Below are positions 1 to 38,705 of a stretch of DNA of 38,705 bases, one piece after another; position 1 is the stretch's first letter, and each line of letters opens with the position of its first letter. The position numbers were made by a program, and so were the translations under genes. The stretch covers positions 1 to 38,705 of the IMG/VR virus record IMGVR_UViG_3300043786_000104, one strand, 5' to 3'. The notes under the pieces are model-generated. The model searched no databases. It worked only from the letters and a program-made list of their open reading frames with translations, and was not told where the DNA came from. Source of the stretch: a virus.

Positions 1-127
1 AATTACGAGACTTTTATAACATTGGTCAGAATGACCTTGTTGCTTATGTGCTTGACCCTAACCAACAGTTCCAGAAGATTGAACGTCAAGTTCAGGCTGC
101 TGAGATTGGTGTTGCAGCAGCCCGTCA
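1..127. repeat. Terminal direct repeat (circular join), left copy
   Basis: Bases 1-127 are identical to 38579-38705. The reading frame of the 586-aa virion gene passes through the repeat without a break in both copies. This shows that the window is a closed circle (or a circularly permuted genome) of 38,578 unique bases. An exact 127-base overlap is what a de Bruijn assembler run at k=127 leaves on a circular contig, so it need not be a physical terminal repeat of the packaged DNA. Confidence 0.95.
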
Positions 128-431
128 AGGTATTACTGCTGGTGTTCAGGTTGCTGAGCAGTTGGCTGCACAAGGAGTTTCTCAAGCAGAAGCACAAAAG
201 GGTTATGCAACTATTGCAGATATCCTTCCTGACGCTACGAGACTATCTGATATTTATGGTACAACCCTTGAGGGTTATGACCTTGGACAGGCAGAGCAAG
301 AAGTATTTAATCAACTTGCCTCTGCTCAGCGTAGACGACAGAAGTTAACTCAACGAGAAGTTGCAGCATTTGGTGGTTCAAGTGGAATCAACAAAACCAG
401 CCTTACTACATCAAGTGTAGGGCAATTCTAA
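1..431 (+). CDS. C-terminal part of virion (putative ejection) protein; continues from 37249
   Basis: This is the 3' end of the gene that begins at 37249; codons start at base 3 and the stop is TAA 429-431. Joined across the circular overlap the full product is 586 aa. The part here is alpha-helical and Gln/Ala-rich, with VQAAEIGVAAARQG and a basic ASAQRRRQKLTQRE segment near the end. In actinophages this type of helical C-terminus occurs on proteins encoded between the large internal protein and the scaffold. That placement, not homology, suggests an internal or ejection protein. Confidence 0.85.
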   Translation, partial: LRDFYNIGQNDLVAYVLDPNQQFQKIERQVQAAEIGVAAARQGITAGVQVAEQLAAQGVSQAEAQKGYATIADILPDATRLSDIYGTTLEGYDLGQAEQEVFNQLASAQRRRQKLTQREVAAFGGSSGINKTSLTTSSVGQF

Positions 432-446
432 AATCCTGACATGGAC

Positions 447-506
447 CTATCGGCCCCATGCAGCGTAATAGACCGATAGTAGGAGCCAGCCAGTTTCCCC
501 GAACTG
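447..506 (+). promoter_or_regulatory. Two hairpins in the leader of the scaffold gene
   Basis: A 7-bp perfect inverted repeat (CTATCGG 447-453, CCGATAG 473-479, 19-base loop) is followed by a second hairpin (CAGTT 491-495, AACTG 502-506, loop TCCCCG). They sit in the 118-base gap between the virion gene ending at 431 and the scaffold start at 550. There is no T-run, so they do not look like a terminator. A role in mRNA processing or in setting scaffold/capsid expression is inference. Confidence 0.5.
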
Positions 507-549
507 AACTGTGGCCTGCGAACTACAACGAATAGAAGGGTGGGTTGCT

Positions 550-1020
550 ATGAGCAACAACAACTGGGATGAAGAAGACGATGACTTTGATACAGACATC
601 GATAACTCTGACGGAAGTGACTTGGTAAAGAAGTTACGGAAAGCAAAGCGTTCGGATGAAAAACGTATTAAAGAACTCACAGAGCAACTTGAGGTATTTT
701 CCAAGGCGCAGCGTGAGTCAACCGTTAAGGAAGTCCTTGAAAAGAAGGGCGTAAATACTAAAGCAGCACGGCTAATCCTAAAAGATATATCCGAAGTTAA
801 CGAAGAGTCAATTAATAATTGGCTATCTGACAACGGAGATTTAATTGGGTATCAGCCTAAGTCTAATAATGACGACCTCAATCTTGCGGCATTACGCCAG
901 CAAGATGTTGTGACGCAGCAGGGTATTTCGCCAGATAAAGCAAATGATATGAACGCTCGTCTAAATGGCAATTTTGAGAGCGCTGAAGATTTTATTGCTT
1001 TTCTTCAATCACAACAATAA
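550..1020 (+). CDS. Capsid scaffolding protein
   Basis: The 156-aa product starts with a very acidic segment (MSNNNWDEEDDDFDTDID), followed by a Lys-rich coiled-coil-like stretch (KKLRKAKRSDEKRIKELTEQLE) and helices ending in FIAFLQSQQ. Acidic, helical, about 150-aa proteins placed directly before the major capsid gene are typical phage scaffolds that shape the procapsid and then leave it. The frame is open to 511, but ATG 550 is preferred because GAAGGG lies about 9 bases upstream and the acidic N-terminus begins there. The gap before it holds structured RNA. Assignment rests on position and composition. Confidence 0.75.
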   Translation: MSNNNWDEEDDDFDTDIDNSDGSDLVKKLRKAKRSDEKRIKELTEQLEVFSKAQRESTVKEVLEKKGVNTKAARLILKDISEVNEESINNWLSDNGDLIGYQPKSNNDDLNLAALRQQDVVTQQGISPDKANDMNARLNGNFESAEDFIAFLQSQQ

Positions 1021-1051
1021 TATCCGTTCATAGTCAAGGAGACTAAAAAAC

Positions 1052-2254
1052 ATGGCAAACGCATATACAGATACCTCGAGCGGTTCGTTCGGCGGTACAG
1101 TAGGCGGCGCTGGTCTCGTACAAAAGGCGTATGACCGCCTTCTCGAGTTCGCTCTCCGTTCAGAACCCCTAATTCGTTCTGTCGCAGATAAGCGCCCCGC
1201 ACGTCAATCAATTCCAGGTTCAACAGTAGTTTTACAGAAGTACGTTGACCTAGATACAGTAACAGGAACACTGACAGAGACAGTTGACCCAGATGCAGTA
1301 GCACTGACAACACCAACCTCTATCACAGTAACACTTAATGAGTACGGTAACGCAGTTCTAGTAACTCGCGCATTGGAACTCTTCTCACTTGCAGATGTAG
1401 ACCCAGCAATTGCTAACATCATTGCATACAACCTAGCCGATTCTATCGACACAGTTGCAATGACAACTCTACGCTCAGGTTCAAACAACATCTACGCAGG
1501 TAACGCAACAGCAGTTGCTAACGTAGATGCAGCAGACACACTAGACTCAGCAGACATCCGTAAGGCTGTAGCAAAGTTGCGTGCCAACAAGGCTAAGGGC
1601 CGTCGCGGAAATGCATACTGGGTTGGTATTCACCCAGAAGTTTCACACGACCTTCGTGCTGAGACAGGCGACCTAGGATGGCGCTACCCACAGTCACAGT
1701 CTGCTTCAGAAGCAAGCAAGATTTGGGCTGGAGAAATCGGTGAGTACGAAGGCGCGTTCTTCGTAGAGTCATCACGTTTATACAATGCTAAGACAGGTGC
1801 AGACCAGTCAACACTAGCAACAACAGCAGTAACAGTAGCAGGAACATCAGCAGGATTTACATTCGGCGTTGCTTCATCTGCAGTTATTGCAACACGTGCT
1901 GAAGTTGGTGACAAGATTGCAGGAACAGGTATCGCATCAGGTGCAAAGATTACTGCTATCACTACATCAGGTTCAACAACTACATTTACTGTAGACACAG
2001 CAAACACAGCAGCAGTAACAGTTTCAACAACTGTAACTGTAACTCCAGTAACACGTGTATTCAACACAATCGCATGTGGTTCACAGGCAATGGCAGAAGC
2101 CGTAGCGGAAGAACCACACGTAGTTATTGGTAACGTAACTGATAAGTTGATGCGTTTCCGCCCAATGGGTTGGTACGGCGTACTTGGCTTCGCAGTCTAC
2201 CGTGATGAGGCTCTATACCGAATCACATCTGGTTCATCAATCGCTGCTCTCTAG
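1052..2254 (+). CDS. Major capsid protein, N4-gp56-like, with inserted beta domain
   Basis: The 400-aa product is the shell subunit. Residues 1-245 follow the N4-gp56/HK97-fold pattern: an N-terminal helical arm (VQKAYDRLLEFALRSEPLIR), then IPGSTVVLQKYVDLDTVTGT, LTETVDPDAVALT, NEYGNAVLVTRAL, and a helical region with PEVSHDLR and GEIGEYEGAFFVESSR. Residues about 250-333 are a Thr/Ala/Ser/Val-rich insert (VGDKIAGTGIASGAKITAI) that resembles surface beta-sandwich domains of phage tails. The shell fold resumes at TRVFNTIACGSQAMAEA and ends in YGVLGFAVYRDEALYRI. AAGGAG lies 10 bases before ATG. The gene follows the scaffold by 31 bases and is followed by a GNRA hairpin. Confidence 0.9.
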   Translation: MANAYTDTSSGSFGGTVGGAGLVQKAYDRLLEFALRSEPLIRSVADKRPARQSIPGSTVVLQKYVDLDTVTGTLTETVDPDAVALTTPTSITVTLNEYGNAVLVTRALELFSLADVDPAIANIIAYNLADSIDTVAMTTLRSGSNNIYAGNATAVANVDAADTLDSADIRKAVAKLRANKAKGRRGNAYWVGIHPEVSHDLRAETGDLGWRYPQSQSASEASKIWAGEIGEYEGAFFVESSRLYNAKTGADQSTLATTAVTVAGTSAGFTFGVASSAVIATRAEVGDKIAGTGIASGAKITAITTSGSTTTFTVDTANTAAVTVSTTVTVTPVTRVFNTIACGSQAMAEAVAEEPHVVIGNVTDKLMRFRPMGWYGVLGFAVYRDEALYRITSGSSIAAL

Positions 2255-2270
2255 TAGTTAATTGACTGTA

Positions 2271-2290
2271 GGGCTGGGGCAACCCAGCCT
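2271..2290 (+). promoter_or_regulatory. GCAA-tetraloop hairpin after the capsid gene
   Basis: GGGCTGGG-GCAA-CCCAGCCT forms an 8-bp stem (one G-U) capped by a GNRA tetraloop, 16 bases after the capsid stop codon. No T-run follows, so it is more likely an mRNA 3'-protecting or processing structure that separates abundant capsid message from downstream genes than an intrinsic terminator. Confidence 0.6.
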
Positions 2291-2317
2291 TATGGTGAGT
2301 CCACTAAAGGAGGATGA

Positions 2318-2590
2318 ATGTCTAACTGGTTATTTAAAACACCAACAGTTGAAGAAGGCCCTGCTGGCATGCACAGACTGTTTGAGTTTTATAAGTTGGA
2401 CCGTGGTATATCTATTGTATTAGATACCAATGGACAGTACCAGCAAATTCGTTATCCACTTGATTCTGATTTACCAGACTATCCAGTTGTTTATCGTGGT
2501 GGATATAACTACACAGTAGACGATACTACTAAGGCAGCGCTTATTGCTGGCAATGTAGGAGTAACGGAAGCAAACTTTACAGAACTATGA
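2318..2590 (+). CDS. Small virion-region protein of unknown function
   Basis: The 90-aa product is mixed alpha/beta (WLFKTPTVEEGPAGMHRLFEFYKLDRGISIVL is cut here for length; key parts are HRLFEFYKL and QQIRYPLDSDL). No catalytic motif is seen. AAAGGAGGA lies 4-5 bases before ATG 2318. It is the first gene after the capsid gene and overlaps the next gene by ATGA. I do not recognise the family; position suggests a minor structural or head-completion protein. Confidence 0.7.
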   Translation: MSNWLFKTPTVEEGPAGMHRLFEFYKLDRGISIVLDTNGQYQQIRYPLDSDLPDYPVVYRGGYNYTVDDTTKAALIAGNVGVTEANFTEL

Positions 2591-2907
2591 GCCTACATCA
2601 AATACAGACACATCCTGAATATGTAGAAGGATGTTTTGGGTGCAAGGTAATGACCCTTGAACTAGGTACAGGTGATGCTGACTCTCGTCGTCAAAGACCA
2701 CAGAGAGCGTTTAACCAAGAACTAAATGCTTACAATGAGGCTAGGGCACAAGGTATACAACCTGGTGGTACATCAATGCAAAGGATTCGTGAAGCCGAAA
2801 AGGCTTCCGAAGTATTAGGCAAGCCATACAACTCAAACACAATGCCTGATGCAAATAAAGTAAACAAATCAACCGTAGCGGTAATGAAAGAGATAGGACA
2901 AATATAA
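2587..2907 (+). CDS. Hypothetical protein
   Basis: The 106-aa product has an N-terminal CFGCKV Cys pair, an Arg/Gln-rich middle (DSRRQRPQRAFNQELNAY) and a polar helical C-terminus. The start ATG overlaps the upstream stop (ATGA) and the stop overlaps the next start (TAATG), so it is translationally coupled on both sides. No known domain is recognised. Confidence 0.7.
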   Translation: MSLHQIQTHPEYVEGCFGCKVMTLELGTGDADSRRQRPQRAFNQELNAYNEARAQGIQPGGTSMQRIREAEKASEVLGKPYNSNTMPDANKVNKSTVAVMKEIGQI

Positions 2908-3059
2908 TGCCAATGGTCGGAAATCAAGAGTTCCCATACACAGCAGCAGGTAAGATGGCAGCAAAGAAGGCTGCTAAGAAGACTGGCATGCCAATGAAGA
3001 AGACAGCCAAAAAGACAGCAAAGAAGATGGCTATGAAGAAAATGGGCAAGAAGAAGTAA
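2907..3059 (+). CDS. Lys-rich mini-protein (50 aa)
   Basis: A 50-aa ORF starts on the ATG of a TAATG overlap and ends TAA, immediately followed by the next ATG. The last 30 residues are almost only Lys, Ala, Met and Thr (for example KKAAKKTGMPMKKTAKK), like histone H1 tails or the basic proteins packaged with DNA. It is the first of a series of basic mini-genes running to 4171. Nucleic-acid binding or charge neutralisation is inferred from composition. Confidence 0.65.
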   Translation: MPMVGNQEFPYTAAGKMAAKKAAKKTGMPMKKTAKKTAKKMAMKKMGKKK

Positions 3060-3332
3060 ATGGCAAACCCTGTTAGAGGAGTTATTAAGCGAGTCAAAAC
3101 GGTAGCCCGTGAAGTTCGTGATATTCCTACAGCATTGGGTACTGGCATTGCTGCTTCGCAAGATTATAAGCAACGCGGTCCTGGAAATGCTGCTACCGCA
3201 AAAGCAAATGCTAATGCCTCAGATAAAAACTGGGATAAGCAGTTAGCAGAAGTTGCTAGAGCAATTGTTAAAGGAAAGTCTGGCACACGCTCAGATAAGT
3301 TTGACTCAAAAGGCAAGTACACAAGAGGATAA
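3060..3332 (+). CDS. Basic mini-protein (90 aa)
   Basis: The product is rich in Lys, Arg and Ala with no acidic cluster (ANPVRGVIKRVKTVAREVRD at the start, KGKSGTRSDKFDSKGKYTRG at the end). It starts directly after the previous stop and is followed 2 bases later by another basic mini-gene. No domain is recognised; likely a virion-associated DNA-binding protein by composition and context. Confidence 0.65.
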   Translation: MANPVRGVIKRVKTVAREVRDIPTALGTGIAASQDYKQRGPGNAATAKANANASDKNWDKQLAEVARAIVKGKSGTRSDKFDSKGKYTRG

Positions 3333-3334
3333 AT

Positions 3335-3499
3335 ATGAAGACTAAAAAGCATCCTGGATTTAAAGCAGTCCAAAAAAAGATTGCTAAAAAGTCTAATGTA
3401 TCTATGAAAGCAGCAGGTGCAATTCTTGCATCATCTAGCCGTAAGGCTAGCGCTGCTGCTAAGAAAAAAAATCCACGTTTAAAGAAGGTTAAAGGATAA
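3335..3499 (+). CDS. Basic mini-protein, HPGFKAVQKKIA type (54 aa)
   Basis: A 54-aa ORF reads MKTKKHPGFKAVQKKIAKK..., then AAGAILASSSRKAS, then KKKNPRLKKVKG. I recognise the pattern GFxxVQxxIA...GAILA...RxAS...NPxL as recurring in small phage proteins near head genes, with no assigned function. AGAGGA lies just upstream, and its stop overlaps the next start (TAATG). Confidence 0.7.
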   Translation: MKTKKHPGFKAVQKKIAKKSNVSMKAAGAILASSSRKASAAAKKKNPRLKKVKG

Positions 3500-3756
3500 T
3501 GTCAGACCCTAGACTAAAGCGAGCAGGAGTGTCAGGCTTTAACAAGCCTAAGCGCACACCAAGTCATCCAACAAAATCACATGTAGTTGTGGCTAAAGAA
3601 GGCGATAAGGTTAAAACTATTCGCTTTGGTCAGCAGGGTGTTACTGGCGATAGAAAGCCAACAGCCCGTCAAAAGTCCTTTAAAGCACGTCATGCCAAGA
3701 ACATTGCCAAAGGCAAAATGTCAGCAGCCTACTGGGCGGATAAAGTCAAGTGGTAA
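3499..3756 (+). CDS. Small conserved phage protein (RPTPSHPTKSHVVVA-type)
   Basis: The 85-aa basic product has the segments KRTPSHPTKSHVVVAKEGDK, IRFGQQGVTGDR, and a C-terminal KSFKARHAKNIAKGKMSAAY followed by WADKVKW. This wording is highly conserved in many phages (DUF6321-like in my reading), where the role is unknown. It overlaps both neighbours. The C-terminal RHAKNIAKGKMSAAYWA pattern is the most diagnostic part. Confidence 0.8.
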   Translation: MSDPRLKRAGVSGFNKPKRTPSHPTKSHVVVAKEGDKVKTIRFGQQGVTGDRKPTARQKSFKARHAKNIAKGKMSAAYWADKVKW

Positions 3757-3935
3757 AAAAGAAGGCTAAGTCTAAAGTTAATGCGGCTGGTAACTACACA
3801 AAGCCAGCAATGCGTGCTTCTTTGTTTAAGAAAATTAAAGCAGGCTCAAAAGGTGGAGACCCTGGTGAATGGTCTGCCCGTAAAGCCCAGTTGCTTGCAG
3901 TTGAGTATAAGAAAGCAGGAGGCGGTTACAAGTAA
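3750..3935 (+). CDS. Small conserved phage protein (KAGSKGGDPGEWSARKAQLLA)
   Basis: The 61-aa product uses a GTG start inside the preceding gene. It contains KSKVNAAGNYTKPAMR, then FKKIKAGSKGGDPGEWSARK and AVEYKKAGGGYK. This is a recurring companion of the preceding gene in phage genomes and is likewise of unknown function. The 7-base overlap upstream and TAATG overlap downstream show coupled translation. Confidence 0.8.
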   Translation: MVKKKAKSKVNAAGNYTKPAMRASLFKKIKAGSKGGDPGEWSARKAQLLAVEYKKAGGGYK

Positions 3936-4171
3936 TGGCACTTGCTAAGTCACAGAAGTCCTTAAAAAAATGGACCAAAGAAGAGTGGACAACTTCTGAT
4001 GGCAAACCATCTAAAGGTAAGAAAAGATATCTACCCAAGAAAGCATGGTCTGCGCTAAGCGCATCTGAAAAAGCAGCCACTAATAAGGCTAAGGCTGCTG
4101 GCAATGCAAAGGGTAAGCAGTTTGTAAAACAACCAAAGTCAATAGCAAAGAAGGCTGCGAGGTTTAGATAA
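3935..4171 (+). CDS. Small conserved basic protein (DUF5872-like)
   Basis: The 78-aa product begins MALAKSQKSLKKWTKEEWTT and contains GKPSKGKKRYLPKKAWSALS, with a Lys-rich end KQFVKQPKSIAKKAARFR. The pattern KSLKKWTKxxW-T-SGKPS-(G)KRYLP-KA...KQFVKQP.KIA matches what I know as the DUF5872 type found in phages and giant viruses. Function is unknown; basic charge suggests binding to nucleic acid. Confidence 0.8.
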   Translation: MALAKSQKSLKKWTKEEWTTSDGKPSKGKKRYLPKKAWSALSASEKAATNKAKAAGNAKGKQFVKQPKSIAKKAARFR

Positions 4172-4446
4172 TGGCAACAGGAGTAGCAGGTAGTACATTT
4201 GCTGATGAGTTAAATCGTCTTGCAAATGGTGGAACATACCCAACACCAGATGCATACCAGTCCGAACAAGGTGCAGCAAACAACTATGCTGACACTAATG
4301 GCTTAGGTATTATTGCAGCACTAAATATTAAAGCCAGTGCTAGCCGTCAGCCTAATAATTACAAGATGTTAAACGCTATCTGTAACGAACTAGCGGGAAC
4401 TACTGGACTATCAGCAGTTGTTGCACTAAGGAGCATAGACCTATGA
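4171..4446 (+). CDS. Hypothetical protein upstream of adaptor
   Basis: The 91-aa product has a polar N-terminus (FADELNRLANGGTYPTPDAY) and a helical C-terminal half (LGIIAALNIKASASRQPNNY, then LNAICNELAGTTGLSAVVAL). It overlaps the upstream stop (TAATG) and the downstream adaptor gene by 4 bases. The family is seen in similar phages as a structural-region gene, without known role. Confidence 0.7.
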   Translation: MATGVAGSTFADELNRLANGGTYPTPDAYQSEQGAANNYADTNGLGIIAALNIKASASRQPNNYKMLNAICNELAGTTGLSAVVALRSIDL

Positions 4447-5363
4447 CAACAACATTGACACAGATGATTGATGAAGTACTTATCAATCTATCGGGTTACA
4501 CATACCAGCAAGACCGCTCTACTTATCTTAGAACTGCGGTTAGTACTTTAACCTCACCAAGTACTGCACCTACAATCTTGTCTCTTGGAGACACTAGCAA
4601 TGTAGGCAAAGGTGTACTTGAAATTGATGAAGAGTTAATGTGGGTTGATTCGTTTGACCGTGTTGGTAATACAGCAACAGTCGCCCCCTACGGGCGAGGC
4701 TATCTGGGAACAGATGCTGCTACTCATGCTGCGGATGTAAAGGTTACTATCTCACCTATTTTCCCGCGCTATGTTATTAAGAAGGCTATTAACGATACTA
4801 TTGAAGCAGTTGGTTCTGCTATCTATGCAGTTAAACAAACATCATTTGTTTACAATGCAGCAGTAACAACTTATGAGTTCCAAGATTTAAACATAGAGAA
4901 TATTCTTACTATGTCGTGGCAAGATATTGGTCCAACAAAAGAATGGATTAGAGTTCGTAGATGGACCTTTGACCCATTGGCCGATAGTGCAACATGGGGT
5001 AGCGGTTCACAAACTGTAACTATTCATGATGTTATTATTCCTGGTAGAACTGTTAAGGCTATGTATGCTACACACCCATTACCTTTTACAAGTAACTCAC
5101 AAGATTTTTCTACACAGACTGGATTATCAAATACAGTTAAAGATGTAATTATTTTAGGCGCAGCCTACAGATTGCTGTCTTATCTTGACCCAGCCCGTGC
5201 TGCTCAATACAGTCCACAGTCTGATGAGATTGACTCTAAGCGTCCGTTTGGTGCATCTAATACAGCAGTGCGTCAAATTTTTGGACTATACCAACAGCGT
5301 CTTAATGAAGAAAAACAAAAGCAATTAACTCAGTACCCAACACGAGTTCACTACAGCCGATAG
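4443..5363 (+). CDS. Putative head-to-tail adaptor
   Basis: The 306-aa product likely sits below the portal, a role like T7 gp11. It starts with a helix (MIDEVLINLSGYTYQQ), then a beta-rich insert with IDEELMWVDSFDRVG and YGRGYLGTDAATHA. Then comes FPRYVIKKAINDTIEAVGSA, a helix pattern seen in phage adaptor/connector proteins, a beta domain (PTKEWIRVRRWTFDP) and a C-terminal helical part (VILGAAYRLLSYLDPARAAQ). It lies between the basic mini-genes and the tail fibre. The role is inferred from pattern and gene order. Confidence 0.65.
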   Translation: MTTTLTQMIDEVLINLSGYTYQQDRSTYLRTAVSTLTSPSTAPTILSLGDTSNVGKGVLEIDEELMWVDSFDRVGNTATVAPYGRGYLGTDAATHAADVKVTISPIFPRYVIKKAINDTIEAVGSAIYAVKQTSFVYNAAVTTYEFQDLNIENILTMSWQDIGPTKEWIRVRRWTFDPLADSATWGSGSQTVTIHDVIIPGRTVKAMYATHPLPFTSNSQDFSTQTGLSNTVKDVIILGAAYRLLSYLDPARAAQYSPQSDEIDSKRPFGASNTAVRQIFGLYQQRLNEEKQKQLTQYPTRVHYSR

Positions 5364-5371
5364 GAATATAA

Positions 5372-7267
5372 ATGACAACTAGAAATTACTCCTCACGCTC
5401 TCAGCAATCTACGCTGACTAGCGCGGTTACTGCTGGTGCAACAACGATTGTTGTTCAGTCTGGGCCTGCGCTTCTTGGTGGTGCAACCATCTCAGGTGGC
5501 ACAACCTTTACTCTGGTTATTGACCCAGATACAGCGCTCGAAGAAATTGTAGATGCCACGGCGGTATCTACCAACACCTTTACTATTACCCGTGCCATAG
5601 ATGGCTCTTCCGCCCAAGCCCACTCGGCTGGTGCTGTTGTTCGCCACATGGCTATTGGTCGTGACTATCGCGAGGCTAATGTTCACATTGAGTCTACAAC
5701 AGGCGTGCACGGGGCTACAGGGGCTGTGGTAGGTACTACAGATACTCAGACCCTAACTAATAAAACCCTTACAGCCCCTACAATCACCAACCCAAGCATT
5801 TCTGGTGCAGGGGTAGATGCAAGCATTGTCTTTGAAGGCGCAACTGCAGATGCTCACGAAACAACATTGACTGTTGAAGAACCAACTGCTGACCGCACAA
5901 TTACTTTGCCTAATGCAACAGGCACGGTAGTACTGGCAGCAGTAGCACAGACATTAACTAACAAGACTATGGGTGATGCCCTTAATGCTGGTGGGTTCAA
6001 GATTACAAATCTTGCTACACCAACAGATGCAAGTGATGCAGTACGTAAAGACTTTGCAGATGCTCAGGTAGCAGCAGCAGCGACAAGCGCTGCGAGTGCT
6101 GCGACATCCGCTACATCAGCAGCGGCTTCGGCTACAACTGCTGCAGCCTCTGTTGCCACAATCGCTGGATACGCAAGCGCCGCTGCGACAAGTGCAACAT
6201 CTGCTTCTGCTAGTGCTACTGCTGCAGCAACATCTGCTTCATCTGCATCCACATCAGCAGGAAGTTCAGAAACATCTGCAATCGCATCTGCAACATCAGC
6301 AAGTGCTTCTGCAAGTTCTGCAACAGCAGCAGCAACTTCTGCTACAAGTTCAGCAGCCTCTGCAACAGCAGCCGCAACAAGTGCAACTAGCGCTGCAGCA
6401 AGTGCGACAGCAGCGGCTACATCAGCCACATCTGCTGCTGCTAGTGCAACGACTGCTGCTAACTCAGTAGCAACAATTGCAGGTTATGCAACATCATCAG
6501 CCAACTCAGCAACCGCTGCAGCCACAAGCGCTACAAGCGCTGCTGCTTCTGCAACTGATGCATCTACATCCGCAGCAAGTGCAGCAACATCGGCAACAAG
6601 CGCGGCTGCATCTTATGACCAGTTTGATGATAGATACCTAGGTTCTAAAACATCTGACCCAACAGTAGACAATGATGGCAACGCTCTTATTACTGGAGCA
6701 CTTTACTTCAACTCAGTAGTAAGTGCTATGAAGGTATACAATGGTTCCTCTTGGGACTTAGTAGCACCAGATACATCTAACTTTATACAGAAGACATTAC
6801 TTACTGCTAAAGGCTCAATTATTACAGCAACTGGTGCATCAACACCAGCAGAGTTAAGCGTTGCTACGACTAGTGGATATTTACTATCTGTTAATAGTGC
6901 AACGGCATCAGGACTTGAATGGGCAGCACCTCCCGCTGGCTACTTAGCACCAACACTAGGCTCAACATCTATTGGCTCAGGTGCAACAGTAACCAATGTT
7001 AATGGGTTAACAATTAACTCAACAACAATTCCAACATCAGCCACGTTAGCAAAGACAGCAGATAAACTATCAGTCTTCGCAGCGACTACATCTGCAGAAC
7101 TTGCGGGAGTTATCTCTGATGAAACAGGTTCTGGTGCGCTAGTATTTGCAGCAGCACCTACTCTAACTGGAACTGTAATAGCATCAGGAGATATAAATAT
7201 GTCTGGCGCTGGTGGAGTTGGAAGTATTAACGATGAATTTGCCCTAATCCTTATGGGCGCACTCTAA
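5372..7267 (+). CDS. Tail fibre with Ala/Ser/Thr heptad-like shaft
   Basis: The 631-aa product begins with a virion-attachment part that carries tail-fibre signatures: TLTNKTLTAPTITNPSISGA, a second TLTNKT, and GGFKITNLATPTDASDAVRK. Residues about 232-414 are nearly pure Ala, Ser and Thr in short imperfect repeats (coding 6067-6615), broken by two VATIAGYA units; this is expected to form a long trimeric shaft. The distal part has DDRYLGSKTSDPTVDNDGNA and LYFNSVVSAMKVYNGSSWDL, the usual exit motif from such shafts. It adsorbs the phage to the host surface. Low-complexity DNA here may be prone to assembly errors. Confidence 0.88.
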   Translation: MTTRNYSSRSQQSTLTSAVTAGATTIVVQSGPALLGGATISGGTTFTLVIDPDTALEEIVDATAVSTNTFTITRAIDGSSAQAHSAGAVVRHMAIGRDYREANVHIESTTGVHGATGAVVGTTDTQTLTNKTLTAPTITNPSISGAGVDASIVFEGATADAHETTLTVEEPTADRTITLPNATGTVVLAAVAQTLTNKTMGDALNAGGFKITNLATPTDASDAVRKDFADAQVAAAATSAASAATSATSAAASATTAAASVATIAGYASAAATSATSASASATAAATSASSASTSAGSSETSAIASATSASASASSATAAATSATSSAASATAAATSATSAAASATAAATSATSAAASATTAANSVATIAGYATSSANSATAAATSATSAAASATDASTSAASAATSATSAAASYDQFDDRYLGSKTSDPTVDNDGNALITGALYFNSVVSAMKVYNGSSWDLVAPDTSNFIQKTLLTAKGSIITATGASTPAELSVATTSGYLLSVNSATASGLEWAAPPAGYLAPTLGSTSIGSGATVTNVNGLTINSTTIPTSATLAKTADKLSVFAATTSAELAGVISDETGSGALVFAAAPTLTGTVIASGDINMSGAGGVGSINDEFALILMGAL

Positions 7268-7284
7268 ACGAAAGGTAGGAAATA

Positions 7285-7590
7285 ATGGCTACGACAACAA
7301 AAGCGCTGGCTAGAACAGCAGCAACAACTAATACAGCAACAACTCTATACACAACACCAGCAGGTTCAAGTGCTGTTGTAACAAACATTGTTGTATCTAA
7401 TACAGCAGGTTCAAGTTCAACAGTAACCATCGGGCTCAATGGAGTTAACTTAATCCCAACTACAAGCATTGCAGCAAACACGGTAGCAATGTTTGATATT
7501 AAGCAGGTCATTGCTGCAACCCAGACAATCACTGGTGGAGCATCAACTACTGCAGTAAATATTCATATTAGTGGAGTGGAGATAGCGTAA
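7285..7590 (+). CDS. Small beta-rich virion protein
   Basis: The 101-aa product is Thr/Val/Ala-rich and has alternating strands (SAVVTNIVVSNTAGSSSTVT, then IGLNGVNLIP and AVNIHISGVEIA). Such proteins are common between tail-fibre genes and look like a single jelly-roll or Ig-like domain. AAAGGTAGGA precedes the ATG, and the stop overlaps the next start (TAATG). Probably a fibre-tip or decoration protein by position. Confidence 0.65.
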   Translation: MATTTKALARTAATTNTATTLYTTPAGSSAVVTNIVVSNTAGSSSTVTIGLNGVNLIPTTSIAANTVAMFDIKQVIAATQTITGGASTTAVNIHISGVEIA

Positions 7591-8558
7591 TGGGTATTGC
7601 AACTTTTCCTGCTGGCTCAAGCGGAGCAACAACAACTGAAATTGTATCATCATTACAATCAAATGCTGTTTTAAATTCTAGTTTAGTTTCAAATTCAACC
7701 ATACCTTCTGGTTTAACTTTGCGTCATACAGTTAATACAACTGGAACAATTACTTATAGTGGTTCACCAAAACTTGTTTATGTAATTATGGCAGGTGGCG
7801 GTGGCGCTGGAGGTGGCACGCGTTCATCTGGTGGCGGTGGTGGTGGAGCCGTTATTGCAGCGTGGACTCAACCAGCAACAAGCGTAGTAATTGGCGCAGG
7901 TGGAACTTCAACAGGTACTGCAGGTGTCGGTGGCAATACAAGTTTTGGTTTTCTTGTTGCAACTGGTGGAATGGCAGGTGGCAATGCCGCTACTGCAGAT
8001 GTTAACAATAACTCAGTATTCGGTGGCGGTGCTGGTGGAGGTGGTAGTAATAGTGGTGCTGCCTATGCTGGAGGTACTGGTTCAAAGTCAGAAGGTTTTA
8101 CTGGAGGTGCTGGTGGTCTCGCTGTTAGACTAACTTCAACTGCTGGGGGTAAAGGCTTTGCAGGACACGCTGCGGGCGGCGGAGGTGGAGCAGTAAATGT
8201 TTTGAATGCTCAAGGAAGTCCTACTGCAGGTGCTGGTGGCAATGGATTTACAGGCGGTGGTGGAGGTCATTCTGCTGCTGACTTAAATGGTTTTTCTGGT
8301 ACTTGCACTGCAGGTGCTGGTGGTTCTGGATTTTTTGGCGCAGGAACAGCAGGAAATTCAACTACAAATAGCGGTGCTCCAAACGTTGGTGGTAGCGGAG
8401 GAACAGGACTTACTGGCGCTGGAACACAAGGAGGTATTGCTCTTAATGGTAATGCCCAAGGCGGCACTGGCGGTGCTGGTGGCGGCGGTGGTGGCGGTGG
8501 CGGCGGCAGCGGTACAGTAGGACCTGGCGGCGCTGGTGCTGTACTAGTATATTACTAA
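7590..8558 (+). CDS. Glycine-rich tail-tip / receptor-binding protein
   Basis: The 322-aa product has an N-terminal beta domain (about 1-65, with SGLTLRHTVNTTGTITYSGS and LVYVIMAGGGGAGG). About 250 residues of glycine-rich repeats follow, with runs such as SGGGGGGAVIAAW, GGGAGGGGSNSGAAYAGGTG and GGAGGGGGGGGGGSGTVGPG, ending GAGAVLVYY. Poly-Gly-rich tips that fold as polyglycine-II sandwiches are known from the S16/T2 gp38 adhesins, where loops contact receptors. Placement directly after the fibre suggests the same job. The Gly tracts are encoded by GGT/GGC-rich repeats that may vary in copy number. Confidence 0.75.
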   Translation: MGIATFPAGSSGATTTEIVSSLQSNAVLNSSLVSNSTIPSGLTLRHTVNTTGTITYSGSPKLVYVIMAGGGGAGGGTRSSGGGGGGAVIAAWTQPATSVVIGAGGTSTGTAGVGGNTSFGFLVATGGMAGGNAATADVNNNSVFGGGAGGGGSNSGAAYAGGTGSKSEGFTGGAGGLAVRLTSTAGGKGFAGHAAGGGGGAVNVLNAQGSPTAGAGGNGFTGGGGGHSAADLNGFSGTCTAGAGGSGFFGAGTAGNSTTNSGAPNVGGSGGTGLTGAGTQGGIALNGNAQGGTGGAGGGGGGGGGGSGTVGPGGAGAVLVYY

Positions 8559-8568
8559 GGAGAAATAA

Positions 8569-8748
8569 ATGGCTAAATTTGCTGTATTAAACGGTAATAA
8601 AATTTCTAATGTAATTATTGCTGATACAAAAGAAATTGCAGAAAATCTTACAAATACCACTTGCATTGAAATTTTAGATTCCAATGTTGGTTTGGGTTAT
8701 ATTTACGATTCTACAACAAATTCATTTATGATTGAATCAAATGAATAA
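8569..8748 (+). CDS. Small protein (59 aa), fibre-cluster accessory
   Basis: A 59-aa ORF begins MAKFAVLNGNKISNVIIADT and ends TNSFMIESNE. The AKFAVLxxNxIxNVIIADxKEIAE pattern with a later CIEI is familiar from short proteins next to tail-fibre genes in many phages, sometimes fused to fibres; function is not known. AAGGAG lies 5 bases before ATG. It overlaps the next gene by 8 bases. Confidence 0.75.
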   Translation: MAKFAVLNGNKISNVIIADTKEIAENLTNTTCIEILDSNVGLGYIYDSTTNSFMIESNE

Positions 8749-9433
8749 GATTGTATTTACAAATACAACAGATGATGATTTTATTACAAAGCCTAAACCA
8801 TCAAGTCAAGTAATCCCTGATTGGTATAAGCAAACAGAATCATATAGAGGTGGCAAAAAAGGTTTAACCGAAAGATTAAATACTAACGGTACTATAAAAA
8901 AATGTATGCCTGTATTTGATGCAATGACTGCTGGTTATATTTTATCAACTGCTGCTGATATTTTTGTAAAACAAGAAAATGGCAAACCAGCATTTTATTG
9001 GTCTAACCACAGTATGATTGAGTTTCACGAACTTAATCAAGGTGGGTTACATCCATCAATTCAAGACCAAGATGGAGACTTGCCAAAATTTATTAACCAT
9101 TGGGCAATTAAAACACCCAAAGGATACTCAACTCTATTTGTAGCACCATTCCACAGAAAAGAAATCTTTGCAATTTTTCCTGGGGTGGTTGATACGGATG
9201 AGTTTAATGCTCCAGTTAATTTTCCATTTATGTTAAAAGACCTTACATTTGAAGGCGTGATACCTGCTGGAACCCCAATAGTTCAGGTAATACCTTTCAA
9301 AAGAGAATCTTGGCAGATGGAATTAGGTGGAGAAAAAGAACTTAAGTTGCATTTTGATTCTTTGAAAAGATTGCAAAATAAGTTTTTTGATAGATATAAA
9401 AGTTTAATGAGGACTCCGAAGGAATATAAATAA
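8741..9433 (+). CDS. DUF6065-like protein
   Basis: The product is 230 aa from ATG 8741; a TTG at 8732 is possible but has no ribosome-binding site. Key segments are SSQVIPDWYKQTESYRG, TIKKCMPVFDAMTAGYILST, FINHWAIKTPKGYSTLFVAP and FPFMLKDLTFEGVIPAGTPI, with a basic C-terminus. The combination of IPxWYK, CMPVxDAMxxGYxL and WxIxTPxGYSxLF(V/I)xP is what I know as DUF6065, found in phages and of unknown biochemistry. Its base usage is more AT-rich than the fibre genes, suggesting a movable accessory gene. Confidence 0.7.
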   Translation: MNKIVFTNTTDDDFITKPKPSSQVIPDWYKQTESYRGGKKGLTERLNTNGTIKKCMPVFDAMTAGYILSTAADIFVKQENGKPAFYWSNHSMIEFHELNQGGLHPSIQDQDGDLPKFINHWAIKTPKGYSTLFVAPFHRKEIFAIFPGVVDTDEFNAPVNFPFMLKDLTFEGVIPAGTPIVQVIPFKRESWQMELGGEKELKLHFDSLKRLQNKFFDRYKSLMRTPKEYK

Positions 9434-9558
9434 TGGAATACAAATATGATTGCAATGGATGCACTAAGCGTTATACAGAAATTAGAGGCACTGATGAGTC
9501 TCAATATGTGACAATATGTGATGCTTGTGGTGGATTGTATGTTGAGGTAAATGACTAG
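9433..9558 (+). CDS. FmdB-like zinc-ribbon microprotein (41 aa)
   Basis: A 41-aa ORF starts on TAATG overlap and reads MEYKYDCNGCTKRYTEIRGT, then a second Cys pair CDACGG. The two CxxC knuckles separated by about 20 residues form a zinc ribbon of the FmdB/regulatory type. It overlaps the next microgene by 8 bases. Role unknown. Confidence 0.65.
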   Translation: MEYKYDCNGCTKRYTEIRGTDESQYVTICDACGGLYVEVND

Positions 9559-9658
9559 CGAATATCCTTGCAAGCACAATGATTGCGATAATCAAATGAT
9601 GATTATGGGTTATTGTGATGAGCACTGGCAAATTGTTAAGTCAACTTGGAAACCATAA
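9551..9658 (+). CDS. Cys/His microprotein (35 aa)
   Basis: A 35-aa ORF reads MTSEYPCKHNDCDNQMMIMG followed by YCDEHWQIVKSTWKP. The CxHxxxC and CxxH pairs suggest a single zinc knuckle. The ATG lies inside the end of the upstream ribbon gene, so translation is coupled. No known family. Confidence 0.5.
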   Translation: MTSEYPCKHNDCDNQMMIMGYCDEHWQIVKSTWKP

Positions 9659-9720
9659 TAACAAATAGTTATTACCCCTGAGTATGGGTGTAAACTGCTC
9701 AATTAACAATTATAAGGGGA
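9657..9720 (+). promoter_or_regulatory. Leader of glycosyltransferase gene with hairpin and possible SD-masking pair
   Basis: AATAAC (9657-9662) and GTTATT (9668-9673) form a 6-bp hairpin at the end of the microprotein gene. Downstream, CCCCT (9675-9679) can pair with AGGGG in the ribosome-binding site AAGGGGA (9714-9720) of the gene starting at 9725. Start-site masking is a hypothesis from complementarity alone. Confidence 0.35.
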
Positions 9721-9724
9721 TACA

Positions 9725-10447
9725 ATGACTAAAGTAAATAAAGGAACGCTAACAATCGGCTGGTGCGACAACGGTAATACTGATGGTAAGTTCACAGAAG
9801 GCGTTGTTAGCGTAGCGCTACAGTGCGCGAATAACGGCATTGAACTAACCCACAGCATGCGAGTGCAGGGCAATCAGATTGGCAGACAACGCCAGGTTCT
9901 GTTTGACTATTGGGCTGACCATATCAAGAGTGACTGGCTGCTATGGATTGACTCAGATATTGTAGTTAACATGGAAGTAGTTACCAAACTGTGGGATGCT
10001 GCTGACAAGATTAACCGACCAGTAGTTAGTGGCACATACTTTATTTCTAAGGAACATGAAGGTACATTGGCTAAGCCATACCCAGCATTGTTCTATGATG
10101 TAGATGAATTTAGTATCCAGCATGTTCACCCGTTACCAGATAACGAACTTATTAAAGTAGATAGTGCAGGGTTTGGATTTGTACTTATGCACAAGTCAAT
10201 TATTCCTAAGATGCGTGAGAAGTTTCCAGACCAGTCAATGTTTGCAGAACAAGAAAACGTTGGCGATAAGTATGTAGGTGAAGACATTGTCTTTTTCCGT
10301 AAGATGCAAGCAGCAGGAATTCCATTACATGCACATACTGGTGCATTAGTAAAACACATGAAACGTTTCAGCCTTGACTATGGATACTACGCACTGTACT
10401 GGGCACATGAACATTTAAAGAATAAACTTAACGAACAACAAGACTAG
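9725..10447 (+). CDS. GT-A-type glycosyltransferase
   Basis: The 240-aa product is a nucleotide-sugar-dependent transferase by motif. A DSD metal-binding motif sits in WLLWIDSDIVV (residues about 71-81), preceded by GNQIGRQRQVLFDYW. It is followed by PVVSGTYFISKE, DSAGFGFVLMHKSI and GEDIVFFRKMQAAGIPLHAH, which fit the acceptor half and the GxD/ED motif of GT-A enzymes. AAGGGGA lies 4 bases before ATG. Genes of this type sit among tail genes in many actinophages; the target (virion glycan, DNA or host wall) cannot be read from sequence. Confidence 0.8.
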   Translation: MTKVNKGTLTIGWCDNGNTDGKFTEGVVSVALQCANNGIELTHSMRVQGNQIGRQRQVLFDYWADHIKSDWLLWIDSDIVVNMEVVTKLWDAADKINRPVVSGTYFISKEHEGTLAKPYPALFYDVDEFSIQHVHPLPDNELIKVDSAGFGFVLMHKSIIPKMREKFPDQSMFAEQENVGDKYVGEDIVFFRKMQAAGIPLHAHTGALVKHMKRFSLDYGYYALYWAHEHLKNKLNEQQD

Positions 10448-10455
10448 GAGTCTAA

Positions 10456-12708
10456 GTGGCTAATCGTGATATTACCGAAGGTCGTGCAACGCGAGCCATT
10501 GCTGTCGATGTTGGTGTCGTTGCCACCTCTGCTATCTGGCAAAATACAGATATAGCCTATGACGTTGCTGTTGGTGGTATGCCGTTTATCTATGCTATTA
10601 GCGACGCTCGTCCATACATCCGTCAAACCGCACCGTTTCGTAAAGAACAATTTGATAATCAAACAGAACCAGGTGAGCAATCGCTTACTGGTTGGTGGAT
10701 TCGTAGTCAGATGTCCTTTCATGGTGGAGATGGCATAACATTTTTTGACCCAGCAGATGCACCAGCCAACTCTCCAGCACAGTACCGTTTTGCAGATAGC
10801 CAAGGGGTAAATGTATTTGAGCAAGGGCAAGTAACTTTACTTAAAAGTGTAACCGATGTGCATCAGACTACTGGTTCAGTTGTAGGAACGGACCATCAAC
10901 ATGTTAACCAACATGTACGTTCTATTCAATGGTCAGAAGTTAACGGTGTCCTACTACATGATGAGTTTGATGTAGATAAAATCTATCCATCAATTACTGT
11001 ATCAATAACTAACAAAGCCTTAACTAGTAATGTAGCAACCCTTACCACATCAGCGGCACACGGACTTACAGTTGGTATGACTATTGTAATTACAGGTGTA
11101 GATGCTACATTTAATGGCTCTTATCGTATTACTGGTGTACCCACTACTACCACTTTTACCTATGCTAAGGTTGCATCTAACGTAACTTTAACTGCAGTAT
11201 CACCAGTTGGTACTGGTATAACAGACCCAGTAATCCACTACATTGATTATCTTTCAGGTACTGATAGAAAAGTATTTGCTATTTGTGATGACGGAGTTAA
11301 TGCCTACTGGGTAACAAACAAAACATCAGGCGGAAATCAACGCCTTACTATGTTTAAAAAGCCACTATCGGGTGATTCAATTACTGGTTCATCTAACCCA
11401 TCTGCTACTGGTGACGTTACTCAAATGTTCCAAGATGCAAATATTGAAATTCAATATGCTGCTATGGAGTTTGTTAAAGACCGTATAGTTCTTTGTGTAA
11501 ATAATGCAGTGTATGAATTAGCAACTAATGCTACTACACTTCCAAGCCCAGTATACACAAATCCTAATACTAACTATCACTATACATCTGTGGCTGCATC
11601 TGGTCCTGCTATCTATACTGCTGGACATTCTGGTATTTATTCTACTATCCAAAAGTACACACTATCTACCGCTGGTGTAATGCCTACTCTTACATCTGCT
11701 GTTGTTGCAGCGGAATTACCTGCTGGTGAGATTGTGGAAAAGTTATACTACTACCTAGGTTACATGATGATTGGAACTAATAAAGGTATTCGAGTTGCAA
11801 CAGTCTCAGACCAAGACGGTTCTATTAACTATGGTCCTTTAATTGTAGAAACAACGCAACCAGTCTATGACTTTGCTGCTAGAGATAGATTTGTTTGGGT
11901 AGCATCAGGCATAGGTGCTTTAGATGGCGGACTTATCCGCCTTGATTTAGGAACAGAAATAGAACCATTGCGTTTTGCTTATGCAAACGACTTACAGGTT
12001 CAACAAACAACAGAACATTACACAACAGGTGTAGCATTTCTTGGCACAACTAACAGACTTGCATTTACAACAGCATATAATGTTACAGATGGTGCAATCT
12101 ATTTAGAATCAGCCACAGAATTAGTATCTAATGGCTACTTAACTACTGGTTATATCAGATACAACACACTAGAACCTAAAAACTTTAAGCGTCTTATTGC
12201 ACGTGGAGATTATGAGTTTGGGTCTATGACTCTACAAACAATTACTGCTGATGGCACTGCGTTTGATGTCGTATCTTATGACTCATCAGTACCACCAGTT
12301 GAAGTAACTACATCTAATCCACAGGAAGCACAGGAGTATTTATCCTACAAGTTTATATTGTTTCGTGATGGTACTGACTCAAGTAAAGGTCCTGTTATGG
12401 AGGGCTACCAAGCAAAGGCTTACATTGCTACCCCACGCCAAAGAATTATAAAGTTTCCTGTCTATTGTTATGATGTAGAAACAGATAAGTACAATGTACT
12501 AACGGGATATGACGGAAGAGCATTTGACAGAATCTCACAACTAGAATCTGTCGAACAAAACGGTGACGTTGTTACATGGCAAGATTTAACCACAGGTGAA
12601 TCTCGTCAGGCACTCATCGAGCAGGTCTCATTTACTCGACTCACTCCACCTGACCGTGGCTTTAATGGTTATGGTGGCATCATTGATATCACGATAAGGA
12701 CTGTGTAA
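10456..12708 (+). CDS. Large tail protein (nozzle-like, 750 aa)
   Basis: The GTG start at 10456 has AGGAG 6-8 bases upstream. The N-terminal third has the VGGMPFIYAISDARPYIRQT and GWWIRSQMSFHGGDGITFFD segments. Residues about 185-255 are a beta module (TTSAAHGLTVGMTIVITGVD, then FNGSYRITGVP) common in phage tail proteins. The rest is repeated beta strands that look like a propeller (AIYTAGHSGIYST, YDFAARDRFVWVASGIGAL). Large beta-propeller proteins in this position resemble T7 gp12-type nozzles. It is directly coupled to the lysis cassette by TAATG. Confidence 0.6.
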   Translation: MANRDITEGRATRAIAVDVGVVATSAIWQNTDIAYDVAVGGMPFIYAISDARPYIRQTAPFRKEQFDNQTEPGEQSLTGWWIRSQMSFHGGDGITFFDPADAPANSPAQYRFADSQGVNVFEQGQVTLLKSVTDVHQTTGSVVGTDHQHVNQHVRSIQWSEVNGVLLHDEFDVDKIYPSITVSITNKALTSNVATLTTSAAHGLTVGMTIVITGVDATFNGSYRITGVPTTTTFTYAKVASNVTLTAVSPVGTGITDPVIHYIDYLSGTDRKVFAICDDGVNAYWVTNKTSGGNQRLTMFKKPLSGDSITGSSNPSATGDVTQMFQDANIEIQYAAMEFVKDRIVLCVNNAVYELATNATTLPSPVYTNPNTNYHYTSVAASGPAIYTAGHSGIYSTIQKYTLSTAGVMPTLTSAVVAAELPAGEIVEKLYYYLGYMMIGTNKGIRVATVSDQDGSINYGPLIVETTQPVYDFAARDRFVWVASGIGALDGGLIRLDLGTEIEPLRFAYANDLQVQQTTEHYTTGVAFLGTTNRLAFTTAYNVTDGAIYLESATELVSNGYLTTGYIRYNTLEPKNFKRLIARGDYEFGSMTLQTITADGTAFDVVSYDSSVPPVEVTTSNPQEAQEYLSYKFILFRDGTDSSKGPVMEGYQAKAYIATPRQRIIKFPVYCYDVETDKYNVLTGYDGRAFDRISQLESVEQNGDVVTWQDLTTGESRQALIEQVSFTRLTPPDRGFNGYGGIIDITIRTV

Positions 12709-12902
12709 TGCAAGCACAAGACTATGCAACAGTTGCTGTTGCAGTATGCACAATCATCGGTGGCTTTGCTGCATCAGTACGCTGGATGGTTAAGCACTAC
12801 CTCAATGAACTCAAGCCTAATGGTGGTTCATCACTTAAAGATTCAGTATCAAGATTAGAAGAACGCATAGATGACCTGTACCGATTGGTTGCAGAGAAAT
12901 GA
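12708..12902 (+). CDS. Membrane protein with coiled coil, holin-like
   Basis: The 64-aa product has one N-terminal membrane segment (VAVAVCTIIGGFAASVRWMV) and then a polar coiled coil (SLKDSVSRLEERIDDLYRLV). Small proteins of this build directly before endolysins in actinophages are candidate holins or lysis regulators. The ATG overlaps the stop of the tail gene, and the endolysin follows after 6 bases. Confidence 0.6.
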   Translation: MQAQDYATVAVAVCTIIGGFAASVRWMVKHYLNELKPNGGSSLKDSVSRLEERIDDLYRLVAEK

Positions 12903-12908
12903 GTAACG

Positions 12909-13412
12909 ATGAAACCTGTTGTCAAGAGAGCCACACCTGCCGCTATTGCTGTCCTTCGACAAGCCACAGCGATAGCGCCATCTCGTATGAAAGCATCCGA
13001 TGGGCTTCTGCCGTCGAACGCTCATTTAAAACAGAGTCCAACCAGCGACCATAACACTGGGCTTGCAGTTGACTTAACACATGACCCTAAGAATGGAATT
13101 GATTGTGCTGACATTTTTGAAAAACTTAAAGAAGATAAGCGGGTTACTTACCTCATCTTCAAAGGCAAGATATGGTCTAAAGAAAAGGCTAAACAAGGAA
13201 ACAGACAGTACACTGGGAGTAATCCTCATAACAAGCATCTACATATTTCTATTGATGCTGCTTGCTCTGCCGATACTTCTCCATGGTTTTGGTGGATGAA
13301 TCAACCTAAAATTATTAACCAAGTTATTTCAAAGGTAACTCCAGTACCTGCTAAGAAAGCATATACAAAACAAGTTTGTACTTGCTGCAAATTGCACAGT
13401 ACAAAATCCTAA
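12909..13412 (+). CDS. Endolysin, M15/ARB_07466-like zinc peptidase
   Basis: The 167-aa product cleaves peptidoglycan cross-links by motif. Residues 46-56 are SDHNTGLAVDL, giving the zinc ligands His48 and Asp55; residues 107-114 are HNKHLHIS, giving the third ligand (His110 or 112) of the D-Ala-D-Ala-type metallopeptidase fold. Between them is KRVTYLIFKGKIW, as in the ARB_07466 group. The C-terminus is basic with CTCC, perhaps a wall-binding tail. No signal peptide is seen, so a holin is needed for release. It lies between two small membrane-protein genes. Confidence 0.85.
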   Translation: MKPVVKRATPAAIAVLRQATAIAPSRMKASDGLLPSNAHLKQSPTSDHNTGLAVDLTHDPKNGIDCADIFEKLKEDKRVTYLIFKGKIWSKEKAKQGNRQYTGSNPHNKHLHISIDAACSADTSPWFWWMNQPKIINQVISKVTPVPAKKAYTKQVCTCCKLHSTKS

Positions 13413-13429
13413 TCCCCTAGGAGGAAATG

Positions 13430-13615
13430 ATGGAACAATTCAAGCAACTCGCACTCACATGGTTTCGTGCAGCAGCAGCATCTGCTGTAGCACTATTCCT
13501 TGCAGGTGAGTCAGACCTAAAGACACTAGCAATGGCAGCATTGGCTGGTTTTGCTGGTCCTCTACTCAAGTGGCTAGATAACTCTGCCCCAGAGTTTGGT
13601 CGCGGTTCAAAGTAG
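13430..13615 (+). CDS. Small membrane protein, putative holin
   Basis: The 61-aa product has a hydrophobic Ala-rich centre (AAAASAVALFLAGESDLK, then TLAMAALAGFAGPLLKWLDN) that can form two short membrane helices, with a charged end. Such proteins following the endolysin are common actinophage holins. AGGAGG (13419-13424) gives 5-base spacing to ATG 13430 but only 2 bases to the ATG at 13427, so 13430 is preferred. It is the last late gene before the terminator. Confidence 0.65.
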   Translation: MEQFKQLALTWFRAAAASAVALFLAGESDLKTLAMAALAGFAGPLLKWLDNSAPEFGRGSK

Positions 13616-13626
13616 TACTTATTTAA

Positions 13627-13697
13627 GGGGCCTAGCAGCCCCATAGAGACAAGAAGCCCCCAGAACTGGTATTTCTACCAGCGCTGGGGGTCTTTTT
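13627..13697 (+). terminator. Rho-independent terminator of the late unit
   Basis: A small hairpin GGGGC (13627-13631)/GCCCC (13638-13642) is followed by a compound stem: CCCCCAG (13657-13663) with CTGGGGG (13684-13690), enclosing CTGGTA/TACCAG (13666-13671, 13676-13681). It ends TCTTTTTG. The T-run lies on the + strand only, so it stops rightward transcription where the two units converge. Confidence 0.92.
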
Positions 13698-13698
13698 G

Positions 13699-14073
13699 TT
13701 ATTTACGCAGAGAGTTGATTATGTCCTCTACTTTAATAAGGTAACCCTTACTAGGGTTTGGAGGTATGTTGCAGGTAATGGCTCTTCCCCTTGCCGTAAC
13801 TACCTGTTTCAGTACCTCCGTTGGTACCAACAGGGTTGTCCCCTCCAGCACGAAAGCCCAGTATTTTGCTTTAGTACTGGACAATCCTGACAGGTACCAA
13901 TTCTCGTTGTTGTGCGACCAGCAAACTGTTTCGATGTATAGGTTGCCAGTATCTTTCCATTTTAAATCTGTCTTTACTTCTACTGTGGTACCACCTGTTA
14001 GTAGTTGTTCTACTAACCCTTCTCCTTCTTGTCCTCTTGCCAGGTCTAAGTCGAAGTCTGATAGTTTGCTCAT
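13699..14073 (-). CDS. PD-(D/E)XK-type endonuclease, last early gene
   Basis: The 124-aa product has the core LARGQEGEGLVEQLL followed by TTVEVKTDLKWKDTGNLYIE. Glu18, Glu32-Val-Lys34 and Asp36 give the E..(D/E)XK arrangement of the restriction-endonuclease fold. Similar short nucleases are frequent in actinophages, where they may act in recombination or host DNA breakdown; the substrate is not known. It overlaps whiB by 4 bases. The stop codon lies just past the late terminator, with convergent orientation. Confidence 0.65.
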   Translation of the reverse strand: MSKLSDFDLDLARGQEGEGLVEQLLTGGTTVEVKTDLKWKDTGNLYIETVCWSHNNENWYLSGLSSTKAKYWAFVLEGTTLLVPTEVLKQVVTARGRAITCNIPPNPSKGYLIKVEDIINSLRK

Positions 14074-14336
14074 GGATATCCTAAGTATAGTGGCTTGGGT
14101 GTAATGTTTAGTTTGTTTCTCATTAACTTACGCTCATACTCTGTAGTGCCACCCCAAAATCCAAAGACTGCGTTTTTGAGTGAATAGTCTAAGCACTGCT
14201 TTTTAACCTCACAGTTACCACAGATTTTTTTGAGCATCTTAACTTCTCTATATGTAGAACTACCATCTGGTACAAAGAACTCTTCTGAATCTACACTTCT
14301 GCAGTTAGGTGTTCCTTGCCAATCTGGATACTCCAT
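14070..14336 (-). CDS. whiB: WhiB-family iron-sulfur transcription regulator
   Basis: The 88-aa product has four conserved Cys (12, 39, 42, 48; NCRSVD, ICGNCEVKKQC) that bind a [4Fe-4S] cluster. The turn GFWGGTT (59-65) and a basic tail (EYERKLMRNK) bind DNA. WhiB proteins contact the main sigma factor of actinobacteria. The frame is open to 14417, but ATG 14336 has AGGAGG 5 bases upstream, and the upstream part is occupied by another gene, so 88 aa is the likely length. Actinobacteria-specific family, which gives the best host clue; it may switch host transcription or block superinfection. Confidence 0.93.
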   Translation of the reverse strand: MEYPDWQGTPNCRSVDSEEFFVPDGSSTYREVKMLKKICGNCEVKKQCLDYSLKNAVFGFWGGTTEYERKLMRNKLNITPKPLYLGYP

Positions 14337-14337
14337 C

Positions 14338-14499
14338 TTATCCTCCTGTTGAGTAGAAGCCTGAGCCATTAAACTTAACGGCTGGTACTGACCATATACG
14401 CTGCATTGTTTCACCACAAGTCTTGCATGCAGGGGGAATATTTTCGTTAATCTCTATTACATCTGTGCAATAGTTGCATTTAAAATCAAATAGTGGCAT
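14338..14499 (-). CDS. FmdB-like zinc-ribbon protein (53 aa)
   Basis: A 53-aa ORF begins MPLFDFKCNYCTDVIEI and has a second knuckle CKTCGE, then ending with the characteristic AVKFNGSGFYSTGG. The CxxC-(15)-CxxC ribbon with the PxxxFxGSGFYxT tail is the FmdB/CxxC_CXXC_SSSS family pattern. GAGGA lies about 8 bases upstream of ATG; the start overlaps the previous stop (TAATG), and its own AGGAGG-TAA end provides the ribosome site for whiB. Likely a small regulator; function unproven. Confidence 0.8.
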   Translation of the reverse strand: MPLFDFKCNYCTDVIEINENIPPACKTCGETMQRIWSVPAVKFNGSGFYSTGG

Positions 14500-14744
14500 T
14501 AAATAATGTCCTCGTTTTTTGGGTAAGGGAGTGTGACCATTGACCCACAGTTAACGCACTCTCCATCAAGGAAATAAAAGCATAGTTCACCTTGGTCAAA
14601 CGCAACAAGCGCATGAAATACATCCCCTCCACATACGCAAACATCTCCAATAGATTCTCCTCGCAAATCCATAGCGTGTGTGTAATCCGTTGGGTGTAAT
14701 AACTCTCTGATTTCTTTGACAACATCATTCTCCTCGTTCATCAT
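14499..14744 (-). CDS. Small Cys-rich protein (81 aa)
   Basis: The product has two Cys pairs (VCVCGGD and CVNCGS) flanking a beta stretch, HALVAFDQGELCFYFLDGE, consistent with a zinc-bound beta fold. A related pattern is seen in small actinophage proteins of unknown role. The start lies inside the sigma-like gene (20-base overlap), and the second ATG (14741) is equally possible. Confidence 0.7.
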   Translation of the reverse strand: MMNEENDVVKEIRELLHPTDYTHAMDLRGESIGDVCVCGGDVFHALVAFDQGELCFYFLDGECVNCGSMVTLPYPKNEDII

Positions 14745-15369
14745 CTACCTCTACCAAATCTTCATCAGATTGTGGTTTCCAACCACCAAGGTTTCTAATA
14801 AGAGATGCAATAGTTCTTTGCACTTTCATGCGTGCACCATCTGGAGTTGTATTTAATTCTTTAGCGGTCTCGCTCCACTCAACATTGTCTACTGTAAATC
14901 TAACTTTAAGAATAAACTGTTTTGCTTCTGACAGTTTGTAATATGCTGCGGCAATATCAGACCTGAGTACTAACCAGTTGTTACCATCGTTGGCTGTTTC
15001 TGATTTGTTAAACTTAAAGTTGAGGTCTTTAATTTTAGTTGGAATCTCATACGACTCAGCAATAATGGAAGGCAAGAAGGCTTCGATAACTGATGCATCG
15101 TAGTAGTAAAGGTCAAGCAACTCATAGCCAACCGTTCGTGCCTTCTCGCGTTCACAATAAGTAATTGCTTTATTGCGAAGAGACTTGGCTATGAGTTTGT
15201 CTTTGTCTTTTCGTGGCAGGGTTGACCACTCTTTGTACTTAACTGGGTGACTAACGAACCATATCCACAGCACCTGCTGTATGTCTTGCTGGTCAGTCAT
15301 TGGGTATTTGCGCTGGTATTCGGCAGCAATAGCCACAACCATCTGCTCATACTCTTCTAAGTAGTCCAC
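14725..15369 (-). CDS. Sigma-70-like factor
   Basis: The 214-aa product (GTG start; AGGG 6 bases upstream) has an N-terminal helical region with DQQDIQQVLWIWFVSHP and LIAKSLRNKAITYCEREKAR, like sigma region 2. A C-terminal helix-turn-helix, VEWSETAKELNTTPDGARMK then VQRTIASLIRNLGGW, fits region 4. Proteins like this are common in mycobacteriophages and relatives as sigma-like factors. It could direct host RNA polymerase to phage promoters, complementing WhiB. Core-binding region 2.2 is weak, so a non-sigma DNA-binding role remains possible. Confidence 0.7.
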   Translation of the reverse strand: MDYLEEYEQMVVAIAAEYQRKYPMTDQQDIQQVLWIWFVSHPVKYKEWSTLPRKDKDKLIAKSLRNKAITYCEREKARTVGYELLDLYYYDASVIEAFLPSIIAESYEIPTKIKDLNFKFNKSETANDGNNWLVLRSDIAAAYYKLSEAKQFILKVRFTVDNVEWSETAKELNTTPDGARMKVQRTIASLIRNLGGWKPQSDEDLVEVDDERGE

Positions 15370-15370
15370 G

Positions 15371-22452: not shown

Positions 22453-22519
22453 CGTCATCTTCTGAGTTGCAGATATCGCATAGTGTGCCGCATTGGCTAC
22501 ATCTTGCATCATCATTCAT
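22445..22519 (-). CDS. Cys microprotein (24 aa)
   Basis: A 24-aa ORF, MNDDARCSQCGTLCDICNSE and DDDE, has CxxC...CxxC pairs and an acidic tail. GGGGAG directly touches the ATG, so the start is uncertain, but overlaps on both sides and the Cys pattern support a real gene. Zinc binding is inferred. Confidence 0.4.
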   Translation of the reverse strand: MNDDARCSQCGTLCDICNSEDDDE

Positions 22520-22613
22520 CTCCCCACATCCTGTCTGGTTCTCCTGTATCTTTTTCTTCTTCTATATCTTTGTCTAACGCTATGTCATCTTCTAGTGGTG
22601 GCTCATAACTCAT
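22512..22613 (-). CDS. Acidic microprotein (33 aa)
   Basis: A 33-aa ORF, MSYEPPLEDDIALDKDIEEE then KDTGEPDRMWGDE, overlaps the upstream stop and the downstream start. GGAGGA lies about 4 bases upstream. It is almost entirely acidic; a DNA-mimic role is possible but only composition supports this. Confidence 0.45.
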   Translation of the reverse strand: MSYEPPLEDDIALDKDIEEEKDTGEPDRMWGDE

Positions 22614-22746
22614 CGTCTCCTCCTTCTACATAGATTCGTCCAGTCGCCATCATCTCTTCGAGGATAGCGTTGGCTTTCTTGATTGATGCTATTGCTGTAT
22701 CAATGGACTCATTTAAGTCCGCTATCTCATGAACTGTGTACGACAT
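22603..22746 (-). CDS. Helical microprotein (47 aa)
   Basis: A 47-aa ORF has MSYTVHEIADLNESIDTAIA followed by IKKANAILEEMMATGRIYVE and an acidic end. It is a two-helix protein with AGGAG 9 bases upstream of the ATG. It overlaps both neighbours. Function unknown. Confidence 0.6.
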   Translation of the reverse strand: MSYTVHEIADLNESIDTAIASIKKANAILEEMMATGRIYVEGGDDEL

Positions 22747-22879
22747 AGTTTGTTTCTCCTAACTTTGCCCATGCACATGGGCTGCAGTAGTTTCGTGGGC
22801 TGGTTCTATTTACATCTACTAAAATATCCATGCCACATGAGTGGCAGTTGTGGATTGCATACTTTACTTGGTTGTCCAT
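22727..22879 (-). CDS. Zinc-ribbon microprotein (50 aa)
   Basis: A 50-aa ORF, MDNQVKYAIHNCHSCGMDI ... YCSPCAWAKLG, has two CxxC knuckles 18 residues apart. It starts inside the upstream membrane-protein gene and runs 20 bases into the next gene. Similar ribbons occur elsewhere in this genome (9433, 14338). Confidence 0.65.
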   Translation of the reverse strand: MDNQVKYAIHNCHSCGMDILVDVNRTSPRNYCSPCAWAKLGETNYVVHSS

Positions 22880-23073
22880 AGGTCTTCCTTTGCTACATCT
22901 GGGTCTATGTAATAGTAATTACTACGCGCCTGCTTTTCCGTTCTTAAAGCACGGCGCAGATTTGTATTCTCTTTCATTAACAACATGTTCTGCCTAATGG
23001 CTAGTGTAATAACTACAATACTTGTAGTCAACGCTATCAGTATTGCTAACATGGTCATAGAATCTAATAACAT
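22864..23073 (-). CDS. Membrane protein with coiled coil (69 aa)
   Basis: The 69-aa product has an N-terminal membrane helix (MTMLAILIALTTSIVVITLA) and a coiled coil (NMLLMKENTNLRRALRTEKQ), then a polar tail. It resembles small phage inner-membrane proteins of the early region. GAAAGG precedes the ATG by about 9 bases. Function unknown. Confidence 0.65.
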   Translation of the reverse strand: MLLDSMTMLAILIALTTSIVVITLAIRQNMLLMKENTNLRRALRTEKQARSNYYYIDPDVAKEDLWTTK

Positions 23074-23134
23074 TTTGTTACCTTTCTGGATAGATGATGA
23101 ACTCGTTACTGTCCGTTGATGTTACTGGCCCTGC

Positions 23135-23179
23135 TTAAAAAAGGGAAGGCAGGTGAGAGCCTAAGCCCCCACCTGCCTT
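23135..23179 (-). terminator. Terminator after the 104-aa early gene
   Basis: On the minus strand AAGGCAGGTG (23179-23170) pairs perfectly with CACCTGCCTT (23155-23146), followed by CCCTTTTTT. The T-run is on the minus strand, so it ends or attenuates the leftward message after the gene 23185-23499. Genes beyond it may depend on read-through or a new promoter. Confidence 0.82.
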
Positions 23180-23184
23180 TGTCT

Positions 23185-23499
23185 TTATGCTTGTGTAACT
23201 GCAGTTAGTACTACCTGCTTGAGACCTGGCTTGCGGTCTTTGTTGTCAATGTTTGGGCGACGGTCCCATCGAGTGTTACCGATTCCCTCTGCGTTGATGT
23301 ACGCGGTTTGGTCATCGAGCCAGTTGAGTGCTCGAAGTTCTGAGATTACCTTCTCGTCGAAGATAACTACTCGAGTGGAGTCAGAGCAAATCATGCGCCC
23401 TGTTGGTAGTTGTTCGTAGTCGTTGATGGTTGCTGTGTAGAAACCATTGCGGTCAACAACATTCTTGATAACGCTATTTTTGAATGTGACTGTGTTCAT
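23185..23499 (-). CDS. Hypothetical early protein (104 aa)
   Basis: The product has VTFKNSVIKNVVDRNGFYTA, GRMICSDSTRVVIFDEKVIS, and ELRALNWLDDQTAYINAEGI, a mixed strand/helix layout ending in KQVVLTAVTQA. No motif is recognised. It sits between a 12-bp hairpin leader and a strong terminator, so it forms its own short transcript and may be highly expressed early. Confidence 0.7.
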   Translation of the reverse strand: MNTVTFKNSVIKNVVDRNGFYTATINDYEQLPTGRMICSDSTRVVIFDEKVISELRALNWLDDQTAYINAEGIGNTRWDRRPNIDNKDRKPGLKQVVLTAVTQA

Positions 23500-23531
23500 T
23501 TTGTTTCCTTTTCTGTTGGTAGTGTTGTTGT

Positions 23532-23568
23532 GCAGACCTGCTCCTGCACTTGTTCAGAGCAGGTCTGC
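23532..23568 (-). promoter_or_regulatory. 12-bp hairpin in the leader of the 104-aa gene
   Basis: GCAGACCTGCTC (23568-23557 on the minus strand) pairs perfectly with GAGCAGGTCTGC (23543-23532) around a 13-base loop TGAACAAGTGCAG. No T-run follows; an A/C-rich spacer and AAAAGGAAAC lead to ATG 23499. It most likely stabilises or controls the mRNA. Confidence 0.65.
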
Positions 23569-23576
23569 TTGGTTTG

Positions 23577-23948
23577 TTAGTTACAACTTGGACATACAGC
23601 GTGCTTGTTGCATACCATTCGACAGTCTTGACAGACCATCTCATGTGGACCTAAGTCCACGACCAGTTCAAAGAACCTATCGGATAGGTTGGTGATAGGT
23701 TCAACGAACTCCTCGCGCTCAGCCTTTGGGTCATACCATGTGCCCAAAGTGGTGGGCGCTATCCATTCATGACCACTTGGCTCAGTGATGCTGTGCCATT
23801 GGTTAGGGTAGATAAGGTTGCCTTCATCTACCATGTCATGGGCGAAGTCAGTCGCCCGTGAGTCGCGTAGGTCTTGGCAGTCCACGCATAGTTCCATCTG
23901 AATCATGCACTGGTAGCATGGGTTGGAGACAGTCAGTTCATCAGACAT
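23577..23948 (-). CDS. First early gene; double zinc-ribbon protein
   Basis: The 123-aa product has an N-terminal CYQCMIQMELCVDC knuckle and a C-terminal VCQDCRMVCNKHAVCPSCN knuckle, with an acidic middle (EREEFVEPITNLSDRFFELV). It is the first leftward gene, so the likely first protein made. A zinc-bridged DNA- or RNA-polymerase-binding role is only a guess. AAAGGAAA lies 4 bases before ATG; the leader has TTGGTG/CACCAA (23970-23986). Confidence 0.7.
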   Translation of the reverse strand: MSDELTVSNPCYQCMIQMELCVDCQDLRDSRATDFAHDMVDEGNLIYPNQWHSITEPSGHEWIAPTTLGTWYDPKAEREEFVEPITNLSDRFFELVVDLGPHEMVCQDCRMVCNKHAVCPSCN

Positions 23949-24027
23949 TGGTCTTTCCTTTCTTTTGGGTTGGTGCTAGCCACCAATCTTTCGGGCTATT
24001 CGTAAATCGCCTTGTCACTCTACACCT

Positions 24028-24253
24028 GTCTGCCGAATAGGCAGACGCTCAAGGTGGACAATTGGCAGGCTTGCCAATTTGACAAGTGCGATTACGATAT
24101 GCCCGCGCCGTAGGCGCAACGGCCCAGAAAGTTCCGCGATTAGGCAAGGGCGCAATCAAGCATGGCAAACAGTGCTAGCCCCTAAAGGCTAGCCTGTGCA
24201 GACAGGCTATTGCGTTGGACGAACAGCATGCACAGCGTGGCTTTAGACACGCT
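24028..24253. repeat. Cluster of six perfect hairpins
   Basis: Stems: GTCTGCC/GGCAGAC (24028-24046), AATTGGCA/TGCCAATT (24060-24079), GCGCC/GGCGC (24105-24117), GCTAGCC/GGCTAGC (24174-24193), AGCCTGT/ACAGGCT (24191-24208) and AGCGTG/CACGCT (24234-24253). The fourth and fifth share an arm and so exclude one another. No long T-run follows any of them. All sequences differ, so the structure rather than one protein-binding word is conserved. Confidence 0.75.
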
Positions 24254-24413
24254 AGCATTGGCTGGCGTACCGACTGGTGAGGGGTTGACCATTGCCAAGG
24301 CTATAGAATTTCATTTATTAGCCAGCACTCCACAGTTATATTATAAACAGAACTGGGGGCGAGACATGGTCGAGCGGATAGACTACAGTCCAGCATCGCT
24401 CTGTACAGTATAG
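24228..24413 (+). CDS. Possible small ORF in the control region (61 aa)
   Basis: ATG 24228 to TAG 24413 encodes a protein-like sequence (MHSVALDTLALAGVPTGEGL, then TIAKAIEFHLLASTPQLYY), but there is no ribosome-binding site and its start lies inside a hairpin. It may be a decayed or unexpressed gene. Confidence 0.25.
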   Translation: MHSVALDTLALAGVPTGEGLTIAKAIEFHLLASTPQLYYKQNWGRDMVERIDYSPASLCTV

Positions 24414-24708
24414 ACACCTGTTCTGTCAGTACTGGGGGCAGATATTTCTGACCCTAGACTGTTTAAATCTGTAGTAAATTATATATAGTATCTCCCATAA
24501 AGATTTTCCCGTACAGTCCCTGTGCGCTATTTAGGCTGTTATTTAACAGTTTTAATTAAGTAAAAAGATTTTTGCCTTTGAACCGTTCGGAATGGCTGTT
24601 TGAACGGGTTAATACTATATAGAGACTATTTCTTTTACTACCTAAGCAAGTTCTTCAGGAACTTGCGTTACAGACTGTATCTACTATCCGTTACTAACTG
24701 GTCTGTAC
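24348..24708. promoter_or_regulatory. Iterated short motifs in control region
   Basis: CAGAACTGGGGGC (24348-24360) recurs with one change as CAGTACTGGGGGC (24427-24439). CTGTACAG (24401-24408) and CAGTACTG (24427-24434) are palindromes; TACAGT recurs at 24384, 24404 and 24512; TACAGACTGTA (24669-24679) is an odd palindrome; CTGTAC/CTGTAG recur at 24703 and 24469. The pattern suggests operator or iteron sites just upstream of the terminase gene. Confidence 0.4.
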
Positions 24709-24730
24709 TATATGCAGATGGGACAGTTAC

Positions 24731-26617
24731 GTGACTTTTCAGAAGACTAATAACCCCCGTACCGCTATGGCAGCAGAGGCTAAAGCCAAAGTTTTGGCGC
24801 TGGTATCTGAAGGTATGTCGGTACATAGGGCTATGGAACAAAATGGCAAAAAGCCAGACACTGTTCGTATCTGGTGTTTAAGAGACCCAGCCTTTGCTAC
24901 CGCCCTTGTCGAGGCAAAGGAAAACGCTAAAGAGCGTTCATTGAAAGCCATGGGCGTAGCCCGTGAAGATATTACCTTTCCTCAGTTCTCTGAGATGTTT
25001 TTGGACCAGCGGGTTTTTCCACATCATATGGATTGGATTGACCTATTAGAGGGACGCGAGCCTTCGTGGTTACACCCCAATATGATTTACGAGCCAGGCA
25101 ATCGGAACCGCCTACTTCTAAACGTTCCCCCTGAGCACGCCAAATCAACCGTCATTACGGTTAACTACGCAACTTATCGCATCGCTCTCAATCCGAACGT
25201 CCGCATTATTGTGGTGTCAAAGACCCTTATCAAAGCACGCGAGTTCGTGTACGCAATCAAGCAGAGATTATCTCACCCGCGCTGGCTCAAGTTACAAACA
25301 ACCTTTGGGCCTGAAGGGGGATGGAAAGAAGACTCAGATACTTGGCGAGTTGATACGGTCTACCTTGGGAGTGATGCGAGAAACTCAAGTGAAAAAGACC
25401 CAACAATCCAGGCACTGGGTATGGGTGGGCAGATTTATGGTGCCCGCGCTGACCTGATTATCCTAGATGACTGCATAACTACCTCTAACGCTCACGAGCA
25501 TGAGAAGCAGATTAACTGGTTACAAAAGGAAGTTATTACCCGTCTGGGCAAAAATGGTAAGTTACTGGTGGTAGGTACCCGTATTGCGCCATCTGATTTT
25601 TATAAAGAACTCCGCGACCCTAAACATTGGTCTGGTGGCAAGTCACCTTTCACATACATGGGTATGCCAGCCGTTCTTGAGTATGGGGATAAGCCAGCAG
25701 AGTGGGAAACCCTTTGGCCTGCAAGTGATATACCTTGGGATGGGGATGAAGATACGCCACCTGATGAGAATGGGTTATACCCTAAGTGGGATGGCGAAAC
25801 GCTTTTCAAGCGTAGAAGCGAAGTAACACCAGCAACATGGGCGCTTGTTTACCAACAAGAAGATGTAGTTGAAGATTCAATCTTTCCACCTGAACTGGTG
25901 CAAGGTTCCATCAATGGTATGCGTAAGCGTGGACCGTTAAGACCAGGGGTTACAGGACATCCACCTCAAGTTGAGGGTTACACTATTGTGGGCTTTGACC
26001 CTGCTATGGCGGGTAATGCTGCATTTGTGGCTATTACCTATAACAGGACAGATGGAAAGATTTATGTTCTGGATTGTTTAAACATGACAGAACCAACACC
26101 GCAAAAGATTAGGCAGGCCATTGAAGATTTTACGCTTCGGTATAAACCGCAAGAGTTCCGAGTTGAAATCAATGCCCACCAAAAAGCCTACTCCCTTGAC
26201 GAAGAACTACGAACATGGCTCTCTTCACACGGCGTACGGCTTAATTCTCACTTTACAGGCAAGAACAAATGGGACACAAACTTCGGTGTGGCATCTATGT
26301 CAACGCTCTTTGGCACTAGCCGTGAAGGCAAGTTCCAAAAGAACAACATTGTAGAATTACCTAGTACTGAAAACTCAGAAGGTTTAAAGGCGTTAGTCCA
26401 ACAGTTAATTACTTGGAAGCCTGATACCAGAGGTAAGACAGATACTGTTATGGCTTTATGGTTTGCGGTTATCCGTGCCCGTGAGTTTATGCAGCAAAAT
26501 AGCAATATCGCTAGGTACGCCAACAATCGTTGGGCTACCAGAGCACAGCAACACAAACGAACATCAATTAACTTAGATGAGGCCGCATCTGAAATGTGGA
26601 ATCACCAATACGGATAA
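24731..26617 (+). CDS. terL: Terminase large subunit with fused N-terminal HTH (small-subunit-like) domain
   Basis: The 628-aa motor packages DNA. Residues about 18-66 (KVLALVSEGMSVHRAMEQNG, then TVRIWCLRDPAFATALVEAK) look like the homeodomain-type DNA-binding domain of small terminases. The ATPase has Walker A VPPEHAKST (132-140), Walker B LIILDD (242-247) and motif III VVGTRI (280-285). The nuclease has GFDPAMAG (Asp423), FRVEINAHQ (Glu479) and GKTDTVMALWF (Asp about 583). Start GTG 24731 has only a weak GGGA site; ATG 24767 is an alternative that would keep the HTH. No separate terS gene is seen. Confidence 0.92.
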   Translation: MTFQKTNNPRTAMAAEAKAKVLALVSEGMSVHRAMEQNGKKPDTVRIWCLRDPAFATALVEAKENAKERSLKAMGVAREDITFPQFSEMFLDQRVFPHHMDWIDLLEGREPSWLHPNMIYEPGNRNRLLLNVPPEHAKSTVITVNYATYRIALNPNVRIIVVSKTLIKAREFVYAIKQRLSHPRWLKLQTTFGPEGGWKEDSDTWRVDTVYLGSDARNSSEKDPTIQALGMGGQIYGARADLIILDDCITTSNAHEHEKQINWLQKEVITRLGKNGKLLVVGTRIAPSDFYKELRDPKHWSGGKSPFTYMGMPAVLEYGDKPAEWETLWPASDIPWDGDEDTPPDENGLYPKWDGETLFKRRSEVTPATWALVYQQEDVVEDSIFPPELVQGSINGMRKRGPLRPGVTGHPPQVEGYTIVGFDPAMAGNAAFVAITYNRTDGKIYVLDCLNMTEPTPQKIRQAIEDFTLRYKPQEFRVEINAHQKAYSLDEELRTWLSSHGVRLNSHFTGKNKWDTNFGVASMSTLFGTSREGKFQKNNIVELPSTENSEGLKALVQQLITWKPDTRGKTDTVMALWFAVIRAREFMQQNSNIARYANNRWATRAQQHKRTSINLDEAASEMWNHQYG

Positions 26618-26626
26618 GGAATAACT

Positions 26627-27055
26627 ATGGTAGCACCACTAGTAGGACTAGCAGTAGGAGCAGCCGCCCGTGCTGTTGCAAAGAAAGTTGCATCTAATGC
26701 TGTTAAAAAAGCAGCAACTAAAAAGGTAGTTAAAGAGGCTGCTAAGAAAAAGCCACTTACTGAACCTAAGTCTGCTGTTAAAGTGCTTCCTCGTAAGACA
26801 GCACCTAAAACTGATTTATCTAGCCGTGGTGCTAAACCAACTAGAGCACAACGTGCAGAACGTGCGCAAGATTATTCATTTGATAAGTCACTTGGAAAGT
26901 ATTATAGCAATCAAGAACGAATGGCTACAACTAATCCGCTACCAAGAAATGAACGCGGTCAAGGAGCACGTGCTTTGCGCAAGTCTGCTGCGGTTAAAAA
27001 AGAAGCAAAGCCAGTAGTTAAGATTAATTCACAGCGCAATTTAAAAAAGAAGTAA
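26627..27055 (+). CDS. Lys/Arg-rich protein after terminase
   Basis: The 142-aa product is strongly basic with alternating Ala-Lys (KKVASNAVKKAATKKVVKEA), then KPTRAQRAERAQDYSFDKSL and a basic C-terminus KINSQRNLKKK. Composition resembles histone H1-like or virion DNA-condensing proteins; a role in genome packaging is inferred from its place between terminase and portal. Confidence 0.7.
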   Translation: MVAPLVGLAVGAAARAVAKKVASNAVKKAATKKVVKEAAKKKPLTEPKSAVKVLPRKTAPKTDLSSRGAKPTRAQRAERAQDYSFDKSLGKYYSNQERMATTNPLPRNERGQGARALRKSAAVKKEAKPVVKINSQRNLKKK

Positions 27056-27083
27056 TAGTTTTTAATCAACCGTTAGGATAATA

Positions 27084-28826
27084 ATGCTTTCTATAGAACA
27101 AATTTCTGCACGGGTTGCATCTCTTAAAGACCGTGCTGCAGAGCGTGATGCACGCCAACAAGATGTTCTTGCTGTCCGTAAAGGACAGATAGCAAGTGTT
27201 TACCCAGACTTTTTTCCACAGGGTGTTGACGCTAACGTAGTTGCTAACTTTATTGACATTGTAGCCCGTGACCTATCAGAGGTAATGGCTCCATTGCCAT
27301 CTGTTAATTGTTCTGCTGCTAACCAAGCAAACGACCGTGCTCGCAAGTTTGCAGACACACGTACTCGTATTGCTAATAATTATTTTGCAAACTCTGATTT
27401 GCAAGTACAGATGTACACAGGCGCAGACATGTACATTACATTTGGTTTCGTCCCTTTCATTATTGAATTAGACGAAGAAGCAGGGCTACCGCGTATCCGC
27501 GTAGAAAATCCAGTGGGGGCTTACCCAGAATTTGACCGCTACGGACGCTGTATTGCCTTTGCTAAGCGTTATTACTTGAGCATTGGAGAACTCGCTTCAG
27601 AGTTCCCTGAGTATGCAAGAGAACTCCTTGGTCCAGAAATGTACAAGGGAGACCTTAACGCACAACTAGAGATAATTCGTTACTACGATGCACAACAATC
27701 TCTGTTGTTTGTTCCAGATAGAAACAATTTAGTTTTATCTAAGGCGGCTAATCCGCTTGGTAAGATGATGGTTGTTGTTGCCAAGCGTCCATCAGTTGAT
27801 GGTGAGATGCGTGGACAGTTTGATGATGTATTGGGTATTCAGTTGCTTCGTAACAGGTTCGCATTACTTGCGATGGAAGCAGCAGAGAAGTCAGTACAGG
27901 CTCCAATTGTTCTACCAACAGATGTAACAGAACTTGAACTGGGTGGCGATGCAATTATTCGCACAGCAAACCCAGCAGGTGTGAGACGCGTAGACCTTAA
28001 CATTCCACCTGGTGCATTTACTGAGCAGGCTTTGTTACAGCAGGAACTACGAACAGGAACACGCTACCCAGAGGGACGTACTGGAAACATTGATGCTTCC
28101 ATTATTACTGGTCAAGGTGTTCAAGCACTTATGGGTGGCTTTGATACACAGGTTAAATCTGCTCAGGCTATCTTTGCTTCTGCATTACGAGATGTTATCT
28201 CTGTATGTTTTGAAGTAGACGAGAAGTTTTTTGATGTTGAAAAGACAATTCGTGGTGTAGATGCAGGTTCTCCTTACAGTCTTACATACAAGCCAGGCAA
28301 AGACATTAAGCGTGACTTTACCGCTGATGTCCGATACGGCATGCTTGCTGGGCTTAACCCAGCACAAGGACTTATTTTTATGTTACAAGCGTTAGGTGGT
28401 GGATTAATTTCTACAGACCTAGCAATGCGTGAACTACCATTTGGTATTAACGTAACACAAGAGCAAGAAAAAATTGAAATTGAAAATATGCGTAAAGCAC
28501 TGGTTAGTTCTTTGCAAGCATATACACAAGCAATTCCACAAATGGCTGTACAAGGTGGGGACCCATCGGGCGTGGTAAAGAAAATTGCTGGAGTTATTAA
28601 GGCTCGTCAACGTGGCATACCAGTAGAGGATGCCGTTGAAGAAGTCTTTGCGCCAGAATTACCTCCTGCTGGTGCACAGGTTGAGCAACCGTCCCCTGTT
28701 CCCGCCGCGCCAGCAGGAGGCGCTCCTCAAGCACCACAAGGTCCAGCACCACTACAAAGTCTTTTAGCAAGTTTAACATCAGGCGGAGAAGCCTCAGCAT
28801 CAGCAAGGACAGTTACGCGACGCTAG
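27084..28826 (+). CDS. Portal protein
   Basis: The 580-aa product fits phage portals by size and layout: N-terminal helices, VVANFIDIVARDLSEVMAPL, AYPEFDRYGRCIAFAKRYYL, a long central alpha/beta part with GVRRVDLNIPPGAFTEQALL and TGRTGNIDASIITGQGVQAL-like linkage (YPEGRTGNIDASIITGQG), then a helical C-terminus. The last 60 residues are a Pro/Ala/Gly-rich tail ending SARTVTRR. It forms the 12-mer through which DNA enters. It lies between terminase and the hydrolase. Confidence 0.85.
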   Translation: MLSIEQISARVASLKDRAAERDARQQDVLAVRKGQIASVYPDFFPQGVDANVVANFIDIVARDLSEVMAPLPSVNCSAANQANDRARKFADTRTRIANNYFANSDLQVQMYTGADMYITFGFVPFIIELDEEAGLPRIRVENPVGAYPEFDRYGRCIAFAKRYYLSIGELASEFPEYARELLGPEMYKGDLNAQLEIIRYYDAQQSLLFVPDRNNLVLSKAANPLGKMMVVVAKRPSVDGEMRGQFDDVLGIQLLRNRFALLAMEAAEKSVQAPIVLPTDVTELELGGDAIIRTANPAGVRRVDLNIPPGAFTEQALLQQELRTGTRYPEGRTGNIDASIITGQGVQALMGGFDTQVKSAQAIFASALRDVISVCFEVDEKFFDVEKTIRGVDAGSPYSLTYKPGKDIKRDFTADVRYGMLAGLNPAQGLIFMLQALGGGLISTDLAMRELPFGINVTQEQEKIEIENMRKALVSSLQAYTQAIPQMAVQGGDPSGVVKKIAGVIKARQRGIPVEDAVEEVFAPELPPAGAQVEQPSPVPAAPAGGAPQAPQGPAPLQSLLASLTSGGEASASARTVTRR

Positions 28827-28841
28827 CCTAAGGAGGGGACA

Positions 28842-29414
28842 ATGACAACGCTTGTAGCAATTCAAGGAAATGGTTGGGCAGCCGTTGGCTGTGATTCCCG
28901 TTCATCTGGTGATGATGGTCGCTTTATGGAACTAGCAACACATAAGATTATTGAAAACAACGGAATCTTAATTGCGGGTTCAGGCGCTAGTCGTGGTTCT
29001 AACATTTTGCAGTTTGGGTGGAAAGCCCCTAAGCCACGTGCTACAGATGACTTAGATGTGTTTATGACACAGACGTTTATACCAGCAATGCGTAAATTGT
29101 TTATTGATTCTGGTTATGACATGAAAGAGGACGGAGACGCAGCAGCACATGATTCGCAATTTCTTCTTGTCGTTCGTGGAGTTATTTACCCTATCTTTGA
29201 AGATTATTCTTGGGACCGCGATGTTCGTGGTATCTATTGTTCTGGCAGTGGTGCTGACATTGCTCTCGGTGCCATTGAGGCTTTTGCTAATTCTAGAAAA
29301 CAAACTACGCCGAAGGTGGCGGAACTAGATATTAGAATGGCAATTAAAATTGCATCTCGTTGGGACATTCATACGGCTGAACCAGTTGTAGTAAAAGTAC
29401 AGAGTGCAAAATGA
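28842..29414 (+). CDS. Proteasome/HslV-like Ntn hydrolase
   Basis: The 190-aa product starts MTTLVAIQGNGWAAVGCDSR. Removal of Met exposes Thr; Asp18 (the usual Asp17 after processing) in GCDSRSS and Lys35 in THKIIENNGILIAGSGASRG match the Thr1/Asp17/Lys33 set of proteasome beta subunits. RGVIYPIFEDYSWDRDVRGI, YCSGSGADIALGAIEAF follow, like the S(G/A)GSGxxxAxGAl(E) signature of that fold. AAGGAGG lies 6 bases before ATG. It sits after the portal, where the head-maturation protease is usual, so it may cleave scaffold or capsid, or act on host proteins. No propeptide is present. Confidence 0.82.
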   Translation: MTTLVAIQGNGWAAVGCDSRSSGDDGRFMELATHKIIENNGILIAGSGASRGSNILQFGWKAPKPRATDDLDVFMTQTFIPAMRKLFIDSGYDMKEDGDAAAHDSQFLLVVRGVIYPIFEDYSWDRDVRGIYCSGSGADIALGAIEAFANSRKQTTPKVAELDIRMAIKIASRWDIHTAEPVVVKVQSAK

Positions 29415-29677
29415 GTAAAGAGTTTAGAGACAAAATAGAAGAAGCATTACGAATCCTTGTAGAAGAGGATGAGAAGGGGACTGAGTTTATCTGCACTAAC
29501 TGGTTAATTATAACCGAATGGGCAGACTACGAAGGGTCCCGATATTTACACACAGAAGTTAGCGATGCCATGACACCGTGGAACGCATACGGCATGATGA
29601 AGATGGCACAAGAGTACAACAGCGAAGTACTTGGTACTAAGCACGAACCTATTGAGCAAGAGGAGGATGAAGAGTGA
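29411..29677 (+). CDS. Small acidic protein, hydrolase partner candidate
   Basis: The 88-aa product has FICTNWLIITEWADYEGSRY and DAMTPWNAYGMMKMAQEYNS, with an acidic tail EPIEQEEDEE. A W..I.EW.D..G.R.L...M.PWNAYGM pattern recurs in actinophage genes. It overlaps both neighbours by 4 bases. The acidic tail resembles nothing like Pup (no GGE/GGQ end). Function unknown. Confidence 0.7.
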   Translation: MSKEFRDKIEEALRILVEEDEKGTEFICTNWLIITEWADYEGSRYLHTEVSDAMTPWNAYGMMKMAQEYNSEVLGTKHEPIEQEEDEE

Positions 29678-30102
29678 CAACTGCACCTATGGATAACCGT
29701 GGTGGGTATCGCCCAACAGCCCCTCAAAATAATCCAGCAAATGTTTCAGCAACTGGTGGCAATGGACAATCAGGCCGTGCTACACAACCTGCAAAGTATA
29801 TTGCTGGCATGCCATACGGCGAAGGACAAGCAACCATGGAACAACAAATGGGTGCACCTATGCAGGGTACTGAGCAAGTTGGAACTAGTCGTTTAGATAT
29901 TACTCCATTAACTGCTGAAACAAAGTTTAAAGATGAACCAATTACTGCTGGTGCAGATTTTGGTCCTGGTCCTGATTCTAGCATTTTAAATCTTCCTAGC
30001 ACTGAGCAAACAATTCTTTCTGTTATTAGAAAGATTGCACAGCAAGACCCAACTGGTGACAGTGAATTAATTTATCGTATGCTAGAAGATAGTGGTGCTT
30101 AA
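29674..30102 (+). CDS. Disordered Gly/Pro/Gln-rich protein
   Basis: The GTG start overlaps the upstream stop. The 142-aa product has a disordered N-terminal half (GGYRPTAPQNNPANVSATGG) and a helical end (STEQTILSVIRKIAQQDPTG). Such proteins before the large internal protein are common in this phage type. Scaffold-like or virion assembly roles are possible. Confidence 0.65.
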   Translation: MTTAPMDNRGGYRPTAPQNNPANVSATGGNGQSGRATQPAKYIAGMPYGEGQATMEQQMGAPMQGTEQVGTSRLDITPLTAETKFKDEPITAGADFGPGPDSSILNLPSTEQTILSVIRKIAQQDPTGDSELIYRMLEDSGA

Positions 30103-33100
30103 TGCCAGAGGTGCCACTAGACCCATCTGTAGCACAGTTAAGTCCTAACTTTTATTCTGCTGCTATTAAATCAACCCTTGATGCTAAATCAAGAGTAATG
30201 ATTGAACAGTTATCTCAAAGCCACAAAAAAGGTAAAGACTTACTTAAACTAAGTGATAAAAAAGCACGTGAAGAGTTTTTAAAACTTGACCCAATTGTGC
30301 AGAACAACATCCGTTATATTTATTCTGACAAAGAACAATTCTTACCAGAACAAAATTTAGTAGGTAAAGTTGTTCAAGGCATTGGTAAAGCAGCAATGGG
30401 AACTGCTACAGGAATCTTTAGTCCATTTATTGCAGCATTTAAAGTTGCAGAAGAATATGGACAGGTTTTAAATACAGCAAACATTGCTCGTGCTCAAATG
30501 GAACAAGGTAAACCATTTACAAAGAAACTTCTTTCAGATTCTTATAATGGATTAAACTCTTGGCGATGGGATAAAGTTGCTAAATTTGAAAAGCAATATG
30601 GAAAAGCATTAATTGCTTTAGCAAGAGGCAATGCAGAAGGCCGCACAATTAGTGAGTCAATTGATGAATATGGCACAGTTGATGCTGACATGTATGCTGC
30701 TATTCAATTTATGGGCGACGAGCCTACTAAGTTTCAAAACCTTTTAGATACTCTTAAGTTAGAGACTCAGGTTTCACCAGGCCGTGACTTTGCAAATAAA
30801 ATGCCAACAAACAACACTACTGTTAATAAAAATCACTGGGCTGTTAAGTTTACTAAAATGTTGGGTATTGATGTATCAACTAAAGAGGGCGTAACAAAAG
30901 CCAAAAAACTTGTTTCAGGACCAGTTGATGCTATTTACCAGGTTGCTATTGACCCATTAACTTATGTTGGTGTAGGTCCTGCAGTTAAAGCATTTACCAA
31001 AGGCGTAGATGGTATTCAAGTTGGTGCAAAAGAAGCATTACAATTTGTTGGTTTAAAGTCTCGCGGACAAAGAATGGCAGACCAGTATCAGTTTATTTCT
31101 GAAAAGGCTGGCACCGCTTCTGCTGGAATGGACTGGGCGTTTCGCCAACCAGAAGTTGTTAACCTTTGGGATAACGAACTAGGTCCTTTGTTTAAAAAGT
31201 ATACAGAGTCTTCAAGCCCAACTGTTAAATCACAGGTATGGAATGAAATTAAACAAGGCTATCCACAGTATCGCAATAGAGAGTTAGTAAAATTAGTTTC
31301 AACAGAGATGAAAAAAACTAATGATTACAATGCTGCTGGTGCAAAACGATTCTTTACACAAGTAGATGACTTTGACACAATGCTTAGTGGTCCAGTCGAT
31401 GGTGTTTCATTTCGCCGTGATGGTATTCCTGTTGCTCGTTTTTATAGAAACATGACATCTGCAGTTCATAGAACTGCTTATGATTTGTTTAATCCTACTG
31501 TTGGCGCAAAAGCAACTGATGATGCAATCCGTCAAAATGACGAAGGTCTAAAGTCTATTATGGATACATTAAAAACAGTATCTAATGACTCAGAAGTTTT
31601 ACTTAATCCAAACATTGAAGATATTTTTGCACTACAAAGCAATGTAAAAAGCGCACGTAAGATTGCCTATCAAATTGGAACTGGTTTAAGCCGTTCGCCT
31701 GGTCGTATTCTTTGGGGCGATGATTCCATTAAGACGGTTGAAAGCGTAAGAAACCTAGCCAACCAGGTAATGGATACAAAGTTTGCAGATGCTTTTGCTG
31801 AGGCTTATCCAAACGAACCAGCAGAAGTTCAGATTACAATGATTCGTAATCTTTACAATGCATTTATGATTAAAATTGGAATGTACGGTAGCCCTGGCGG
31901 TAAGGCTCAAGCAGAAGAAATCCTTGCTAAAACCTTTAACGAAACAGGTATGCTTTCTACAACAAGAAGCGAAGTGCCTCTTGAGTGGGTAGATGAGATT
32001 AGCCCTAATTTAATTCGTTATGAAAACGATATTCCATTTCAGGCTTCAAAGGGAATTATTGAACCATCTCAGATGACAGATGGTATATCACCACTTCCTT
32101 ACGATTTGTTGTATCAGTATGCTGCTACATCTAAACTAAGTGAAAAGACTAACTTTACAAATCTACTTGGTGGGGCAACAAGAAATAATTTTGTTCGCAA
32201 ATACACAGACTTTTGGGCAGACCTTACACTTTACCCACGTCTAGGTATACGTTCTGCTATTGACGAAACATTTTTCTTTTTTATGTATGCTCCTTACTAC
32301 GATGTCAAAGCATTTCTTAAGGGTGAAGCAATATTCCCAACAAGAGCCTTAACCTCTATTACTGGTTCCAAGGCATCTCAAGGTCAGTATGCTCGTGGCG
32401 TTTATAAGGTCATGAAAAATCTTGACCCAACCAAAAAATTTAGCCCAGAGGTTCGTTATAACGCTATTAAAAAGTTAGCGGAAATGGAATCTGTTAAGCG
32501 TGGATACAATGTTCCACAAGCAGAAATCTCAATGGCATTGATTCGTGAAGACATGGTTTATCGTGCTCAAGATTTGTACAAAAATACTGTTTCAGAATCA
32601 ACTTGGAAAAACATTGAAAAGTTAATGCGTAATAATCCAGTTGTATTTGAGTCAATGATTAACTCAATGGGTGCACGTTCTTCTATATCTGGAAAGATAG
32701 ATGTAGATTTTATAGATTCAATGTTTACTCCTAGCAATTTGAGTAAAATGATGACAGATGCTGGACTTGTAAAGAGTGGTAAGTATACTCCTCGACAGGT
32801 TTCAGAAATGTCAGAGTCAGCCATTGCTGTAACTCATTTTGATAACTGGTCTATTCGTTTTCCTTACAACAGTGAGCCTATTGCACCTGGAATAAAGTTA
32901 TCTCCAGCCCCAGTTTTTTACAAGCATAACGCATTAAAGACAAAAGATGATTTTATTGCAGCCCGTAATGAGTTAATGGAATCTATGGGTGTTGGATACA
33001 ATGATGAAATTGAAGGCTTCGCTGTAACTAACCCAGAACTAGCCAAAAGATTCTTATCAAAGTTTTCATCAACAGTTTACTACCGTCAAAAAGGTGTACC

Positions 33101-35405
33101 AGATGAGGCAATTGCACGTATCCATGTAGAGAACATGCTTCTTGACATGAGAAATACATTTCATGGTGGGCCAAACACTTACAATGAAGAACTATTTGAT
33201 TTAGTTAAAAGCAAGTATGCAGAAATTGAAATTTTCCGCATGAAGTCTAAGCAAAGCATGGACAATGCTTGGGAAAATGCATCTGCTGCTCTTACCTTTG
33301 ATGAGTTCCAGAAAGCAACAGTAGGTCGCCACCCAGTAAGTGGGGAAATTAATACACGACTTGTTAGCCATGGAGACAATAAAGACATGGCTGTCTTTGA
33401 AGAAGAAGGCGGATTGCCTAAGATTCTTGAAAAGTTCCAGAACTGGTCTATGGAAGTAATGGATGCAACCGTTACTGGTATGTATCGCCAGAAGGCTTTG
33501 TGGATTTACTTTGACCAAAGAATGGATAGTCTTGTTCCTTACGAAAACATGCTACGCAATCGCATGGAAAAGGAATTAATTGAGCAAGGCATGTCACCAG
33601 CACTGGCTAAAACAAGAGCGGCAGCCCATGCTGAGAAACAAACTGTTGAAATTGCCTTTAAAGACTCAAGCGAAAAACTTTTAGAGTATGTAGATAACCC
33701 AGAAGTTAAGTCTAACTTTGCAGTATCGGTCCGTTCTGTTGGTAGATTCTACCGTGCAACAGAAGACTTCCATCGCCGCATGTATCGCCTGTTTACAAAA
33801 GCACCATTACGTACTCTATATCGTTTGCGTTTACTAAACACTGGTTTAGATGCAGCAGGAGATGTTTACGAAGATGATAAGGGAGACAAGTATGTTGTAT
33901 TCCCTACAGATACTATTATTAACTCTGCAATTGAACCAGTTATTCGTACCTTAACTGGCAACAAGACATTTAACATACCAACATTTAATGACATTACATT
34001 AAAGTTGCGTTTGATTAACCCATCTTTTGCACCCGATGCTGGTCAACCAGCGTTTGCTGGTCCTATTGGAGCAGTAAGCATTCTTTCTCTTCGTGCATTA
34101 CTACGTAATATAGTTCCATTTGCCGAAAGAATTATACCTGGCAATCAAGAGGGTATGGTTGCAGAATTACAACCTAGATTTGAAAAAGCCGCTGACGTAG
34201 TTGGTCAGATTGGATTAGGCAACTTTGCTGATTCAATGACATTTAGAAAAGCAATAACACCTATGCTTGTTGATACAAGTATGGGTGCATTATCAACGCT
34301 TACTCCATATGAGTGGGATAGACAGACTACAACTGCAACTCTTCAGGCAATGGCTTATTTCCAGGCTAATGGAATGGGTATTTCAGAGGATGCCACAGCC
34401 GAAGAAAAGAAAAAGTATATTGATAATCTAAAGATTTCTGTTAGCAATATTATGATTGGTCGCACTATCTTGGGTTATATATCTCCAGGTATGCCAACAT
34501 TTAAGGAAAGTAAAGACCTACCTGCATACATGCGTAAGGTTGGCATTACATCCTTTAAGGCAGAGTTCTGGGATATTTACAATGGTATTCTTCGTAATGC
34601 TGGTGATGATGTTAGCGATGTATTTGACCTAGCAGTTGCTACATTTGTAGGCAAAAATCCAGGCAAGATAATCTGGACAGTGCCACGCACCGATAAGGAA
34701 TACAAAGTATTTATTGCACAGACAACTGAGGTTAAAGACTGGGCTATTAAAAACAAGTCCTTTGTAGATACCTATAAAGAAGTTGCTTATTTGTTTGCGC
34801 CACGTGCTGGTGATTATAACTCAGATGTTTATAACTGGCTACAAGCAGAAGGTTTAATTAAGTTACCAGAGTTTGAGGATTACTTACTACGCCTTCAAAT
34901 TGCAGAAGATAAAGAAAAATACTTTGAAATCGGCAATCAATTAGAAAAAAGACTTGAAGCGGTTGGCATAACACAAGAACGCAAAGAGTTAATTAACATT
35001 GCTGCTCAATCTAAAAAAGATTTAATTACTTCTAATCCTTATCTAGAGGCTGCTATTAATGGTTCTATTAATGAGCGTGGCGAACTAGGTAAAAAGTTTA
35101 AGACCCTTAATGAGGCAATCAATAGTAATAAAACTCCTGTTGATGCGCAGACTCGTAAGGCCATGAAACTAATTCTTGAAGAAGTAGCATCCTTTGTTGT
35201 TATGGCTGAGGATGAATCTATGGGTAGACGCTATGACTTTACTCAAATTAAAGAACAAAGAAAACTAGAGATAGTAGAAATTATTGACAAGTTAGTTAAG
35301 TCTAGCCCAGCAATTTCTGAAGCAAATAGATTGATATTTAAACCATTACTTAATTCATATTCAAGAGATGTTAATACGGCAGGTCCTACGGAGGTAAATA
35401 GATAA
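30102..35405 (+). CDS. Giant internal virion (ejection) protein, 1767 aa
   Basis: This gene takes about 14% of the genome. The product is mostly helical with a PVDAIYQVAIDPLTYVGVGP motif near residue 280, a membrane-capable segment GIGKAAMGTATGIFSPFIAA (about 95-115), an aromatic patch IDETFFFFMYAPYYD near 722-736 and long charged helices. Large helical proteins with an IDPLTY segment that follow portal genes in podoviruses are candidates for DNA-ejection proteins in the style of T7 gp16 or N4 gp50. No transglycosylase or polymerase motif is visible. It overlaps both neighbours (TAATG). Confidence 0.6.
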   Translation: MPEVPLDPSVAQLSPNFYSAAIKSTLDAKSRVMIEQLSQSHKKGKDLLKLSDKKAREEFLKLDPIVQNNIRYIYSDKEQFLPEQNLVGKVVQGIGKAAMGTATGIFSPFIAAFKVAEEYGQVLNTANIARAQMEQGKPFTKKLLSDSYNGLNSWRWDKVAKFEKQYGKALIALARGNAEGRTISESIDEYGTVDADMYAAIQFMGDEPTKFQNLLDTLKLETQVSPGRDFANKMPTNNTTVNKNHWAVKFTKMLGIDVSTKEGVTKAKKLVSGPVDAIYQVAIDPLTYVGVGPAVKAFTKGVDGIQVGAKEALQFVGLKSRGQRMADQYQFISEKAGTASAGMDWAFRQPEVVNLWDNELGPLFKKYTESSSPTVKSQVWNEIKQGYPQYRNRELVKLVSTEMKKTNDYNAAGAKRFFTQVDDFDTMLSGPVDGVSFRRDGIPVARFYRNMTSAVHRTAYDLFNPTVGAKATDDAIRQNDEGLKSIMDTLKTVSNDSEVLLNPNIEDIFALQSNVKSARKIAYQIGTGLSRSPGRILWGDDSIKTVESVRNLANQVMDTKFADAFAEAYPNEPAEVQITMIRNLYNAFMIKIGMYGSPGGKAQAEEILAKTFNETGMLSTTRSEVPLEWVDEISPNLIRYENDIPFQASKGIIEPSQMTDGISPLPYDLLYQYAATSKLSEKTNFTNLLGGATRNNFVRKYTDFWADLTLYPRLGIRSAIDETFFFFMYAPYYDVKAFLKGEAIFPTRALTSITGSKASQGQYARGVYKVMKNLDPTKKFSPEVRYNAIKKLAEMESVKRGYNVPQAEISMALIREDMVYRAQDLYKNTVSESTWKNIEKLMRNNPVVFESMINSMGARSSISGKIDVDFIDSMFTPSNLSKMMTDAGLVKSGKYTPRQVSEMSESAIAVTHFDNWSIRFPYNSEPIAPGIKLSPAPVFYKHNALKTKDDFIAARNELMESMGVGYNDEIEGFAVTNPELAKRFLSKFSSTVYYRQKGVPDEAIARIHVENMLLDMRNTFHGGPNTYNEELFDLVKSKYAEIEIFRMKSKQSMDNAWENASAALTFDEFQKATVGRHPVSGEINTRLVSHGDNKDMAVFEEEGGLPKILEKFQNWSMEVMDATVTGMYRQKALWIYFDQRMDSLVPYENMLRNRMEKELIEQGMSPALAKTRAAAHAEKQTVEIAFKDSSEKLLEYVDNPEVKSNFAVSVRSVGRFYRATEDFHRRMYRLFTKAPLRTLYRLRLLNTGLDAAGDVYEDDKGDKYVVFPTDTIINSAIEPVIRTLTGNKTFNIPTFNDITLKLRLINPSFAPDAGQPAFAGPIGAVSILSLRALLRNIVPFAERIIPGNQEGMVAELQPRFEKAADVVGQIGLGNFADSMTFRKAITPMLVDTSMGALSTLTPYEWDRQTTTATLQAMAYFQANGMGISEDATAEEKKKYIDNLKISVSNIMIGRTILGYISPGMPTFKESKDLPAYMRKVGITSFKAEFWDIYNGILRNAGDDVSDVFDLAVATFVGKNPGKIIWTVPRTDKEYKVFIAQTTEVKDWAIKNKSFVDTYKEVAYLFAPRAGDYNSDVYNWLQAEGLIKLPEFEDYLLRLQIAEDKEKYFEIGNQLEKRLEAVGITQERKELINIAAQSKKDLITSNPYLEAAINGSINERGELGKKFKTLNEAINSNKTPVDAQTRKAMKLILEEVASFVVMAEDESMGRRYDFTQIKEQRKLEIVEIIDKLVKSSPAISEANRLIFKPLLNSYSRDVNTAGPTEVNR

Positions 35406-36250
35406 TGGCTGCTTCTTCACCAGACCAAGCCCGTGCTCAGCAGGCGGCAAAAGACAAGGCTAATGCTAATAAGGCTAATGCTAGTCGTGACCAAAAGAAC
35501 TCTCTTGAAACAAACTTTGGCGGTTCACAACCAAAATACTTTTTAGACTTTGACCCAAGCGGTAGAGTTCGTATTCTTCAGACTCTTATTGGCGGAGAAA
35601 CAGAACAAAGATTTTTAATAATTAGTCCAAATGGTCTTGACTATAGTTTTGCTAATAAAACACAGGTTGTCAAGGCAATTCGTAATTTGTATAAGAATCA
35701 AAAGGAAGCACTACGAAAGCAACTGCTTGACCTAGGTTATATAACAGAGCGAGAGTTTAATACTCGTAGTGAAACAGCACTTAACAGTGGTGTACTATCT
35801 GCTGCCAATGAGTTTACAACAGAGATTGTAGATGCTTATACTGTAGAGGGAGTAACAAAATTCCCTACGTTTGATAAGTGGATAAGTGGTAGACCTGCTG
35901 CTGGTGATGATGGTAAGAAAGACCTACCAGTCCGTGATATTAACCTTATGGACCGCGATGTAGTTGAAGCAATTATTAGAGATGTCTATATGTCTGAACT
36001 ACAAAAAGAAGTAGACCCAAAAATTATTAAAGCCAAGACTGACCGTTATATGGAGCAGATTGAAAAGGGTACTTTAACTACCATCAAAGAAGGTAGCAAA
36101 GAAGTAGTGCGTAAATCAACAGTTCCTTTTTCTGAAGCACAGGTACGTGCTGAACTAGGTGAAGAGATACCAAAAGAAAATACTGTGGACTACAACAGAG
36201 CACAGAGTCTTAATTTTCTTACTTTTTTATCAGGAATGGATGGTAAGTAA
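35405..36250 (+). CDS. Internal virion protein (281 aa)
   Basis: An Ala/Lys-rich N-terminus (AASSPDQARAQQAAKDKANA) is followed by PKYFLDFDPSGRVRILQTLI, AIRNLYKNQKEALRKQLLDL and YITEREFNTRSETALNSGVL, helical with coiled-coil character. It starts on a TAATG overlap with the giant gene, and the next gene begins directly after its stop. A set of three such genes (this, 36251, 37249) after the giant protein resembles T7 gp14/15/16 clustering. Assignment is by context. Confidence 0.55.
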   Translation: MAASSPDQARAQQAAKDKANANKANASRDQKNSLETNFGGSQPKYFLDFDPSGRVRILQTLIGGETEQRFLIISPNGLDYSFANKTQVVKAIRNLYKNQKEALRKQLLDLGYITEREFNTRSETALNSGVLSAANEFTTEIVDAYTVEGVTKFPTFDKWISGRPAAGDDGKKDLPVRDINLMDRDVVEAIIRDVYMSELQKEVDPKIIKAKTDRYMEQIEKGTLTTIKEGSKEVVRKSTVPFSEAQVRAELGEEIPKENTVDYNRAQSLNFLTFLSGMDGK

Positions 36251-37249
36251 ATGGCAGACTTGGCTACCCTTCAACAGCAATATGACAATGAATTAAAAGC
36301 AATTAATGATATGCCACCAGGGGCTGCAAAAACAAGGATGCAATTAGATTTTGATGTTAAGTATCCTAAAGGTAGACCACAAAAGGTAGAAGATACAGCC
36401 AATGAAGGTGCAGCAGCAGCGTTGGCATATGGTATAACAGAATCTTTAATTGCTGCCTTTCCAGAACTACGTCCTATTTATGAAAAGTTTTTGGCTAAAG
36501 ATTATGCTGGTGCTAGATTAGATTACTTTGCAACTAATTATTATAAAAACCTAACTGATTCTGCTAAGACTCGACAGGGATTAAAAGCAACAGCCCGTGG
36601 TCAGTATGACCAACAACTAGAAGCATATCGTTTAAATCAACGTAAGCGTTTAACTGCTAAAGGTATTAACCTAGATAATGAATCTTTTAATCTTTTTACA
36701 GAAACTGCATTTGATTCAGGGCTAGATGAAAATCAATTAGATATCAGGATTCTTAATTCTGGAAAGTTTGGTCCAATTGGTGGCTCTACTCTTGGATTAG
36801 TTAATACACTTAAAGCCTATGCTGACGATTATGGTGTAAACAATCTATTAAACCAATCGTTCTGGGACCAGAAATCTACGGATTTATTTGCTGGCAGAAT
36901 TACAGAGGATGACCTAGAGCAAGAAATTCGTAATCTATCTGCTAGTGCCTATGCTGCTTATGCACCTGGCATTATGGCTGGTCGTACCCTTGCTTCACAA
37001 ACATCTGCAATTAAACAAACATATGCAAACCTATATGGTTTAGACCCAGATGCTGTGTCTTATAGTGCACCAAACTTTATGAAGTTACTTCAATATGTAG
37101 ACCCTAAGACTAAGCAACCAGCACCTATTCCTTTATGGGAAGCGGAAAAGATTATTAAATCTCAAGATGATTGGTTGTATTCAAAGCCCGCTCAAGACCA
37201 ATTCAACCAGGTTGGTGTTGGAATCCTTAAAGAATGGAAACTTATTTAA
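36251..37249 (+). CDS. Internal virion protein (332 aa)
   Basis: The product starts MADLATLQQQYDNELKAIND, has helices YGITESLIAAFPELRPIYEK and RQGLKATARGQYDQQLEAYR. A repeated helical unit EQEIRNLSASAYAAYAPGIM followed by LYGLDPDAVSYSAPNFMKLL resembles the AxxYG-L x-D-x-D units of the next gene. It overlaps that gene by 1 base (TAATG). A virion ejection role is inferred. Confidence 0.55.
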   Translation: MADLATLQQQYDNELKAINDMPPGAAKTRMQLDFDVKYPKGRPQKVEDTANEGAAAALAYGITESLIAAFPELRPIYEKFLAKDYAGARLDYFATNYYKNLTDSAKTRQGLKATARGQYDQQLEAYRLNQRKRLTAKGINLDNESFNLFTETAFDSGLDENQLDIRILNSGKFGPIGGSTLGLVNTLKAYADDYGVNNLLNQSFWDQKSTDLFAGRITEDDLEQEIRNLSASAYAAYAPGIMAGRTLASQTSAIKQTYANLYGLDPDAVSYSAPNFMKLLQYVDPKTKQPAPIPLWEAEKIIKSQDDWLYSKPAQDQFNQVGVGILKEWKLI

Positions 37250-38705
37250 TGGCTGATGCAAGCGTTGCGTTAAGAAAACTTCAGTCAGGTCAGGCATTAA
37301 ATGATGCTGAAAAAAAGATTCTTGGTATATCTGTAACTGTTGTTACTCCTACTCCTGCGGTAACACCTGTAGTTACAGATAATGTTATGGAAGAGGCTAT
37401 TCCTTTAAATGTTAAGGGTGGCACTGGAGGAACTTCTACCGATACATCTAAAATAACACAGGCTGAAATAACCGCTGCTTCTGTTGCTGCTGCAAGAGAA
37501 CTAGCAATGACACCTTATACAGAACTTTCCGCAGCCGAACGTGCTGCAATGAGTCAAGCAGAAAAGACTGCTTATCTTAAGGCAGCCCGAGATGAAAAAA
37601 ATGCTATTGATGCAGAAGAACGTGCAGCATCTAACCCTATGTTTGATTTTACAAATCGTCCCGATGCACCAGCATCAACAGATGGTAGTTTTATTAATTA
37701 TTATTCTTGGCAAGGTGATACTAATAGTGGTAGTTGGAAACTTTATCGTGCTGCTAATACTCCAGAAAATTTAGTAAAATATGGTTCTCGCGCAATAGGT
37801 GGTGCAACACAAGCAGAGCCTGGTAACCCATCAGGTGCAAATGCTTTAGCAGTTCAACCACAGCCAATTAAAGATGCTTATGGTAATATTACTGGTTGGA
37901 CAGTTCCTGGTGATGGTTCAACAATAGATGCAACTACAACAACAGCCACAACAACCACACCAGCAACTACTACTACAACAACAACCACTGCATCAACAAC
38001 GGCAACAACAACAAGACCTACAACAACAACTGCTACAACTACTACAGCAACAACAACTGTACCAACAGGTCTTGATGCTCAAACTACTGCTTTAATTAAA
38101 TCTTTACAGGACCAAATTGCAGCATTGACCAAACAGGTTACTGGTACAACAACAGCAGCAGCGGAACAAAAAGCACTTGATGAAAAGATACGTAAAGAAA
38201 ATGCGCTTGCTAGTTTAACTTCTACATTTACTAAATATAACTTGCAGTCTTTAATTCCAAAAATTAAAGAATTGGTTATTAATGGTGCAACCGAATCTAC
38301 TATTACTTTAGAACTAGCAGAAACTCCTGAGTATAAGCAAAGATTTAAAGCAAATCAGGAGCGGTTAAAAAAGAATTTAGCGGTACTAGACCCAGGTACT
38401 TATATTGGCATGGAAGATTCATACCGCCAAGCATTACGCGCATATGGCTTAAAGCAATTTGATACTGATGATTATGTATCTCAGTTTATTGCTAACGATA
38501 TTTCTGCTAATGAATTGTCTAACCGTATTGTTACTGCCGTTCAGCGTGTGCAAAACGCTGACCCAGCAATTACAAAACAATTACGAGACTTTTATAACAT
38601 TGGTCAGAATGACCTTGTTGCTTATGTGCTTGACCCTAACCAACAGTTCCAGAAGATTGAACGTCAAGTTCAGGCTGCTGAGATTGGTGTTGCAGCAGCC
38701 CGTCA
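37249..38705 (+). CDS. Thr-linker virion protein, N-terminal part (continues to 431)
   Basis: The 586-aa product (joined to 1-431) begins MADASVALRKLQSGQALNDA. It has a helical region, and residues about 226-275 are a Thr-rich linker (coded by ACA/ACT repeats 37921-38060; for example TTTTATTTTPATTTTTTTTT). A coiled coil follows (LIKSLQDQIAALTKQV). After that come ETPEYKQRFKANQERLKKNL, EDSYRQALRAYGLKQFDTDD, and VSQFIANDISANELSNRIV with ADPAITKQLRDFYNIGQNDL. The D-P-Y-L-G-like repeated units resemble the preceding protein. A mucin-like flexible linker points to a protein that spans compartments. Confidence 0.7.
   Translation, partial: MADASVALRKLQSGQALNDAEKKILGISVTVVTPTPAVTPVVTDNVMEEAIPLNVKGGTGGTSTDTSKITQAEITAASVAAARELAMTPYTELSAAERAAMSQAEKTAYLKAARDEKNAIDAEERAASNPMFDFTNRPDAPASTDGSFINYYSWQGDTNSGSWKLYRAANTPENLVKYGSRAIGGATQAEPGNPSGANALAVQPQPIKDAYGNITGWTVPGDGSTIDATTTTATTTTPATTTTTTTTASTTATTTRPTTTTATTTTATTTVPTGLDAQTTALIKSLQDQIAALTKQVTGTTTAAAEQKALDEKIRKENALASLTSTFTKYNLQSLIPKIKELVINGATESTITLELAETPEYKQRFKANQERLKKNLAVLDPGTYIGMEDSYRQALRAYGLKQFDTDDYVSQFIANDISANELSNRIVTAVQRVQNADPAITKQLRDFYNIGQNDLVAYVLDPNQQFQKIERQVQAAEIGVAAAR
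38579..38705. repeat. Terminal direct repeat, right copy
   Basis: Identical to bases 1-127. It lies inside the coding sequence of the 586-aa virion protein, and the frame is continuous, so the repeat is redundant sequence from circular assembly. Confidence 0.95.

Follow-up and report, generated by a model that had tools for sequence, protein, structure and literature searches.

What does a proteasome-like hydrolase do when its gene directly follows the portal gene of a virus? This question is raised by a stretch of viral DNA of 38,705 nucleotides (IMG/VR record IMGVR_UViG_3300043786_000104, positions 1 to 38,705; in the following referred to as the window). Here, a reading of the sequence alone had recognized an N-terminal-Thr hydrolase in what it called the head-protease position and had proposed either a Thr-type capsid-maturation protease or a factor competing with the host proteasome. 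Our analysis favors another answer, to which a probability of roughly 0.6 can be assigned: the protein is a working Thr peptidase of the HslV/BPH branch (BPH: beta-proteobacterial proteasome homologue), forming a ring like that of BPH that operates with no ATPase of its own, made late and serving an accessory role rather than that of an obligatory capsid-maturation protease. The genes relevant for the argument are the following:

28842-29414, + strand: proteasome-like (BPH/HslV-type) N-terminal-Thr hydrolase, 190 aa, with Thr2, Asp18, Lys35, Gly48 and Gly-Ser-Gly at 135-137
27084-28826, + strand: portal protein (PHROG 104, E = 9e-29; also supported by synteny), fixed left border of the slot holding the hydrolase
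29411-29677, + strand: g88, an acidic 88-aa protein starting with an ATG that overlaps the stop codon of the hydrolase
29674-30102, + strand: g142, a hypervariable 142-aa protein (PHROG 8200), bounding the exchanged cassette on its right
24731-26617, + strand: terminase large subunit, with an N-terminus matching small-terminase models
511-1020, + strand: scaffold-like protein encoded ahead of the capsid protein, weakly matching Capsid assembly scaffolding protein Gp46 and scaffold PHROGs
1052-2254, + strand: major capsid protein of the N4-gp56 family (family match), 400 aa
14070-14417, - strand: WhiB-family regulator (E = 3e-17)

The hydrolase gene starts 16 bases past the portal stop codon and is preceded by a clear ribosome-binding site (AAGGAGGGGACA-ATG), which is present in relatives, too. 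As the window carries a perfect direct terminal repeat of 127 bp (1-127 = 38579-38705), the assembly is circular with a length of ~38,578 bp, and this ~38.6-kb genome is probably complete. The presence of a WhiB-family regulator suggests that the host of this freshwater phage is probably actinobacterial. Regarding the supposed head-protease position, the hydrolase gene does lie directly behind the portal gene, but scaffold and capsid genes do not adjoin it: the scaffold gene starts ~9.7 kb downstream across the circular junction, and hence the usual portal-protease-scaffold-capsid block is absent here. Several further features of this genome were observed. The gene at 37234 runs across the circular junction into 48-431, and the N-terminus of the terminase large subunit (24731-26617) matches HTH models in addition to small-terminase models, so that, judged from its sequence, this protein may be a small-large terminase fusion. 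The capsid protein (1052-2254) carries ~80 extra residues (~252-334) that are absent in seven of eight matched relatives. A fast-evolving 1767-aa protein (30102-35405) displays no clear family match and only ~30% identity where the portals of two phages are 78% identical; it is a candidate for an internal or ejected virion protein. Moreover, the freshwater phage group has its head gene order in common with the Streptomyces Beephvirinae podoviruses (27084-28826 compared with NC_048686.1).

The proposed proteasome beta/HslV-type fold was confirmed by several approaches. In profile searches, the hydrolase matches PHROG 1040 ('peptidase HslV family') with an E-value of 3.9e-19, and it reaches 18 bits (E = 0.0024) with the Pfam Proteasome model, which is below the curated gathering score of 22.4. 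With 15.7 and 16.7 bits against cut-offs of 157.75 and 137 for the NCBIfam HslV equivalog models, it does not qualify as HslV in the strict sense. The single sequence gave no match when searched against the PDB; a profile of 21 relatives retrieved BPH (E = 8e-14), HslV (E = 3e-12) and mycobacterial PrcB (E of ~3e-5). Structure prediction and structural search, as called for by the sequence-only reading, yielded an Ntn hydrolase and not another fold. The AlphaFold model (pLDDT 88, pTM 0.85) displays the proteasome-like arrangement of a beta-sheet core between helix pairs over the full predicted length. BPH is its top structural match (Z = 19.9; 2.5 Å over 175 residues), proteasome beta subunits reach Z-scores of 17.7-19.3, and in Foldseek the HslV chains rank right after BPH. 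By sequence profile and match of the predicted structure, the hydrolase is nearest to BPH, in the sense of likeness and not of clade placement. No further proteasome-like match, and thus no alpha-subunit partner, was found in the whole record, and two scans of genome contigs yielded no cellular relatives.

In the precursor, the catalytic residues are Thr2, Asp18 and Lys35, corresponding to Thr1, Asp17 and Lys34 after removal of Met. A lack of conservation of these residues among relatives had been named as grounds for abandoning the proposal; instead, they are the equivalents of proteasome Thr1, Asp17 and Lys33 and do not vary among 156 distinct full-length relatives. Likewise, Gly48 of the oxyanion hole (proteasome Gly47) is kept in 155 of the 156, and the position of Ser136 (proteasome Ser129) is always occupied by Ser or Thr. 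Three more relatives were left out of this set by their start pattern; among them, L121 and L152 start with MTAIV, so that Thr1 is kept there as well. Nearly all relatives start with M-T, and methionine aminopeptidase removes a Met that stands before Thr.

How tightly the hydrolase is linked to the portal was assessed in two samples. Among 80 IMG/VR relatives found by means of the hydrolase, the order terminase, portal, hydrolase, g88 and g142 is seen as far as contigs extend and genes can be recognized, and the hydrolase follows the portal in all portal-bearing loci. To avoid selection bias, a second sample was drawn by the ct2KA10 portal instead of the hydrolase, limited to the 80 top-ranking loci among at least 599 matches, 75 of these loci with enough sequence. 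Here, the hydrolase directly follows the portal in 65/75 loci, lies slightly further on in one and is lacking in nine (9/75), a proportion which, in a sample of top-ranking matches, is no population estimate. The relatives compared carry an 84-88% identical portal. In eight of the nine hydrolase-less ones, the place of hydrolase and g88 is taken by another short ORF of 73-79 aa, while the ninth (L103) has a g88-like ORF after the portal. The short ORFs (loci L119, L125, L127, L144, L149, L158, L167 and L168) display an acidic tail where read. As for g88, it follows the P- and C-type hydrolases defined below. As an obligatory partner of the hydrolase it was rejected, since D- and E-types mostly occur without it and L103 possesses g88 without the hydrolase.

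The hydrolases of this slot form the well-supported clades P (including the window), C, D and E as well as a DSL-LC01-like pair. P-type hydrolases share only 26-32% identity with those of types C, D and E, and versions sharing ~28% identity are paired with portals that are 84-90% identical; on the portal tree, the families are scattered with 18 state changes. Between the window and locus L036, nucleotide identity amounts to ~73% in the portal gene, 85-91% in the hydrolase and g88 genes and ~50-57% in the g142 gene, and this peak over hydrolase and g88 indicates a joint transfer of both genes as a cassette. Terminases differ even more than portals, meaning that mosaicism is general in this freshwater phage group; hence, swapping alone does not show selection for diversity. 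Since an AU test did not reject one clade for P-type and C/D/E-type hydrolases (p = 0.19), independent acquisition of the two by the slot is not claimed. Median dN/dS values in the four larger slot families (0.13 for P, 0.08 for D, 0.15 for C and 0.09 for E) place the hydrolase under purifying selection.

According to the preferred reading, the host would cleave off Met and thereby expose Thr1 without the need for a propeptide, and the subunits would assemble into a BPH/HslV-like ring, which would be gated by an acidic pore loop. Production late in infection is suggested by the position of the gene among portal and virion genes. Without an ATPase of its own, such a ring would digest unfolded or selected proteins, most likely host proteins or mis-assembled phage proteins, and this accessory function would be passed between phages as a cassette. 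A more specific version can be put forward tentatively. It assumes that the slot keeps a self-compartmentalizing Thr peptidase as a late, proteasome-like counter-host function directed, for instance, against host defense or stress factors, with alleles being swapped between phages because the host proteins to be destroyed differ between host strains. This version may apply, but we consider it doubtful.

The circular genome was searched for a ClpX/HslU-type unfoldase (AAA_2), and none was detected, while 14/14 control genomes were positive. In a comparison with one BPH and one HslV sequence over an alignment-defined segment, the charge of the stretch after the second helix is -4 in the P-type hydrolase, -5 in BPH and +2 in HslV; the pore loops of C- and D-types are only mildly acidic. 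In case of BPH, the long acidic pore loop has been tied to its apparent lack of an unfoldase (Fuchs et al.; PMC8665760). Host ClpX or ClpC could nevertheless act as unfoldase, and the host may possess an HslU. Alternatively, the hydrolase would be an HslV-like peptidase degrading chosen proteins by borrowing a host AAA+ unfoldase such as ClpX, ClpC or Mpa/ARC. The HslV fold relationship speaks in favor of this alternative, and with no unfoldase encoded by the phage, one of the host could be borrowed. Equivalog scores of only 15.7-16.7 bits against cut-offs of 137-158, together with the BPH-like charge of the pore loop, render it unlikely, however.

Even less probable is the role of a Thr-type prohead protease, which would replace the usual serine protease and cleave scaffold, portal or capsid protein during head maturation. 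The idea is attractive, since the gene directly follows the portal in nearly all relatives with such a portal and none of the scanned phage proteins matched a known prohead protease family. A prohead protease should, however, occur in all phages building the same head, whereas the hydrolase is missing from 9/75 near relatives as well as from Beephvirinae-type loci and genomes. Searching the nine records without hydrolase by means of the profile revealed no copy elsewhere, with 5/5 bearers run alongside being positive. Two of the hydrolase-less phages with near genome length, G001 (39.9 kb) and G002 (37.5 kb), share 97% capsid and 89% portal identity with the bearer G007. Capsid N-termini are alike in bearers and non-bearers, and scaffolds are of one kind in both (the G001 scaffold is 75-77% identical to those of G006 and G008, which are bearers; that of G007 was not recovered). 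The Streptomyces Beephvirinae, with ~45% identical portals, ~47% identical terminases and a similar gene order, point in the same direction: the hydrolase is absent from 80/80 contigs around portals of this type, and a profile search did not retrieve it from Immanuel3, Stella or FlowerPower, each covered as a whole genome. Abafar, a Beephvirinae-type member by portal similarity whose genome lay outside this profile search, forms normal podoviral particles with an icosahedral capsid as well as normal plaques (PMC11536984).

The occurrence of widely divergent alleles alongside near-identical portals likewise argues against a prohead protease, as do the homologues of other phages. In none of the phages DSL-LC01, D'Alembert, Pitbull, Pumpernickel, pT24, XacN1, MTATph1 and Geobacillus E3 does the gene adjoin portal or head genes; Pumpernickel, XacN1 and E3 carry it close to thyX or to genes for dCMP deaminase or DHFR. 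Hence, a link to head assembly does not hold for the entire family. Capsid maturation, the first role suggested from the sequence alone, is thus not supported by these comparisons; still, a dispensable protease can process virion proteins in those phages that carry it.

Two further explanations concern the kind of activity. Proteasome-like proteins include connectase, a monomeric ligase (PMC8665760), and by analogy the hydrolase might be a specific Ntn enzyme (ligase or amidase, connectase-like) instead of a degradative protease. This is very unlikely, as an insertion resembling the active-site cover of connectase is lacking and the compact, group-I-like fold matches BPH from end to end. That the protein acts as a decoy or competitor entering or blocking the host 20S proteasome, the second role suggested earlier, is hardly credible, even with a probably actinobacterial host (WhiB) and proteasomes being common in actinobacteria, because its profile lies nearer to BPH and HslV (E = 8e-14 and 3e-12) than to mycobacterial PrcB (~3e-5) and because all catalytic residues, needless for a decoy, are kept.

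Phage-borne PPH and AAH have been described by Fuchs, Alva and Lupas (2021; PMC8665760) as proteins with no known function and no telling gene context, and no Actinobacteria-specific phage encoding AAH was found in that study. Annotated phage relatives already bear labels such as 'HslV', 'Ntn hydrolase' or 'protease'. As phage proteasome homologues are thus already described (PHROG 1040; Fuchs 2021), the hydrolase itself is no new kind. The literature searched yielded no function of phage HslV-like proteins and no paper on proteasomes in Nanopelagicales, and neither Kavagutti (2019) nor the Nanopelagicales isolate paper mentions such a protein. What is new, and was not found in the papers searched, is a slot of abundant freshwater phages that is linked to the portal and in which alleles are swapped. 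Phage proteasome homologues hereby gain a fixed neighbor and a host group that is abundant, along with natural knock-outs and at least four alleles that can replace one another. With matched phages that carry or lack the hydrolase, the role of phage proteasomes becomes testable by comparison, and the appealing idea of a Thr-type capsid protease is removed as probably wrong.

Compared with known systems, the hydrolase resembles the prohead proteases (S14, U35, S78 and T4-type) in that its gene follows the portal. In contrast to them, it has an unrelated fold and nucleophile, is not encoded beside scaffold or capsid and is dispensable in phages whose heads are nearly the same. The PHROG 1040 relatives, among them those of Actinomycetia phage DSL-LC01, Arthrobacter phage Pitbull and Microbacterium phage Pumpernickel as well as Psychrobacter phage D'Alembert and Geobacillus virus E3, share full-length homology and the same catalytic residues, but unlike here their genes lie away from the head genes. 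Set against the published description of AAH and PPH (PMC8665760), the hydrolase exhibits the same group I features, compactness, lack of C-terminal S12/H5 and occurrence in phages, while being abundant in probable actinophages and having a fixed place beside the portal. With HslV (ClpQ), it shares the fold, the Thr-Thr start, Asp and Lys as well as the GSG segment; it differs in scoring far below the equivalog cut-offs, in the absence of HslU from the phage genome and in an oppositely charged pore loop. The closest likeness is that to BPH (5ovs, 5ovt, 5ovu), which provides the best profile and structure match and has Thr right after Met, a long acidic pore loop and a compact C-terminus in common with the hydrolase, whereas identity is as low as ~20%, the protein here is phage-encoded and its ring is a putative one.
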